DNA from: Bacteroidota bacterium
GTDB taxonomy: Bacteria; Bacteroidota; Bacteroidia; Palsa-965
DNA: 60,626 nucleotides
Reading direction: 5' to 3'
NCBI GenBank assembly: GCA_013298545.1
Contig: JAAFIA010000020.1
Location: 1-60,626 of the forward strand
This document shows, piece by piece, positions 1 to 60,626 of this stretch (position 1 is its first letter; each line of letters begins with the position of its first letter). The translations under genes and the position numbers were made by a program. The notes under the pieces were generated by a model, which was given only the letters and a program-made list of their open reading frames with translations, made no database searches and was not told the DNA's origin.

Positions 1-3
1 TTG

Positions 4-118
4 GAACTTGGAATCTAGACCGTAATATGTCCATAAATCGCAACACATTGGAACTTGAAATCTAGAACTTGGAATCTAGACCGTAATATGTCCATAAATC
101 GCAACACATTGGAACTTG
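4..118. repeat. Two-copy direct repeat, 54 bp at 61-bp spacing
   Basis: Positions 4-57 and 65-118 carry the same 54 bases. Each copy starts with gaacttggaatctagaccg and ends with acattggaacttg. Short variants of the phrase ttggaacttgga recur between and after the copies. The stretch lies in the gap downstream of purD and may continue beyond the left edge of the window. No gene is seen in it. Confidence 0.85.
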
Positions 119-140
119 GAAATTTGATCTTGAGATTTCC

Positions 141-1430
141 TTAAAATCCTTTCCAATTCAATAAATCTTGCCCAATGTCGCGGCGGAAATATTTTCCTTC
201 GTAAGCAATGGCATTTGCTGCGGCGAACGATTCGTTTAGTGCTTGTTGAATCGAATTGCCAAAGCCCGTACACGCCAATACACGCCCCCCCGCGCTCTCC
301 ACCGCTCCCGCCTGCCCACGCGTGCCCGCATGAAAAACAACCCCTTCCGTTTTCACATCAAGCCCCGAAATCAATTTCCCTTTTGCATAATCGCCCGGAT
401 AACCGCCAGATACTAAGACTACCGTCGTGGCCGTGCGTGGATCAATCGCCAATTGAAAATCGCTCAATTTTTTCTTGCCTGTTGCCACAAACAAATCCAA
501 CAAATCGCAGTTCAAGCGCGGCAATACCACTTCTGTCTCTGGATCGCCCATGCGGCAATTGTACTCAATCACCTTCGGTTCTCCCGCATGATTCATCAAA
601 CCAATAAAAATGAATCCCACATAAGGAATATTGTCTTTTCGCAATCCGTTGATGGTTGGAATCACCACCCGCTCCTCTACTTTTTTCAGAAACGCCTCAT
701 CGGCAAATGGTACTGGCGAAACCGCGCCCATGCCACCCGTATTCAAACCCGTATCGCCTTCGCCAATGCGCTTGTAATCTTTGGCCGCCGGAAGCATTTT
801 GTACGAAACACCATCCGTTAACACAAACACCGACAATTCAATTCCCTGCAAAAACTCTTCGATCACCACTTTGCTGCTCGCATCACCAAACTTCGCATCT
901 GCAAGCATCGCCGTAAGTTCAACTTTCGCTTCTTCTAAGGTATGCGGAATAACAACACCTTTCCCAGCCGCTAATCCATCGGCTTTTAAAACGTAGGGCG
1001 GTTGCAAGGTTTCCAAAAATTGAAGCCCTGCCGCTAAGGTTTCTTTTGTAAATGTTTGGTATTGCGCTGTGGGTACACCATGACGCATCATGAATTTTTT
1101 GGAAAAATCTTTGCTCCCTTCCAATTGCGCACCCTCTTGTTGTGGCCCGATAACCGGAATATTCCGCAACTGCTCATCGGCCAAGAAAAAATCGTGAATC
1201 CCTTTCACCAATGGATCTTCAGGCCCAACCACAACAAGGGCAATTTCTTTTTCGAGCACGAAATCTCGAATGGCCGAAAAATCGGTTACAGCCATGTTCA
1301 CATTTGTGCCACATTGTGCTGTTCCGGCGTTGCCAGGAGCAATGAATAATTGAGAAAGGCCTTGGCTCTGAGCCAATTTCCAAGCAAACGCATGTTCGCG
1401 CCCGCCAGATCCGAGAAGTAATACGTTCAT
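141..1430 (-). CDS. purD: Phosphoribosylamine--glycine ligase (GARS)
   Basis: ATP-dependent joining of glycine to 5-phosphoribosylamine, the second step of cytosolic purine synthesis. The 429-residue length matches the family. The N-terminal nucleotide-fold motif LLLGSGGREHAFAW is at residues 4-17. The ATP-grasp core follows, with LKADGLAAGKGVV near residue 150, NTGGMGAVSPVP near 230 and EYNCRMGDPETE near 290, the last supplying metal and ATP ligands. I chose the ATG at 1430 because it places the conserved NVLLLGSGG directly after the Met; an upstream reading adds 16 unconserved residues. A -7 box lies 17 nt upstream. It is a single gene, divergent from the lipoprotein at 1602. Confidence 0.97.
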   Translation of the reverse strand: MNVLLLGSGGREHAFAWKLAQSQGLSQLFIAPGNAGTAQCGTNVNMAVTDFSAIRDFVLEKEIALVVVGPEDPLVKGIHDFFLADEQLRNIPVIGPQQEGAQLEGSKDFSKKFMMRHGVPTAQYQTFTKETLAAGLQFLETLQPPYVLKADGLAAGKGVVIPHTLEEAKVELTAMLADAKFGDASSKVVIEEFLQGIELSVFVLTDGVSYKMLPAAKDYKRIGEGDTGLNTGGMGAVSPVPFADEAFLKKVEERVVIPTINGLRKDNIPYVGFIFIGLMNHAGEPKVIEYNCRMGDPETEVVLPRLNCDLLDLFVATGKKKLSDFQLAIDPRTATTVVLVSGGYPGDYAKGKLISGLDVKTEGVVFHAGTRGQAGAVESAGGRVLACTGFGNSIQQALNESFAAANAIAYEGKYFRRDIGQDLLNWKGF

Positions 1431-1447
1431 GAGCGATAGAATCGTTG

Positions 1448-1455
1448 CAAAAGTA
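1448..1455 (-). promoter_or_regulatory. -7 box TACTTTTG for purD
   Basis: On the minus strand this reads TACTTTTG, matching the Bacteroidota -7 consensus TAnnTTTG, and ends 17 nt before the purD ATG. No clear -33 element was identified. Confidence 0.55.
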
Positions 1456-1587
1456 AACAACCGCCCCGAATTGACCACTCCAAGATGACTTTCTGCACAA
1501 ACAAGTTTGTTTCGAGTAAAAGTTTCTGATTTTTAATTTATCACAATCGAAATAAAAACGACTCATTATTGTTTAAGTTAGTTGACT

Positions 1588-1595
1588 TACCTTTG
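1588..1595 (+). promoter_or_regulatory. -7 box TACCTTTG for the YfiR-like lipoprotein
   Basis: This is an exact TAnnTTTG match with an ATTG about 17 nt upstream as a possible -33 element. Only 6 nt separate it from the ATG at 1602, so the mRNA probably has almost no leader. Confidence 0.6.
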
Positions 1596-1601
1596 CGCAC
1601 G

Positions 1602-2321
1602 ATGACACGCCCTCTATTACTCTTGTTATTTGCAACCGTGCTTAGTTTCGCAACAGGCTGTGTGAGCAAACGCAAGTACACCGCATTGGATACCGATTTG
1701 CGTGCACAACGCGAAGTTTCTCAAAACTATCGCCTGCGCATCGATACGTTACAAATGGTAAATGCACAATTACGCGATAGCATAGCCGAATTAGACAGCA
1801 TGTTGGTTGTAGAACGCAACCGTTCAAAAAAGCCCGTTGCCCCAACCAAACCGAATCCTAAAAAAAGTACGCTTTCTACAACGGAAGAATACAGCAAAAA
1901 ATCTGTTTTCATTTCAACCTTTGGCAAAAATGTGATTTGGCCCGAAAAATACCTTGGGCAAAAATTCATCATCGGTGTAGTAGGCGATTCGCCACTCTTC
2001 AACGAAATGAAAAAATCGCTTGAAGGCAAAACCATGAATGGAAAAATCATTGAGGTACGCAAATTCACTTCGACAAACGTTACGCCCGTTCACATTCTTT
2101 TTATTGCTCACGCCGAAATCGGTAATTTCCAGAAAATCAAAAATGCACTCGGAACAAATCCTGTTTTGCTGGTTACCGAAGAAGGTGAAAAAGGATACGC
2201 CAACGCACACATCAATTTTTACCTCGACGAAAACAAAGTACAGTATTCGCTCAACAAGCCGCTTGCCGAACAAGCCGGATTGAAAGTAACGCAAGAACTC
2301 GTGCGTTTTTCAGATAAATAA
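1602..2321 (+). CDS. Lipoprotein with coiled coil and YfiR-like (DUF4154) domain
   Basis: 239 residues. A lipoprotein signal peptide ends in the lipobox-like ATGC (Cys about residue 20). It is followed by a polar coiled coil (about residues 25-75), a Lys/Pro-rich linker, and a C-terminal domain with the YfiR/DUF4154 pattern: a WPEKYLGQKFIIGVVGDSPL segment, KTMNGKIIEVRKF, HILFIAHAE, PVLLVTEEGE and a final INFYLDENKVQYSLN. YfiR domains in other bacteria are periplasmic and control diguanylate cyclases or accompany TonB receptors. Here there is no cyclase neighbour, and the fusion to a lipid-anchored coiled coil is unusual. The start is set by the ATG that begins the hydrophobic signal; 11 upstream codons overlap the promoter. 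Periplasmic location is inferred. Confidence 0.8.
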   Translation: MTRPLLLLLFATVLSFATGCVSKRKYTALDTDLRAQREVSQNYRLRIDTLQMVNAQLRDSIAELDSMLVVERNRSKKPVAPTKPNPKKSTLSTTEEYSKKSVFISTFGKNVIWPEKYLGQKFIIGVVGDSPLFNEMKKSLEGKTMNGKIIEVRKFTSTNVTPVHILFIAHAEIGNFQKIKNALGTNPVLLVTEEGEKGYANAHINFYLDENKVQYSLNKPLAEQAGLKVTQELVRFSDK

Positions 2322-2351
2322 TTTGGTTGTTTTCTGAGCGGTAGTTTTTAT

Positions 2352-4418
2352 TTACCGCAAAATAATTTGTCCCAATTCTTTCGCGAAAAACACTTTGGCA
2401 TCGCCTAGGTTTTTGATTTCGGCCATGATGGTTAGCATGGCTTGTTCATCCTTGAGGTCTTCACTCACTTTTAGCAATTGTTGCTTTTCGGCGATCAACA
2501 ATTCCAAATGACGCAATTTTAATTTCCGCACACTATCAATCACCGAGCGACGCAATTGCGCATCTTCTTTTAACGGATAAATAAAATGACGCTCCCAATC
2601 ATTCATCGTATGCGGAACTGCGGAGAGTTTAATGCGTTTTTCGTTGCGGCTCAGAAATAAATCTTTTTCCCAAGTATGGCTGCTGTATGGCGAACTCATC
2701 AAATCAACAGCAATTTGTCGCATATCATCGTCTTGCTGGTGTAGGAAATAATTAATATCCGGCAAAACATTGCGCTTCGCTTGTTCTTTGACCTCATCCA
2801 AAATTTTGACAAACAATTCAAACGTAAACGTAATGTTATCTTCTTCGATTTCGTGCAACAAAACTTCGGCTACCGGAACCAAATGCTCTTCTTTTTCTCC
2901 TTGCTCGTTTTCGCCTTCCATCACCACCGAATGATTTCCGAAAAGTAAAAGCAGACGAATGATTTCGCGCTCTAAACTTTTGGTATTGCGACGATCAAGA
3001 ATCGCCGCTTGTTCGGGCGGCTGCTCGTCAAGATCGGCATCGGGAATAAATGGCTGTTGCTGATTATTTTCTTCTTGCTGTATCTCGTCGGTTCGTTTTT
3101 TATCAAACGATTTGCGGCGAATTTTATTCAACTCCGTAAGCAACGATTGCTCGTCAATGTCCATGATGCGCGCACACTCGCGGATGAACAAACTGCGCTT
3201 TATCGAATCGGGAATGAGGGCAATGCTTTCGACAATTTCGTAAATCAATCCGGCTTTTTTGATCGGATCGTTTTGTACATCGTCGATGAGCAATTGCGTT
3301 TTAAACGCAATAAAATCTTTGGTGTTGGCCGCAATAAACGCTTTGAGTTCTTCGCTGCTTACACGTTTGGAGTACGAATCAGGGTCTTCATTATCGGGAA
3401 ATAACAATACCCGCACATCCATTCCCTCTTCGAGAATTAAATTGATGCCCCGAAAACTCGCCTTGATTCCCGCCGGATCGCCATCGTACAAAATGGTAAT
3501 GTTGTTGGTATAGCGACGAATCAACCGAATTTGTTCAACGGTAAGCGATGTTCCAGACGAAGCGACCACATTTTCAATTCCGGCCTGATGCATGGAAATG
3601 ACATCGGTATATCCTTCCACCAAAAAACACACATCGTCCTGAATGATTTGCTTTTTAGCAAAATACAAACCATACAAAACATTGCTCTTGTGGTAAATAT
3701 CGGTTTCTGGCGAATTGATGTACTTCGCAATTTTTTTATCCGTGCGAAGCGTTCGCCCACCAAAGGCGATCACGCGGCCACTCGTATTGTGAACCGGAAA
3801 AATTACGCGTCCTTTAAAACGATCAAAAAATTTATCGGCGTTTTCTTCGTTCTGAATCGTCAATCCCGCTTTAACTAAGTATTCCAATTTATATCCCGCA
3901 GCAATGGCCGCATCCGTCAAATCGCGCCACGTATCGGGACTAAAACCGAGTTGGAATTTTTCGATGATTTCTGGGCGAAACCCGCGCTCGCGGAAATACG
4001 TGAGGCCAATGGCTTTGCCTTCTTCGGTTTCGTGCAGGTTTTTGGAATAGTGTTTTTGTGCAAAGGTGCTGACGATGAACAAGCTTTCGCGCTCGTTGTC
4101 TTTCACGAGCTGATCAACGCTGCGTTCTTCTTCTTCGATCTCGATGTTGTATTTTTTGGCCAACCAGCGCAAGGCTTCAGGATACGAAAGGCTTTCGTGA
4201 TCCATGATAAAATTGACGGGATTGCCACCTTTTCCGCAACCAAAACATTTGTAAATCCCACGTGCTGGAGAAACGTTGAACGATGGCGATTTTTCATTAT
4301 GAAACGGACACAAACCGATCATATTGGAGCCTCGTTTTTTGAGTGCCACAAATTCGCCTACGACTTCTTCGACGCGGGCGGTTTCGATGATGCGGTCAAC
4401 AGTTTCCTTGGGAATCAT
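2352..4418 (-). CDS. dnaG: DNA primase
   Basis: Makes RNA primers for replication and works with the DnaB helicase. 688 residues. The N-terminal CHC2 zinc-binding domain has ligands Cys37, His40, Cys58 and Cys61 (CPFH...CFGC). The RNA-polymerase/toprim core follows, with LVEGYTDVISMHQAG near residue 265 and the acidic motif YDGDPAG near 315. An acidic linker around residue 430-470 leads into a divergent C-terminal helicase-interacting domain. Convergent with the lipoprotein gene, whose stop is 30 bp away. The ATG gives the usual Met-Ile-Pro start of Bacteroidota primases. Confidence 0.97.
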   Translation of the reverse strand: MIPKETVDRIIETARVEEVVGEFVALKKRGSNMIGLCPFHNEKSPSFNVSPARGIYKCFGCGKGGNPVNFIMDHESLSYPEALRWLAKKYNIEIEEEERSVDQLVKDNERESLFIVSTFAQKHYSKNLHETEEGKAIGLTYFRERGFRPEIIEKFQLGFSPDTWRDLTDAAIAAGYKLEYLVKAGLTIQNEENADKFFDRFKGRVIFPVHNTSGRVIAFGGRTLRTDKKIAKYINSPETDIYHKSNVLYGLYFAKKQIIQDDVCFLVEGYTDVISMHQAGIENVVASSGTSLTVEQIRLIRRYTNNITILYDGDPAGIKASFRGINLILEEGMDVRVLLFPDNEDPDSYSKRVSSEELKAFIAANTKDFIAFKTQLLIDDVQNDPIKKAGLIYEIVESIALIPDSIKRSLFIRECARIMDIDEQSLLTELNKIRRKSFDKKRTDEIQQEENNQQQPFIPDADLDEQPPEQAAILDRRNTKSLEREIIRLLLLFGNHSVVMEGENEQGEKEEHLVPVAEVLLHEIEEDNITFTFELFVKILDEVKEQAKRNVLPDINYFLHQQDDDMRQIAVDLMSSPYSSHTWEKDLFLSRNEKRIKLSAVPHTMNDWERHFIYPLKEDAQLRRSVIDSVRKLKLRHLELLIAEKQQLLKVSEDLKDEQAMLTIMAEIKNLGDAKVFFAKELGQIILR

Positions 4419-4475
4419 GGTTTGAAAAGGGATTCCGAAGGTACGAAAAGAGTACCGAAAGCAAGCAAATGGAAT

Positions 4476-4880
4476 TTATGCTGTTTTTAGTTTCTGCATT
4501 TCCATTTGTTTTGCCAACCAAAACACAGCAGAATCGCGGGTAGAGAAAAAACGGGTAGGCACAACAGGATTGTTGATTCGAAGATAAAAATTACCCATTA
4601 ATTTCATGGCTATGCTTGGGCTTACCAGAGCAACAGCAGAATAAAACTCATTGTATAAAGGACTAGCCGAAGCAGCGCGCATTTCGGCGGTGGTTGTAAT
4701 ATCGCGCTCTGATTCAAAAACTAAACAGCATTTTTCGCCAGGACACAAGGCCAAAGCAGCATTCCGATTTTCCCAAGCGTGTTCGGCATCAAAATGCGCT
4801 TGCGGTTTGGCCACCATAAACGCAATTTTACGCTGGGGGTCATACGTGATATGTGTTGTTCGGGTCTCTGCTGTAAGCAC
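4476..4880 (-). CDS. STAS/SpoIIAA-like DUF7793-type protein
   Basis: A 134-residue cytosolic protein without signal or membrane segments. The pattern is an N-terminal beta strand (TTHITYDPQRKIAFMVAK), a middle helix-strand unit (CCLVFESERDI), then KLMGNFYLRINNPVVPTRFF and a final AVFWLAKQ. This matches the small Bacteroidota family annotated as DUF7793 or STAS-like, which has no proven role. I place the start at GTG 4880: the longer TTG alternative at 4886 lies inside the -7 box at 4884-4891. The mRNA would be leaderless. It lies 57 bp upstream of dnaG in the same direction and may be co-transcribed with it. Confidence 0.7.
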   Translation of the reverse strand: MLTAETRTTHITYDPQRKIAFMVAKPQAHFDAEHAWENRNAALALCPGEKCCLVFESERDITTTAEMRAASASPLYNEFYSAVALVSPSIAMKLMGNFYLRINNPVVPTRFFSTRDSAVFWLAKQMEMQKLKTA

Positions 4881-4883
4881 ATA

Positions 4884-4891
4884 CAAAAGTA
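4884..4891 (-). promoter_or_regulatory. -7 box TACTTTTG for the STAS-like gene
   Basis: Reads TACTTTTG on the minus strand, 3 nt before the GTG at 4880. If used, transcription starts at or within a few bases of the start codon. Confidence 0.5.
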
Positions 4892-5025
4892 AAGGTATTT
4901 AATGACATTGCATACAAAAACATACATACAAATATCTTTTGATTTGCAGTTTGTTGAAATTCCGATCACTTAATTACTCAAAACCGCCACTTACAAAAAC
5001 AAGTAGTTTGTTCTATTTTATTTGT

Positions 5026-5033
5026 TACTTTTG
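5026..5033 (+). promoter_or_regulatory. -7 box TACTTTTG for the T9SS cargo gene
   Basis: Exact TAnnTTTG match 31 nt before the ATG at 5065. A TTTG at 5007-5010 may be a -33 element, though the 15-nt spacing is shorter than usual. Confidence 0.5.
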
Positions 5034-5064
5034 AATTGACATCCCAGTCAAATACCCTACTACA

Positions 5065-8000
5065 ATGAAAAAAATCCTACATCTGGGCGTGTTATTCCTA
5101 TCCTTTCATGCCCCTGCACAAACAACATTAAGCAATGCTTGCTTACCGGCTACCGCACAGGTTGATTTAGATATTAATAATGTTCGCGCACTAATCGTCA
5201 ATTCTGGTGCGCAATGGTTTGGCGGCAATTACACGAGTGGTTATGAAGTACCGAAAGGAAGTGGGAAAAACTCCATTTTCGCGGGTGGGCTTTGGCTTGG
5301 CGGCCTCAGCGCAAATGGACAATTGAAAGTGGCGGCCATGACGTATCGGCAAACTGGCGATGATTTTTGGCCCGGCCCACTCGACTCTTCTGGCCACGTT
5401 GAAACAAATACATGCTGGCAATACGACCGCATCTGGAAAGTGAATCGTGCCGAAGTGGAATCATTTATTGAAAACCGATCTGATCCCGAATACATTGTTC
5501 CCGAAGTGATTCGCACTTGGCCCGGAAACGGCAATACCGCGCGTGGCGAAGCGCCAACACTCGCACCATTTAGCGATGTGGATGGCGATGGCATTTACGA
5601 TTACACCAAAGGCGATTTCCCCGGTTTTAGTCCTGACCCCAACAACAATCAATGCAATTATCATTTGCAAGGCGATCAGAGTTTGTGGTGGGTGTTTAAT
5701 GACCGTGGTGATGCGCATGGCGAAACGGGTGGCGTTTCAATGGGTGTTGAAATTCAAGCGACAGCGTATGCTTTTAACCGCAACGATGATATGGGCAATA
5801 CAACGTTTTACCGTTACCACATCATCAACCGTTCAAACGAGCGCCTTTCGCAATGTTGGCTCGGTTTGTTTACAGATGTTGATTTGGGCGATGCGTTTGA
5901 CGATTATGTGGGCTGTGATGTTTCGCGCAATGTGGCTTATGTCTATAATGGTATGAATAACGATGGTGGACAAGCATACGAGATGGCCGGTACATACGGC
6001 GCACATCCGCCATCACTGGGTGTAGATATTTTGCGTGGACCAAGTGCAGATGCTAATGATCTTTTAGACAATGACCGCGATGGACTGGTGGATGAGGGCA
6101 ACGAATTCTTGCACATGGAGCGTTTTAAATATTACGATAATAATACTAGTACAACAGGCTATCCTTCTGCCACAAACGATTTTTACCATTACCTTCAAGG
6201 GAAATGGAAAGACGGCACCATGCAAACGTATGGCGGCAATGGCAATGGCGGCGCACAAGAAGCGTGGTACATGTTCCCAGACAATAGCGACCCTGATGGC
6301 TGGGGAACAAATGGTATTCCACAACAAATTTGGACTGAAATTACTGCTGGAAACATGTATAGCGACCGCCGATTTTTATCTAGCGCAGGGCCGTTTACAT
6401 TGGAGCCGGGACAAGTGCAAACCTTGCACACATCGGTTGTTTGGACCCGCGATATGGATGGAACGCCGCTAGACAATCGCGATAAAATGCTTGCAGCAAC
6501 TGACCGCGTTCAAGCCATTTTCGACAATTGCTTTGCTGGTTTTGATTGCACAACAGCAGGCGAACCACGCGTTTTTCATCAACAAGAAAACACCAAGGTT
6601 TGGTTTGCGCTTGAAGCCGGAAAAGGAACTTATAGTTGGACCTTTGGCGATGGACAAACATCAACGGAGCGTTTTCCCAAACATCATTATACAAAAGCAG
6701 GAACATATTTTATCAGTGTGGCGGTCTCCAATCTTTGCGGCATAAAATGGGCTTACGATACGATTCAAATCATTACGATTGACGAAAATTTATACGGTCC
6801 TGTGTTGAAGCGCGTGGAAGGTAGCGGTGGCGGAAGCATGTGGCTCGAGTTTACAAATGCGTCTGTCGATTCGCTTTTGCGGTGGCCCGAAGCGCGCATC
6901 ATGCAACCTTCGTATGAGCCTGTTGCTGCGCCCGTGCGCGTCATTGTTGATCCTGATGGAAATTTCACAGAAGGCGATTTCACCATTGCACTCGATACGG
7001 TTGGCTTAAAAGCGCGTTGGAAAGTTTGGAAAAATAATTCAACCGATACGGTTTATGCAGAACATACGATTGCCAATCAAAACCGCCAATACATTCCGCA
7101 ATGGGGCATTTACGTTGAGACGCGTGAACTTGCGTTCCCTGGTGATATAAAAGACAACAATGGTTTCTTAGGTTCATCGCTTTCTTTTTCCGATCCAACA
7201 AAAAATTGGTTGACGGGCATTGCGCATGACAAATCAAAACCAAGTAACAACAATTGGATACGATCTGGTAAAATGGATTTTCAAAGTTCACAATCAGCAT
7301 GTATCAATGCCTTTAATTCGTACAAGGTGAGCGGCAATTTTATTGATCCAAACAACGTGTATGAAACCGTTGTAAATGGAACATGGGCGCCGTATCGCTT
7401 GGCATCAAAAACACCAGCTTATTCTTCCGCATGTTATACCGCAGGACCAGCGCTTGATTATGCCCCTTCGCAAGGAGTTAACAAAATGCGCAATCTGGCT
7501 AGTGTCAATATCGTTTTCACTGCTGATAAATCGAAATGGTCGCGCTGCCCAGTCGTTGAGACAGGACCTAGTGAAACACTAAACGAAGGTGGCGTAAAAG
7601 CATTTTCCATGCGGCAACATTTATCGGTTGACAAAAACGGCAAAACGGTTTTGAATGGTGGTCTTTCTGATCCAACCAATCCTGAAGCTGCAGATTATAT
7701 TGGTGCAACAGGCATGGGTTGGTTTCCGGGTTATGCGTACAATTTAGAAACAGGCGAGCGACTCAATCTCCTGTTTGGCGAAAACTCGGCGATGGCTGGC
7801 GAAAATGGTCGCGACATGTTGTGGAATCCAACATCAAATGCCATGAGCAATTTAGGCGATCCGATCTGGGGCGGCATGCATTATGTATATGTGCTCGGAC
7901 ATAACAGCGATCTGCGATATAGTCCTAATTTTTCTACGGCTGATCTTCAAAACGAATTGCGCGACATACCGCGTTACGATGCCGGTTTTGCGGCGTGGAA

Positions 8001-8481
8001 AATTTTAAACTCTAGTTCAGAATACACTGAGCGTGGCGAAATTTATCGCGATGCGATGTGGGTCAACATTCCGCTGCTTGCGCAAGGTCATTCACTTCTA
8101 GAAACAGATGCAACCGTTCGCCTGCGGGTAAGTAAACCGTTTAAACGTGCGTTGGCTGGACCAGTAGCATTGAATGATACATGCCCGATGTTTACGTTTT
8201 CGTTGCTTCGCAGCGAGTATAGTTTCTTGCCGTTTTTAGGTGAGCCTACTGTTTTCCCCAATCCGTTTGCCGAATCGTGTACCATCATGTTTGAAAATCC
8301 AGCTGATAAACCGGTGCACTTGCGTGTGTATGATATGCGTGGCACCCTCGTACGCGATATGCCTGATTTACGCACCGATCGCGTGGCGATTGATCGACGT
8401 GGTTTAGAGAATGGAGTTTACCTCTACGAACTTGTGTTTGACGATGGTCAACGAAAGACGGGACGATTTATAGCACGGTAA
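5065..8481 (+). CDS. Large secreted protein with PKD domain and T9SS sorting domain
   Basis: 1138 residues with a cleavable signal peptide (MKKILHLGVLFLSF..., cut after APAQ). Acidic calcium-loop-like stretches occur near residue 172 (DVDGDGIYD) and near 335 (DNDRDGLVDEG). A PKD domain lies near residues 515-560 (SWTFGDGQTSTERFPKHHY). The last 75 residues form a type A T9SS sorting domain: PTVFPNPF, then LRVYDMRGTLVRD, then ENGVYLYELVFDDGQR. It should cross the inner membrane by Sec and the outer membrane by the type IX system. No enzymatic motif was recognised; adhesion or polymer binding is possible. It is a single gene ending in a strong terminator. Confidence 0.88.
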   Translation: MKKILHLGVLFLSFHAPAQTTLSNACLPATAQVDLDINNVRALIVNSGAQWFGGNYTSGYEVPKGSGKNSIFAGGLWLGGLSANGQLKVAAMTYRQTGDDFWPGPLDSSGHVETNTCWQYDRIWKVNRAEVESFIENRSDPEYIVPEVIRTWPGNGNTARGEAPTLAPFSDVDGDGIYDYTKGDFPGFSPDPNNNQCNYHLQGDQSLWWVFNDRGDAHGETGGVSMGVEIQATAYAFNRNDDMGNTTFYRYHIINRSNERLSQCWLGLFTDVDLGDAFDDYVGCDVSRNVAYVYNGMNNDGGQAYEMAGTYGAHPPSLGVDILRGPSADANDLLDNDRDGLVDEGNEFLHMERFKYYDNNTSTTGYPSATNDFYHYLQGKWKDGTMQTYGGNGNGGAQEAWYMFPDNSDPDGWGTNGIPQQIWTEITAGNMYSDRRFLSSAGPFTLEPGQVQTLHTSVVWTRDMDGTPLDNRDKMLAATDRVQAIFDNCFAGFDCTTAGEPRVFHQQENTKVWFALEAGKGTYSWTFGDGQTSTERFPKHHYTKAGTYFISVAVSNLCGIKWAYDTIQIITIDENLYGPVLKRVEGSGGGSMWLEFTNASVDSLLRWPEARIMQPSYEPVAAPVRVIVDPDGNFTEGDFTIALDTVGLKARWKVWKNNSTDTVYAEHTIANQNRQYIPQWGIYVETRELAFPGDIKDNNGFLGSSLSFSDPTKNWLTGIAHDKSKPSNNNWIRSGKMDFQSSQSACINAFNSYKVSGNFIDPNNVYETVVNGTWAPYRLASKTPAYSSACYTAGPALDYAPSQGVNKMRNLASVNIVFTADKSKWSRCPVVETGPSETLNEGGVKAFSMRQHLSVDKNGKTVLNGGLSDPTNPEAADYIGATGMGWFPGYAYNLETGERLNLLFGENSAMAGENGRDMLWNPTSNAMSNLGDPIWGGMHYVYVLGHNSDLRYSPNFSTADLQNELRDIPRYDAGFAAWKILNSSSEYTERGEIYRDAMWVNIPLLAQGHSLLETDATVRLRVSKPFKRALAGPVALNDTCPMFTFSLLRSEYSFLPFLGEPTVFPNPFAESCTIMFENPADKPVHLRVYDMRGTLVRDMPDLRTDRVAIDRRGLENGVYLYELVFDDGQRKTGRFIAR

Positions 8482-8509
8482 TTAGTTGATAGATCAACTA
8501 GTTGATTGT

Positions 8510-8548
8510 AACAAAAAAGGAGCATACTACACATGCTCCTTTTTTGTT
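8510..8548. terminator. Bidirectional intrinsic terminator
   Basis: Perfect 16-bp stem: aacaaaaaaggagcat at 8510-8525 pairs with atgctccttttttgtt at 8533-8548 around a 7-nt loop. The A- and T-tracts let it end both the T9SS gene (+) and the MORN operon (-, stop at 8563). Just upstream, 8484-8506 contains three copies of gttgat or its complement. Confidence 0.9.
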
Positions 8549-8562
8549 GGTTGATTTTTATT

Positions 8563-9018
8563 TTATTCTCCACCAAAATCCTTTTCCACCACGCTTCCTT
8601 TTTCATCGCTAAAAATCCACTTGCCAACCATTTTGCCTTGTTTGTAATTTCCCTTAGAACTCACAACACCATTGGCCCACCACGAAGTGCCTTCGCCTTC
8701 GCGTATGCCTTGGTTATACACCCCTTGACTCCATTTTTTACCATCGCGGTAAAACGTCATCCAAATGCCATGCGCAAGACCATTTTGGATTGTTCCTTTT
8801 TTATAAATCAGGCCATTGTCATAGCGTTCAACCAATTCGCCGTTGTAAATAGAATCGGCCACATTTTTTTTGACTGGCCCAACCGGATTGCTAATCGTGA
8901 GTTCTGATTGCATTTTTGCTGCAAGCGAATCGGCTTTTGTCATGGGCCGCTTGGTAGGATCGCCACAAGCGGTAAAAAGCAACGTAGCGAAAACGAATGT
9001 AATGATCGACTTATCCAT
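8563..9018 (-). CDS. MORN-repeat lipoprotein
   Basis: 151 residues. Lipoprotein signal with lipobox FTAC (Cys18), a short linker, then about four MORN-like repeats of the YwqK type from residue 75 onward (for example GLAHGIWMTFYRDGKKWSQG and KQGKMVGKWIF). Such proteins are often annotated as YwqK-family antitoxins, but in Bacteroidota they are common envelope proteins and no toxin is seen nearby. The start is the ATG at 9018, which begins the signal; it overlaps the stop of the upstream gene by 8 bp, suggesting translational coupling. Last gene of the operon starting at 10785. Confidence 0.78.
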   Translation of the reverse strand: MDKSIITFVFATLLFTACGDPTKRPMTKADSLAAKMQSELTISNPVGPVKKNVADSIYNGELVERYDNGLIYKKGTIQNGLAHGIWMTFYRDGKKWSQGVYNQGIREGEGTSWWANGVVSSKGNYKQGKMVGKWIFSDEKGSVVEKDFGGE

Positions 9019-9814
9019 AAATAACTTCTTTATATAGTTTTTGTTTGCGGTAAATTTCTTTGCGGAGGAGTTTTCCGTTTTCGTCAATACTCTTCCAACG
9101 TTTGACTTTTTTTCCATGATCGTAAACTCCATAATTGCTGCGCTTGCCGTTTTTGTGGTACTCGGTCCATTTGCCATGCCATTCACCATCTTTGTAATTT
9201 CCTTTCACCAAAAGATTTCCATCGACATCCCAAAATGACCAAGCGCCTTGTGCCTTTTCGTCAATGACGATTCCCACACTCTCCAATTTTCCACTTGCAT
9301 GCCAGTGTTTCCACTCACCATTTATTTTGCCTTTGCGGTAAAATGCAGATTCCATGGGCAATCCATTTTCATAATATTTTGTCCATTGTCCTTCTTTGAT
9401 GCCATCGATAAAAAAGCCGCTGATTTTTTTAACCGTATCGGCCCAGTATTCTATATAAATTCCATTGAGTTTATTGTTTTTATAATGTTCTTCTTTCCAC
9501 GTCATGCCATTGGAAAGAAAAAATAACCACGTGCTATCGAGTTGATCGTTTTTATAATGTCCTGTACTTTCGATTTTTCCGGTGGTGTTCCAAAAAAACC
9601 AAAGACCTTCTGCTTTGCCATGCAAATACAATCCGCTCGATTTTTTTGTTCCGGTTTCATAAAAGAATGTCCAAGAGCCATGAAGTTTTCCGGCAGAATC
9701 GATGAGTCCTTCGCCTTTAATTTTGCCATCGGGCCAGAAATACCGTTGTGGTTGAAACTGTGCATTTGCCAGATTACAGACAACCAAAAAGAGTATAAGA
9801 ATTTTTGTTTTCAT
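9011..9814 (-). CDS. Secreted MORN-repeat protein
   Basis: 267 residues. A signal peptide is cleaved after NANA (before QFQPQ), and nearly the whole mature protein is a run of about ten MORN-like repeats of about 23 residues, each with G-x-W or G-x-Y turns (for example GKIKGEGLIDSAGKLHGSW and DGIKEGQWTKYYENG). Probably periplasmic or surface located; the repeats may bind a partner protein or glycan. It overlaps the prenyl synthase gene by 4 bp and the MORN lipoprotein by 8 bp, so the three are one operon. The terminal MORN proteins look like products of a duplication, judged from repeat similarity only. Confidence 0.78.
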   Translation of the reverse strand: MKTKILILFLVVCNLANAQFQPQRYFWPDGKIKGEGLIDSAGKLHGSWTFFYETGTKKSSGLYLHGKAEGLWFFWNTTGKIESTGHYKNDQLDSTWLFFLSNGMTWKEEHYKNNKLNGIYIEYWADTVKKISGFFIDGIKEGQWTKYYENGLPMESAFYRKGKINGEWKHWHASGKLESVGIVIDEKAQGAWSFWDVDGNLLVKGNYKDGEWHGKWTEYHKNGKRSNYGVYDHGKKVKRWKSIDENGKLLRKEIYRKQKLYKEVIYG

Positions 9815-10785
9815 TTTTCGCGTTCGGTGGTGTAGATAACGAGGTGTTCGAGGGCTTGGCGCGCATCGCCATCTGGAAATTCGTGCAAGAGATCGAGTGC
9901 TTTTTTTCGGTATTCGAGCATGCGCTCTTGTGCATATTCGATGCCTCCACTTTGATGTACAAAGGCAATGACTTCGGCTACACGTTCGGGTTCTTCGTTG
10001 TGATTTTTAACGATATTAATCATGCGTCGGCGTTCTGATTTCGGTGCTTTATTCAGCGCGTAAATCAAAGGCAGTGTCATTTTCTTTTCTTTGATATCAA
10101 TGCCTGTTGGTTTACCAATATCGCCACGCGAGCCGTAGTCAAACAAATCGTCTTTGATTTGAAAAGCGATGCCCGTCCATTCGCCAAATTGTTTCATGCG
10201 GGCAAGCATGGCATCGTCGTCGTTTGCCGATGCTGCGCCACAGCCACAACACGAAGCAATGAGCGAAGCGGTTTTCTGGCGAATAATTTCAAAATAAACT
10301 TCTTCGGCAATATCGAGGCGGCGGGCCTTTTCGATTTGGAGCAATTCGCCTTCACTCATTTCGCGAACAGCTTCGGAAACAATTTTCAGCAATTTAAAAT
10401 CGTTGTGATCGATAGAAAGCAACAAGCCACGCGAGAGCAAAAAATCGCCAACTAAAACGGCAATTTTATTTTTCCAAAGTGCGTTGACGGAGAAAAAACC
10501 GCGCCGCATATTGGAATCATCTACTACATCGTCGTGAACGAGTGAAGCGGTATGCAGCAATTCAATCAACGCCGCAGCACGGTGTGTGGAATCGTTGACA
10601 CCGCCGCACATTTTTGCCGTTAGGAAAACAAAAAGTGGACGCATTTGCTTCCCTTTGCGCTTGACAATGTACTGCGTAATTTTATCGAGCAAAGGCACCG
10701 AACTTTTCATAGACTCATGAAACTTTCGCTCGAAAAGTTCCATCTCTTCTGAAACAGGTGCTTTGATGCGGTCAATGGCTGACAT
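9811..10785 (-). CDS. Long-chain polyprenyl diphosphate synthase
   Basis: Condenses isopentenyl diphosphate onto allylic diphosphates to make the side chain of menaquinone (or a related polyprenyl chain). 324 residues. The first Asp-rich motif is LVHDDVVDDSNMRRG near residue 82, with the chain-length region just before it. The second is QIKDDLFDYGSRGDIGKP near residue 210. GKQMRP near residue 44 binds the substrate diphosphate. Small residues before the first motif fit a long-chain product, and Bacteroidota genes of this type are usually called ispB or octaprenyl/solanesyl synthase. The product length cannot be read from sequence. First gene of a three-gene operon. Confidence 0.93.
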   Translation of the reverse strand: MSAIDRIKAPVSEEMELFERKFHESMKSSVPLLDKITQYIVKRKGKQMRPLFVFLTAKMCGGVNDSTHRAAALIELLHTASLVHDDVVDDSNMRRGFFSVNALWKNKIAVLVGDFLLSRGLLLSIDHNDFKLLKIVSEAVREMSEGELLQIEKARRLDIAEEVYFEIIRQKTASLIASCCGCGAASANDDDAMLARMKQFGEWTGIAFQIKDDLFDYGSRGDIGKPTGIDIKEKKMTLPLIYALNKAPKSERRRMINIVKNHNEEPERVAEVIAFVHQSGGIEYAQERMLEYRKKALDLLHEFPDGDARQALEHLVIYTTEREK

Positions 10786-10875
10786 AGGTGGTAAAGATAG
10801 GTATTCCGAAACTTTTACCGCACACCGGATGCGATGTCGAAATGGCCATTTATAGATTTTCGCGTCTTGATCCGA

Positions 10876-12429
10876 TTAAGGAAGCAAGGTCATCGCAGCG
10901 AGTTTATACATATTGCCACGTTCGCCATACAAAATAACCGTGTTGGCGTTGATTTGTGCATACAATTTGGGACGCAGAATAATTTTTAGATCGCGGTTGC
11001 GAAACATAAATTGTTTGACTTGTTCGCCACGGCTATTCATGCTGACTAAAACAGCAACCGATTTGCGGGGATTAGCCATTGTCCGAATTTTAGTGGTTGT
11101 TTTCTGCTCAACTATATTTTTAGGATTTTCGTTGAATACAAAAAACATGTTATCATTCATGACTGAAAAGGAGAACGAGGAAAAATAACCACCGTCGTTT
11201 GTACTGCTTTGGCGTTTAGGAATTTTACGCGTCCAACTAATTTGTCCGTTGGGAGCAATGCTCACCACAATAATATCGTTGTAATAATAGTAGTGCGTAC
11301 AACGCATCTGCCCGCGCGAATCGCTGCTGCACACCACATAATCGTAATACTGCTCGGCCACTAAAATAGCGCCGCCATCTTCGCGCAAAACGAGGTGCCG
11401 CAAATCGTAATCCATCAACTCGCGCTTCTTTGATACTTTTTTTGCACTCATGAATTGTTCTAAAAAATTAGAATCAAAATCCATCGTGCCTTGTGTGGTT
11501 ATTTCTTTTGTTTTGCGGTTGATGCGTGTATAAAATGTTCCGATGATGGCATTGGACGATTGGTTCGAATAAAATCCGGCACAAATAATATCGCCAGCCG
11601 AATCAACCTCAAACGTTAGATCACTAATAAATTTAGGGTCGAGTTTTACATTGTATTCGCGCAAATCGTCAGCCGCACGGTCGTAGAGCAAAATACTGTA
11701 ATAGTACGTCGGTTGATTTCTGCGTTCGGTACGTGTCATCACGGAACGGTCTTTCGATACATTGGCCAACATATACACATCGCCCGAAGGCAGGAGAATA
11801 AATTTATCGAGGCTAAAAAACCGATCCTTGTAGGGAAGTTTTAAATCCTTGCTCCATTGCTTAGTTAAATTTTGATCGAAACACAACAGCGAAAATTGTT
11901 CGTCGCCATAATCTTCATAAGGAGGTTTTACTAAGACCAATACCGACATGGAATCGCGTCCGGCATGAAACGAAAAGGATCCGGCGTTTTTTCTTTTCGC
12001 GGCTGCAATGGTGGTAATTTCTTTCCATTCGATCAAGGCTTTTCCATCGAGATCGAGTGTTTTGCCGTAGGCGATATTTTTATCGCGGTCGCGATCGTAG
12101 CGCGAAGAGAAAACGACAATGTGTTCGCCCATGAGGTAAATGGCTTCGAGATCGAGTTCGCCGAAACTTGTTTTTGTTTTAATGGGTTTCGCAAAATCGA
12201 GCTTCTGATCGCTGTTGCGGTAACGTTCCAATTGAGGTTCGGGACTCACCATAAACCCGCCCGAAAAGCGAAGCATGTACGTGTAGGTTCCATCACTCCC
12301 CAAAATATCGGGGCTGCCAGAGCGCGAAGGTTTTTGATGAGGCACACTCCAATTAATTTCTACTTGTGCCAAAGCCGGACAAGCTAAAATTAGGAATGCA
12401 AAAAATGGTACAAGAGATTTGATGTGCAT
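10876..12429 (-). CDS. Secreted protein of unknown function, beta-propeller-like
   Basis: 517 residues. Signal peptide MHIKSLVPFFAFLILACPALAQ, then a long chain of alternating beta strands with recurring phrases of the type IVVFSSRYD, VYMLANVSKD, IICAGFYSN and AILVAEQYYD at about 50-residue spacing, which suggests a propeller-like fold. No catalytic motif recognised. The start is the ATG directly preceding the signal; two upstream in-frame Met codons are less likely because they lie close to the -7 box. Divergent from the gene at 12469. Probably periplasmic or exported. Confidence 0.65.
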   Translation of the reverse strand: MHIKSLVPFFAFLILACPALAQVEINWSVPHQKPSRSGSPDILGSDGTYTYMLRFSGGFMVSPEPQLERYRNSDQKLDFAKPIKTKTSFGELDLEAIYLMGEHIVVFSSRYDRDRDKNIAYGKTLDLDGKALIEWKEITTIAAAKRKNAGSFSFHAGRDSMSVLVLVKPPYEDYGDEQFSLLCFDQNLTKQWSKDLKLPYKDRFFSLDKFILLPSGDVYMLANVSKDRSVMTRTERRNQPTYYYSILLYDRAADDLREYNVKLDPKFISDLTFEVDSAGDIICAGFYSNQSSNAIIGTFYTRINRKTKEITTQGTMDFDSNFLEQFMSAKKVSKKRELMDYDLRHLVLREDGGAILVAEQYYDYVVCSSDSRGQMRCTHYYYYNDIIVVSIAPNGQISWTRKIPKRQSSTNDGGYFSSFSFSVMNDNMFFVFNENPKNIVEQKTTTKIRTMANPRKSVAVLVSMNSRGEQVKQFMFRNRDLKIILRPKLYAQINANTVILYGERGNMYKLAAMTLLP

Positions 12430-12433
12430 ACAG

Positions 12434-12458
12434 TACATTTGTAATGTTAACAAAGCTA
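12434..12458. promoter_or_regulatory. Overlapping divergent promoter region
   Basis: The 39 bases between two divergent genes carry TACATTTG at 12434-12441 on the plus strand and TAGCTTTG on the minus strand at 12451-12458. Both match TAnnTTTG and face past each other, so only one polymerase could probably use the region at a time. Confidence 0.5.
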
Positions 12459-12468
12459 CCGAAAACTC

Positions 12469-13206
12469 ATGCTCAGACCGTTGATTTTTTTAGTCTTGTT
12501 TTTTGTCTTCGGGAAAATCGATGCGCAAGTTGTGTTGAAAACAACGGTAGATTCGTCTGCTGCAAAAAAGCAATCCATTGGCGTAAAAGTTCGTGGTATT
12601 GGCAAAGAGGAGGTGGTAACGTACAAAGGCAATCCGTTGGATGAAGACAGTGTGGCACAAGCATTGAAAATTGATCCTACACTTTTATTTCGTGGCGATT
12701 TCCCGATTTTTTTTGAACAGCGGTTGAGCGATGCCTTTAGTGTGGAGATGGGATTGGGTATTACTTGGACCGATTATATGTACGAGCTTTTCCAAAACAA
12801 TGGCCGTTTTCTGAATCAGGAAAAAAAAGATGTGCGTTTTCGGAGCGGGTCGAGTGTGCGGCTGCATGCGCGGTGGTACTTCTCGAAATACAGTACGGCC
12901 ATTTCAGGGCATTACTTGGAGTTTGGGGCGGCGCGGCGGAATTACCGCATGGATTATTACTACAATACGGGCTTAATTCGTATTCCGCAACCGATTAATC
13001 GCACTTGGTATGATTTTACGGTACGGTATGGTTTTCAAGAAGCGGATAAATATGCGTTCTTATTTTGGGATGGCTATGTGGGTTTGGGTCTGCGCTCGTT
13101 TGACGAAGATCGGGTAGTAGTAACTGGAATTAACGCGGAGTTTGCAAACAGAAAAGGCTTACGCGTTTTTTTGACGGCGGGTTTTAGACTTGCTTTTGGC
13201 TTATAA
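12469..13206 (+). CDS. Outer membrane beta-barrel-like protein, unknown function
   Basis: 245 residues. Signal peptide MLRPLIFLVLFFVFGKIDAQ, then a short N-terminal stretch and, from about residue 85, alternating amphipathic strands with aromatic ends (FEQRLSDAFSVEMGLGITW, ARWYFSKYSTAISGHYLEF, FLFWDGYVGLGL). The protein ends in LTAGFRLAFGL, with the phenylalanine-rich ending typical of outer membrane barrels. The pattern resembles small Bacteroidota outer membrane proteins annotated as DUF3575-like, but the family is uncertain. Divergently transcribed from the 517-residue secreted protein. Confidence 0.65.
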   Translation: MLRPLIFLVLFFVFGKIDAQVVLKTTVDSSAAKKQSIGVKVRGIGKEEVVTYKGNPLDEDSVAQALKIDPTLLFRGDFPIFFEQRLSDAFSVEMGLGITWTDYMYELFQNNGRFLNQEKKDVRFRSGSSVRLHARWYFSKYSTAISGHYLEFGAARRNYRMDYYYNTGLIRIPQPINRTWYDFTVRYGFQEADKYAFLFWDGYVGLGLRSFDEDRVVVTGINAEFANRKGLRVFLTAGFRLAFGL

Positions 13207-13299
13207 TTTTCGGGTGTTTTTTGCAAAACAGGTAGTTTTACCTATATCCATTTTCGTTTTCGTTTTTACGTTTGTGCACCCATTAACTGCACCTTGATT

Positions 13300-13402
13300 A
13301 GAAAGGCTGTTGGATGCGCTCTTTTGTTTTGCTGTGCTTATACATGTATGTGTAGGGGCAAAATGGCATCGCGATTTAGAAGACGAGTTCAACAGCCTTT
13401 CT
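13300..13402 (+). repeat. 103-bp inverted repeat upstream of a lipoprotein gene
   Basis: Perfect 13-bp arms, agaaaggctgttg at 13300-13312 and caacagcctttct at 13390-13402, enclose 77 bp. Inside, a ttttgc/gcaaaa pair and the palindrome tacatgta could extend a nested structure. It ends 20 bp before the ATG at 13423. It could be a structured mRNA leader or a small mobile-element remnant; no second copy was seen in the window. Confidence 0.7.
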
Positions 13403-13422
13403 TACGCCTAAAAAAACGTACT

Positions 13423-14838
13423 ATGAAAAAATTTCTCCCACTTGCTTGCATTGTTGGTGTTTCGATTTGGGGTTGCGGCCCTGATAAAACTAAAGACACC
13501 GAAACACCTTATTTGAATCAGGATTTATTCCAATTCAATGTTGTTGAAGACGCTAGTTTTACTAGTAAACTTCCAGCACTCCAATCGTTTGTGTTGGGCG
13601 TAAGCAACAACAACTGGATTATGTTTGCGGGCCGCACCAATGGGTTTCACAGCTTTCCACCACTCGAATCGACAAATTTTCCTTCTAAAAAAGCGAACGA
13701 TTCTATTTTCGTTTATGTAACCGGAACCGATAGTGTTTACAGCATGGCGATTCCAACATATAGCGGCGATACCGGAAATGTATTTCTCTCCACAAACGTA
13801 GCGCATACGGAACAAGGCGATTCGCTTTTTGCATGTGGTGGGTATGGCATTGCGCAAGCAGGCGATTCTGCTGCGACAAAAACATATTCGTATTTCATGG
13901 CCATGAATATGCCACAGGCAATTGCTGCGGTGAAAAAAAACAATCCTGCTGCGTTTAAAGCGGCCATTGCTTGGGGAAACAGCCCATTGGTACAAAGCAC
14001 AGGTGGCGAGCTTTACCGCATGCCGAATGGAAATTTTTACATGTGTGTAGGACATAATTTCTCAGGCATGTACACCGACACGATCAATCAACGTCAGCAG
14101 TATATAAATCAGGTCAATGTGTTTAGCGTTTCGTCTGCTGCAAACAATACGCTTACCATTACTTCGCAAGGAACAATTACCGATGGCTTACCAAACGAAA
14201 CCACCCAGTTTCACCGCCGCGATTTGGTTGTAGCTCCAGCCGTTCAGGCAAACGGCACAGACATTGGCATTTCGATTTATGGTGGTGTTTTTACCTACAC
14301 AGCAGGTGCGCCATTTAATGGAAGTGGAACACCTTTTTCGCAACCGATTTATATCAATCCGAATGGCACTGCGCCAAACTATACGCTCGATCCTTCGCAC
14401 CAATATGCAAACGTGTATTCAGCAGCCTTCTTGTGTATGTATAACTCAAAAAGCCAGTGCATGTCAACTTCGATTTTTGGCGGCTTGTGCTTAGACTCTG
14501 CCGATTTTTATAACAATGTGAGTTGGACGAAGAACATTACTACGGCGCGCCGTTCGTATGCAAACAGTGGCGATGTAACAACTTACCAAACTTATACCAA
14601 CAGCGCAGTATTGCCCGAATTTATGGGAAGCGAGTCTATTTTTATTCCAGCTTCGGGCATTCCGTTTTACAACAAGGCTTATGGCATTGTTGATTATGCG
14701 GCATTGCCAATGGAAACGATTGTGGGTTATATCTACGGAGGAATTGTTTCTTCCAATGCCAATGGCGATAAAACATGGCCTTCGCCTAAAGTGTATAAAG
14801 TTACTTTGCAGAAATTACTCTCAACTGAGGCAAAATAA
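13423..14838 (+). CDS. Lipoprotein of unknown function
   Basis: 471 residues. Lipoprotein signal MKKFLPLACIVGVSIWGCG with the lipid-accepting Cys near residue 18. The mature part is beta-rich with repeated phrases such as NNNWIMFAGRTNGFHSF, KTYSYFMAMNM and GYIYGGIVSSNANGDKTWPS, which gives a propeller or kelch-like impression, and it ends shortly after the GYIYGGI segment. Full-length-looking. The start is the ATG before the signal; the longer reading would run through the inverted repeat at 13300-13402. Monocistronic with its own terminator. Function not recognised. Confidence 0.7.
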   Translation: MKKFLPLACIVGVSIWGCGPDKTKDTETPYLNQDLFQFNVVEDASFTSKLPALQSFVLGVSNNNWIMFAGRTNGFHSFPPLESTNFPSKKANDSIFVYVTGTDSVYSMAIPTYSGDTGNVFLSTNVAHTEQGDSLFACGGYGIAQAGDSAATKTYSYFMAMNMPQAIAAVKKNNPAAFKAAIAWGNSPLVQSTGGELYRMPNGNFYMCVGHNFSGMYTDTINQRQQYINQVNVFSVSSAANNTLTITSQGTITDGLPNETTQFHRRDLVVAPAVQANGTDIGISIYGGVFTYTAGAPFNGSGTPFSQPIYINPNGTAPNYTLDPSHQYANVYSAAFLCMYNSKSQCMSTSIFGGLCLDSADFYNNVSWTKNITTARRSYANSGDVTTYQTYTNSAVLPEFMGSESIFIPASGIPFYNKAYGIVDYAALPMETIVGYIYGGIVSSNANGDKTWPSPKVYKVTLQKLLSTEAK

Positions 14839-14856
14839 CCTTGCTCAGTTTATAAG

Positions 14857-14887
14857 AAAAGACCGGCTGTGTGGAAGCCGGTCTTTT
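14857..14887 (+). terminator. Intrinsic terminator after the lipoprotein gene
   Basis: A 12-bp stem: aaaagaccggct at 14857-14868 pairs with agccggtctttt at 14876-14887 around a 7-nt loop, continuing into a T-rich run. It lies 19 bp after the stop codon. Confidence 0.88.
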
Positions 14888-14923
14888 TATTTTAGGATAT
14901 TGCAAGTATGCACAATGTAAATC

Positions 14924-15364
14924 TCAGTTTTGCTCTTTTTTAACGATTTTATATCCCTCGATACAGTTTACAGTGTCTTCGTCAATCACAGCATCCATAA
15001 TATTATGATCATAGTAATATCCCCATTTATGTCTTAGCGAAATCACATCATAGTGCATATTTGAGATGGTGTGCACTGGCTCGCCATCAATGAACACATC
15101 AAACTCATTATACTTACGAAATGGTTGCGAGAAACATACATAGTAGTTGTTTGTATCATAATCATCACAATAGATAAAAAACGAATCAACAACTATTCCA
15201 TCAGCTTTTTCATAAACAAGAACCGTATCTATTTGTTCTTTTTTAAACCCTTCGTATTCAAAAGAAAATTTATCTCCACGAAGAATTGTTTGATTGATAC
15301 AAATAATTTTTTCTTCCAATAATTCTCTTTCCTCATCTTGACAAGCAACAAACAGTATTGTCAA
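14924..15364 (-). CDS. Small lipoprotein with a damaged or missing start
   Basis: 146 residues if TTG 15364 is used. The sequence opens as a lipoprotein signal that is far too short (seven residues before the Cys of LFVAC). Reading upstream in frame gives PKTILTILFVAC, a normal-looking signal peptide, but there is no ATG or GTG before the in-frame stop at 15398-15400. The codon expected to be the start is ATA at 15377-15379, exactly at the edge of the inverted-repeat element 15377-15482. The body is acidic, beta-rich and of unknown function. I infer that insertion of the element replaced the start codon and promoter; it may be a pseudogene, or may use a rare start. Confidence 0.5.
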   Translation of the reverse strand: MTILFVACQDEERELLEEKIICINQTILRGDKFSFEYEGFKKEQIDTVLVYEKADGIVVDSFFIYCDDYDTNNYYVCFSQPFRKYNEFDVFIDGEPVHTISNMHYDVISLRHKWGYYYDHNIMDAVIDEDTVNCIEGYKIVKKEQN

Positions 15365-15376
15365 TATCGTTTTGGG

Positions 15377-15482
15377 TATTGCCGAAGGCGGGGATTTTTA
15401 GCACTAAAGTTCAATAGAAGAACGAAAGTTTGAACCTTGTACAAATGTCCAACGAAGTCGTTCAGCCCCGCTTTTGGCAATA
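15377..15482. repeat. 106-bp inverted-repeat element at the edge of the R-M cassette
   Basis: Arms tattgccgaaggcgggg (15377-15393) and ccccgcttttggcaata (15466-15482) pair over 17 positions, the two non-identical positions being G-U pairs in RNA. Inside, agttcaa and ttgaac can form a second hairpin. No protein is encoded. It separates the truncated lipoprotein from the restriction-modification genes. Similar GC-rich-armed palindromic stretches occur beside accessory genes in Bacteroidota (general recollection, not checked). Confidence 0.75.
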
Positions 15483-15574
15483 TCTTGTTACCTGTCGTAT
15501 TTTTTTATTATTGTTGTTTTATTTGCAAATATGATAATTATTGTCGAATATTGCAAAATAAATTTTTATTAATT

Positions 15575-15853
15575 ATGTCAAATTGGGACAATAAAGCAAA
15601 ACGACTTCTAAAGTCGGAAATGGTCAAGCGTGGTTTTACTAATGCCGATTTGGTTGGATTGCTCAATGAAATTGGTGTCGAAGAAACGAAAGCGAGTATC
15701 GACAGCAAAATTAGTCGGGGTAGTTTTAGTGCCACTTTTCTGTTGCAATCTCTTACCGTTATAGGTTGTCATAAATTGGAAATTGAAGATTATGAAAGTC
15801 AATTATTGATGGTTGCCGAACCAAGCGAATCTTATAAAACTTCCAAAAAATGA
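15575..15853 (+). CDS. Small DUF6471-like protein of an R-M cassette
   Basis: 92 residues, with the start at ATG 15575; an upstream extension reads into hydrophobic non-coding sequence. The pattern KRLLKSEMVKRGFTNADLVGLLNEIG followed by SKISRGSFSATFLLQSL resembles a helix-turn-helix repressor fold and the DUF6471 family, members of which sit next to type II methyltransferases. It overlaps the methyltransferase by 4 bp (ATGA), so the two are translationally coupled. By analogy with C-proteins it may control cassette expression; that role is inference. Confidence 0.7.
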   Translation: MSNWDNKAKRLLKSEMVKRGFTNADLVGLLNEIGVEETKASIDSKISRGSFSATFLLQSLTVIGCHKLEIEDYESQLLMVAEPSESYKTSKK

Positions 15854-17178
15854 AAAGCAATACTGTGAAATTTATTGACCTTTTTGCAGGTCTTGGTGGT
15901 ATCCGTTTAGGTTTTGAAAAAGCATTTAAAGATGCTGGAATGGAAACTGAATGTGTGATGACATCGGAAATAAAACCGTATGCCGTAAAAACATTGAAAC
16001 ACAATTTTGGTCAAGAATTTTTGGCTGGCGATATTTTTGAAATTCGCAATGAATTTATTCCTGATTTTGATTTTTTGTTGGGCGGTTTTCCTTGTCAACC
16101 TTTTAGTGCAGGCGGAAAACGTCAAGGATTTTTAGACACAAGAGGAACTTTGTTTTTTGAAATCGAAAGAATATTAAGAGAAAAAAAACCCTATGGTTTT
16201 ATTCTTGAAAATGTGGAAGGTTTGGTAAAGCACGATTTAGAAAATAAGAATGATGAAATTGGTAGAACATTAAAAACCATTTTGCACACACTCGAAAATG
16301 ATTTGGGCTATAAAACAAGTTGGAAAGTTTTTGATAGTTTGGAATTTGGGTTGCCACAATCTCGTAAAAGAATTTTTATTGTCGGTACTAAAGATGAAAA
16401 AATAGATTTGAATGGTAACGACCCTCACTTTAATGCTTTAGAAACTATATTGGAAAAGGGGTTGCCAACTTTGAATTCTGAGTTTACGGAAAGACTTTTA
16501 GCCCATTTTTCCTTGGAAGATTTATACGGAAAATCAATAAAAGACAAACGTGGTGGCGACAATAATATTCATAGTTGGGATATTGAAATAAAGGGAAGTG
16601 TGTCTAAACAGCAAGCCGAAATTCTCAATCAATTGTTTAAGCAAAGACGGAAAAAACAATGGGCAGAAGAAATTGGTATTGATTGGATGGACGGAATGGC
16701 TCTAACTTTAGAGCAAATAAATACATTTATTGATTTACCGAAAAAAGAATTAAAATCCCTGTTAGATGATTTAACTTCAAAAGGATATTTGAAATTTGAA
16801 CATCCAAAAAAGTTAGTCAAAATTCAAACAGAAAACGGAATTGCAACTTCTCGTGAATATGACGAAACAAAACCAAAAGGTTACAACATTGTAACAGGTA
16901 AATTGAGTTTTGAAGTTAATAAAGTTCTTGACCCGAAAGATATTGCCCCAACTTTGGTAGCAACTGATGTTTCTCGATTGGCTGTTCCCGATGGCAAAGG
17001 TATACGCAGATTGACAATTCGTGAGGGTTTGCGTTTGTTTGGTTATCCCGAATGGTACGAAATCCCGACAAAAGAATACGATGCATTTGATTTATTGGGT
17101 AATACGGTTGCTGTTCCTGTTGTGGTATTTGTAGCGAATAAATTAGCTGAAGTTTATGTTAGCGAACTTGTAGTTTAG
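15850..17178 (+). CDS. Type II DNA cytosine-5 methyltransferase
   Basis: Transfers a methyl group from SAM to C5 of a cytosine in the host recognition site, protecting it from the partner nuclease. 442 residues. Motif I FIDLFAGLGG (residues 8-17), motif IV GGFPCQPFS with catalytic Cys82, motif VI ENVEGL (near 118), motif VIII QSRKRIFIVG (near 170), a target-recognition region at about 200-340, and motifs IX-X ending in FDLLGNTVAVPVV (near 418). Clearly AT-richer than the flanking housekeeping genes, a sign of horizontal transfer. Its 3' end overlaps the convergent endonuclease gene by 20 bp. Confidence 0.95.
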   Translation: MKSNTVKFIDLFAGLGGIRLGFEKAFKDAGMETECVMTSEIKPYAVKTLKHNFGQEFLAGDIFEIRNEFIPDFDFLLGGFPCQPFSAGGKRQGFLDTRGTLFFEIERILREKKPYGFILENVEGLVKHDLENKNDEIGRTLKTILHTLENDLGYKTSWKVFDSLEFGLPQSRKRIFIVGTKDEKIDLNGNDPHFNALETILEKGLPTLNSEFTERLLAHFSLEDLYGKSIKDKRGGDNNIHSWDIEIKGSVSKQQAEILNQLFKQRRKKQWAEEIGIDWMDGMALTLEQINTFIDLPKKELKSLLDDLTSKGYLKFEHPKKLVKIQTENGIATSREYDETKPKGYNIVTGKLSFEVNKVLDPKDIAPTLVATDVSRLAVPDGKGIRRLTIREGLRLFGYPEWYEIPTKEYDAFDLLGNTVAVPVVVFVANKLAEVYVSELVV

Positions 17179-17845
17179 AGCCTGTATGTACTTCATAATT
17201 TTTCAACACATTTTGTAACCAATGTCCGTTTGTATGTCGAGTTTGCGGATATTGGTAACGTGTTTCATTAAGTGCAGAAAGAAACTCTTCCAATGAATTG
17301 AACGATTTAAATTTAGAGCGTTCCGAATACCAAATACCTGGTCGGATATTGTAAATTACACTTTTCTTTTCTTGAACTTTCAGTGGATAAGTTCCGCTTG
17401 GACAAGCTAATTCCCAAATCTTTTTAATCCAAACATCTTTGATAGTCAGTTCGCTACCTTTCATTTGATAAGCAAAAATAAGATAGTCAGAATTTAAGCG
17501 ATAAGCCGAAGTCAGCAAAGAATTGCAGTAAGAGTCGAAGTTGGCAAGGTCAAAACCCGGACCTCTGTCCCAATCAAAAGACTTTACTTCAAGAAGACCT
17601 AATTTTTTGTTGTGTTTATCAAGATAAAAGTCAGGAAATACTTGAGAGTTGGGGTTTTCTTCAAACTCAACGGTTTCTTTCACCAACCACGCCTTCAGCC
17701 ATTCTTGCAAAAGGTTTCCAACGGTGTCCTTAGTTTCAATAGAAATTGTCATGTCTTTGAGCGTAAAATTGATAATTCCTTTTTCTCCGATAATCTTGTA
17801 TTCGTTTACCAATTTGTTGTGTAGCTCTTGTCCCGATAATTTCAT
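17159..17845 (-). CDS. NgoBV-like type II restriction endonuclease
   Basis: 228 residues, cytosolic, predicted to cut unmodified DNA. A PD-(D/E)xK nuclease core is visible as PDFYLD at residues 71-76 and LLEVKSFD at 84-91 (Asp72, Glu86, Lys88). The N-terminal part (KDTVGNLLQEWLKAWLV, residues 39-55) resembles my recollection of the RE_NgoBV family, whose founder recognises GGNNCC and pairs with a C5 methyltransferase. The family call and site specificity are therefore tentative. It is convergent with the methyltransferase, with the stop codon inside the 3' end of that gene; the layout may keep nuclease expression separate from methylation. Confidence 0.78.
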   Translation of the reverse strand: MKLSGQELHNKLVNEYKIIGEKGIINFTLKDMTISIETKDTVGNLLQEWLKAWLVKETVEFEENPNSQVFPDFYLDKHNKKLGLLEVKSFDWDRGPGFDLANFDSYCNSLLTSAYRLNSDYLIFAYQMKGSELTIKDVWIKKIWELACPSGTYPLKVQEKKSVIYNIRPGIWYSERSKFKSFNSLEEFLSALNETRYQYPQTRHTNGHWLQNVLKNYEVHTGSKLQVR

Positions 17846-17956
17846 TCTGTCAGTTTGTTAAATTTTGTTTGAAGGTATCAATTTTTTTTCCGATGCTCAG
17901 TCTTAGCGTGTGGTCAGTTAATATGGCAGGTATCGATAGGAACATGCACTTGTAGA

Positions 17957-19045
17957 TCACTTTTTCTTTGGTGCTAAATGTTCTTGATCTTTCATCACCG
18001 CTTCATTCTTATTCGCCAATTGTCCACAAGCGGCATCAATGTCTTTTCCACGGCTGCGGCGGATGTTGACAATCACGCCGTTTTCTTCCAAAATATTTTT
18101 AAACACCTCTAAGCGTTCAGGATATGTTTGTTTAAACTCGCCATCGTCGATTGGGTTGTACTCGATGATATTGACTTTTGCCGTAACGCGTTGACAATAA
18201 TCGGCAAGTTCTTGTGCATCTTCGGGCGAGTCGTTGAAATTGCGGAAGACAATAAATTCAAATGTTACACGCGTTCCGGTTTTATCGTAAAAATAATTGA
18301 TCGCATCGGCAAGCGCATCCAACGTGTTTTGTTCGTTGATGGGCATGATGTGGTTGCGTTTCGCATCATTGGCCGCATGCAGCGAAAGGGCCAAATTAAA
18401 TTTTACTTGATCGTCGCCCAATTTTTGAATCATCTTCGCTATGCCTGCCGTTGAAACTGTGATGCGTTGTGGCGACATGCCCAAGCCATCGGGCGAGGTA
18501 ATGCGGTTGATGGACTCGAGCGTACTTTTATAATTGAGCAAGGGTTCGCCCATGCCCATATACACAATGTTGGTAAGCGGTTGGTTGTATTGCGCAAGTG
18601 CCTGATCGCGGATGAGGACTACTTGATCGTAAATTTCTTCGGCATCTAAATTGCGTAAACGGGCAAGTTTTCCGGTGGCGCAAAATTTACACGTCAAACT
18701 ACATCCAACTTGCGACGAAATACAGGCCGTCATGCGTGTATCGGTCGGAATCAATACACCTTCTACAATATGGCCGTCGTGAAGTTTGAACGCCGATTTG
18801 ATGGTTCTGTCTTTGCTGATCTGGCACGAATCGACCTGAACGGCATGAAACGTAAAATGATTGGCAAGCAACTCGCGCGTGGCTTTCGAGAGGTTGCTCA
18901 TTTCATCGAACGAGCGGGCCGATTTTTGCCAAAGCCATTCCTGCACCTGTTTGGCGCGGAACGATTTTTCGCCATTGGCTTCAAGAAATTTTTTGATTTC
19001 GTCGTTGCTTAGGCTTCGGATGCTCGGTTTGCTGGCGCTGGTCAT
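17957..19045 (-). CDS. rlmN: Dual-specificity RNA methyltransferase RlmN
   Basis: Radical-SAM enzyme that methylates C2 of A2503 in 23S rRNA and of A37 in some tRNAs. 362 residues. The cluster-binding CSLTCKFCATG is near residues 113-123 (CxxxCxxC), GMGEPLLNY near 172, and the C-terminal RRSRGKDIDAACGQL carries the second catalytic Cys. Start taken at ATG 19045; a longer in-frame reading adds 29 basic residues that overlap the upstream ABC gene. It sits 17 bp downstream of the ABC ATPase and is probably the last gene of that operon. Confidence 0.96.
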   Translation of the reverse strand: MTSASKPSIRSLSNDEIKKFLEANGEKSFRAKQVQEWLWQKSARSFDEMSNLSKATRELLANHFTFHAVQVDSCQISKDRTIKSAFKLHDGHIVEGVLIPTDTRMTACISSQVGCSLTCKFCATGKLARLRNLDAEEIYDQVVLIRDQALAQYNQPLTNIVYMGMGEPLLNYKSTLESINRITSPDGLGMSPQRITVSTAGIAKMIQKLGDDQVKFNLALSLHAANDAKRNHIMPINEQNTLDALADAINYFYDKTGTRVTFEFIVFRNFNDSPEDAQELADYCQRVTAKVNIIEYNPIDDGEFKQTYPERLEVFKNILEENGVIVNIRRSRGKDIDAACGQLANKNEAVMKDQEHLAPKKK

Positions 19046-19062
19046 GCCACAAAGGTACGCGG

Positions 19063-19863
19063 TTAAAGTTTGCTTTTTACGCTTTCGATCAAATCGCGGA
19101 ATGCGGCTTCTTTTTTCACATTGGGATTCCAAGCAAAACCGAGTTTCATGAGATCCACTTCTTCAGTAATGGTTGCGCCTTCTTTCCCCTCTTGTGCAGC
19201 CATGATCCATGCCGTATCGGAAATCGATAGCGTGGTTTCAATGTCGTGGCTCACAATGATGAGTGTATTGTGTTCGTGTAACGTCGAAATTTTCAGCAAC
19301 AAATCTTTTACGCGATCAATCATCAATGCATCCAATCCAGAGAATGGTTCGTCAAGCAAAATAAATTTATTGCCCGTAAGCACTTGCTGAATGATGCTGA
19401 CGCGTTGGCGTTGACCGCCGGAAAGTTGCATCGGGTATTTTTTCAAGTGATCTAATAAATCAAAGTGGCCCGCATATTCCTTGATTACACTTTCCTTTTC
19501 CTTGTCGGTCATTTCTTTCCCGCAATGGTCTAAACCAATTTTCAAATTGGCTTCAATGGTGCGGTGATTGAAGAGGATGTAGTTTTGGTGTACGATACCG
19601 ACTTCGCCCGATTTTACGGGATGCAAATCTTCGCCTAATAAAATTTTTCCGGTAGTGGGTTGCAGTAAGCCGGAAAGAATTTTAAAGAGTTGTGTTTTAC
19701 CAATGCCACTTCGGCCTATCAAGGAAACAACTTGCCCTTGATTATGTCCTTCGCGAACAATGTTATGAATCTGGAAATTGATGTCGCGCAGAATCAATTT
19801 ATCAAAACGCAAGCTGATGTTTTCTGCTTGAAGTAAAACTTCTTGACGGGTGAAATTGCTCAT
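19063..19863 (-). CDS. ABC transporter ATPase (NitT/TauT-type) of the SBP-OmpA operon
   Basis: 266 residues, inner-membrane peripheral ATPase. Walker A GRSGIGKTQ near residue 49, a VGIVHQNY Q-loop near 90, signature LSGGQRQR near 147, Walker B FILLDEP near 168, and H-loop VSHD near 207. A Lys/Ala-rich C-terminal extension follows. Note GRSGIGKTQ in place of the common GxSGxGKST: the usual Ser/Thr after GKT is Gln, so nucleotide binding may be altered slightly. It overlaps the permease by 4 bp. With the permease and the SBP-OmpA protein it should form one complex; the substrate is not known. Confidence 0.9.
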   Translation of the reverse strand: MSNFTRQEVLLQAENISLRFDKLILRDINFQIHNIVREGHNQGQVVSLIGRSGIGKTQLFKILSGLLQPTTGKILLGEDLHPVKSGEVGIVHQNYILFNHRTIEANLKIGLDHCGKEMTDKEKESVIKEYAGHFDLLDHLKKYPMQLSGGQRQRVSIIQQVLTGNKFILLDEPFSGLDALMIDRVKDLLLKISTLHEHNTLIIVSHDIETTLSISDTAWIMAAQEGKEGATITEEVDLMKLGFAWNPNVKKEAAFRDLIESVKSKL

Positions 19864-20645
19864 CGGATAGACTGAAGTTTAGCGTAAGGAAATAACCAAA
19901 TGCGCATTTTGCCAAGGAGAAAATCGCACAAAACACCAACGATAAAAATGATGATGAGTACAGCAAACACGCCGCTCAAATCAATGTATTTGTTGTACTT
20001 GATGAGTTGTGTACCCAAACCGCCTTCCGACATGCTTTGCGCTTCAACGGCAGTAATCATCATCCATGCAATCGCAAAGTTCTGACGCATGACATCAAAC
20101 GCCTGATCGAGTCGGCCACGAATAACCACTTCGAGTAGTGTTTGCCAATTGTTCATGCGCAATGTTTTACACAATTCAATTTCTTGGCGGCTGATGCCAT
20201 CAATCACACTCAAAAGTGAGGTAAGGAAAAATGGAACAATACCAAAAATGAGCAAGTAGATTTTCAGAGCGTGGCCGTCGCTACTCAAGAGTGTGAATAA
20301 GAAAATCAATCCGGTAAGCGTGAGGTAACGGCACTTGACCACAAATTCAACAAGGGGGCGAAAGAACGGGATCAAGGATAAATACGCGAGCACCAACGCA
20401 ATGGCAATGGAAATAAACATGCCTTGCGCAATGAGGCTGACGCTGGCAATAAAATCGTCGTAAAATTCGCTACTGCCCAAAATGCTCATCATTTTCTGAA
20501 ACACTTTTGTCGGCGTAGGAATGAGTGCACCGCAAGTAAGTTGCCAAACAACCAAGGCAATGATTACTTGCACCACAATAAGCAGCAAAATGGATCTGCT
20601 TTTGAGGATTGCAAACGGTTCGAAAAATTGTTTGAGTTGATTCAT
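19860..20645 (-). CDS. ABC transporter permease of the SBP-OmpA operon
   Basis: 261 residues with about six membrane segments. The first is ILLLIVVQVIIALVVWQL, and a segment near residue 110 is YLTLTGLIFLFTLL. The binding-protein-dependent permease loop that contacts the ATPase is near residues 150-180 (ELCKTLRMNNWQTLLEVVIRG). The layout resembles SsuC/TauC-type permeases. The ATG at 20645 lies only 9 bp downstream of an intrinsic terminator that separates this gene from the SBP-OmpA gene, so transporter expression may depend on read-through. Acts in the inner membrane. Confidence 0.88.
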   Translation of the reverse strand: MNQLKQFFEPFAILKSRSILLLIVVQVIIALVVWQLTCGALIPTPTKVFQKMMSILGSSEFYDDFIASVSLIAQGMFISIAIALVLAYLSLIPFFRPLVEFVVKCRYLTLTGLIFLFTLLSSDGHALKIYLLIFGIVPFFLTSLLSVIDGISRQEIELCKTLRMNNWQTLLEVVIRGRLDQAFDVMRQNFAIAWMMITAVEAQSMSEGGLGTQLIKYNKYIDLSGVFAVLIIIFIVGVLCDFLLGKMRIWLFPYAKLQSIR

Positions 20646-20653
20646 AGGTGGTA

Positions 20654-20684
20654 TAAAAAAACGGGTGAGCCAAACTCACCCGTT
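20654..20684 (-). terminator. Intra-operon terminator between SBP-OmpA and permease
   Basis: Perfect 10-bp stem: aacgggtgag (20660-20669) pairs with ctcacccgtt (20675-20684), loop of 5 nt. On the minus strand it is followed by a run of seven T. It lies 17 bp after the SBP-OmpA stop and 9 bp before the permease ATG. Confidence 0.85.
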
Positions 20685-20700
20685 ATACTTAACATTTCAA

Positions 20701-22461
20701 TTACTCGCCAAGCACAATTTGAACGCGGCGATTTTGCGCTTTACCTTCAGTGGTTTTGTTATCGGCAATGGGTCTGTTTTGTCCAAATCCTTTTGCTTCA
20801 ATACGTGTTGCAGGAATGCCTTTGCCAATCAGGTAATTTTTAACCGCTTCGGCGCGTTGCTGCGAAAGGGTTTGATTGGCATCTGCATTACCTGTATTAT
20901 CGGTGTGTCCTTGAACACCAATTTTCAATCCTTCGGCAACCATAGCACTTTTTAAAATCTCGTCAATGGTCGCATACGATTCGGCCTTGATGGTAGCACT
21001 TCCGGTTTCAAATTGAATTTGAACCGATTTGGAAGAAACCTCGTTGGTGATTTCGTTTGCATATTCAATCTTCAAGGCTTCGCCCGTCATGAGTTCTGGA
21101 TGATTGACGATAACCGATTGCAAGAATGATTTATCCACGACCTTACTGTATTCCGGGTATTTAGCCATAATCTCAGGATACATTTTTGCAAGAATATCGC
21201 CGAATGAGCCATATACAATTTTGTACCGATCGATGCCATCTTTTCCTAAGCCAAACATGCCCGCAGCGTCTTGCAAGTTGAATGCCATAGAACCACCAAG
21301 GGGTACATTGAGTCCTTGCATGTCTTTTTCTTCTGAACCATTGTAGTAGTTCAACCAGTAATCGGCAGATTGTTCGTTATAGACTTTGGCCGAAACTTTA
21401 GCAGCAAACATTTTCGCTTCGTTGAATGAACGCACTTGGTCGCCCGCTTGTCCAAGACCCATGATGAGGTTTTCAATATCGGTGCGGTGATCGTTAGCAA
21501 ACTTGCGGATGGTGATGGTAATGTTTGGCATTTGTGTCGAATATTCTTTGGTAGAAGCAATACTTACCAAACCACCTTTTTGTTTTGCAACGTTTACGTC
21601 GCCAGGTGTCCAAGTAGCTACACCATCAACACCAACTGTTGTGTCGCGGCCAGTAGTCTTTCCGTTCTCTACAATTTTACGTTGCTCTTTAAATCCGGTG
21701 ATGTATTTGTTTCCGGCATCCAAAAAATCGTTTGCAGCCATCAAATTGATCGCGTCTTTGTCGTATGTTTTTTCGTCGGGATTTACTTTCAAGCCGTTGT
21801 CGCCAGCCCATTTGAGCAAGATGTTCATATCGCCGTCGCGCAATACGCAAGAGACCGTTTTACCAATTGCATTTTTTGGATTTTTCTTCCAATCAACTGG
21901 CCCCATCAATTTATCTTCTCCATACGATTTGCCCATGGCATAAAAAGCAACCGGTTGATATTCTGGTCCGAGTGGTTCCAATTCTTTGACAAGCGAATTG
22001 AAGAAGAACGGCATACCGTCGCCCATGTATGAACAAAACACACCGGGCGTGTTCGGATTGTTCTTATAATCTTGCGCAAATTTCACGAGCGAAGCCATAC
22101 TCTTAAAACAATCGTCTTGGCGCGAGATAGATACTTGCAGTTTTGCTTTATCGAGCAAAGAACCTTTGGTTGTTACTGGTCCGCCGTTTGCATACATCAA
22201 CGGGAACTGGCTATTCCAAGCCATAACCAACCATTCAATTTTTGTTCCGCCATTGACAGATTGCTCGTCAGCTGGAAGCGCAAACAGTGTCGCATTTCCT
22301 TTGAGCGATGCTTCGGGCGCATCGGGCAATGCAATTTTATCGACAACGGTAGATTGTTTTACTTCTTGTGGACGTTTGTCCCACCAAAGAAATTTTCCAG
22401 CAGCCAAACCACCGAGAACAAGACCGATAATTAATACTTTTCCTGAAGTTTTAAGTTTCAT
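20701..22461 (-). CDS. Solute-binding protein fused to OmpA peptidoglycan-binding domain
   Basis: 586 residues. An N-terminal membrane segment (VLIIGLVLGGLAAGKFLWW, residues 9-27) without a clear cleavage site suggests an inner-membrane anchor. A linker leads to a periplasmic NitT/TauT- or phosphate-type solute-binding domain (about residues 70-440; KIEWLVMAWNSQFPLMY at the start). The C-terminal OmpA domain (480-586) has the diagnostic GHTDNTGNADANQTLSQQRA, with the Asp and Arg that hold diaminopimelate. The protein would thus be anchored in the inner membrane and in the cell wall at once. Neighbours are a PspA-like membrane protein upstream and the ABC permease and ATPase downstream. I recall similar proteins annotated as phosphate ABC substrate-binding/OmpA proteins near tellurite/toxic-anion resistance genes. 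Confidence 0.88.
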   Translation of the reverse strand: MKLKTSGKVLIIGLVLGGLAAGKFLWWDKRPQEVKQSTVVDKIALPDAPEASLKGNATLFALPADEQSVNGGTKIEWLVMAWNSQFPLMYANGGPVTTKGSLLDKAKLQVSISRQDDCFKSMASLVKFAQDYKNNPNTPGVFCSYMGDGMPFFFNSLVKELEPLGPEYQPVAFYAMGKSYGEDKLMGPVDWKKNPKNAIGKTVSCVLRDGDMNILLKWAGDNGLKVNPDEKTYDKDAINLMAANDFLDAGNKYITGFKEQRKIVENGKTTGRDTTVGVDGVATWTPGDVNVAKQKGGLVSIASTKEYSTQMPNITITIRKFANDHRTDIENLIMGLGQAGDQVRSFNEAKMFAAKVSAKVYNEQSADYWLNYYNGSEEKDMQGLNVPLGGSMAFNLQDAAGMFGLGKDGIDRYKIVYGSFGDILAKMYPEIMAKYPEYSKVVDKSFLQSVIVNHPELMTGEALKIEYANEITNEVSSKSVQIQFETGSATIKAESYATIDEILKSAMVAEGLKIGVQGHTDNTGNADANQTLSQQRAEAVKNYLIGKGIPATRIEAKGFGQNRPIADNKTTEGKAQNRRVQIVLGE

Positions 22462-22582
22462 TGTATGTGGTAATAAAGTTTAAAAACTGTTGTGTTTAAA
22501 AGCAAAACACTTCATCCTGAAGTTTCTGCAAGGGTAACAAAACGGCCTACATCTTGACTTTTTTTTATGGTGTTCGACTAAA

Positions 22583-23578
22583 TTAGTCTAATAGATTGGT
22601 GTATTGATTGGTATTGACTTGTCCGGGTTGTGTTGGTGTTTCGCTCGGACGGTATGCGTTGTTTGATGAATTTAATTTCAATTCGGTATCGGGATTGAAA
22701 TTATCGAGCATTTTCAAACCTTCTTTTTCATAGGTTGCATTATCCAAGTCGATGGAACGCATAAAGTCGGATGAATAACTGATCGCTTTTTTGATGTTAG
22801 CGAGTTTCGCAGCAATATCTTCTTTAAGGTGTTCCATAGATTGCTCAACCATGAGTTTTTTCTCTGGATCGCCTTCAAAAATTTTGAGTGCCGAACTGAG
22901 TGCTTTATTTCCTGAATTGACGGATTTGTACAAATCTTTTTTCAGTTCGAGTTCGTTCTTTGCGTCTTCAATTAAGTACGCGCTGTTTTTATGCACCTTG
23001 GTCAAATAATCGCCAATGCGGGCGAGGCTGTCGCGGATGGGCGAAAGTTGTTTGACGTATTCTTCTAAACGAGCAACTTGACGGGTAGCATTGCCAAGTT
23101 CGGGGAGCATATTATTTTCTTTTGCCGCTTGCGCACGACTAAGTAACTGATTCTTTTCTTTTTCTTTCTCCACGAGTTTCATGTTGAGCTTTTCTTTTTG
23201 CGCATCAACATCGACCGATTGTTCGTACAGTTTTTGGCGTTGCTTTTCCATGTCCTGAATATAATCTTCGGCAATGATGAACGGATCGAGTTCAATCACT
23301 AAGCCGACGAGTTTTTTCATCAGGATTTCGTAGAGGTAATAAAAACTCAGGCGCAATTTTCGGTGCGTGATGCAATAGAGGAAAATACCCAGACATGCGA
23401 GGGCGATACCAAAATTGACGGTGTTCCAAACAATTTGTGTGAGGATTGGAACCACAAAATAGGCGATTGCTAATAAAATGCCAATACCAGCAATAACACC
23501 GAATTTGCCTCCGGGTCTGTTCCAGTAAGATTTCAGTTTTTGTTCCGCATTGCCTGTCGGAAAAGGATTTGTGTTCAT
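22583..23578 (-). CDS. Membrane-anchored coiled-coil (PspA-like) protein
   Basis: 331 residues. Two N-terminal membrane segments (about 26-48, GVIAGIGILLAIAYFVVPIL; and 52-72, NFGIALACLGIFLYCI), then a long charged coiled coil (about 105-290; DYIQDMEKQRQKLYEQS, KLNMKLVEKEKEKNQLL), ending in a Pro/Thr/Gln-rich tail. The order of the coiled coil, with paired helices and a LARIGDYLTKVHKN break, recalls PspA/Vipp1 phage-shock proteins, but this is a structural impression, not a motif match. Homologues are sometimes labelled microtubule-binding on coiled-coil grounds alone. It lies 20 bp after the 224-residue coiled-coil gene and 121 bp before the SBP-OmpA gene. Confidence 0.75.
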   Translation of the reverse strand: MNTNPFPTGNAEQKLKSYWNRPGGKFGVIAGIGILLAIAYFVVPILTQIVWNTVNFGIALACLGIFLYCITHRKLRLSFYYLYEILMKKLVGLVIELDPFIIAEDYIQDMEKQRQKLYEQSVDVDAQKEKLNMKLVEKEKEKNQLLSRAQAAKENNMLPELGNATRQVARLEEYVKQLSPIRDSLARIGDYLTKVHKNSAYLIEDAKNELELKKDLYKSVNSGNKALSSALKIFEGDPEKKLMVEQSMEHLKEDIAAKLANIKKAISYSSDFMRSIDLDNATYEKEGLKMLDNFNPDTELKLNSSNNAYRPSETPTQPGQVNTNQYTNLLD

Positions 23579-23598
23579 CAGATAAGAAGTGTAGAGGA

Positions 23599-24273
23599 TT
23601 AAAGCGTCGCGTTAATTTTCTGAACGTCGGTATCGAGTTTGTTCAACATGGCATCGCAAGCCACTTTATAGCCGCCGGAGTTTGTGTTGATTCGAACTTG
23701 TTCTTGTGCGATTTCACCTTTTAGTTTACCAATTTGCAACTGGAAGTCGGTAATTTCTTTGGTAAGCTTTTGAATCATTTCAGAATGTGCAGCAATACGT
23801 TTTTCGAGATCCGACACCCCACGCTCACGCGCCTGAATTTCGGAACTCATTTTTTGCGCCACAGCAGCATCAAACTGCGCTTTGTCTTTTTCGACAAGGG
23901 TGCGGTAATGTGCAGCACTTTCGATCAGGCGTTGTTTGGTCATGCCCTGAATACTGAGCGAAGCAAATACGGCTGAGATTCGAGCTTTTTCGTCTGGAAT
24001 ATGTGCTTCGAGCGTTTCCATCATTTTGAAAAACTCAAAATAATCCGGCCCAGGCATATTTGATTGCTCAAACAAGCGATCGAAATGCGCTTCGAATTTA
24101 TCGAGTTCTTCGCGTGAGATCGAAGTCGAAATAGAGGTTGCCGGACTAGGCGTATTGCCGGTATTCGAGAGTTGAGGAACAGGTGAGTTGTTACCTGCCG
24201 TCTGATTCGACGTTTGTGAGGATTCGTCAAATTCGACGAATATCCCGAGTGCCTTCTTGAAGAAGCTGGCCAT
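23599..24273 (-). CDS. Cytosolic coiled-coil protein, first gene of the SBP-OmpA operon
   Basis: 224 residues from ATG 24273, 20 nt after a -7 box. No signal or membrane segment. Residues 1-14 (MASFFKKALGIFVE) form an amphipathic helix of the kind that binds membranes peripherally; then comes a Ser/Thr/Pro/Asn-rich linker (15-50), a helical part (EELDKFEAHFDRLFEQ), and a coiled coil at about 130-200 (KRIAAHSEMIQKLTKEITDF). It probably works with the membrane-anchored coiled-coil protein encoded 20 bp downstream. The family was not recognised. An N-terminally longer reading would pass through the promoter and is rejected. Confidence 0.72.
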   Translation of the reverse strand: MASFFKKALGIFVEFDESSQTSNQTAGNNSPVPQLSNTGNTPSPATSISTSISREELDKFEAHFDRLFEQSNMPGPDYFEFFKMMETLEAHIPDEKARISAVFASLSIQGMTKQRLIESAAHYRTLVEKDKAQFDAAVAQKMSSEIQARERGVSDLEKRIAAHSEMIQKLTKEITDFQLQIGKLKGEIAQEQVRINTNSGGYKVACDAMLNKLDTDVQKINATL

Positions 24274-24293
24274 AGGATTTGCTTTTGTGTGAG

Positions 24294-24301
24294 CAAAGAT
24301 A
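24294..24301 (-). promoter_or_regulatory. -7 box TATCTTTG for the SBP-OmpA operon
   Basis: Reads TATCTTTG on the minus strand, 20 nt before the ATG at 24273. No clear -33 element. It would drive the operon from 24273 down to the terminator at 20654 and, by read-through, the transporter and rlmN. Confidence 0.55.
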
Positions 24302-24414
24302 AATGATTTGGAAACACGAAGGCCCAAAAATCGGAAGAGGCATGTTCGATTTTCTTGGCGATTTAAGCGCAGTTTTTGTCTCCTTATTTTTCGCCAAATA
24401 CCTGCACAATCTTC

Positions 24415-24422
24415 TACCTTTG
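24415..24422 (+). promoter_or_regulatory. -7 box TACCTTTG
   Basis: Exact TAnnTTTG, 8 nt before the ATG at 24431, implying a leaderless or nearly leaderless mRNA. Confidence 0.55.
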
Positions 24423-24430
24423 TCCAACTT

Positions 24431-24961
24431 ATGGAAGATTGCATACACATTCGCCGTTCGCGCAAACGCAGCCTGATGATGCTGGCCTTGTTCGGTTTGT
24501 TTCAGGTCATTTCGGTGCTCTTACTTTTCAAACGCAATTTCGATGCGGGTTCGTGGGTGCTTGCAGGCGTTTTTGCCCTCTGCACCTTAGTTTTCTTAGT
24601 TCAGTTTATGGATAGCAAGCCACGTATTTCGCTGCGGCCAGATGGGATTGTTTCCGTTACGGCTCCCGAAACCGTTGTGCCTTGGGATATTATTGAAGAC
24701 AGCGAAGCCAAACGCATGGGCCGTAGCCAATACATTCTATTGCACACAACCGAAGATGACGAATGGTTTAAATCCATGAGTCAATCTGCGATGAAACTGA
24801 TGCAGAGCGCGGGGTCGCGCAAATATGTGTTTCATGCACACAACCTCGACCGCAGCGCAAACGAAATTGCCAATGTGATGCTCGAAATTGCTAAAATTCC
24901 AGCCGAAGACCGTGCTGCATTTCTTCGCGCCAAAAACGAATCTTGGCCTCCTGCACAATGA
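24431..24961 (+). CDS. STM3941-like membrane protein
   Basis: 176 residues. Short basic N-terminus (RRSRKRS), two close membrane segments (about 17-35, MLALFGLFQVISVLLLF; and 40-60, WVLAGVFALCTLVFLVQF), then a cytosolic beta-rich domain with PRISLRPDGIVSVTAPETVV and PWDIIEDSEAKRMGRSQYIL, and a final helix (EIANVMLEIAKIPAEDR). The pattern fits the STM3941 family of unknown function. The start is set by the ATG 8 nt after the -7 box. Its stop overlaps the amidohydrolase start by 4 bp, so the two are probably co-translated. Confidence 0.65.
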   Translation: MEDCIHIRRSRKRSLMMLALFGLFQVISVLLLFKRNFDAGSWVLAGVFALCTLVFLVQFMDSKPRISLRPDGIVSVTAPETVVPWDIIEDSEAKRMGRSQYILLHTTEDDEWFKSMSQSAMKLMQSAGSRKYVFHAHNLDRSANEIANVMLEIAKIPAEDRAAFLRAKNESWPPAQ

Positions 24962-26124
24962 TGCGCGCACTCACCGCCGATGCTATTTTTTCTGCCGATC
25001 GTGGAATGATTCCAGGTGGTGTTCTGATTCTTGATGCGCATGGTGTGGTGGTTGATTTACTTGATACAACAAGTAATTTTGATTTATCGAATGCGCAGAA
25101 AATGCGCGGGGTTTTATGCCCTGGATTTATCAATACGCATGTGCATTTGGAGCTTTCGCACTTGCGTGGACACATTTCCAAACACACCGGATTTGTTGGC
25201 TTTGCGCAAGAATTGATGCAAAAAAGAAATACTTTTTCTGCCGAAGAAGTTGCAACAGCGATGCAACTTGCTGAACAGGAAATGTGGCAAAACGGAATTG
25301 TGGCAGCGGGCGATATTTCCAATACCAATACTTCTTTTGTAACCAAGCGCAATAGTCCCATTTATTGGCATACGTTTATTGAATTATTGGGCTTAAATCC
25401 TTCGCGCGCGCCCAAAGCAATCGAATTGGGCGAACTCCTGCTTCGCGAATGTCCGACCGCCGCCACACTTGCGCCCCACGCCCCCTACACCGCCTCCCCC
25501 GCCCTGCTGCGCGCCATCGCCGCTCACGCACACGAACCATTTACCATACACAACCAAGAAAGCCTTGCCGAAAATGAGTTCTTCCAAAACGGAACGGGGC
25601 GCGTTCGAGAACTCTATAACGCCATTCAAGTTCCGCTCGATTTTTATACACCACCAAATTGTTCCGCGCTCCGATATGCCTTGCCGTTCTTGATGGCAAA
25701 ACGAAATCTATTGCTCGTACACAATACGTTTACACCCAACGATGATTTATTTTGGGCTATGCAACACTACCAAAATTTGTTCTGGTGTTTTTGCCCCAAA
25801 GCCAATTTATACATTGAAAATAACTTGCCCGACTTTGCTGCTTTTTATCGTGCTGGCGCAAGAATCACATTAGGCACAGACAGTCTTGCCTCTAACGATT
25901 CGCTTTCTGTATTGGATGAATTAAAAGTGATTGCTCAAGCTACTCCAGAAATTCCAACAACTGCATTGCTGACTTGGGCAACAAAAAATGGTGCCGATTT
26001 TCTAAACATCGAACAAACGTTTGGGACGTTTGAACGGGGTAAAAAACCTGGTGTCAATTTAATTTCGGGTCTTGACGAAAATTTACGGATGTGTGCCGCC
26101 ACTCAAGTCGCCCGCATGGTTTAG
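24958..26124 (+). CDS. Amidohydrolase (ATZ/TRZ-type, aminofutalosine deaminase-like)
   Basis: 388 residues, cytosolic metal-dependent hydrolase or deaminase. GFINTHVHLELSH near residue 57 gives the metal-binding HxH; HAPYTAS near 170, HNQES near 195 and LLVHNTF near 250 supply further His; GTDSLASNDSLS near 300 supplies the Asp. The last motif resembles aminodeoxyfutalosine deaminases of the alternative menaquinone route as I remember them, so that is the leading guess; other deaminases of the superfamily are possible. Start at ATG 24958 inside the ATGATG overlap with the upstream stop. Its 3' end overlaps ispD tail to tail by 42 bp. Confidence 0.85.
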   Translation: MMRALTADAIFSADRGMIPGGVLILDAHGVVVDLLDTTSNFDLSNAQKMRGVLCPGFINTHVHLELSHLRGHISKHTGFVGFAQELMQKRNTFSAEEVATAMQLAEQEMWQNGIVAAGDISNTNTSFVTKRNSPIYWHTFIELLGLNPSRAPKAIELGELLLRECPTAATLAPHAPYTASPALLRAIAAHAHEPFTIHNQESLAENEFFQNGTGRVRELYNAIQVPLDFYTPPNCSALRYALPFLMAKRNLLLVHNTFTPNDDLFWAMQHYQNLFWCFCPKANLYIENNLPDFAAFYRAGARITLGTDSLASNDSLSVLDELKVIAQATPEIPTTALLTWATKNGADFLNIEQTFGTFERGKKPGVNLISGLDENLRMCAATQVARMV

Positions 26125-26793
26125 ACGATAACGCAACAAGGCTTCGGCAACAGCCATATCGGTTGGTGTGGTGAGTTTGAAATTATCAGTATTTCCATCA
26201 ACCAATCTGATTTGTTCGCCCATCGACTCTACAACACTCGCGTCGTCGGTAAACGTGTATTTGTATTCTTGCTTATACGCTTCTCGCAACAGATCAAAAC
26301 GGAAACATTGTGGTGTTTGAATCAATGCGTATTTCGAGCGATCGACGGCAACGCTACGCGACGATTCGATTTGGCGAATGGAGTCGTTGAGCGGAATTGC
26401 GGGCACACCGTTGCCATAACGTTCGGCAGACTTATACGCCGCACTGATGGTTTTTTGTGCAACAAGCGGACGGGCAGCATCGTGAATCGCAACAAGACAA
26501 TCGCTTTCGGGAATTAGTTTTAAGCCATTGCTGACCGATGCAAAACGTGTTTCACCGCCTTCTGCAATTTGAATGGGTAAATCGAGTTTGTATTCTTGTG
26601 CAATTTTCTCCCATTCCGAAAACTGATCGGCTGGAAGTACAAGAATGATTTTGACGGTTGGATCGAACTGGGCAAAAGCTTCGATGCTATACAGCAAAAC
26701 GGGTTTGCCGTCGAGTTTTAAAAATTGCTTGGGAACAGGCGTGTTCATGCGCGAACCGCGACCTGCTGCAACGATAATGGCGTAGTGAACCAT
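26083..26793 (-). CDS. ispD: 2-C-methyl-D-erythritol 4-phosphate cytidylyltransferase
   Basis: Third enzyme of the MEP isoprenoid pathway; couples CTP to MEP. 236 residues. CTP-binding IIVAAGRGSRM is at residues 6-16 with PKQFLKLDGKPVLLYS after it; AIHDAARPL near 101, IPLNDSIR near 133, and IQTPQCFR near 155. Start taken at ATG 26793 because MVHYAIIVAAG is the normal N-terminus; a TTG four codons upstream overlaps the -7 box. The 3' end overlaps the amidohydrolase tail to tail by 42 bp. The prenyl synthase at 9811 acts downstream in the same pathway. Confidence 0.96.
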   Translation of the reverse strand: MVHYAIIVAAGRGSRMNTPVPKQFLKLDGKPVLLYSIEAFAQFDPTVKIILVLPADQFSEWEKIAQEYKLDLPIQIAEGGETRFASVSNGLKLIPESDCLVAIHDAARPLVAQKTISAAYKSAERYGNGVPAIPLNDSIRQIESSRSVAVDRSKYALIQTPQCFRFDLLREAYKQEYKYTFTDDASVVESMGEQIRLVDGNTDNFKLTTPTDMAVAEALLRYRLNHAGDLSGGTHP

Positions 26794-26802
26794 GAGTGGT
26801 GC

Positions 26803-26810
26803 CAAAACTA
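26803..26810 (-). promoter_or_regulatory. -7 box TAGTTTTG for ispD
   Basis: Reads TAGTTTTG on the minus strand, 9 nt before the ispD ATG. It falls in the gap between the AT-rich PIN gene and ispD, so ispD has its own promoter. Confidence 0.5.
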
Positions 26811-26849
26811 AAAAGAAATGTGATTCATTGGCTCATACAAACCAAATAC

Positions 26850-27326
26850 TTAAAACAAGAGTCCAAACACGTCGTTATGTGAGTTCTTTAAATCAATAAA
26901 ATCAAACTGAGGATTTGCTTCCTGCTTGAGAAGATTATACATTTTTACGCTCTCAGAATCCGACGACAAATAGTATTGAACAGATATTTCTTCATCGGCT
27001 TGAGCAAAAAGTTTTGCATCATTTGGAATAATATTCCGTTCGTTTAACTTTAATCTTCCCTTATTCTCAAAAACAATTTTAGCGAAAGAACCTGCTCGTT
27101 TCGCATGACTAAAATTAAAAGGTACGATTCGAAGATTTCTCAATGGCAACTCGGATATATCACCTCCAACACAATACTCTGCAATTGAAACTGTAGAAAT
27201 AATCATTGCTATCTCTTGTTCTAAAAAATAGCGATAATACCCATCAGCATTTCTAAAGAGTGGATCATTTGTATTCAAAAATCGCAAGAAAAAACTAGTG
27301 TCTAACAGAACCGATTTATGCATCAT
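26850..27326 (-). CDS. PIN-domain protein (VapC-like nuclease)
   Basis: 158 residues. Acidic residues of a PIN nuclease are visible: LLDTSFFLRFLN (Asp9), VSIAEYCVGG (Glu near 50), NDAKLFAQADE (Asp near 102) and the final FIDLKNSHNDVFGLLF (Asp near 143-152). PIN toxins of VapBC systems cut tRNA or rRNA. The gene has no small antitoxin; instead it overlaps by 11 bp the 261-residue gene upstream, which may be the partner. Two adjacent ATG codons at 27326 and 27323 could both start it. Both genes are clearly AT-richer than ispD and queA, suggesting transfer. Confidence 0.8.
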   Translation of the reverse strand: MMHKSVLLDTSFFLRFLNTNDPLFRNADGYYRYFLEQEIAMIISTVSIAEYCVGGDISELPLRNLRIVPFNFSHAKRAGSFAKIVFENKGRLKLNERNIIPNDAKLFAQADEEISVQYYLSSDSESVKMYNLLKQEANPQFDFIDLKNSHNDVFGLLF

Positions 27327-28101
27327 AACCTCCTCTAAGATTTCTTAACCAATTTTCTGAATCAATTTTCCCAAGCCATGATTTTTGTGCTTTCTCTCTT
27401 AATTCCTGCAAGTATAAACCATCATATTGTGGCTGATAATCGATTAATTCGACAAAAGTTAGTGATGATGTATCAATTTCTCCTGTTTCCAGATTTTGCT
27501 TTCCCAATGCTCTAACTCCGTATGCTTTCTTATGTATGATATTCTCTTCAAGTGTCTCAAAAAAAGAGATCGGTGTTTGTATAATTATTGTTCCGATGTT
27601 GTCAGTTAAAACATGAAGATTCGTTTTGCCTTTGCCACCAGCATTTGTAATTTTTCCATAAAAATAAAACTCCGCTTCTGCCCATATTGCTTCTGTTCTG
27701 ATGAATTTTGTAGTTCGATCAACTTTTATCTCATTTGAATTTTCAAGCGATGTTTTTATACTAAACGTGTAATCATTTTTGGATGCAATCTCTTGAATAC
27801 TTTCAAATGCTTCCGCTGTCGGCCTATCTAAGAAATCAATGCTGTGGGAAACATTTACTTGCCCCACAATAGCATTAAAACCAATAATATATTGAATGGA
27901 GGTTTTAAAAACATGTTTAACGGAACCTTTTTCTATCTTATAACTAATGATCGGACGGTCTTTTTTATCACTCGGAAACAATAGGTTTTCCGCGGCTTGG
28001 AGCACTTTGATTAGCTCCTTGATATCATAATTATCAGGAGTAAGATCAATATTTCCCTTTGATCCATTTATTTTAATCTCTATGTACCCGATCTTTTCCA
28101 C
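27316..28101 (-). CDS. Unknown protein paired with the PIN gene
   Basis: 261 residues, no signal or membrane segment. The N-terminus is strand-rich (KIGYIEIKINGSKGNIDLTP), followed by IKELIKVLQAAENLLF, then IEKGSVKHVFKTSIQYIIGF and a central beta-rich region (AEFYFYGKITNAGGKGKTNL, IGTIIIQTPISFFETLEEN). The C-terminus is ESQ/W-rich (QKSWLGKIDSENWLRNL). The family was not recognised. It overlaps the PIN gene by 11 bp and precedes it, the place an antitoxin normally occupies, but it is much larger than VapB antitoxins and lacks an obvious DNA-binding fold. An antitoxin or a co-effector role is inference. Confidence 0.65.
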   Translation of the reverse strand: MEKIGYIEIKINGSKGNIDLTPDNYDIKELIKVLQAAENLLFPSDKKDRPIISYKIEKGSVKHVFKTSIQYIIGFNAIVGQVNVSHSIDFLDRPTAEAFESIQEIASKNDYTFSIKTSLENSNEIKVDRTTKFIRTEAIWAEAEFYFYGKITNAGGKGKTNLHVLTDNIGTIIIQTPISFFETLEENIIHKKAYGVRALGKQNLETGEIDTSSLTFVELIDYQPQYDGLYLQELREKAQKSWLGKIDSENWLRNLRGGYDA

Positions 28102-28150
28102 AATACAAATTAACTAAACCCAATTGAATTGTACTAATTGTTTAATAAAG

Positions 28151-28181
28151 ATAAAAAAAACGCCCCGAAATTTGGGGCGTT
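28151..28181 (-). terminator. Intrinsic terminator after queA
   Basis: Stem aacgcccc (28159-28166) with ggggcgtt (28174-28181), loop gaaattt, followed on the minus strand by a run of eight T. It ends the ftsX-queA operon 22 bp after the queA stop. Confidence 0.88.
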
Positions 28182-28203
28182 ATAAATTAGTTTACTGTTT
28201 TTT

Positions 28204-29253
28204 TTACAAAATCAACATGGCATCGCCATAGCTGAGGAAGCGGTATTTTTCTTTGACGGCTTCTTTGTAAGCTTTCATAATCAGATCATAGCCACCAAAC
28301 GCGCAAGTCATCATCAACAAAGTTGATTCAGGTGCGTGCAAATTGGTGATCATGCAATTCGGGATGCTGAAATCGTATGGCGGAAAAAGGAATTTATTTG
28401 TCCAACCGTCAAATGGTTTCAACAAGCCTTCGGTAGAAACAGAGGTTTCAACAGATCGTGCGGTCGTTGTACCAACAGCGCATACGCGGCGTTTTTCGCG
28501 TTTGGCTTTGTTGACGATTTCGGCGCAAGATTCAGGAATTTCGATCTGCTCAGACTCCATTTTATGTTTGGTAAGGTCTTCTACTTCAACTGGGCGGAAA
28601 CTTCCGAGGCCAACGTGAAGCGTAAGCATAGCAAAATTGATTCCTTTAATTTCCAAACGTTTGAGCAATTCGCGGCTGAAGTGCATACCAGCGGTAGGAG
28701 CAGCAACAGCCCCTTCGACACGGGCATAAACGGTTTGGTAACGCTCAGTATCTTCGGGTTGAAGCGGGCGGCGGATGTATTTTGGAATCGGGCAGTTGCC
28801 GAGTGATTCGATGGTTTTCTTAAAATCTTCGTAAGGTCCGTCAAACAAAAAACGAAGCGTACGACCGCGCGAAGTGGTATTGTCAATGACTTCTGCTACC
28901 AACGAATCGTCATCGCCGAAATACAATTTATTGCCGATACGGATTTTGCGGGCAGGATCAACAAGCACGTCCCAAAGGCGGCTTTCGCGGTTAAGTTCGC
29001 GAAGCAGAAACACTTCAATTTTAGCGCCTGTTTTTTCCTTGTTGCCATAAAGGCGGGCCGGAAATACTTTTGAATCGTTGAGGATCATCACATCGCCATC
29101 GTCAAAATACTCAATAATGTCTTTGAAGATGCGGTGTTCGATTTTTCCGGTATCGCGGTGGATAACCATCAAACGAGATTCATCACGATTTTTAGTCGGA
29201 TAATCGGCGACTAATTCGCGTGGGAGATTGAACTTAAACTGCGAGAGTTTCAT
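28204..29253 (-). CDS. queA: S-adenosylmethionine:tRNA ribosyltransferase-isomerase
   Basis: Transfers the ribosyl part of SAM to preQ1 at tRNA position 34 to give epoxyqueuosine. 349 residues. Typical N-terminus [35 protein letters not shown] near 55; [11 protein letters not shown] near 145; [10 protein letters not shown] near 178; [14 protein letters not shown] near 205; [12 protein letters not shown] near 255. Start at ATG 29253, where the family's usual N-terminus begins; the longer reading adds nine unconserved residues. Separated from truB by 311 bp that carry a promoter of its own, so it can be transcribed separately. Confidence 0.97.
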
Positions 29254-29564
29254 TGCGTTGTTGTCTGCGGGCTGACACAAACAGATTCATTCACCCAAAA
29301 GGTGAAAAAGATGGCTCAGAAAATAGATTTGAAGCACCTGCCGTCGCTTCAGCCCTGATTAAAGTGGGCGCAAATATATCCCGCCGAGATACCCTTTGTC
29401 AAGTGTTTTCGTGTTTTTTTTCAATATTGTTTTCAAAAACACACACAGTATCAAGGTTTTCTGCGGCATTGTACCGCTGAAGGGCCTGTCGTTGCTGCTA
29501 TTTTTCAAATCACCCGATTTTCTTGAGAAGCACGAAGAATTTGACTGAAAGACCGATTTTCTCC
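29254..29564 (-). promoter_or_regulatory. queA promoter and 5' leader
   Basis: The gap between truB and queA. On the minus strand a TTGAC at about 29395 is followed after about 21 nt by TATATTTG (29371-29378), a -33/-7 pair close to the Bacteroidota consensus. The resulting leader is about 110 nt. It contains two short hairpins: ttcacc/ggtgaa (around 29290-29306) and gaagc/gcttc near 29330-29350. No known riboswitch was recognised. The part from 29380 to 29564 holds no gene that I can support. Confidence 0.45.
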
Positions 29565-30314
29565 TTAGTTTTTGTTTTCGCCTGAAGAATTTTCGGGAAT
29601 ATTCAGGGTTTCGACAACTTCGGTTAATGCTTCCAAGCTAATAGCATCGGCCACCTGAAATGCACCAATACGGGTTCTGCGCAAAGCACTTAAATGTGCG
29701 CCAGAACCAACGGCTTTTCCAAAATCGCGCGCCAACGCACGGATATAGGTTCCCTTACTACACACAACACGAAAATCGGCCTCCCACAAACCCGCTTCAT
29801 TCGGCACAATCCGCGTGAGTTCAAAGACAGAAATTTCAACCGTGCGTGCCTCCAACTTGCTTTCCTTTCCTGCACGCGCAAGATCATACGCCCGTTTTCC
29901 ATCTACTTTAATGGCCGAAAAATGAGGCGGTACTTGTTCTATTTGTCCAGTAAATTGCGCGGTGGCGGATCGAATGAGGTCTTCGTTCAGATGTGCGGTC
30001 GGGAAGGTTTCGTCTATCTCCATTTCCAAATCAAAGCCCGGTGTCGTTGCTCCAATCCGAAATGTACCCGTGTATTCTTTTTCTTGCGCCTGAAACTCAT
30101 CAATGCGCTTGGTCATTTTTCCGGTGCAGATGATGAGCAAACCCGTTGCCAAGGGATCAAGCGTTCCGGCATGACCGACTTTTAGTTTTACTTTTAATTT
30201 ACGGTACAAAAGACCACGAATCCGTTTCACCGCATCGAACGAGGTCCATGTCAGTGGCTTGTCGATGAGCAGAATTTCTCCGGCTACAAAATCGTACGTT
30301 TTGGAAGTACTCAC
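29565..30314 (-). CDS. truB: tRNA pseudouridine(55) synthase
   Basis: Makes pseudouridine 55 in the T-loop of tRNAs. 249 residues. Catalytic motif VGHAGTLDPLATGLLIICTG at residues 47-66 with Asp53 as the nucleophile; LLIDKPLTWTSFDAVK at 15-30; PPHFSAIKVDGKRAYDLAR near 132; VVCSKGTYIRALARDFG near 187. Overlaps the uppP stop by 4 bp within the ftsX-DUF3098-uppP-truB operon found in many Bacteroidota. The protein lacks the C-terminal PUA domain of longer homologues. Confidence 0.97.
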   Translation of the reverse strand: MSTSKTYDFVAGEILLIDKPLTWTSFDAVKRIRGLLYRKLKVKLKVGHAGTLDPLATGLLIICTGKMTKRIDEFQAQEKEYTGTFRIGATTPGFDLEMEIDETFPTAHLNEDLIRSATAQFTGQIEQVPPHFSAIKVDGKRAYDLARAGKESKLEARTVEISVFELTRIVPNEAGLWEADFRVVCSKGTYIRALARDFGKAVGSGAHLSALRRTRIGAFQVADAISLEALTEVVETLNIPENSSGENKN

Positions 30315-31141
30315 GAGGCGTTACGGCGAATAAAATAATCAGTCAGCAACACGACAAGCCCCGCAACAATGCGGTAAATACCCCAAATGCGGAAGCCATA
30401 GCGTTTCACCACACCAATAAAAAGTTTGATGGCCAGAATAGCCACGACAAATGCCACGATATTGCCAATAATAAAAGCGTGTGTGTTTTCAGGCGTTGCC
30501 GTTACCAATTCGTAACCTTTCATTTCTACGCCCGCTACTTCCCATTTTTTCAGCACTAGCGAATAACCAGTTGCGGCGAGTAATGTAGGAACGGCCAGAA
30601 AGAAAGAAAATTCGGCAGCCAGCTCGCGCGTGAGGCGTTGTTGCATGCCACCAATAATGGTCGAAGCACTGCGACTCATGCCCGGAAGCAATACGGCCAA
30701 AATCTGCCAACAACCAATAAAAAATGCTTTGACAAACGTAATGCGCGATTCTTCTCGAATATTTTGGTTCTTAAACCATTGATCTACAAAAAGCAAAACC
30801 ACACCTCCGGCGATCAACGTCCCCGCAATAAAAAGCGGATTTTCTAAAGCCTCGTCAATGCGGTCGCCAAATAACTTCCCGATGATTAATGCAGGAATTA
30901 CGGCAATGCCCAGCTTGATGTAAAACTTGAAATTGGTAAGTTGAATAAATTTCCGCCAGTACAACACAAGTACCGAGAGAATGGCCCCAAACTGAATTGC
31001 GATTGTAAAAAGTTTGGTAAACGGATCGGAAGCAATATGCATTGCCGAAGACGCAATAATCATGTGCCCAGTAGAAGACACCGGAAGAAACTCAGTGAGT
31101 CCTTCGATAACAGCAAGAATAATTGCTTCGGCTGTGGTCAT
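30311..31141 (-). CDS. uppP: Undecaprenyl-diphosphatase (BacA/UppP)
   Basis: Dephosphorylates undecaprenyl diphosphate in the inner membrane so the lipid carrier for cell-wall synthesis can be reused; overexpression gives bacitracin resistance in other bacteria. 276 residues with about eight membrane segments. Active-site motifs: EGLTEFLPVSSTGH (residues 13-26) and LPGMSRSASTIIGG (near 162). Start taken at ATG 31141, the family's usual MTTAEAI start; an in-frame ATG at 31165 would add eight residues. Cell-division neighbour ftsX supports a role in the division/envelope operon. Confidence 0.96.
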   Translation of the reverse strand: MTTAEAIILAVIEGLTEFLPVSSTGHMIIASSAMHIASDPFTKLFTIAIQFGAILSVLVLYWRKFIQLTNFKFYIKLGIAVIPALIIGKLFGDRIDEALENPLFIAGTLIAGGVVLLFVDQWFKNQNIREESRITFVKAFFIGCWQILAVLLPGMSRSASTIIGGMQQRLTRELAAEFSFFLAVPTLLAATGYSLVLKKWEVAGVEMKGYELVTATPENTHAFIIGNIVAFVVAILAIKLFIGVVKRYGFRIWGIYRIVAGLVVLLTDYFIRRNAS

Positions 31142-31198
31142 AAGCTCGTCATTTCGCTTTTGCATAACCAATTTGGTTGTGCATCCAGCGAATTGCGT

Positions 31199-31477
31199 TT
31201 ACGCGTTGCGTGGCTTTTTCATGATGCCCCAAAGCACCACACCGAAACCAATGAGCAATACAATTGGCGCAACCGTAATGCGACGTGTACTGAACAATTC
31301 GGCACCGTTGAATTTTGTCGGATCATCCGATCCACCGCCCGACATCAGCAAATAACCCACAATAAGCAACACGCATCCGGCAAGGATGATGAGGTAATTT
31401 TCGCGGCCAAATGCGAGATTTGCGGGATCGTTGCTTTCTTTTTTCTCCGTTTTGGATTGAGCTTGAAGTTTTGCCAT
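31199..31477 (-). CDS. DUF3098 membrane protein
   Basis: 92 residues with two membrane segments (about 29-47, LIILAGCVLLIVGYLLM; and 68-86, VAPIVLLIGFGVVLWGI). The pattern NLAFGRENY at the start of the first segment and SGGGSDDPTKFNG between them fits DUF3098, a Bacteroidota family found almost always between ftsX and uppP. Role unknown; the fixed position suggests a division or envelope function. 11 bp downstream of ftsX and 57 bp before uppP. Confidence 0.9.
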   Translation of the reverse strand: MAKLQAQSKTEKKESNDPANLAFGRENYLIILAGCVLLIVGYLLMSGGGSDDPTKFNGAELFSTRRITVAPIVLLIGFGVVLWGIMKKPRNA

Positions 31478-31488
31478 GATTGAAAAGA

Positions 31489-32367
31489 TCAGTTTGCGTA
31501 TAAAGCATCGGTGCTTTGACGTAGAAAACGTCTAACAGCGAGCGAGGTTGAAAACCAGGTGATGAGAATTCCTAGAATAATTTGCAGGGCACAAAGCACA
31601 GCCAACGTTTGAACGTCGGCAACCTGAATGAGTTTAAGTTCGCGGAAACTATTGTCAATCGCGAGAATAATTCCGGTGGTGATGACAATGGCCAGAACCG
31701 CGCCAATAAGGCCATTGCGAATGCCTTTCCAAACAAACGGACGGCGGATAAAACTTTTCGTTGCGCCAACCAAATCCATGGTACGAATGAGGAAACGTTG
31801 CGAATAAATGGCCAAGCGAATGGTGTTGAAAATCAATGCTACGGCAATAAACAAAAGCGCCCCGCTAAACACAAGAATGACCAAGCTAACCGTTGTAAGG
31901 TTTTCATTCAAAGCACCAATCATGTCTTTTTGATACACCACATCTTTGATTCGCGCATCATCGCGCAGATCTTGCTCGATCCAACGGATGCTGTCGTTGT
32001 TGGCATATTCGGCGCGCAATGAAATTTCGATGGATGGTTGTAGTGGGTTGAATCCGAGCGTTTGGACAAAATCTTCGCCGAGTTCTGTTTTTAAGTTTTT
32101 GGCGGCTTCGTCTTTTGAAATGTAAACCGTATTGCGTCGCCAAGGTTCGGCATCAATGGATTTTTGAAGCGCAATCACATCGGCATCTTTTGCATTCTCA
32201 TCGAGAAATACGGTAATGGCAATACTTTCCTTGAAATAATCGGAAACCGTTTTGGCCTTGAGCAACAAGACGCTCAACAAACCAAGCATCACCAATACGA
32301 GCGTAATGCTGATAACAATGGTTACCGAGGATGTTTGAAAGCGACGACGAACGGTTGTTTCGGACAC
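31489..32367 (-). CDS. ftsX: Cell division protein FtsX
   Basis: Membrane component of the FtsEX complex, which couples division to cell-wall hydrolase activation. 292 residues with four membrane segments: one N-terminal (VTIVISITLVLVMLGLLSVL), an extracytoplasmic domain of about 120 residues (about 45-165), then three C-terminal (LVILVFSGALLFIAVALIF, IGAVLAIVITTGIILAI, LAVLCALQIILGILITWF). The MDLVGATKSFIRRPF loop is typical. It starts with GTG. No ftsE is seen adjacent; in Bacteroidota the ATPase gene is usually elsewhere. Confidence 0.94.
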   Translation of the reverse strand: MSETTVRRRFQTSSVTIVISITLVLVMLGLLSVLLLKAKTVSDYFKESIAITVFLDENAKDADVIALQKSIDAEPWRRNTVYISKDEAAKNLKTELGEDFVQTLGFNPLQPSIEISLRAEYANNDSIRWIEQDLRDDARIKDVVYQKDMIGALNENLTTVSLVILVFSGALLFIAVALIFNTIRLAIYSQRFLIRTMDLVGATKSFIRRPFVWKGIRNGLIGAVLAIVITTGIILAIDNSFRELKLIQVADVQTLAVLCALQIILGILITWFSTSLAVRRFLRQSTDALYAN

Positions 32368-32491
32368 GGGAAATTTGGTTTGCAGCGCGAAAATACAAAA
32401 AGATACGCGCCTGAGAAGGATGAAAGCGTTAAATAGCGTGAAACGGCATGGAGAAAAGAATCACCCGCAACAACAGCGCTTTTGAAACGGC

Positions 32492-34225
32492 TTACCGTGC
32501 AATCATCAACCGTTGAACACCGCGCTTGCCATTGCCTGAAAGGACAACCAAGTACATGCCTTCTGGCAATGTCCGTGTGCTTACACTAGCTGACGATCCA
32601 GAAAGCTGTTCGGTCTGAATCACGCGCCCTGTCATGTCCTGAATTTCGAGCAAAACTGACCCTGAACCAAAATCCCACGATACTTGCACCAGTTCATTTG
32701 CCGGATTGGGGAATAGTTTTGGCGTAAGTCCGGCATTTTCTGCCACGTCAATGGTCAAGACAATGGGAGCAGACATGAACGAACAGCCAAATGCGTTTGT
32801 TACCTCAACCGTGTAACTACCATTGCCTGTGGTAAGCAACATATCCATCGTCGCATTCGGGATGGGATTGCCATTGAAATACCATTGCAACGTGTTGTTC
32901 GTTGTATCAATCGTAGAAAGCACCAAGCCGTTTTGCGTTACGGTTGGATGCCACGAGGTATCGCAATAAATGGCTGTAATGGTATCTGAAAAAGCAACAC
33001 AACCAAAACTATTAATCGCGATGACATAATAATCGCCGGAGATTAAAACCGTATCGGATGCTGCGTTGTGTCCTAACAAAGGACTTCCGTTCAAATACCA
33101 CTGCAAATTGTATTGAATCGTATCGGTATGTAAGGTATGATTCAACGAATCGTAATAGATGTTTGGCTCGCCCGGAAAACCATAGACGTGAATCGTATCA
33201 TCGGTAATGACGGAAGGCGAAGGCGGCACAACCAAATGATTGACCGTATAATTGACAACCGAAATATTGGCCGCACAGCCATTGCAACCGTTGAGCGACA
33301 TGGTATGATTGCCCACATAATCGTCGTTCCCAAAGCCAAATTCAAAATCGTCCTCATCCCAAACTTCCAAGGTGTAGGTATTCGCCGGATTCATATTAAT
33401 GTTCAAGTTATTCCACGAAACAACCGGAAACTGATCGGCAAAATAATTGGATTGATAAACAGGATTTCCGTTCTCTTTGACAATCACAAATAAATCGGGA
33501 TTGCCATCGGTTGGGTAGCCCCAAACAGAAAATGAATTTTGAATGGATTGAATAGAAATATCGGTGATGGTATAAAAATTATAGGTTGTTGTATCGCTGT
33601 ATGCTTCGTAATGCACCACATAATCGCCGGGCTGGTTATAAACTTGCGGCACGGGATTTTCTGCCGTAGTTTGGTTGCTGTTCCCAAAATCCCAAAAATA
33701 TGCGGGCAGTCCAGGATTGTTGTTGGTAAACGAAACTGTGATGGGCGAACATCCGGTAAAACCGGCCATTGAAAATCCATTGTTGGACGAAGACGAACTG
33801 CCTGGAATCACTTCCATATATACTTGGAACGTAACCGGAATGCCCGTGGCGATGGTCAAATCGGCAATAACCGTTACATCGACATTGTATTGCCCAGCAA
33901 GTAAAGGCGTTCCCGAAACATTCACGCAGCCATACTGATTGACTTGAGGATCGTAATCGCAGTTATTTTGGAATGCGCTGCATGTCCATGTTAAACCAAC
34001 CGGAAGCGTTACCGTGAGGATATGAAAATTGGTAAAATCATAGCCCAAGGTATCGAGCGGCATAACAAACGTAATGTCTGTAGAGTATGGCTGCCCAACA
34101 GTTGCTGTGGGAAGCGTATCGGGATAAATTCCGGGTTGGGTGTACGATGTATTAACGGTACACGGCTGCGCAAAAAGTGCAGCACCAGAAAAAACCAAAA
34201 ACAGGACGAGTAAAAATTTTTTCAT
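32492..34225 (-). CDS. Secreted protein with PKD domain and T9SS sorting domain
   Basis: 577 residues. Signal peptide MKKFLLVLFLVFSGAALFAQ; a beta-sandwich stretch (about 30-140), a PKD domain near 160-220 (PAYFWDFGNSNQTTAENP), several Cys-containing Ig-like repeats with LQWYFNGNPIPN phrases, then a type A T9SS sorting domain in the last 75 residues (LTPKLFPNPANELVQVSWD, LLEIQDMTGRVIQTEQ, PEGMYLVVLSGNGKRG). Predicted surface-attached or released by the type IX system. Start taken at ATG 34225, which begins the signal peptide; a longer reading adds a hydrophobic 20-residue stretch. Role not recognised; adhesion or polymer binding possible. Confidence 0.85.
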   Translation of the reverse strand: MKKFLLVLFLVFSGAALFAQPCTVNTSYTQPGIYPDTLPTATVGQPYSTDITFVMPLDTLGYDFTNFHILTVTLPVGLTWTCSAFQNNCDYDPQVNQYGCVNVSGTPLLAGQYNVDVTVIADLTIATGIPVTFQVYMEVIPGSSSSSNNGFSMAGFTGCSPITVSFTNNNPGLPAYFWDFGNSNQTTAENPVPQVYNQPGDYVVHYEAYSDTTTYNFYTITDISIQSIQNSFSVWGYPTDGNPDLFVIVKENGNPVYQSNYFADQFPVVSWNNLNINMNPANTYTLEVWDEDDFEFGFGNDDYVGNHTMSLNGCNGCAANISVVNYTVNHLVVPPSPSVITDDTIHVYGFPGEPNIYYDSLNHTLHTDTIQYNLQWYLNGSPLLGHNAASDTVLISGDYYVIAINSFGCVAFSDTITAIYCDTSWHPTVTQNGLVLSTIDTTNNTLQWYFNGNPIPNATMDMLLTTGNGSYTVEVTNAFGCSFMSAPIVLTIDVAENAGLTPKLFPNPANELVQVSWDFGSGSVLLEIQDMTGRVIQTEQLSGSSASVSTRTLPEGMYLVVLSGNGKRGVQRLMIAR

Positions 34226-34298
34226 CGGTTTGAATTTGAGGCAAGTTAGCAAAAACCCGAAGAAAAAAAAGCCTTGGTTTTTCAAACCGCCTTAAAAA

Positions 34299-34751
34299 TC
34301 AACCTGCCGAATCGTTGGTGTTTGGCAATTCGATGAGTGTGCATTGTGCTGCTGCACACAATTTCTCTGTGCCGTTTTTCACGATAAAAATATCGGAACG
34401 GCAAACGCTCAATGTTTTTCCATGTTTCAGCACTTCAGCACGAGCAATCAATAATTCGCCATCGGCTGGCGAAACGAGGTTGAGCTTAAACTCAACGCTG
34501 AGAATAGACGATTGAGCAGCCATGAGCGTGAACGCTGCATATCCAGCAGCATTATCGGCAAGTGTAGCCACAATTCCGGCATGAAAAAACTGATGTTGTT
34601 GTGTCAGTTGAACTTGGTAGGGCAAATGAATTTCGCAGTAACCCGGCTCAATGCCCCGAAGTTCAGCTTGAATCAATTGCATAAAAGCTTGCCGCGCAAA
34701 ACTGTCTTGAACACGGCGGACATAATTCAAATCCTGAGGCGTATAAAGCAT
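34299..34751 (-). CDS. PaaI-type hotdog thioesterase
   Basis: 150 residues, cytosolic hotdog fold. The hallmark helix QHQFFHAGIVATLADNAAGY is at about residues 52-71, followed by LSVEFKLNLVSPADGELLIARAEVL, both typical of the acyl-CoA thioesterase family. The substrate is not known. Divergent from leuS; the -7 box TATATTCG lies 9 nt upstream of the ATG. Terminates close to the T9SS gene on the same strand, 73 bp before its start. Confidence 0.85.
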   Translation of the reverse strand: MLYTPQDLNYVRRVQDSFARQAFMQLIQAELRGIEPGYCEIHLPYQVQLTQQHQFFHAGIVATLADNAAGYAAFTLMAAQSSILSVEFKLNLVSPADGELLIARAEVLKHGKTLSVCRSDIFIVKNGTEKLCAAAQCTLIELPNTNDSAG

Positions 34752-34760
34752 AAGACAAGA

Positions 34761-34768
34761 CGAATATA
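34761..34768 (-). promoter_or_regulatory. -7 box TATATTCG for the thioesterase
   Basis: Reads TATATTCG on the minus strand, the TAnnTTCG variant, 9 nt before the ATG at 34751. Confidence 0.4.
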
Positions 34769-34862
34769 CCGATCTGTTTTCAATCTCAGTTAGCAGATGC
34801 TATAAATTATCTTTTTCAGGTGTCTTTGGGCCTTTTTTCGCGCAAACAGCCCTGACTATTTG

Positions 34863-34870
34863 TAATTTCG
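34863..34870 (+). promoter_or_regulatory. -7 box TAATTTCG for leuS
   Basis: TAATTTCG, the TTCG variant of the -7 box, 31 nt before the leuS ATG. A similar TTCG variant precedes recG and aspS. Confidence 0.4.
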
Positions 34871-34901
34871 CCCTTCATTCTTTACCTGTAAGCAAAGCAT
34901 T

Positions 34902-37718
34902 ATGGAATACAATTTCCGCGAAATCGAAGCGAAGTGGCAAAAATTCTGGCATGAAAACCAGACTTACAAAACCAACAATTCGGATAACCGTCCGAAATAT
35001 TATATTCTCGATATGTTTCCCTATCCATCAGGCGCAGGGCTGCATGTCGGTCATCCACTCGGATTTATCGCATCCGATATTGTTGCGCGTTTCAAACGCT
35101 TACAAGGCATGAATGTCTTGCATCCGATGGGTTACGATGCGTTTGGCTTGCCTGCCGAACAGTATGCTATTCAAACAGGCCGTCATCCCGAAGACACCAC
35201 GCGTGAAAATATTGCCCGCTACCGCCAACAATTCGATCGTATTGGGTTTTCGTACGATTGGTCGCGCGAAATTAGAACCTGCGCGCCGGAATATTACAAA
35301 TGGACACAATGGGTTTTTCTGCAATTGTTTCATTCGTGGTACAACTGCGACAAACAAAAAGCGGAACACATCGACTCGCTCATTGCACATTTTGAGCAAG
35401 AAGGATTTAACGACGATTTGCACCGCTATTTAACTGGCGATATTGAGCATGATTTAAAACCATTTTCGGCAAGCGATTGGAAACAGTTTTCGGAAAAAGA
35501 AAAATCGGATGTGCTGCTTAACTTCCGCCTCGCTTACTTGAGCGAAGCATGGGTAAACTGGTGTCCAGCGATGGGAACAGTACTTGCAAACGACGAAGTC
35601 AAAGATGGTGTGAGTGAGCGTGGCGGTTATCCTGTTGAGCGCAAACGCATGCCGCAATGGAGTTTGCGCATTACAGCGTATGCCGAACGTTTGTTGAGTG
35701 GCCTCGATACGATTGATTGGAGCGAAAGCATGAAAGAAGCACAACGCAACTGGATTGGCCGTTCTGAAGGAACTTCATTAAAATTTCAATTGGATGGTCA
35801 TGCACAATCCATCGAAGTATTTACCACACGTCCGGATACGATTTTTGGCGTGAGCTTTTTAACGCTTGCTCCAGAACATGAATTGGTTGATCAAATTACG
35901 ACTGCGGAATACCGCAATGCTGTTTCAGATTACATCAACGAGGCCAAAAAGAAATCGGAACGCGAACGCCAAGCCGATGTTAAAAAAGTGAGCGGCCAAT
36001 TTACTGGGGCGTATGTACTGCATCCGTTTACACAAGCCAAAGTTCCGGTTTGGATCGGCGATTATGTGCTTGCGGGCTATGGAACAGGTGCTGTTATGGC
36101 CGTGCCTGGACACGATTCGCGCGATTATGCATTTGCAAAACATTTTGCGCTACCCATCATCGAAGTAGTTAAAGGTGGCGATCTCTCTGTTGAATCATAC
36201 GATGCCAAAACAGGCGAATTGGTCAACTCCGATTTCCTCAACGGGCTTGATGTGAAAGCTGCCGTTCGCAAAGCGATTGAAGAAATTGAAAAGCATGGCA
36301 TTGGAAAAGGCAAAATCAATTACCGTTTGCGCGATGCGGCTTTTGGTCGCCAGCGGTATTGGGGCGAACCAATTCCGATTTATTTTAAAGATGGCATTCC
36401 TTGCCCGCTCGCTGAAAACGAATTGCCACTTATTTTGCCTCAAGTCGATAAATTTTTACCAACCGAAACGGGCGAGCCACCACTGGCCCGCGCGGCAAAC
36501 TGGAAATATCAAGATAAGTACGATTACGAATGGACCACCATGCCCGGCTGGGCTGGCTCGAGCTGGTATTTTTTGCGCTACATGGATCCGCACAACTCAA
36601 CGGAATTTGTAGCGCAAGAAGCCGCCAATTATTGGAAAAATGTTGACTTGTATTTTGGTGGTGCAGAACATGCCACAGGACATTTGCTTTATGTGCGTTT
36701 CTGGACAAAATTCTTGTTCGATATTGGGAAAATTCAAGTCGATGAACCAGCGCAGAAATTGGTGAATCAAGGCATGATTCAGGGCACGAGTATGGTTGGG
36801 CATGTTCGCGTAGAACGTAACGCGGGCGAGGAAGAAAAATACATATTACTTCCTCCCGGCAAAGCCATTAAAGACGAAACATTTCATAAAAATTACTTGA
36901 TTGACTTTGTTGAATTTGCTGATGGGAAATACTTCATCGATCAAAATGGCGCAGCAAAAACGCGTGCAAAAGAAGCAACATTCCGAAATTATCATTTGTC
37001 GGCAGATCGTATTGAACTTACTCCGGCAACGGAAAAAATGTCGAAATCAAAATTCAATGTTGTTAATCCTGACGACATCTGCGATCAATACGGCGCAGAT
37101 ACCTTGCGTTTATACGAAATGTTCCTTGGTCCATTGGAACAGCACAAACCGTGGAATACCAATGGCATTAGCGGCACCTACAATTTCTTGCGCAAATTCT
37201 GGCGTTTGTTTTATGACCAATCGGGCAACCTTTTGCTGAACGATGCGTCTGCTGAAAAAGCAGAATTAAAAGTTCTGCATAAAACATTGAAAAAAATATC
37301 GGAAGACATCGAGAAGTTTGCATTCAATACGTGTGTGAGTTCGTTCATGATTGCGGTAAACGAACTGAGCGATTTAAAATGCCATAAGCGTACCATCCTC
37401 GAACCTTTGGTCATTGCCCTTTCGCCTTTCGCACCACATATTGCCGAAGAGCTTTGGTCAAAATTGGGTCATACAACAAGTGTTTGCCTCGAACGTTTCC
37501 CAAAAATCGACACCTCGTATTTGGTTGAAGATACCTTCGATTATCCGGTGCAGATCAATGGTAAAATGAAATTTAAACATACCGCATCGCTTCAAGATAC
37601 GCCTGCACAAATCGAGGCCGGAATTCTTGCTTCTGACGAAGGGCAAAAGTACCTGGAAGGCAAAACGCCCAAAAAATTCGTTGTTGTGCCGGGCCGGATT
37701 GTGAATATTGTTGTGTAA
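34902..37718 (+). CDS. leuS: Leucine--tRNA ligase
   Basis: Charges tRNA-Leu with leucine. 938 residues. Class I HIGH signature within FPYPSGAGLHVGHPLG near residue 42; an editing CP1 domain at about 240-440 with TTRPDTIFGVSFLTLAPEH and GTGAVMAVPGHDSRD; WAGSSWYFLRYMDP near 550; KMSKSKFNVVNPDD near 715 as the second ATP motif; anticodon-binding helical domain after 760. The acidic insert at about 640-700 (EERNAGEEEKYIL-type) is common in Bacteroidota LeuRS. Single gene with its own promoter. Confidence 0.98.
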   Translation: MEYNFREIEAKWQKFWHENQTYKTNNSDNRPKYYILDMFPYPSGAGLHVGHPLGFIASDIVARFKRLQGMNVLHPMGYDAFGLPAEQYAIQTGRHPEDTTRENIARYRQQFDRIGFSYDWSREIRTCAPEYYKWTQWVFLQLFHSWYNCDKQKAEHIDSLIAHFEQEGFNDDLHRYLTGDIEHDLKPFSASDWKQFSEKEKSDVLLNFRLAYLSEAWVNWCPAMGTVLANDEVKDGVSERGGYPVERKRMPQWSLRITAYAERLLSGLDTIDWSESMKEAQRNWIGRSEGTSLKFQLDGHAQSIEVFTTRPDTIFGVSFLTLAPEHELVDQITTAEYRNAVSDYINEAKKKSERERQADVKKVSGQFTGAYVLHPFTQAKVPVWIGDYVLAGYGTGAVMAVPGHDSRDYAFAKHFALPIIEVVKGGDLSVESYDAKTGELVNSDFLNGLDVKAAVRKAIEEIEKHGIGKGKINYRLRDAAFGRQRYWGEPIPIYFKDGIPCPLAENELPLILPQVDKFLPTETGEPPLARAANWKYQDKYDYEWTTMPGWAGSSWYFLRYMDPHNSTEFVAQEAANYWKNVDLYFGGAEHATGHLLYVRFWTKFLFDIGKIQVDEPAQKLVNQGMIQGTSMVGHVRVERNAGEEEKYILLPPGKAIKDETFHKNYLIDFVEFADGKYFIDQNGAAKTRAKEATFRNYHLSADRIELTPATEKMSKSKFNVVNPDDICDQYGADTLRLYEMFLGPLEQHKPWNTNGISGTYNFLRKFWRLFYDQSGNLLLNDASAEKAELKVLHKTLKKISEDIEKFAFNTCVSSFMIAVNELSDLKCHKRTILEPLVIALSPFAPHIAEELWSKLGHTTSVCLERFPKIDTSYLVEDTFDYPVQINGKMKFKHTASLQDTPAQIEAGILASDEGQKYLEGKTPKKFVVVPGRIVNIVV

Positions 37719-37852
37719 AACGCCCATTTTCGTTATTTGTAAATGACTGATTTTGATTAATTTGCATGATAATTCAAAAAACTTGGCTGCCTCTAGTGGC
37801 TTTGGCATGTGCTTTGGATTATTGCTGTAACGCTATCAAAGAAATAAACATC

Positions 37853-38638
37853 ATGAAACGCCTATTTTTTGCCCTTGGGATTGCTGTTTTAATGCCCTTC
37901 GCTACTGAAGCGCAAACGGCTACATCGCTCCGCAAAATCCCGAACAACTCGTTCAAACGCGGCGAAACCATCAAATACCGCATGCACTACGGAAGTGTCA
38001 ATGCGGGCGAGTGCATCATCTCCGTCGAAAACGAAAATAAATTAATTGGTGGTCGCAGTACCTTCCACGTTTTAGGAAAAGGCTATTCGTTTGGTGCTTT
38101 CGACTGGTTCTTTAAAGTTCGTGACCGCTACGAATCGTATGTGGATGAAGACGCACTTGTGCCTTGGCTGTTTTTGCGCAACATCAACGAAGGTGGTTAT
38201 AAACTTTCGCAGACGCAATCGTTTGACCATTTCAAAGGAAAGGTGATTTCCAATGGAAAAGCCTTGACGGTTCCGATCAATATTCAGGACATGATTTCAT
38301 CGTTCTATTATGCGCGAACACTCGATTACAGCAAAGCCAAAAAAGGCGATTTGTTTTCGTTGCAAACATTTGTGGATGACGAGGTTTGGGATTTGAAGAT
38401 CAAATTTATTGGTCGCGAAACCATCAAAACCGATGTTGGAAATGTTGCCTGTATGAAATTCCATCCGGTTGTTCAAAAGGGCCGCGTATTCAAAAAAGAA
38501 GAAGACTTGACAGTTTGGATTAGCGACGATGCCAACCACATTCCGATTCGTGCTGAGGCTGATATTTTGATTGGTTCTGTAAAAATGGACATCAAATCAC
38601 ATTCTGGATTAATGAATCCGCTGAATGTGATCAAGTAA
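37853..38638 (+). CDS. DUF3108 periplasmic protein
   Basis: 261 residues. Signal peptide MKRLFFALGIAVLMPFATEAQ, then a beta-rich body with the DUF3108 pattern: FKRGETIKYRMHYGSVNAGE near 35, GAFDWFFKVRDRYESYVDED near 80, and a final WISDDANHIPIRAEADILIG. Members are thought to be periplasmic or outer-membrane associated; function unknown. Start taken at ATG 37853 where the signal starts; the longer reading adds 29 residues without features. Ends in a strong terminator; unlinked functionally to leuS, 134 bp upstream. Confidence 0.88.
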   Translation: MKRLFFALGIAVLMPFATEAQTATSLRKIPNNSFKRGETIKYRMHYGSVNAGECIISVENENKLIGGRSTFHVLGKGYSFGAFDWFFKVRDRYESYVDEDALVPWLFLRNINEGGYKLSQTQSFDHFKGKVISNGKALTVPINIQDMISSFYYARTLDYSKAKKGDLFSLQTFVDDEVWDLKIKFIGRETIKTDVGNVACMKFHPVVQKGRVFKKEEDLTVWISDDANHIPIRAEADILIGSVKMDIKSHSGLMNPLNVIK

Positions 38639-38658
38639 TCACCTTAAAAATCATCCCC

Positions 38659-38696
38659 ACGGGCGTAACTTTCAAAAGAAGTTACGCCCGTTTTTT
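38659..38696 (+). terminator. Intrinsic terminator after the DUF3108 gene
   Basis: Perfect 13-bp stem: acgggcgtaactt (38659-38671) pairs with aagttacgcccgt (38679-38691) around a 7-nt loop, followed by six T (38691-38696). The -7 box of the next gene begins 15 bp further. Confidence 0.93.
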
Positions 38697-38711
38697 AGTT
38701 GCGCATTTTCC

Positions 38712-38719
38712 TACCTTTG
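38712..38719 (+). promoter_or_regulatory. -7 box TACCTTTG for the HD hydrolase
   Basis: Exact TAnnTTTG 6 nt before the ATG at 38726; implies a leaderless or near-leaderless mRNA right after the upstream terminator. Confidence 0.6.
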
Positions 38720-38725
38720 CCCACT

Positions 38726-39964
38726 ATGCCGCAAGCAGTGAAGCGAAAAATTTTTAACGATCCGGTTTATGGGTTTGTAACCGTTCCCAGTGAATTGGTT
38801 TTTCGACTGATCGATCATCCGTATTTTCAGCGGCTGCGTCGCATTCGGCAACTGGGCTTAACCAATTTGGTTTATCCGGGCGCATTGCACACCCGCTTTC
38901 ATCATGCTATGGGCGCGATGCATTTGATGGATCAAGCGATTGAAGTGATTCGCTCCAAAGGTCATACCATTACCGATGCCGAAGCGGAAGCTGCCAACAT
39001 TGCTATTTTACTGCACGATATTGGGCATGGCCCGTTTTCGCATGCGCTCGAAAACAGCATTGTTCATCACGTTACACATGAAGATATTTCGGGTCTTATC
39101 ATGGATCGACTCAATGTCGAACTTGGTGGAAAACTCGATCTGGCTATTAAAATTTTCCGCAATCAATACAAGAAAGAATTTCTGCATCAATTAGTCTCTG
39201 GCCAACTCGATATGGATCGGCTCGATTATTTGCGCCGCGATAGTTTTTTCACAGGCGTTTCGGAAGGAATTGTGAGTAGCAATCGTATTGTGAAAATGCT
39301 CAATGTGGTTAACGACCAATTGGTCGTCGAAGACAAAGGCATTTATTCCATCGAAAAATTCATCATTGCGCGCCGCTTGATGTATTGGCAAGTGTATTTG
39401 CACAAAACCGTTTTGAGTGCCGAACATTTATTGGTAAACATCCTGAAACGTGCGAAAATGCTGGCCGAACAAGGAGTCGAATTGTTTTGTACACCGGCAT
39501 TAAAAATTTTCCTCTACGATAAAATTACCAAAACAGCTTTCGTCAAACGTCCTGAAGTGCTCGAAGCATTTGCGCGCCTCGACGATTACGATTTGATGGC
39601 GGCGATCAAAGTATGGACCGATCATTCGGACCGCATTTTAGCGGAGCTGTGTCGCAATTTGGTTGACCGTAATTTATATGCTGTTGAATTGCAAAACAAA
39701 CCGTTTAGCGGCAGTTATGTAGAAGAATTGCAACGCAAAGCGCGCAAAAAATATGATGTAAATAAAGACGAACTGCCGTTTTATGTGTTTACGGGTGCGG
39801 TTCAAAACAAAGCATACAGCACCGACAATATTCGCATCAACATTCTTTTCAAAAATGGACAAGTCATGGACATTGCCGAGGCGGCAGACTTGTTTAACAT
39901 CTCTGTTTTAGCTCGTCCGGTAAAAAAATATTTTCTCTGTTATCCCAAACAATTACGTTCGTGA
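38726..39964 (+). CDS. HD-domain phosphohydrolase (dNTPase-like)
   Basis: 412 residues, cytosolic. HD metal-binding pattern: HTRFHHAMGAMHL near residue 53, ILLHDIGHGPFSHALE near 91, and DMDRLDYLRRD near 160 for the distal Asp. The order resembles bacterial dNTPase/SAMHD1-like enzymes (Pfam HD; YfbR/SAMHD1 group), which split dNTP to nucleoside and triphosphate, though the substrate is not shown here. Start taken at ATG 38726. Overlaps the MFS gene by 4 bp (GTGA), so the two are translationally coupled; a functional link is not evident. Confidence 0.9.
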   Translation: MPQAVKRKIFNDPVYGFVTVPSELVFRLIDHPYFQRLRRIRQLGLTNLVYPGALHTRFHHAMGAMHLMDQAIEVIRSKGHTITDAEAEAANIAILLHDIGHGPFSHALENSIVHHVTHEDISGLIMDRLNVELGGKLDLAIKIFRNQYKKEFLHQLVSGQLDMDRLDYLRRDSFFTGVSEGIVSSNRIVKMLNVVNDQLVVEDKGIYSIEKFIIARRLMYWQVYLHKTVLSAEHLLVNILKRAKMLAEQGVELFCTPALKIFLYDKITKTAFVKRPEVLEAFARLDDYDLMAAIKVWTDHSDRILAELCRNLVDRNLYAVELQNKPFSGSYVEELQRKARKKYDVNKDELPFYVFTGAVQNKAYSTDNIRINILFKNGQVMDIAEAADLFNISVLARPVKKYFLCYPKQLRS

Positions 39965-41217
39965 GCGAAACAACACCACCGACCGAATCAACGCAAAAAT
40001 CTGCCTTGTTATTTATCTTCATCACCTTATTTATTGATGTGATGGGCTTGGGCATTATCATTCCTGTATTGCCTGATTTAATCATCAGCATGGTTGGCGG
40101 AACGTATGAAACAGCGGTTGTTTATGGCGGCTTGATGATGTTGATGTATTCTGTATTGCAATTTTTCTTTTCGCCCATTCTCGGTTCGTTGAGCGATCAG
40201 TTGGGCCGTCGTCCGGTACTTTTATTTTCGTTGCTTGGTTTTGGTGTAGATTATTTTCTGACGGCATTTGCACCAACCATTGGGTGGCTTTTTGTGGGGC
40301 GGGGCATTGCTGGAATTACGGGAGCAAGTTTCACCACAGCCACAGCTTACATCGCCGATATTAGTCCGCCAGAAAAACGCGCAGCAAATTTTGGTATTGT
40401 AGGCGCGGCTTTCGGGCTTGGCTTTATTGCTGGTCCGGCGATTGGTGGTGCTTTGGCAGAATTTCCGACGCGTGTTCCATTTTTTGTTGCGGCAGGCTTG
40501 TCGTTATGCAATGCTATTTTCGGATACTTCGTTATGCCCGAATCGCTTAAACCCGAGAATAGACGCAAGTTTAGCTGGAAACGCGCCAATCCCATTGGAT
40601 CGTTCATCCATTTTTCGGGGCAACCTTTTATCATGCTCATGGCCATCGCCTTTTTTCTGGTGAACCTCGCTGGACAATCGCTTCCAACAACATGGTCGTA
40701 TTTTACGATGGGCGAACTCGGTTGGTCAAAATCGCTTGTTGGGTATTCGCTTGCCGCCGTAGGTGTTGCGGTATCTGTTGTGCAGGGTGGACTGATTCGA
40801 AAAATTGTTCCTTGGCTGGGTGAGAAAAAATCTATTTTTGCCGGTATTATTCTTTATGCGTTAGGCATGCTCATTGCCGGAAGTGCAGGCGAAACAGGAA
40901 CATCTGCAGGAACTATATTGATGTTTGTTTGTATCATTCCATTGGCATTTGGCGGCATTGCAGGAGCAACCATTCAAGGCATGTTGTCAAAAGAAGTTGC
41001 GGCAAATGCACAAGGCGAGTTGCAAGGATTTATGAATGCTTGGGTAAGTGTTGCCGCAATTATTGGCCCTTTGCTGTTGCCTTTTTTGTACAACCATTTT
41101 TCAAAAGAAACAGCAACACCACATGCGCCGGGAGCTTCGTTCCTTTTTAGTGTTTTACTTTGCCTTGCTGGTCTTGTGCTAGCGGCTTATACGTTGAAAA
41201 AATATAGGAAGAGTTAA
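39961..41217 (+). CDS. MFS exporter, TCR/Tet family
   Basis: 418 residues with 12 predicted membrane segments, inner membrane. Motif A GSLSDQLGRRPVLLFSLLGF near residue 80; motif D-like IDVMGLGIIIPVLPDLI in segment 1; RGIAGITGASFTTATAYIAD in segment 4-5; GPAIGGALAEF in segment 5, the antiporter motif C region. Typical of tetracycline-resistance-like and related drug:H+ antiporters; the substrate cannot be told from sequence. Starts with GTG overlapping the HD gene stop. Confidence 0.9.
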   Translation: MSETTPPTESTQKSALLFIFITLFIDVMGLGIIIPVLPDLIISMVGGTYETAVVYGGLMMLMYSVLQFFFSPILGSLSDQLGRRPVLLFSLLGFGVDYFLTAFAPTIGWLFVGRGIAGITGASFTTATAYIADISPPEKRAANFGIVGAAFGLGFIAGPAIGGALAEFPTRVPFFVAAGLSLCNAIFGYFVMPESLKPENRRKFSWKRANPIGSFIHFSGQPFIMLMAIAFFLVNLAGQSLPTTWSYFTMGELGWSKSLVGYSLAAVGVAVSVVQGGLIRKIVPWLGEKKSIFAGIILYALGMLIAGSAGETGTSAGTILMFVCIIPLAFGGIAGATIQGMLSKEVAANAQGELQGFMNAWVSVAAIIGPLLLPFLYNHFSKETATPHAPGASFLFSVLLCLAGLVLAAYTLKKYRKS

Positions 41218-41264
41218 TCTGAAACTGCCAACGCCTTACAGAAAAAATAACACGGCCTTAGGCG

Positions 41265-41272
41265 TATTTTCG
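41265..41272 (+). promoter_or_regulatory. -7 box TATTTTCG for the lipid A operon
   Basis: TATTTTCG, the TTCG variant, 83 nt before the lpxD ATG. The long leader is unusual for this window; the choice of promoter is uncertain. Confidence 0.3.
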
Positions 41273-41355
41273 TTTGCCTTGCTGATTCGTTGTTTTGTCT
41301 TTTAAATCTTGCCTTGCCACATCGTTTGGCTCGTGCATTTTCTTATTTTTACCGG

Positions 41356-42393
41356 ATGAAATTTACTGCCGGACAAATTGCTGGACTTCTTGGTGGTCAA
41401 GTAGAGGGAAATGCAGATGCTGAAGTTTCTGCGCTTTCAAAAATCGAAGAGGGTAAACCCGGTTCGCTCTCTTTCCTATCCAATCCATTATACGCTTCGT
41501 ATATTTATACAACAGATGCCAGTATTGTCATCGTCAATCAAGATTTTGTTGCCGAGCAAGTATTCAAAAACACGTTAACACTTGTGCGTGTTCCAGATGC
41601 ACGTGCGGCATTTGCCACATTGCTCGATGCCTACAATCAATTCCGCAACAACAAAACAGGTATCGATCCTTCTGCTTCTATTTCTCCGTCAGCCAAACTC
41701 GGTGCCAATGTTTGGATTGGGCCGCTCGTATGCATTGGCGATCATGCCATTATCGGCGACAATGTAAAAATTCATCCGCACACTTTTGTGGGCGAGCAGG
41801 TGCGCGTAGGCGCAAATACCATTCTTCATGCAGGCGTAAAAATTTATCATGAATGTGTGATCGGTAACGATTGTATTCTTCATGCTGGAGTCGTCGTTGG
41901 GAGTGATGGATTTGGCTTTCAGCCCAACAGCGAAAACAACTACAAAAAAGTTCCGCACATCGGCAATGTGATCATCGAAGATCATGTTGAAGTTGGTGCC
42001 AACACAACCATTGACCGTGCTACGCTCGGCTCAACAATCATTCGCAAAGGTGTAAAGCTGGACAACCTCATTCAGATTGCACACAATGTAGAGATTGGCG
42101 AAAACACGGTCATTGCGGCTCAGACGGGCATTGCTGGCAGCACCAAAATTGGTCGCGATTGCCTGATCGGTGGCCAAGTTGGTATTGTGGGACATACAAC
42201 TATCGGCGACCGCGTAAAAATTGCTGCGCAATCAGGGATTGGGAATCCTTTAAAAGACGATGAAATTGTGCAAGGCTCGCCTGCATTTTCTATTGGTGAT
42301 TATAAACGTTCCTATGTTTTGTTCCGCAGCCTTCCTGATCTCAAAGCAAAAGTTCAGGACTTAGAAAAATTAATGAAAAATTCTGATCATTGA
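41356..42393 (+). CDS. lpxD: UDP-3-O-acylglucosamine N-acyltransferase
   Basis: Third step of lipid A synthesis, cytosolic face. 345 residues. N-terminal uridine-binding domain ([31 protein letters not shown]), then left-handed beta-helix hexapeptide repeats (about 110-300; [33 protein letters not shown]) with the catalytic His near [22 protein letters not shown], and a C-terminal helix. Start taken at ATG 41356; the longer reading adds 22 residues that do not fit the family. First gene of the lpxD-lpxC/fabZ-lpxA operon. Confidence 0.97.
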
Positions 42394-42398
42394 TCCAG

Positions 42399-43835
42399 AT
42401 GACAACGAATCAACGTACACTGAAAGCAGCCGTTACTGTTACCGGCGTTGGCTTACACACCGGAAAAAAAGCAAGTCTGACCTTTCGCCCTGCTCCCGAA
42501 AATCATGGTTTTAAATTTCAACGCATCGATCTTCCAAACAAACCGATCATCGACGCCGATGTGGACAATGTAGTGGAAACCGCGCGCGGCACAACACTCG
42601 AACAAAACGGTGGGAAAGTAAATACCACCGAACATGCACTCGCGGCACTCATGGGTTGCGACCTCGACAATGTGTTGATGGAAATTGATGGACCCGAAGT
42701 TCCGATCATGGATGGTAGTTCGTGGCCGTTTATTGTGGCACTTGAATCGGTTGGTTTTGAAGAGCAAAAGGCAGAACGTGAATATTTTGTCCTTACCGAA
42801 AACCTCACTTACGAAGACCCAATCAAGAAAGTAGAAATGCTCGCCGTTCCGCAAGACGCATTTCGCGTAACGGTTATGGTTGATTACAACAGCGAAGTAT
42901 TGGGAACGCAACACGCATCAATGTATAGTTTGAGCGAGTTTAAAGAAAATATTTCGCGCTGCCGCACCTTCGTTTTCTTGCACGAACTCGAAGCCTTGCT
43001 TCAACACAACCTCATCAAAGGTGGCGATTTAGACAACGCCATTGTGCTCGTTGACAAACCCATGTCGAACGAAAAGCTGGATTACCTGCGCGAAGTGTTT
43101 AACAAACACGATGTTGAAGTAAAAGGCCAAGGCGTATTGAACAATACACAACTGCATTACTACAACGAACCCGCCCGCCACAAGCTCCTCGATATTGTTG
43201 GCGATCTCGCACTCGTAGGCGTACACATGAAAGCACACATTCTTGCTGCCCGCCCAGGTCATGCCGGAAATGTTGACTTTGCGCGAAAAATCAAAGAGCT
43301 TGTCAAAAAAGAACGTTCTAAAAAAGCTGAAACCACATTTGATCCACAAGCTCCAGCATTGCTCGATGTGCGTGAGATCATGAAAATTTTGCCACACCGC
43401 CAGCCATTTTTGTTTGTCGATAAAATCATCGAACTCACACCAACGTATGTCGTCGGTGTGAAAAACATCACCATGAGCGAATTTTGGACACAAGGACATT
43501 TCCCTGACGAACCCATTTTCCCTGGCGTTTTACAAGTTGAAGCGATGGCGCAAACGGGTGGTATTTTGTGTTTGAAAACAGTTCCCGATCCAGAAAATTA
43601 CCAAACGTATTTTCTGAAAATCGAAAGTGTGAAATTCAAACAGAAAGTCATTCCTGGCGATACCTGTGTTTTCAAACTCGAATTGCTTACTCCAATTCGT
43701 CGCGGACTTTGCCACATGAAAGGCACAACGTATGTCAACAACAAAGTAGCATCCGAAGCCGAAATGCTTGCGCAAATCGTCAAAGTGCGCAACCTCGATG
43801 TTCCTAAAAAAGAAGCACAACCTGCCAGCGTATGA
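42399..43835 (+). CDS. lpxC-fabZ: Bifunctional UDP-3-O-acyl-GlcNAc deacetylase / 3-hydroxyacyl-ACP dehydratase
   Basis: 478 residues: an LpxC domain (about 1-310) fused to FabZ (about 325-470). LpxC is the committed zinc deacetylase of lipid A synthesis: TTEHALAALMGCDLDN near 74 gives the first zinc His, and HKLLDIVGDLALVG near 262 the HxxxD zinc ligands. FabZ dehydrates 3-hydroxyacyl-ACP: LPHRQPFLFVDKI near 332 with the catalytic His, and GHFPDEPIFPGVLQVEAMAQ near 370 with its acidic partner. The fusion is a known trait of Bacteroidota and links lipid A and fatty acid synthesis. Start at ATG 42399, 5 nt after the lpxD stop; a TTG further up overlaps lpxD. Confidence 0.97.
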   Translation: MTTNQRTLKAAVTVTGVGLHTGKKASLTFRPAPENHGFKFQRIDLPNKPIIDADVDNVVETARGTTLEQNGGKVNTTEHALAALMGCDLDNVLMEIDGPEVPIMDGSSWPFIVALESVGFEEQKAEREYFVLTENLTYEDPIKKVEMLAVPQDAFRVTVMVDYNSEVLGTQHASMYSLSEFKENISRCRTFVFLHELEALLQHNLIKGGDLDNAIVLVDKPMSNEKLDYLREVFNKHDVEVKGQGVLNNTQLHYYNEPARHKLLDIVGDLALVGVHMKAHILAARPGHAGNVDFARKIKELVKKERSKKAETTFDPQAPALLDVREIMKILPHRQPFLFVDKIIELTPTYVVGVKNITMSEFWTQGHFPDEPIFPGVLQVEAMAQTGGILCLKTVPDPENYQTYFLKIESVKFKQKVIPGDTCVFKLELLTPIRRGLCHMKGTTYVNNKVASEAEMLAQIVKVRNLDVPKKEAQPASV

Positions 43836-44608
43836 TTTCTCCACTCGCCTCTATTCATCCAAATGCCAAACTGGGCAATAACGTTACCGTAGAACCATTT
43901 GCCTACATTCAAGGCGATGTTGTTATCGGAGACGATTGTTGGATTGGTCCGCACAGTTCAATTATGGACGGAGCGCGTATCGGCAAAAATTGTAAAATAT
44001 TCCCAGGTGCTGTAATCAGTGCCATTCCGCAAGACTTAAAATTTGCAGGAGAAATCACAACTGCCGAAATTGGCGACAATACCACCATACGCGAATGCGT
44101 AACAATTAACCGCGGCACCAAAGACCGTTTCAAAACAGCCGTAGGGAATAATTGTCTCCTCATGGCCTACGTTCATCTTGGACACGATTGCATTGTTGGC
44201 AACAACGTTATTCTTGCCAATTCCGTCAATCTTTCTGGACATGTTACGATTGAAGATTTCGCCATTCTCGAAGGCTATGTGGGTGTTGGACAGTTTGTAC
44301 GCATTGGTGCGCATTCATTTATTGGTGGGCAAACAGGTGTACGCAAAAACGTTCCTCCTTTTGTAAAAGCAGCGCGCGAGCCACTTGCTTATATCGGTGT
44401 GAATAGCATTGGTCTTCGTCGTCGCGGATATAGCGACGAACAAGTGCGCCAGATTGAAGACATTTACCGCACCTTGTATGTCAAAGGATTGAATGTTTCT
44501 AACGCGCTTTCTGTCATTGAAAAAGAAATGGCAGACACCGCTGAAAAAGCACAAATCCTGAAATTCATTACCGAATCGAAAGACGGCATCATTCGCGGTC
44601 TTGTTTGA
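43832..44608 (+). CDS. lpxA: Acyl-ACP--UDP-N-acetylglucosamine O-acyltransferase
   Basis: First step of lipid A synthesis. 258 residues. Left-handed beta-helix of hexapeptide repeats at about 8-185 (ASIHPNAKLGNNVTVEPFAY, IGDDCWIGPHSSIM), catalytic His in AYVHLGHDCIVGN near 118, and the family motif GLRRRGYS in the C-terminal helical domain near 193. Overlaps the lpxC-fabZ stop by 4 bp (ATGA). Last gene of the operon; a small palindrome (ccgttt/aaacgg at 44653-44666) follows. Confidence 0.97.
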   Translation: MISPLASIHPNAKLGNNVTVEPFAYIQGDVVIGDDCWIGPHSSIMDGARIGKNCKIFPGAVISAIPQDLKFAGEITTAEIGDNTTIRECVTINRGTKDRFKTAVGNNCLLMAYVHLGHDCIVGNNVILANSVNLSGHVTIEDFAILEGYVGVGQFVRIGAHSFIGGQTGVRKNVPPFVKAAREPLAYIGVNSIGLRRRGYSDEQVRQIEDIYRTLYVKGLNVSNALSVIEKEMADTAEKAQILKFITESKDGIIRGLV

Positions 44609-44686
44609 TTTTTTATTTTATCGTACTGATAATTAATAACTTACATATTTATCCGTTTGTAAACGGCTACGCATTTTAAAAAAATT

Positions 44687-44694
44687 TAGTTTTG
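44687..44694 (+). promoter_or_regulatory. -7 box TAGTTTTG for the 95-residue gene
   Basis: Exact TAnnTTTG 13 nt before GTG 44708; marks the start of a unit separate from the lipid A operon. Confidence 0.45.
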
Positions 44695-44707
44695 AAAAAA
44701 ACTAGAT

Positions 44708-44995
44708 GTGAACAACGATAGAATTCCATTGCCTACCTTTGCTGAATTGGTTACCTACTACGGTCCTTACTTGGCCTTAGTTATTGCTATCATTATTGCA
44801 TTTCTGATCATGCAATATATTTGGTTTAAGCGCGTCATTCGTGCTAAAGATGAAGAGATTAAAAGACTTGTTACGCATGAAAAAGAGTTGAATAAGCGAA
44901 TACTTTTGATGCTTGACGAACGTATAAAAAGCACAAAAGATCATCCGCCAGAAGTTTCAAAGAAGCATAAAGAAGAGACAAATTCAAAAAAATAA
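44708..44995 (+). CDS. Small membrane protein with charged C-terminal helix
   Basis: 95 residues. One membrane segment near the N-terminus (YLALVIAIIIAFLIMQYIW, about residues 20-38), then a highly charged helix or coiled coil (RAKDEEIKRLVTHEKELNKR) and a Lys-rich tail with HPPEVSKKHKEE. It starts with GTG 44708 after the -7 box. Not recognised. 27 bp before the next small membrane protein, so likely co-transcribed. Confidence 0.6.
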   Translation: MNNDRIPLPTFAELVTYYGPYLALVIAIIIAFLIMQYIWFKRVIRAKDEEIKRLVTHEKELNKRILLMLDERIKSTKDHPPEVSKKHKEETNSKK

Positions 44996-45022
44996 TTATT
45001 TTTACTAGTATTCTTAAAAGCC

Positions 45023-45577
45023 ATGATCACACTACTTATACTTGTCTTTCTCGGCTTAATGTTACTTGCCGTGATGGTGTTTCAAAGCATTCGCTTGAGA
45101 AACATGCTTAAACATGATGCCGTGCTGTTTAGCTTTCAGGAGGCACGTGCAGAGCTTGTTTTGAGTTTAGCCGATGCAACGCATAATCCATCAATTGCTC
45201 ACCATGATTTAATTGCGTTAAGAGACTTATATCGTCAAGCAGAGGTTGCTATTGCGAATTTCGACAAATTAAAGGTTGAAGTGTTTACACTGAAACATTT
45301 TATCAATGTAATTTCAAACGTTCGTATTTCTTCCGAAAGCCTAAAGTCTATCGCTACACATCATCCCATCGTACAAGAACAGAAATTACGTTTTGGCACT
45401 CGGCTATTTTTTGCTTATGGTGTTTACATTCCTTTTTTACGTTTTCGTTTATTAGTTAAGATCTTGGGGTTCTTAACACGTTTTTTTATTCGTCGTAAGC
45501 TTGATAAAATTGCGAGTGGCTATCGCATTTATCGCGATCTAGAATCGAACTACAACAATGATCTTTCTCATTGCTAA
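45023..45577 (+). CDS. Membrane-anchored protein of unknown function
   Basis: 184 residues. An N-terminal membrane segment (LLILVFLGLMLLAVMVFQSI, about 3-24), then a helical cytosolic part with an acidic-basic pattern (LALRDLYRQAEVAIANFDKL), and a hydrophobic stretch near 130-160 (FFAYGVYIPFLRFRLLVKIL) that may be a second amphipathic or membrane segment. No family recognised. It lies just upstream of an ABC ATPase without a visible permease, so one of the two unknown membrane proteins might be its partner; that is a guess. Confidence 0.6.
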   Translation: MITLLILVFLGLMLLAVMVFQSIRLRNMLKHDAVLFSFQEARAELVLSLADATHNPSIAHHDLIALRDLYRQAEVAIANFDKLKVEVFTLKHFINVISNVRISSESLKSIATHHPIVQEQKLRFGTRLFFAYGVYIPFLRFRLLVKILGFLTRFFIRRKLDKIASGYRIYRDLESNYNNDLSHC

Positions 45578-45602
45578 ACAAAAATCTCTCAGATTGTTTG
45601 TT

Positions 45603-45610
45603 TAGTTTTG
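45603..45610 (+). promoter_or_regulatory. -7 box TAGTTTTG for the lone ABC ATPase
   Basis: Exact TAnnTTTG 3 nt before GTG 45614, again a leaderless arrangement. A TTG start at 45608 would lie within this box. Confidence 0.45.
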
Positions 45611-45613
45611 CTC

Positions 45614-46237
45614 GTGCTACACATCACTCTCGACAGTATTGGCAAACGTTACCTCCGCGAATGGATTGTGCGCGGTGTTTTTCATGAATTTTCCCCAGGT
45701 TCAAAAACCGTTTTGTTGGGAGCAAATGGTTCAGGCAAATCAACCCTTTTGCAATTGGTTGCCGGAAACTTGATGGCTACCGAAGGCGCGCTCACCTATA
45801 CAATTCAAGACAAAAAAATACCGCAAGAAGAAATTTTCAAGTACCTCAGTATCGCCGCACCTTACCTCGAACTGATGGAGGAATTTACATTGTTTGAATC
45901 TGTTGCTTTTCAAGAAAAATTCAAACCCTGGCGAAATGGATTGACTGCGAAAAACGTCATTCAGATTTCGGGCCTGGAACATGCGCAACACAAACAAATC
46001 CGAAATTTTTCTTCTGGCATGAAACAACGCGTTCGCCTGAGTCTCGCTATTCTTGCCGATACGCCGTTGCTCCTACTCGATGAGCCTTGTGCCAACCTCG
46101 ATCATAACGCAATGGATTGGTATGGAAAATTAATTGGCGATCACGATAGCAACCGTACCATTGTGGTGTGCTCAAACAAACAACAGGAAGAATATTTTTT
46201 CTGCACCGAAGAAATTAACGTCGAAAATTTTAAGTAA
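45614..46237 (+). CDS. ABC transporter ATP-binding protein (stand-alone)
   Basis: 207 residues. Walker A LLGANGSGKSTLLQL near 33, a Q-loop region with YLSIAAPYLEL near 77, signature NFSSGMKQRVRLSLAI near 131, Walker B LLLLDEPCANLD near 153, and SNKQQE in place of a clear H-loop His near 184. The compact length resembles CcmA- or EcsA-like ATPases. No ABC permease lies in the window. I chose GTG 45614 because the only longer alternative, TTG 45608, overlaps the -7 box. The stop codon TAA lies inside the first bases of the 165-bp repeat. Confidence 0.82.
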   Translation: MLHITLDSIGKRYLREWIVRGVFHEFSPGSKTVLLGANGSGKSTLLQLVAGNLMATEGALTYTIQDKKIPQEEIFKYLSIAAPYLELMEEFTLFESVAFQEKFKPWRNGLTAKNVIQISGLEHAQHKQIRNFSSGMKQRVRLSLAILADTPLLLLDEPCANLDHNAMDWYGKLIGDHDSNRTIVVCSNKQQEEYFFCTEEINVENFK

Positions 46238-46397
46238 CTGTTTAAAATTTGTTTTTGAGAATTGTTATGATGGATTTTTGTGCCAGACGAGGCGCGTTTT
46301 GAAGGCCATAGCGGAGCTGCTACGGTCAAAAAACGCAACGAAGTATGGTGCAAAAAGACACATAACAAAATCAAAGGATAAAATTTAAACAGTTACT
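46233..46397. repeat. 165-bp hairpin element, copy 1
   Basis: About 90% identical by eye to the copy at 57001-57165 and of the same length. Ends agtaactgtttaaa and tttaaacagttact form a perfect 14-bp inverted repeat. Further inside, gttatg/cataac, tttttgtgcc/ggtgcaaaaa, gcgttttga/tcaaaaaacgc and ggccatagc/gctacggtc can pair, giving one long imperfect hairpin. It starts on the stop codon of the ABC ATPase. The small readings across it are not conserved proteins. No transposase nearby; probably a non-autonomous or regulatory element. Confidence 0.9.
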
Positions 46398-46436
46398 AAG
46401 AACAAGGCGTAAGTTTCTTTTCCGCATTCCTTTTCC

Positions 46437-46444
46437 TAACTTCG
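46437..46444 (+). promoter_or_regulatory. -7 box TAACTTCG for recG
   Basis: TAACTTCG 4 nt before the GTG start of recG. The same eight bases precede aspS. Confidence 0.45.
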
Positions 46445-46448
46445 TCCT

Positions 46449-48554
46449 GTGCCGAACAGCCTTCTCGACACTCCGATCGAACACTTAAAAGGAGTCGGGC
46501 CTGAACGAGCGAAACTGCTCAAATCAGAACTCGAAATCATCACCTACGGTGATCTCCTACGCTGGTATCCATACCGGTATGTCGATCGTACCCGTTTTTA
46601 TACCACGCGCGAAATCTCTCCCGATTTGCCTTATGTGCAATTGCGTGGACAAATTCTGGATGTAAAAATTGTTGGTCAGAAGCGTGGACAACGCATGACG
46701 GCGCGTTTTACAGATGGCGTTGGAACACTCGAGCTGGTTTGGTTTCAAGGATGGAAATGGTTGCAAGGAAAATACCTTCCCGGAAAAGAATACATCATTT
46801 TTGGAAAACCTACTGTTTTCAATGGGTCTATGAATATGGCGCACCCAGAAGTAGAAGAAGTAGTGGAAGGAAAAATACAACAAGCCAATGCCTTGCAACC
46901 CATGTATTCGACAACCGAACGCATGAAAACGCGCGGGATGGATTCCAAAGCCTTGATGCGCATGTTGAAAACACTTGTTCCGCTGATTGCAGGACAAGTA
47001 AACGAAACGCTTCCCGAATCCATTACGTCGAAACACAAAATGCTTTCGCGCGAAGAATCATTAAAACAAATTCATTTTCCTTCAACGCCCGAAGTCCTGC
47101 GCCGCGCAGAAACACGCATTAAATTTGAAGAGTTTTTATACATCCAGTTGCGGCTGCTTCGTGTGCGCGCACAACGCCGTTTAAATTATCAAGGATTCGA
47201 TTTTGCTACGGTTGGCGAACGCTTCAATTCGTTTTATAAAAATTATTTACCCTTTGCCCTTACCGATGCGCAAAAGCGTGTCATCCGTGAAATCCGCACC
47301 GATATTGGTTCTGGCAAACAAATGAATCGTTTGCTGCAAGGCGATGTGGGCAGCGGAAAAACAGTTGTGGCCTTGATGTGTATGCTCATTGCGGCTGACA
47401 ATGGTTTCCAATCGTGCCTCATGGCGCCAACCGAAATTCTTGCGGTTCAACATTTCCATACGTTGCGCGATTTGTTGAAAGACATGCCCGTACACATTGG
47501 CTTACTCACCGGAAATACGAAGCAACGTGAACGCAACGTATTGCATGCCGAATTGCGTTCGGGCATGATGCAAATTTTAGTTGGCACGCATGCCTTGATT
47601 GAAGATAAAGTACAATTTGCGAATCTTGGCCTTGTGGTAATTGATGAACAACATCGGTTTGGCGTAGAGCAGCGTTCGCGCTTGTGGCGTAAAAGTTCGC
47701 GCCCACCACACATTCTTGTAATGACCGCAACGCCCATTCCGCGCACCTTGGCCATGACCTTGTTTGGCGATCTAGATTCTTCGGTCATCAACGAATTACC
47801 GCCAGGTCGCAAGCCCATCAAAACGGTTCATTTCTTTGATTCGCAGCGCGAGCGTGTCTTTGGTTTTATGCGCGAAGAGATTGCTAAAGGCCGACAGATT
47901 TACCTCGTCTATCCACTCATTCAGGAATCTGAAAAAATGGATTACAAAGATTTGATGGATGGTTACGAAAGCATTGCGCGTGCTTTTCCTCCACCGCAAT
48001 TTCAAATCAGTATTGTGCATGGACAAATGAAACCTGCGGATAAAGATTTTGAAATGCAACGCTTTGTCAAACACGAAACACAAATCATGGTAGCCACAAC
48101 GGTTATTGAAGTTGGTGTCAACGTGCCGAATGCGTCTGTGATGATTATAGAAAGTGCCGAACGGTTTGGTTTATCGCAATTGCATCAGTTGCGTGGGCGT
48201 GTTGGGCGTGGTGCCGAACAATCGTTTTGTATTTTGATGACCGGAAATAAACTGAGCAAAGAATCGAAATTGCGCATGGAAACTATGGTGCGTACCAACG
48301 ATGGTTTTGAAATTGCTGAAGTTGATTTAAAACTACGTGGTCCAGGCGATCTTGAAGGAACCAAACAAAGCGGCTTACTTGGCTTACGCTTAGCCGATTT
48401 ATCGAAAGATGGAAAAATTTTAGAGCTTGCGCGTGTCGCTTCTGCCGAAATCCTCGACCGCGATCCGCGCTTAGATTTGCCCGAGCATCACGCGCTTCGC
48501 GATGAGTTGAATCGCGAGCATCTGGGCAATGTCAATTGGAGTCGGATTTCTTAA
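46449..48554 (+). CDS. recG: ATP-dependent DNA helicase RecG
   Basis: Reverses stalled replication forks and processes Holliday junctions. 701 residues. An N-terminal OB/wedge domain (about 1-160; PIEHLKGVGPERAKLLKSEL at the start), then helicase motifs: LTDAQKRVIREI (Q motif, near 272), QGDVGSGKTVVALM (motif I, near 295), DEQHRFGVEQRSRL (motif II, near 398), VMTATPIPRTLAMT (motif III, near 420), and QLHQLRGRVGRGAEQSFC (motif VI, near 577). Starts with GTG 46449. Its stop codon shares the bases TTAA with the stop of the convergent DUF2723 gene. Confidence 0.97.
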   Translation: MPNSLLDTPIEHLKGVGPERAKLLKSELEIITYGDLLRWYPYRYVDRTRFYTTREISPDLPYVQLRGQILDVKIVGQKRGQRMTARFTDGVGTLELVWFQGWKWLQGKYLPGKEYIIFGKPTVFNGSMNMAHPEVEEVVEGKIQQANALQPMYSTTERMKTRGMDSKALMRMLKTLVPLIAGQVNETLPESITSKHKMLSREESLKQIHFPSTPEVLRRAETRIKFEEFLYIQLRLLRVRAQRRLNYQGFDFATVGERFNSFYKNYLPFALTDAQKRVIREIRTDIGSGKQMNRLLQGDVGSGKTVVALMCMLIAADNGFQSCLMAPTEILAVQHFHTLRDLLKDMPVHIGLLTGNTKQRERNVLHAELRSGMMQILVGTHALIEDKVQFANLGLVVIDEQHRFGVEQRSRLWRKSSRPPHILVMTATPIPRTLAMTLFGDLDSSVINELPPGRKPIKTVHFFDSQRERVFGFMREEIAKGRQIYLVYPLIQESEKMDYKDLMDGYESIARAFPPPQFQISIVHGQMKPADKDFEMQRFVKHETQIMVATTVIEVGVNVPNASVMIIESAERFGLSQLHQLRGRVGRGAEQSFCILMTGNKLSKESKLRMETMVRTNDGFEIAEVDLKLRGPGDLEGTKQSGLLGLRLADLSKDGKILELARVASAEILDRDPRLDLPEHHALRDELNREHLGNVNWSRIS

Positions 48555-51500
48555 CGCACACTATCCAAAACCGAATCTTCTACGGGTTTCGGAATTTCGT
48601 ACCACGGCAAGCGTTGTGTTTGCAATTTTTGTTGGTACTCCGTTGCAAGCGAGATGCGTTTGTGAACCGTTGCCAATTCGTGCAAGCGGTACAAATAATT
48701 TTTCATCGAAGAAATTTCGCCGGGCACAAGCGTCATGGAATTGTACCACTTGTAATACTGCATACACGATTCAAAAGAAGCGCGCGAAAGTTGATCGGCT
48801 AGTTCGGTTGCTCCGCTTCGGTAAGCAGTTTCAATCAGACTCAATTGATCGTCATCAACCGGAACCTGAGCAAGTGGAAATTCGGCATTGCATTTTCTGA
48901 TTATGGCTATCGCATCATCGGTGCGTCGCGCATCGCAGGCGGCTTCGGCGGCACGTGCGCAGGCAGCGCGCATGGGCGATGTAAACATGCGCAAAACCGT
49001 TTCGTCAACATTCACATTCAGATTTGTAACACCGCCCCAAGCAAATTTATTTAAAATAAAATCGCTCGTTTTTTTCACATTGACTTGCGGACGTTCGTAC
49101 AAATTGGCCTGTTGACGTTCATTTTTAAAAGGAACTAAGCGATACGCCAAACCTTCCAATTGTAAAAATTCATCCAAACCAATGTATGCACTACCCGGCA
49201 TGTTGAGGGCAAAATATACCGGACGTTTCCAATCGTTATGCGCCAAGAAATCGAGAATAATCATTTGGTCTTTTAAGATGTACGACCCACGCAAAGCCCA
49301 AATGATCGTGTCTTGCGGCTCGCGTTGATTATCGGTGTGTTGTTCGTAACCAAAATTTTTCAAGCTTACCGGCAATTGCATGAAACGCGACGGAATGAAA
49401 TTCAGCGTGTCGTTGTAGGTGCTGATAAAACGATCTTCCAAGCGTTTGCTAACAAAAAACTGTACCGTTTTTTTCAAATCAGCCGTATCGTTATTCTGCG
49501 AAAAGATATTGAGGTAATCGCGCGTTCCTTCGCGGTAATCCCACGAATCGAGCGTCAATGGCAAGGGATCCGAATCGTGGTATTTGCGTTTGAGTTGATC
49601 GATGTACCAATCGCTGCGAAGCAATGACAAACAAACAATGCGCACATCGCGACGCACGCCGAGCACTTCTTGTGCAAACCACAACGGAAACGTATCGTTA
49701 TCGGCGTATGTAAACAAGACCGCATTCTTCTCGCACGATTCCAACATATTAACGGCAACATCCCTAGCCGCCGTTCGATTCCGACGGTTGTGGTCATCAA
49801 AATTTTGAACGCCAAGCACCAACGGCACAAACATACCGAGTATCAATACAAAACTAATCGCGCTTACTAATTTTGTTTTACTGAATTTCTTTTGCTCCGC
49901 ATCCTCGATCACATAATGCGCAAGCGCCAAAATTCCAATGCCTATCCAGATCGCAAAGGCATAAAACGAACCTACATACGCATAATCACGTTCGCGCGGC
50001 TGGTAAGGCGTTTGGTTGAGGTATAACACAATGGCTAAGCCTGTAAAAACAAAGAGTAGCAAAACAACAAAGGCATCATTTTGTGCTCGCTTGAAATGCC
50101 AGTACAAGCCAAACAATCCGAATAAAAGTGGAAGCAGAAAATAGCGGTTGCGCGATTTATTGGCGCGTTCGCGATCAGGCAATAAATGTTGATCGCCCAA
50201 TCGATCGTCAAGCAAAGGAATACCTGTCAAAAAATTCCCATCTGCATCGTTTCCATAACCAAGCCGATCGTTTTGTCGTCCAAGAAAATTCCAAAGGAAA
50301 TATCGGAAATACAACATGCCGCATTGATGCGAGGTAAAGTATTTCAAGTTTTCGGTAAATGTTGGCAACATGATCGTATCGCCCAGATGCGTCAAATCGC
50401 CTGTATAAACGGCTTCGCCTTTTACATTGCCATGAACTTGATAGCCTTGAGCAGAACCCGAATTCCACATGCGTGGAAAAAACGTGCAAAACCGATCATC
50501 GTAATTAGAAACACTTTTCTTGCGCGCATCGCTGATGATGTAATGGCCCTCTTTTTCGCTTCGCACATAAACCGGATCGCCATCGGTATAAGGCTCTTCC
50601 ATGTCTAATGGCGTATTGTAGTATGGGCCATACAGCAAAGGCCAATCGCCATACTGTTCGCGGTTGAGGTAACGCAACATGCTGATCGCATCTGACGGGT
50701 TGTTTTCGTTGATCGGTGTTCCTGCATTGGCGCGAATGACTAAAACAAAAAACGAAGAGTAACCAATAATGAGTGTGGTGATGCTGAGCAAAACAACATT
50801 TAAAATAGCACGGCGGTTATAGGTTAAGGCAATGATGACACCACACAAAATAATGGCAAGCAATACAGGCAATGCTTTTCCATACGTTGCGGCGGCAATA
50901 AATGCAAGCATAAAAAACAAGACATTCAAAAACAGGAACACATAAAACACTTTTTTATTCCCCGTTTGCGAATAAAATAAGCCAGCTATCAATAACGAAA
51001 CGAGTAATAAAAAATAAACGATGGTTCCGGTATGAAATGACGTTCCTAGTTTATTGACAAACCACAATTCGTAATTGCCCGCCGCACTTACCAGCCCCGG
51101 AACAATTCCGTTCTGCACAAAACCCAGCAAGATCAACGAAACAATTCCGGCACCAATAAAACCAATGCGTGTATTCGGAAACTTTCGGTAGTAAAACACA
51201 AAAACAACAGCCGGAATAACCAACAAATTGAGCAAATGGACACCAATGCTCAATCCGATGAGAAAAAAAATAAAAACAATCCAGCGCATCGCGCGCGGCT
51301 CGTCGGCTTCATCTTCCCAACGCAAAATTGCCCAAAAAACAACCGCCGTAAACAAGGACGATAAGGCATACACTTCGCCTTCAACAGCCGAAAACCAAAA
51401 CGAATCGGTAAACGCATACGCCAACGCACCAAAAGCCCCCGCCCCCAAAACTGCCACAACACGCACCCACGAATACACGCCCTCGCCTTTCAACGTGATT

Positions 51501-51820
51501 TTTTTTGCCAAATGCACAATGCTTAGATGCAAAAAGAAAACCGTAAACGCACTCGCCAGCGCCGACATCACATTGATCCACCACGCCACTTGGTGCACAT
51601 CGCCAAACGACAAAAGCGAAAACACCCGTCCAAACAGCAGAAACAATGGCGCACCGGGCGGATGTCCCGTTTCTAAACCATAAACCGATGCAATGTACTC
51701 GCCACAATCCCAGAAACTCGCAGTTGGCTCAACACAATAAATATACACCGCAGCAGCAATGAAAAAAACAAGCCATGCGGCGATCCGATTGTAGAAACGA
51801 AATTGGTGTAAGTTGAGCAT
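48551..51820 (-). CDS. DUF2723 membrane protein (O-mannosyltransferase-like)
   Basis: 1089 residues. About 14 membrane segments in the first 650 residues. The first loop carries the DUF2723 signature YIYCVEPTASFWDCGEY near residue 27, then ETGHPPGAPLFLLFGRVF, a GT-C-like arrangement with an acidic residue in the first extracytoplasmic loop. The C-terminal half (about 700-1089) is soluble and TPR-like. The family, related to TMEM260, is linked to protein O-mannosylation; in Bacteroidota it is thought to act on exported proteins, so it may modify the T9SS cargos. Start taken at ATG 51820; a -7 box lies 6 nt upstream. Confidence 0.85.
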   Translation of the reverse strand: MLNLHQFRFYNRIAAWLVFFIAAAVYIYCVEPTASFWDCGEYIASVYGLETGHPPGAPLFLLFGRVFSLLSFGDVHQVAWWINVMSALASAFTVFFLHLSIVHLAKKITLKGEGVYSWVRVVAVLGAGAFGALAYAFTDSFWFSAVEGEVYALSSLFTAVVFWAILRWEDEADEPRAMRWIVFIFFLIGLSIGVHLLNLLVIPAVVFVFYYRKFPNTRIGFIGAGIVSLILLGFVQNGIVPGLVSAAGNYELWFVNKLGTSFHTGTIVYFLLLVSLLIAGLFYSQTGNKKVFYVFLFLNVLFFMLAFIAAATYGKALPVLLAIILCGVIIALTYNRRAILNVVLLSITTLIIGYSSFFVLVIRANAGTPINENNPSDAISMLRYLNREQYGDWPLLYGPYYNTPLDMEEPYTDGDPVYVRSEKEGHYIISDARKKSVSNYDDRFCTFFPRMWNSGSAQGYQVHGNVKGEAVYTGDLTHLGDTIMLPTFTENLKYFTSHQCGMLYFRYFLWNFLGRQNDRLGYGNDADGNFLTGIPLLDDRLGDQHLLPDRERANKSRNRYFLLPLLFGLFGLYWHFKRAQNDAFVVLLLFVFTGLAIVLYLNQTPYQPRERDYAYVGSFYAFAIWIGIGILALAHYVIEDAEQKKFSKTKLVSAISFVLILGMFVPLVLGVQNFDDHNRRNRTAARDVAVNMLESCEKNAVLFTYADNDTFPLWFAQEVLGVRRDVRIVCLSLLRSDWYIDQLKRKYHDSDPLPLTLDSWDYREGTRDYLNIFSQNNDTADLKKTVQFFVSKRLEDRFISTYNDTLNFIPSRFMQLPVSLKNFGYEQHTDNQREPQDTIIWALRGSYILKDQMIILDFLAHNDWKRPVYFALNMPGSAYIGLDEFLQLEGLAYRLVPFKNERQQANLYERPQVNVKKTSDFILNKFAWGGVTNLNVNVDETVLRMFTSPMRAACARAAEAACDARRTDDAIAIIRKCNAEFPLAQVPVDDDQLSLIETAYRSGATELADQLSRASFESCMQYYKWYNSMTLVPGEISSMKNYLYRLHELATVHKRISLATEYQQKLQTQRLPWYEIPKPVEDSVLDSVR

Positions 51821-51826
51821 CGGGCG

Positions 51827-51834
51827 CAAAGATA
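51827..51834 (-). promoter_or_regulatory. -7 box TATCTTTG for the DUF2723 gene
   Basis: Reads TATCTTTG on the minus strand, 6 nt before the ATG at 51820; another near-leaderless arrangement. Confidence 0.55.
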
Positions 51835-51877
51835 ATGCTTACGGCATCATAAAATGAATTGCACGTCTTTGCTTTAT

Positions 51878-52498
51878 TTAGAAATTAGCTGACGCCAAAA
51901 CAACAAGAAAACCCGTCAAGAAAAGCAGCACAAGCAAGCCCGCTAAAACACCTGTTAACATTGCCTGATTCATCAATTTCAAATTATCAGGACTGTATAA
52001 ATCTGGCTGTAACGAAACCTTCTTTTTTACTTGCTCGCATTTAACGAGACCGATAATGAGTAGAATGACTCCAACAGGAAAAAACACCAATAAAAAAATC
52101 ATCCCTGCAAATAAAAACGCTGCTGCTTTTTTTGCCTCACGATACATCAATAAACCATTTTCATCTTCGGTTTGACGCATCAACGCGTTGAACGTTTTTT
52201 TGGTAGTCGTGGTTTTCTTTACATTATAATATATGGTATCGCTAGGATTTTTTGCGGTGCTCGCTACGATCAAAGAATCTGAAGCTGGAAGAATGGGTTT
52301 TTCTACAACCCCATTTCCCATTGTTTGTTGCACTTCGCCAACAGATGCTGGTTGCTTTTGTTGTTCGCCATTATCGTGCTGCTGATGTTGCGAAACGGCT
52401 TGTTTTTTATCCCAATAAAAACCATCGCGGTAATGCCGACGCTCAAACGAACAAGAAACAAATACAAGACAAACTAGAAACAGGGTTATGCTACGCAT
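51878..52498 (-). CDS. Lipoprotein-like protein with two C-terminal membrane segments
   Basis: 206 residues. Lipoprotein-type signal MRSITLFLVCLVFVSC with lipid-accepting Cys16, a polar Gln/His-rich linker (20-105), then two membrane segments (about 128-150, AAFLFAGMIFLLVFFPVGVILLI in part; and 180-202, LTGVLAGLLVLLFLTGFLVVL in part). The combination is seen in Bacteroidota proteins with DUF4190-like pairs of helices, but the family is not certain. Lies 58 bp upstream of the DUF2723 gene, same direction; divergent from pheT. Confidence 0.65.
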   Translation of the reverse strand: MRSITLFLVCLVFVSCSFERRHYRDGFYWDKKQAVSQHQQHDNGEQQKQPASVGEVQQTMGNGVVEKPILPASDSLIVASTAKNPSDTIYYNVKKTTTTKKTFNALMRQTEDENGLLMYREAKKAAAFLFAGMIFLLVFFPVGVILLIIGLVKCEQVKKKVSLQPDLYSPDNLKLMNQAMLTGVLAGLLVLLFLTGFLVVLASANF

Positions 52499-52514
52499 TT
52501 TGCTATGTTTCTAA

Positions 52515-52522
52515 CGAAGATA
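52515..52522 (-). promoter_or_regulatory. -7 box TATCTTCG for the lipoprotein-like gene
   Basis: Reads TATCTTCG on the minus strand, 16 nt before the ATG at 52498. Confidence 0.4.
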
Positions 52523-52583
52523 CAAAAACAAGCCATTACTCGAAAAACAAGGCATACAAAACCCGAAAACACGCCGAAACCCT

Positions 52584-52591
52584 TATCTTTG
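52584..52591 (+). promoter_or_regulatory. -7 box TATCTTTG for pheT
   Basis: Exact TAnnTTTG 7 nt before the pheT ATG at 52599. Confidence 0.58.
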
Positions 52592-52598
52592 TACGCTT

Positions 52599-55073
52599 AT
52601 GAAAATTTCTTACCACTGGCTCAACGATTATCTTCCGACAGGTTTTTCTGCCGAAGAAACAGCACGTTTACTCACCGATTGCGGACTCGAAACAGAAGGC
52701 ATTGAAACAGCAGAATCTGTCCCTGGCGGATTGCGTGGACTGTTTATTGGCGAAGTCAAAGAAAAAGCCAAGCATCCCAACGCCGATAAACTCTCCCTCA
52801 CCAAAGTTGATGTGGGTGGGCCTGAACTGTTGAGCATTGTGTGCGGCGCTCCGAATGTTGAGGCTGGACAAAAAGTTGTTGTTGCCGTTGTTGGAACGAT
52901 TGTTCATCCAACAAGTGGCGAACCGTTTGAAATCAAGAAATCAAAAATACGCGGCGAATTATCGGAAGGCATGATTTGCGCCGAAGATGAAATTGGCCTT
53001 GGAAAATCGCACGACGGTATTCTCGTGCTTCCTGCTGATGCACAAGTGGGCATGCGTGCTGCTGAATATTTTAAACTCGAATCCGATCAGGTGTTGGAAA
53101 TTGGCCTTACACCCAATCGTGCCGATGCCGCATCGCATTTTGGCGTTGCCCGCGATTTGTCAGCCGTCATGTTAGCACAAACGCTTCGAAACGATCCAAC
53201 TGCCGAACATCAAGCAGCGAAACTTCCGCAGATGTTCGCGTTCTCTGACGATTTAAATCCTTCCTCCGTAAGCGTTGAACTTCAAAATCCTGAAGCTTGT
53301 ATTCGTTATTCGGGTGTTATGATTTCAGGCATCGAAGTGAAACCTTCGCCAGCTTGGTTGCAACGTCGGCTTAGTGCAATTGGCGTGCGTCCAATCAACA
53401 ACGTTGTGGATGTTACGAATTATGTTTTGCACGAATTGGGTCAACCGCTCCATGCTTTTGATGCCGATAAAATTGCTGGTAAAAAAGTCATTGTTCGCAA
53501 AGTCGATGAAGGAACACCATTCGTTACACTTGATGGTGTTGAACGAAAACTTGCAGCGCAAGATCTTATGATTTGCGACACCGAAAAACCCATGTGTATT
53601 GCTGGTGTTTTTGGCGGATTGCATTCCGGTGTTTCTGAAAACACAAAAGCTATTTTCCTCGAAAGCGCATGCTTCGAACCCGTTCATGTGCGTAAGACAT
53701 CGAAACGTCATACGTTAAAGACCGATTCTTCTTTTCGTTTTGAGCGTGGTACCGATCCCAACTTGACAATGGTTGCACTGCAACGCGCAGCGTGGCTATT
53801 GAACGAAGTAGCCAATGGCGAAGTTAGCTCTGCGCCTATTGATATTTATCCAACACCAGTTGAAGCAACAGAAATTGCGTTTTCGTATTCCTACTGCGAC
53901 GCCTTGATTGGCAAAGCGATTGAACGTTCCTTGATTCGTAAAATTTTACTCGCGCTCGGAATCGAAATTGTTCATGAAAGTAACGATGCGTTATTGCTTG
54001 CTGTTCCACCATTCAAAGTAGATGTCAAACGCGAAGCCGATGTGGTGGAAGAAGTGTTGCGTATTTATGGCTACAACAATATCGGATTTCCAGAACAAGT
54101 ACGCGGGTCGCTCTCGTATGCGCCAACGCCCGATGCCGAACGCGCACAAACAACCATTGCCAATTTACTTGCTGCACAAGGATTTCAGGAAATGGTCAAC
54201 AATTCATTGACCAAAGCCGCGTACTACGAAGGACTGAATCTCGTCGAAAATACAAGTGCTGTTGAATTGCTCAATCCCTTGAGTTCTGATTTATCTGTAC
54301 TACGCCAAACACTTTTGTTTGGCGGACTCGAAGTGATTACCTACAACCAAAACCGCCGTCAGTTGGATTTGCGTTTGTATGAATTTGGAAAAGTTTACCG
54401 CAAGAAAAACGACGTGCCCGAAAATATTTGGCCATACGAAGAAGAACGTCGCTTAATGGTTTTGATGACGGGCCGTAAACAACCCGAAAGTTGGAATACA
54501 AGCAACGATGCACTCGGATTTTTTGATTTGAAAAATACCGTACATCAAATTTTGCAACGCGTCGGAATCAGCGAAGGCGTAAAATCGGAAAACATAAATG
54601 ATGCCTTTATTGTTGAAGGATTGCTTTACAAGAATGGCAAAAGAGAACTCGTTCGTTTTGGCAAAGCTACAAAAGCACTGTTGAAAAAAACAGATACCAA
54701 TGCTGTTGTCTGGATTGCCGAATTTAATTGGGACACCGTGATGCACCTCTTGGCAAAAAGCAAGGGTGTTCATTTCTCCGAAGTTCCAAAATTCCCTGCA
54801 GTTCGCCGCGATTTGGCGTTGGTCTTAGATCGTCAAATTTCGTATCAGGAATTGGAACAGCTTGCTTATCAAACCGAGCGCAAACTTTTGCGGCATGTAA
54901 ATTTATTTGACGTGTACGAAGGCGATAAAATTGGCAAAGAGAAAAAATCGTACGCCTTGAGTTTTACGCTGCAAGACGAAAACGCAACATTGACAGACAA
55001 AGAAATTGAAAAAGTCATGGAGCGTTTAGCGAAAGCTTACACCGAAAAAATGGGTGCGCAAATTCGGAGTTGA
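52599..55073 (+). CDS. pheT: Phenylalanine--tRNA ligase beta subunit
   Basis: Forms the (alpha-beta)2 PheRS that charges tRNA-Phe; pheS is not in the window. 824 residues. Domains in order: short start MKISYHWLNDYLP, tRNA-binding OB domain (about 40-150; HPNADKLSLTKVDVGG), B3/4 editing domain (about 210-385; RYSGVMISGIEVKPSP), B5 domain (about 405-475; FKVDVKREADVVEEVLRIYG), the pseudo-catalytic domain (490-690), and a C-terminal FDX-ACB domain (about 730-824; FPAVRRDLALVLDRQISYQ). Full length. Confidence 0.97.
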   Translation: MKISYHWLNDYLPTGFSAEETARLLTDCGLETEGIETAESVPGGLRGLFIGEVKEKAKHPNADKLSLTKVDVGGPELLSIVCGAPNVEAGQKVVVAVVGTIVHPTSGEPFEIKKSKIRGELSEGMICAEDEIGLGKSHDGILVLPADAQVGMRAAEYFKLESDQVLEIGLTPNRADAASHFGVARDLSAVMLAQTLRNDPTAEHQAAKLPQMFAFSDDLNPSSVSVELQNPEACIRYSGVMISGIEVKPSPAWLQRRLSAIGVRPINNVVDVTNYVLHELGQPLHAFDADKIAGKKVIVRKVDEGTPFVTLDGVERKLAAQDLMICDTEKPMCIAGVFGGLHSGVSENTKAIFLESACFEPVHVRKTSKRHTLKTDSSFRFERGTDPNLTMVALQRAAWLLNEVANGEVSSAPIDIYPTPVEATEIAFSYSYCDALIGKAIERSLIRKILLALGIEIVHESNDALLLAVPPFKVDVKREADVVEEVLRIYGYNNIGFPEQVRGSLSYAPTPDAERAQTTIANLLAAQGFQEMVNNSLTKAAYYEGLNLVENTSAVELLNPLSSDLSVLRQTLLFGGLEVITYNQNRRQLDLRLYEFGKVYRKKNDVPENIWPYEEERRLMVLMTGRKQPESWNTSNDALGFFDLKNTVHQILQRVGISEGVKSENINDAFIVEGLLYKNGKRELVRFGKATKALLKKTDTNAVVWIAEFNWDTVMHLLAKSKGVHFSEVPKFPAVRRDLALVLDRQISYQELEQLAYQTERKLLRHVNLFDVYEGDKIGKEKKSYALSFTLQDENATLTDKEIEKVMERLAKAYTEKMGAQIRS

Positions 55074-55100
55074 GAAATACACGCATAGAAATTTAATGCG

Positions 55101-55745
55101 ATGAAAAACACCTCCTATTTCTTTCTTCTGGGTGTATTGATACTCTTTTTTTCATTTTCCTCCTTTAGGGGTAAAGAAAAAGTATATCGTGGTGGCGTAT
55201 ATCGTAAATCATTCCAATCTTTTTTGTTTCTCGAGAAAGATTCGTTTAAGTTCAAACACAGAACCAAGCACCATACAACATTCATCGATCGTGGCATTTA
55301 TGTTAAACGGCACGATACCTTGTTTTTCAATTCCTTGTTTGACGCGCCAGATACAACATTCTCTCGCTATCTAAAATTAGCTTTTAGCGAAAATTATTCC
55401 TCGCAACCAGATTCAAGCATGCTCATCCTTGCGAATAAAACGGGCACAGACATGAAGCATATCGTGATCAAACGTGGCACTGTGCTACTATGGCAACAGG
55501 AAGTATTAGCCAAACACGACAAACTGGTTTTTCATTTTCCGTGCGAAGAAAATAAAGATGTTACTATTTCGTATGATAAACTTGAACGCAGTTTTTCGCC
55601 AAAAGAAGTGATGGTTTTTGAAAATCATTGTGATACACTATACATTCGTGGCCCTATGCTTTATTATGGCATCAAAAAGAAAGATACGATAACGTTAAAT
55701 CCGATCGAATTATTGGCTAATAAGATCATTGAGGTTGAAAAATGA
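55101..55745 (+). CDS. Exported protein of unknown function
   Basis: 214 residues. An N-terminal hydrophobic signal or anchor (YFFLLGVLILFFSFSSF, residues 5-21), then a basic, beta-rich body with FKFKHRTKHHTTFIDRGIYV near 50 and YIRGPMLYYGIKKKDTITL near the C-terminus. No family recognised. It lies 27 bp after pheT and overlaps the Crp/Fnr regulator by 4 bp (ATGA), so the two are co-translated. It is AT-richer than pheT. Confidence 0.6.
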   Translation: MKNTSYFFLLGVLILFFSFSSFRGKEKVYRGGVYRKSFQSFLFLEKDSFKFKHRTKHHTTFIDRGIYVKRHDTLFFNSLFDAPDTTFSRYLKLAFSENYSSQPDSSMLILANKTGTDMKHIVIKRGTVLLWQQEVLAKHDKLVFHFPCEENKDVTISYDKLERSFSPKEVMVFENHCDTLYIRGPMLYYGIKKKDTITLNPIELLANKIIEVEK

Positions 55746-56353
55746 ATATGCAAAACGAACATACAGAAGTTTATGACACGCTCAAAAAATACATAGCGCG
55801 CCATATTCAGCTAACGGAGGAAGAAGAACGTTATTTTGTTTCTTTATTACGCATTACTATGGTAAAAAAGAAGCAGTGTATTGTTCAACCTGACTTTATT
55901 TGTAGATACAGAAGCTATGTTTTCTCTGGTTCGATGCGTGCTTATTTGATTGATAGTAACGCGCAGGAACATACGATTGCTTTTGCAATTGACGATTGGT
56001 GGATTACAGATTACACTAGCTATATTTTTCAGCAACCGGCAACACTTTTTGTTGAAGCACTAGAGGAGACCGTGTTGGTACAATTGGATTACAACGCAGA
56101 ACAGTTATTGATGGAAACAGTACCTAAATTTGAACGCTTTTTTCGAATCATTACACAACGATCTTTTGCATTTTTACAACAGCGGATGCTCTCGAATTTA
56201 TCTATGACAGCCGAACAACGCTATGAATTATTCATGAATAAGTACCCACAGATTTCGCAGCGTGTCCCACAATATGCATTGGCTTCGTATTTAGGAATGA
56301 GTACCGAATACCTGTCGAAGCTACGCAACAACCGGATTTCTAAAAAAAGTTGA
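55742..56353 (+). CDS. Crp/Fnr-family transcriptional regulator
   Basis: 203 residues. An N-terminal cyclic-nucleotide-binding-like beta-roll (about 30-120; RSYVFSGSMRAYLIDSNAQE, IAFAIDDWWITDYTSY), a dimer helix, and a C-terminal winged helix-turn-helix (QYALASYLGMSTEYLSKLRN, about 175-194). No Cys cluster for an Fe-S centre is visible. The type is common in Bacteroidota beside oxidoreductase genes. The ligand is not known. Its stop codon lies within the 16-bp palindrome 56349-56364, and the genes downstream (AhpD-like protein and SDR) are plausible targets. Confidence 0.85.
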   Translation: MNMQNEHTEVYDTLKKYIARHIQLTEEEERYFVSLLRITMVKKKQCIVQPDFICRYRSYVFSGSMRAYLIDSNAQEHTIAFAIDDWWITDYTSYIFQQPATLFVEALEETVLVQLDYNAEQLLMETVPKFERFFRIITQRSFAFLQQRMLSNLSMTAEQRYELFMNKYPQISQRVPQYALASYLGMSTEYLSKLRNNRISKKS

Positions 56354-56364
56354 ACTAGTTCAAC
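56349..56364. promoter_or_regulatory. 16-bp perfect palindrome, candidate Crp/Fnr operator
   Basis: gttgaactagttcaac is perfectly self-complementary and lies across the stop codon of the Crp/Fnr gene, 88 bp before the AhpD-like gene. A near -7 box, CACCTTTG at 56409-56416, follows. No T-run follows, so it is not a terminator. Its length and symmetry suit a dimeric regulator; the link to the neighbouring Crp/Fnr protein is inference. Confidence 0.4.
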
Positions 56365-56452
56365 TAAATTTCCTAAACCAGTTCATTTTTATGGTGCGTT
56401 AGTCATGACACCTTTGTATCGTCAATAATGACAAAATCTAAAACAAAGCAAC

Positions 56453-57001
56453 ATGACAACACTAGAAAAATTAAGATTTGACGTGCCTACGCGCGATGAA
56501 GTATCAGCACCAAACCAAGTAATTTTTGATTCAATGCAAAATACGTTTGGAATGATTCCAAATCTTTATGCAACTTTTGCATGGAATGATACAGCCTTAG
56601 CCGATTATCTTGCGTTGCAAAATCGCAAGAATACGCTATCTGCAAAAGAACGAGAGATTATTAACTTAGTTGTTAGTCAAGTAAACGATTGCAAGTATTG
56701 TATCCCAGCGCATACAGCAATTAGTAAAATGCTTGGCTTTACTGATCAACAGATTCTAGAAATTCGTAGATCTCAAATTTCTTTCGATCTCAAATTTGAT
56801 GCTTTAGCAAAATTTGTACGAGAAACAGCCATCAATCGTGGTCGGCCTTCTGAAAATGCTGCTGATGCTTTGTTTGAAGCAGGCTATACCAAAGCCAATA
56901 TTGTTGATATGATGATGATTATTGGCGATAAAATCATTAGCAATTACTTACACAATTTTACACAAATCAAAGTCGATTGGCCGGAAGTTCCAAAAATCTA
57001 A
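56453..57001 (+). CDS. AhpD-like / carboxymuconolactone decarboxylase family protein
   Basis: 182 residues, cytosolic. The AhpD-type active-site motif CKYCIPAHTA carries Cys80, Cys83 and His87; ALQNRKNTLSAKEREIINLV precedes it and MMMIIGDKIISNYLHNF near 155 follows. Such proteins reduce peroxide-related substrates or act as thiol-dependent peroxidase partners; the uncharacterised peroxidase-related subgroup fits best. Stop codon TAA at 56999-57001, of which the last A begins the 165-bp repeat copy 2. Lies between the Crp/Fnr regulator and an SDR. Confidence 0.85.
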   Translation: MTTLEKLRFDVPTRDEVSAPNQVIFDSMQNTFGMIPNLYATFAWNDTALADYLALQNRKNTLSAKEREIINLVVSQVNDCKYCIPAHTAISKMLGFTDQQILEIRRSQISFDLKFDALAKFVRETAINRGRPSENAADALFEAGYTKANIVDMMMIIGDKIISNYLHNFTQIKVDWPEVPKI

Positions 57002-57165
57002 GAGCTTGTTTAAAATTTGTTTTTGAGAATTGTTATGATGGCTTTTTGTGCCAGACGAGGCGCGTTTTGAAGGCCATAGCAGCGCGCCTACGGTCAAAAA
57101 ACGCAACGAAGTATGGTGCAAAAAGGCGCATAACAAACTCAAAGGATAAAATTTAAACAGGCTCT
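57001..57165. repeat. 165-bp hairpin element, copy 2
   Basis: Same length and orientation as the copy at 46233-46397. The ends read agagcttgtttaaa and tttaaacaggctct: positions 3-6 differ from copy 1 (agct against taac) but the right end differs to match, so the arms still pair apart from one G-U position. Starts on the last base of the AhpD-like stop codon and ends 15 bp before the SDR ATG. Confidence 0.9.
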
Positions 57166-57180
57166 AAACACCACAAAGCA

Positions 57181-58014
57181 ATGAAAAATAGAATCTGGTT
57201 TATAACGGGTATCTCAAGCGGATTAGGTCAAGCACTAGCGCAAGAAGCAATCTCAAAAGGGGACTTTGTTATCGGGACTTTCCGAAATAAAGATCAAGCT
57301 GATTTATTTACACAAGCGCATCATGCAAACGCAGTCGGTTTAGTTCTTGATCTCAACGATCACGTGGCCATTGACCTAACCGTAAAACAAATTGAAGATA
57401 AGTACAATCGCGTCGATGTTTTGGTAAACAACGCCGGATTTGGCTTTGCTGGTGCTGTTGAAGAAGCAAGTATGGAGGAGGTACGAGCTGTTTTTGAAAC
57501 AAACTTTTTTGGTTGTCTCAAATTAACACAAGCATTCCTACCACTATTCCGAAAGCAAAAGCATGGCCACATCATTCAAATTTCATCGCACGGTGGATTC
57601 AAAGCTTTTGCTGGATTTGGAATTTACAATGCCAGCAAATTTGCTTTAGAAGGATTTAGCGAAGCTCTTGCACAAGAAATTGCACCTTTCGGAATTAAGT
57701 TAACGCTAGTTGAACCTGGGCCATTCCGAACAAATTTTGCAGGATCATCTTTCCGGATGGCAGAAAAAAGCATTGCCGATTATCATGCTACCGCAGGCGC
57801 TTTTCGTGAACGGATGCAATTCGTCAATGGCAAACAAGAAGGTGATCCAACGAAAGCCGCACATGCAATTTTCTACATTTCGAAACAAGAAAAACCACCA
57901 TTACGTCTTCCGCTTGGAAAAATCGCCCTTGTATCGTTAAACACAAAAATAGAACTGGTGCAAAAAGATATAACTGATTTTCAGGAATTAGCTACACAAG
58001 CCGTTTATGAATAA
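57181..58014 (+). CDS. Short-chain dehydrogenase/reductase (SDR)
   Basis: 277 residues. NAD(P) motif ITGISSGLGQALA at residues 8-20 (TGxxxGxG), DLND near 60, VLVNNAGFGFAGAVEE near 84, catalytic SSHG near 134 with Ser, and YNASKFALEGFSEAL near 150 with Tyr and Lys. Classical SDR of the type that reduces small carbonyl compounds; substrate unknown. It begins with the ATG 15 bp after the repeat. With the AhpD-like gene it may form a small oxidative-stress unit downstream of the Crp/Fnr gene. Confidence 0.92.
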   Translation: MKNRIWFITGISSGLGQALAQEAISKGDFVIGTFRNKDQADLFTQAHHANAVGLVLDLNDHVAIDLTVKQIEDKYNRVDVLVNNAGFGFAGAVEEASMEEVRAVFETNFFGCLKLTQAFLPLFRKQKHGHIIQISSHGGFKAFAGFGIYNASKFALEGFSEALAQEIAPFGIKLTLVEPGPFRTNFAGSSFRMAEKSIADYHATAGAFRERMQFVNGKQEGDPTKAAHAIFYISKQEKPPLRLPLGKIALVSLNTKIELVQKDITDFQELATQAVYE

Positions 58015-58049
58015 TTCTTCTACAATACATATTCTATTCACTCACAAAA

Positions 58050-58085
58050 AAACCGCCGCTTCGTCTGACAACAAAGCGGCGGTTT
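58050..58085. terminator. Bidirectional intrinsic terminator
   Basis: Perfect 12-bp stem: aaaccgccgctt (58050-58061) with aagcggcggttt (58074-58085), 12-nt loop, A-run before and T-run after. It serves both the SDR gene (+) and the OmpA gene (-). Confidence 0.9.
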
Positions 58086-58111
58086 TTAAATTAGTTGTTC
58101 TATCAATTAAT

Positions 58112-59566
58112 CTATTTCTCAAACTCTACTGTAAATTCTACACGGCGATTTTTCGCGCGGCCAGCGGCTGTATCGTTTGTGTCTTTTGGACGGGTTTCGC
58201 CGTAACCAGCAGAACGCAAACGCGATGCATCAACGCCTTTGCTGACGAGGTATGCTTTTACCGCTTCGGCACGACGGCGCGATAAATCCAAATTCTTTGC
58301 ATCATCACCTTGGCTATCGGTATGGCCATCGATGCTGAGTTTATAGTCTGGATTTTCTTTCATGATTTTCACCACGTTGTCAAGAATCTTGTACGAACTT
58401 GGCTTGATGATATCTTTGCCACTTTCAAATTGGATTCCGGTCAAGGCTTGCTCAAATACTTTTTTCACTTCTTCTTTTACTTCAGGGCAACCTTTGTTAG
58501 AAGCAGGTCCAGCGTTTTTCGGACAATTATCGTCTTTGTCGGCAATACCATCACCATCGGTATCAGGGCAACCTTTAAATTGTGTTGCGCCTTTTACGGT
58601 TGGGCAAGCATCTTCGGTGTCGATGATGCCATCGCCGTCGGTATCAGGACAGCCGTTGAAATTGGCCAGACCTTTTACAGTTGGACATTTATCTTCTTTG
58701 TCCATCACACCATCACCATCGGTATCAGGGCAACCGCCAAATTGCATCAATCCAGCCGCATCAGGACAAGCGTCTTGCGCATCGGTAATGCCATCGCCGT
58801 CTTTGTCTGGGCAACCGTTCAACGCTGGAATTCCAGCAACATCAGGACATGCATCTAAATTATCAGCAACGCCATCTTTGTCTTTATCCATAATACAACC
58901 CGTAGCATCAACCAAAGCAGAGAGTGGCGTTTGCGGACATTTATCGCGACGATCGGAAACGCCGTCTTTGTCTTCGTCTTTCTTCTTACCAAGATCAAAT
59001 GTTAGACCTACGGCATGCAAGAGTTGCATATCATTGGCTTCGTTGGTTGTTACACGATCACGACGATCGTGATTGGTAAATCCATAATTGATCTGATAAA
59101 CAGCATGAATTGATTGTGTGAGGCGGAATGGAAAGCCCAAACCGGCATTGAGAACCGCATCGCGGCCTTCTTTCACATTGTACTTATCAAGTTTTTGTCC
59201 GCCAACACCTGCAAAAAGGTATGGACGCAAGAATGCGTCTTCATTTTTTACAAATTTGAAGCGAAGGTCAACTTGCCCATTGAGCATTCTACTTTTAAAT
59301 CCGGTACTGTTGTCGTTTTGAAAAACACCATATTCACCATAAGAACCCATGAGTGCCAAGTCAAATCGCGGTGTCAGGTAACGCGAGATGGAAAGAGCGC
59401 CAAACATATAGGCTGATTGGTCAAAACGAAAAAAACGATTCCCTAATTCGCCGTTGTATTCGGCGCGTCCGGCATATAAGCCGATAGACCAAGGGCGGTC
59501 TTGTGTTTGCGCTTGCAGGTCTTGCAAGCAAAGGATTGCCGCAGCAGCAATCAGCATTTTTTTCAT
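58112..59566 (-). CDS. OmpA-family outer membrane protein with thrombospondin type 3 repeats
   Basis: 484 residues. Signal peptide ending AQTQ (about residue 20), an N-terminal eight-strand-type barrel (about 25-195; FRFDQSAYMFGALSISRYLT), six to seven calcium-binding TSP3 repeats (about 200-360; DKDGDGITDAQDACPD, DTDGDGVMDKEDKCP), and a C-terminal OmpA peptidoglycan-binding domain (about 375-484; YKLSIDGHTDSQGDDAKNLD, LSRRRAEAVKAYL). Tethers the outer membrane to the cell wall. One of the most abundant outer membrane proteins in many Bacteroidota. Single gene with a promoter at 59601-59608. Confidence 0.95.
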   Translation of the reverse strand: MKKMLIAAAAILCLQDLQAQTQDRPWSIGLYAGRAEYNGELGNRFFRFDQSAYMFGALSISRYLTPRFDLALMGSYGEYGVFQNDNSTGFKSRMLNGQVDLRFKFVKNEDAFLRPYLFAGVGGQKLDKYNVKEGRDAVLNAGLGFPFRLTQSIHAVYQINYGFTNHDRRDRVTTNEANDMQLLHAVGLTFDLGKKKDEDKDGVSDRRDKCPQTPLSALVDATGCIMDKDKDGVADNLDACPDVAGIPALNGCPDKDGDGITDAQDACPDAAGLMQFGGCPDTDGDGVMDKEDKCPTVKGLANFNGCPDTDGDGIIDTEDACPTVKGATQFKGCPDTDGDGIADKDDNCPKNAGPASNKGCPEVKEEVKKVFEQALTGIQFESGKDIIKPSSYKILDNVVKIMKENPDYKLSIDGHTDSQGDDAKNLDLSRRRAEAVKAYLVSKGVDASRLRSAGYGETRPKDTNDTAAGRAKNRRVEFTVEFEK

Positions 59567-59600
59567 AAGTATAGATTTTTGGTTAAGGCCTGAGCCATTG

Positions 59601-59608
59601 CAAAGATA
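59601..59608 (-). promoter_or_regulatory. -7 box TATCTTTG for the OmpA-type gene
   Basis: Reads TATCTTTG on the minus strand, 34 nt before the ATG at 59566. Upstream (59609-59760) is an AT-rich stretch with taatattatta-like repeats and no gene. Confidence 0.55.
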
Positions 59609-59786
59609 GGGCCAAAAAGAGCAAGTAGTAATATTATTACATTGTTATTACTTACCTGTTTTAAATGGTATGGCGGTTTATAGCCCAATTTGTTTGGGTT
59701 GCTATTCTCCTTTTGGCCATGCCTATTTATAGTATGTCATTGAAATTTAGGCCATTGAGAATCGGCTGTAAGGAAATTAATCTTCG

Positions 59787-59794
59787 TAACTTCG
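59787..59794 (+). promoter_or_regulatory. -7 box TAACTTCG for aspS
   Basis: Same eight bases as before recG. 25 nt before the aspS ATG at 59820. Confidence 0.4.
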
Positions 59795-59819
59795 TCGTCC
59801 TTTTTAGCAAGTAAACATT

Positions 59820-60626
59820 ATGCATCGTACGCACACCTGCGGAGAACTCCGCATCGCACAAGCCGGACAAACCGTAACCCTGAGCGGCTGGGTTCAAATT
59901 ACACGTGATTTTGGCGGATTAACCTTTGTCGATTTACGCGATCGGTACGGAATTACACAACTCGCATTTAATATGAGCACTGACGCTGCTCTTTGCGAAG
60001 CTGCACGCAAATTGGGCCGCGAATTTGTAGTTAAAGCAACGGGGCTTGTGCGTGAGCGCGAAAATAAAAATCCGAAATTACCAACAGGCGATATTGAAAT
60101 CATTGTTTCGGAATTTACCATTCTGAACGAGGCCAAAACACCACCATTTACCATCGACGATGAAACAGATGGTGGCGATGATTTGCGCATGAAGTACCGT
60201 TATTTAGATATTCGTCGTGCACCTGTGCGCGAGAGTTTGTTGTTGCGTCATCGCATGGCACAAGAAGTGCGGCAGTTTTTGAGTGGCGAAGAGTTTATCG
60301 AAGTTGAAACGCCTGTGCTCATTAAATCCACACCGGAAGGTGCGCGCGATTTTATTGTTCCTTCACGCATGAATGCAGGACAGTTTTACGCCTTGCCACA
60401 ATCGCCACAAACATTTAAGCAGTTGTTGATGGTGGCTGGAATGGATCGCTATTTTCAGATTGTGAAATGTTTCCGCGATGAAGATTTACGCGCCGACCGT
60501 CAACCTGAATTTACACAAATCGACTGCGAAATGAGCTTTGTGGAACGCGCCGATATTCTCAACATGTTTGAAGGTCTCGTGCGTCATTTGTTTAAAAAAG
60601 TAAAAGGCGTTGATATTGGTACGTTG
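59820..60626 (+). CDS. aspS: Aspartate--tRNA ligase, 5' part (cut by the window end)
   Basis: The first 269 codons, open to the right edge without a stop. N-terminal OB-fold anticodon-binding domain (about 1-110; [20 protein letters not shown] near 22), then the class II catalytic domain: [19 protein letters not shown] near 128, [17 protein letters not shown] near 162 (motif 1), [20 protein letters not shown] near 195 and [18 protein letters not shown] near 219 (motif 2). Bacterial AspRS is usually about 580-590 residues, so about half is present. Start at ATG 59820, 25 nt after the -7 box. Confidence 0.97.

Follow-up and report, generated by a model that had tools for sequence, protein, structure and literature searches.

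A dispersed hairpin element of Bacteroidia with IS5-type ends and a strand-biased core

A hairpin element of 163 bp occurs twice in the window (the whole stretch of Bacteroidota DNA analysed here, 60,626 nucleotides). It is best explained as an IS5-type MITE whose two layers are under separate selection, a reading to which we give a probability of roughly 0.6. The outer layer would consist of terminal inverted repeats of about 13–20 bp which, by comparison, match the ends of IS5-family (DUF4096 + DDE) insertion sequences. A transposase supplied in trans would move the element into TWA sites, duplicating 3 bp, and the two tips would change together because both must suit one transposase. The inner layer is a core hairpin with covarying stems and a kept loop, in which a bias of G.U over A.C points to one strand being selected. 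Most likely, the element would be transcribed, and its hairpin RNA would serve the element itself or the host's tolerance of it, perhaps as the ligand of a conserved protein or as a substrate for processing.

A bacterial MITE is usually viewed as a lineage-specific derivative of a single insertion sequence, whereas here one element type is found in 24 families of the same class (counted from covariance-model matches). Its complementary ends vary between genomes in parallel with those of insertion sequences, and its interior fold is strand-biased. DNA-level selection on the tips thus appears separable from single-strand selection on the core within one element. More tentatively, and at somewhat less than even odds, the elements may form a class-wide family of jumping structured RNAs, in which a core of about 120 nt refits its outer stem to the resident IS5-type transposase and its RNA form is preserved by selection.

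Copies, boundaries and dispersal

The two window copies have the same length and an estimated identity of about 91%, in agreement with the initial annotation, which had placed them correctly and put their identity at about 90%. At single-base resolution, each measures 163 bp, not 165 bp as first given, and is bounded on both sides by identical TAA trinucleotides (Table 1). The end change that had been described as paired in both arms is confirmed by reading both copies, with one tip pair of copy 2 being G.U. The predicted folding energy of copy 1 is -70.3 kcal/mol, whereas shuffled sequences average -31.5 (z = -11.8).

Table 1. Positions of the two element copies, their parts and neighbouring genes in the window
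Feature	Position	Strand	Remarks
Element copy 1	46234..46396	+	163 bp, canonical orientation, tip GTAACTG
Left target-site duplication of copy 1, TAA	46231..46233	.	Direct reading; 3-bp repeats also at other copies
Right target-site duplication of copy 1, TAA	46397..46399	.	Direct reading
Left terminal inverted repeat of copy 1, GTAACTGTTTAAA	46234..46246	+	End comparison
Right terminal inverted repeat of copy 1, TTTAAACAGTTAC on + strand	46384..46396	-	End comparison
Conserved internal loop of copy 1, 5' side, AGACGAGGCG	46285..46294	+	Alignments
Conserved internal loop of copy 1, 3' side, AACGAAGTAT	46337..46346	+	Alignments
Element copy 2	57002..57164	+	163 bp, tips GAGCTTG (left) / CAGGCTC (right)
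Left TAA of copy 2	56999..57001	.	Also stop codon of upstream CMD-family gene (56453-57001)
Right target-site duplication of copy 2, TAA	57165..57167	.	Direct reading
ABC-transporter ATP-binding gene	45608..46237	+	Stop codon (46235-46237) inside copy 1 tip
recG	46449..48554	+	Next gene downstream of copy 1

The element had been described as two-copy because the window showed only part of the genome. In the whole genome (4.53 Mb, 154 contigs), at least 40 copies were scored at 87% identity or more, a lower bound given 147 candidates at first look. Ends of the form TWAGNNNCTGTTTAAA occur 134 times in this genome, and a reversed control pattern does not occur at all. The copies lie in both orientations among unrelated genes, and among the 45 that can be read at both ends, 40 are flanked by the same three bases on each side (TAA/TAA or TTA/TTA). 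The element is therefore short, multicopy and free of a transposase gene, with terminal inverted repeats and target-site duplications, as is characteristic of MITEs. The duplications and the dispersal support the mobile alternative that had been offered at the outset beside a folded RNA.

No bias was detected in the orientation of the copies relative to neighbouring genes. This argues against a simple cis-acting mRNA element, and the core thus seems independent of the direction in which the adjacent gene is read. Because such a bias would be expected of a cis-acting RNA, the result also counts against an RNA layer. In genomes of the same genus, wherever the region behind the orthologous ABC gene was readable, the element was not found there (gene order differs, and no base-exact empty site was obtained), and four of six same-genus genomes had no element match at all. 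Copies of 57 bp without the core, with the same ends and 3-bp repeats, occur in the window's own genome; as these copies were mobile too, transposition does not seem to need the core. A dispensable core and unbiased orientation would together favour a role for the element or for host tolerance over a fixed regulatory job.

Several variant forms are present in the same genome. Core-less palindromes of 57–65 bp with the same tips and TWA duplications are found at L108 (G000:C86:20044-20101) and L116 (G000:C100:103252-103316), the latter comprising two abutting elements with one TTA in common. Lone TWAGAGCCTGTTTAAA ends that pass into unrelated sequence (L100, L102 and L113, at G000:C57:1855, C72:11613 and C91:38833) are one-ended remnants. 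Four loci of G000 (L031, L035, L057, L095) are modular length variants of 176 and 189 bp, in which one arm or both contain a small hairpin of the TTCCGAAGCCTCGGAA type. An insertion sequence starting GCATGCGCGTTAAGTT lies directly after a small CCGAARYTTCG-like hairpin, in or beside three element copies (L048, G000:C21; L098, G000:C46; L099, G000:C48), and is possibly a site-preferring element with such a hairpin as its target.

Tips and partner insertion sequences

The element ends GNNNCTGTTTAAA match the ends of IS5-family insertion sequences in the same class. The partner elements encode transposases with Pfam domains PF13340 and PF01609 (DUF4096 + DDE_Tnp_1), and the position of this DDE transposase between matching ends places them in the IS5 family; we presume that they belong to its IS1031-like group. 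They have the same end sequences as the present element and, in several genomes, TWA flanks too, but the present element has no transposase. Ends reading TWA followed by GARACTGTTTAAA adjoin the transposase in G004 and G016, TWA followed by GAAACTGTTTTGAA is found at an IS5-family transposase in G041, and GAAGTTGTTTAAAGTC is an IS5-family end in G016. Where elements carry other ends (GAAGCCATCTC, GAACTCATCTTGAC), the IS5 elements of the same genome or genus carry them too. For example, G317 carries elements ending GAACTCATCTTGAC and a DUF4096 gene flanked by the same end. In one genus, elements of G019 and G217 end in GAAGCCATCTCAAAA, and an eleven-copy IS5 element of G131 ending GARGCCATCTCAAAA matches the elements of that genus.

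Ends in common with an autonomous element, a further property of MITEs, were thus seen in G004, G016, G131, G317 and others but not in G213, where the element ends match neither of the two IS5 copies mapped. Several genomes that carry the element show no DDE_Tnp_1 gene. The initial annotation had reported no transposase; this is correct for the element and its neighbour genes in the window, but contig C90 of the same genome holds a remnant IS5-type transposase with the near-identical tip ATAACTGTTTAAAA. The remnant is the only IS5-type transposase of this genome, and the current mobiliser is unseen, which counts against the preferred explanation. The element interior was not found in the insertion sequences examined. 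Overall, the pattern fits tips that follow a resident transposase, although it is not universal, as G213 and the carriers in which no DDE_Tnp_1 gene was seen indicate.

Tips also vary between copies. Those in the window's genome are mainly GAGC, GTAA, GAAG and GAAT, each followed by CTGTTTAAA, and left and right tips agree in nearly every copy. One hybrid (L016) combines a GTAA end with a GAGC end and still lies between identical 3-bp flanks. Tip arms match at 12.7 of 14 positions within an element and at 8.3 of 14 between genomes. The three copies in G037 have different tips (GGGTATG/GGGCATG, GGGCTTG and GGGTTTG), each with a near or full match on the other side, and elements found in other families with the covariance model have different ends that are again complementary within each element. 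The initial annotation had taken the paired ends as a sign of selection for a folded RNA or of a mobile palindrome. Because the tips correspond to IS5 ends and lack a strand preference, the paired change belongs to the mobile side, and is best read, from the sequence comparisons, as co-evolution with a transposase and not as RNA selection.

Other palindromes occur inside the same IS5-type ends in G057 and G016. These elements (L127-L134 in G057, L137-L143 in G016) are about 160–350 bp long and have unrelated interiors.

Folded core and strand preference

A covariance-model search, which had been suggested as a check on the two copies, detected homologues across the class in 51 of 395 genomes, which fall into 27 of 197 genera. 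Matches are mostly full length, mostly 157–164 bp, and length differences between genomes are not multiples of three, a pattern that does not favour a conserved peptide. Carriers include one Bacteroidetes MAG and one Sphingobacteriaceae MAG. There was no match in plasmid collections, phage collections or viral contigs, which gives no support to carriage by known plasmids or phages. Rfam gave no match in the window at gathering score, and at a lax threshold only far sub-threshold matches at the element; the core is thus a concrete structured RNA candidate absent from that database. In two copies from G144 (L206, L280), the element stem runs on into flanking DNA that differs between the copies yet is itself palindromic, as if the element had inserted in the loop of a pre-existing hairpin, such as a terminator.

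The core, of about 110–130 nt, consists of covarying stems around an internal loop (GACGAGGC / AACGAAG) whose sequence is kept in alignments across the class. RNAalifold, applied to 27 copies from eight genomes, predicted 55 pairs, 40 of them with compensatory double changes. In a non-circular test, the window copy was folded alone and its structure applied to a MAFFT alignment of this copy and 45 elements drawn from 33 genomes, all outside the window's family. The structure paired 83.3% of cells in these distant elements, with double changes at 63 of 64 pairs and a covariation score of 0.584. When partners were slid by 1–3 columns, 41–50% of cells paired and the score was 0.11–0.18; none of 500 shuffles reached the observed values. 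Covariation, as expected of a structured RNA, is therefore present in an independent set with a structure taken from the window copy alone.

G.U and A.C pairs were counted at pairs chosen by Watson–Crick covariation alone, and not from a structure that allows G.U on one strand. In the interior, G.U outnumbers A.C by about 4:1 (74.8 against 18.7 genome-weighted cells), a GT share of 0.80 (bootstrap 0.72–0.88), and about 52 against 17 cells remain without the two G.U-richest pairs. The outer pairs 2–10 show no such bias (4.4 against 7.0; share 0.39, 0.14–0.65). The interior excess was seen in 30 genomes against 2, and the canonical strand has the more stable fold in 37 of 38, figures for which sign tests overstate significance since the genomes are not independent, owing to descent or transfer in common. 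Strand-specific pairing is thus found in the interior and not at the tips, across lineages that are not independent. The idea of a folded RNA is consequently not supported by the end change with which it was introduced, but survives for the interior, touched on only in passing in the initial annotation, where strand-specific covariation extends across the class.

If a palindrome were maintained as DNA, G.T and A.C should be tolerated equally, and the interior excess therefore suggests that one strand is selected. It seems that the folded form of one strand, either RNA or single-stranded DNA, is under selection in the interior. We read the element as two layers, with tips probably selected as double-stranded DNA and the core as one folded strand. 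RNA would be the simplest candidate for that strand, with single-stranded DNA as the alternative. No consistent Bacteroidota-type promoter motif was detected inside 77 elements: a -7-like motif occurs on the canonical strand of 16 and on the other strand of 7 (6.4 in shuffles), and both boxes in 2 of 77.

Alternative explanations and known systems

The element could be a plain MITE, with arms complementary only through upkeep of a DNA palindrome (by arm-to-arm conversion, template switching or transposase preference) and no selection on RNA or a single strand. Dispersal, 3-bp duplications, IS5-like ends and unbiased gene orientation all agree with this account, as do the whole-tip block changes, with few intermediates and the hybrid copy. 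The initial annotation had named target duplications together with random ends as the pattern of a simple mobile element; the duplications are present, but the ends are not random. What makes the account unlikely, though still a serious contender, is that it predicts equal numbers of G.U and A.C mismatches, as at the tips but not in the interior, and leaves the class-wide conserved loop bases unexplained. The element could instead be a host-useful structured RNA, regulatory or a 3'-end element, that was spread by IS5 transposases and is kept for host benefit. The class-wide conservation of fold and loop and the many insertions near gene ends would suit such an RNA. It is nevertheless improbable given copies at unrelated loci in either orientation, the missing element behind the orthologous ABC gene, and the same-genus genomes without a match.

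The strand-specific fold could also belong to an IS200/IS605-like or REP-RAYT-like mobile hairpin of single-stranded DNA, whose substrate is the hairpin of one strand, and the stems that extend into flanking palindromes in G144 are compatible with this. Target-site duplications and DDE-type terminal inverted repeats are not features of that class. Both are present here, the repeats being equal to DDE-transposon ends, and a derivative of this kind is very improbable.

No description of this family was found in the open-access literature searched, which does not prove that none exists. MITEs with IS5-type ends are known, namely BrickBuilt in Porphyromonas gingivalis and ATR in Neisseria meningitidis, and the present element resembles them in being non-autonomous, multicopy and mostly intergenic, with IS5-family-like terminal inverted repeats (PMC4596501). 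BrickBuilt differs in having 23-nt tandem repeats, 4-bp duplications and a range of few species only, whereas the present family is a covarying hairpin of about 160 bp found across a class, with 3-bp TWA duplications. For RNA-level effects, the Correia elements (CREE/NEMIS) of Neisseria are MITEs for which RNase III is able to bind or cleave the transcribed RNA (PMC2649163, PMC10969869). They serve as a working model by analogy; they were described from Neisseria, and no sequence relation to the present element was noticed. The BOX and RUP repeats of Streptococcus pneumoniae are likewise small, dispersed and predicted to form strong secondary structure, and some BOX copies are expressed (PMC3049150). 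These repeats belong to S. pneumoniae and close relatives, and BOX is modular and variable in length, whereas the present element has a nearly fixed length.
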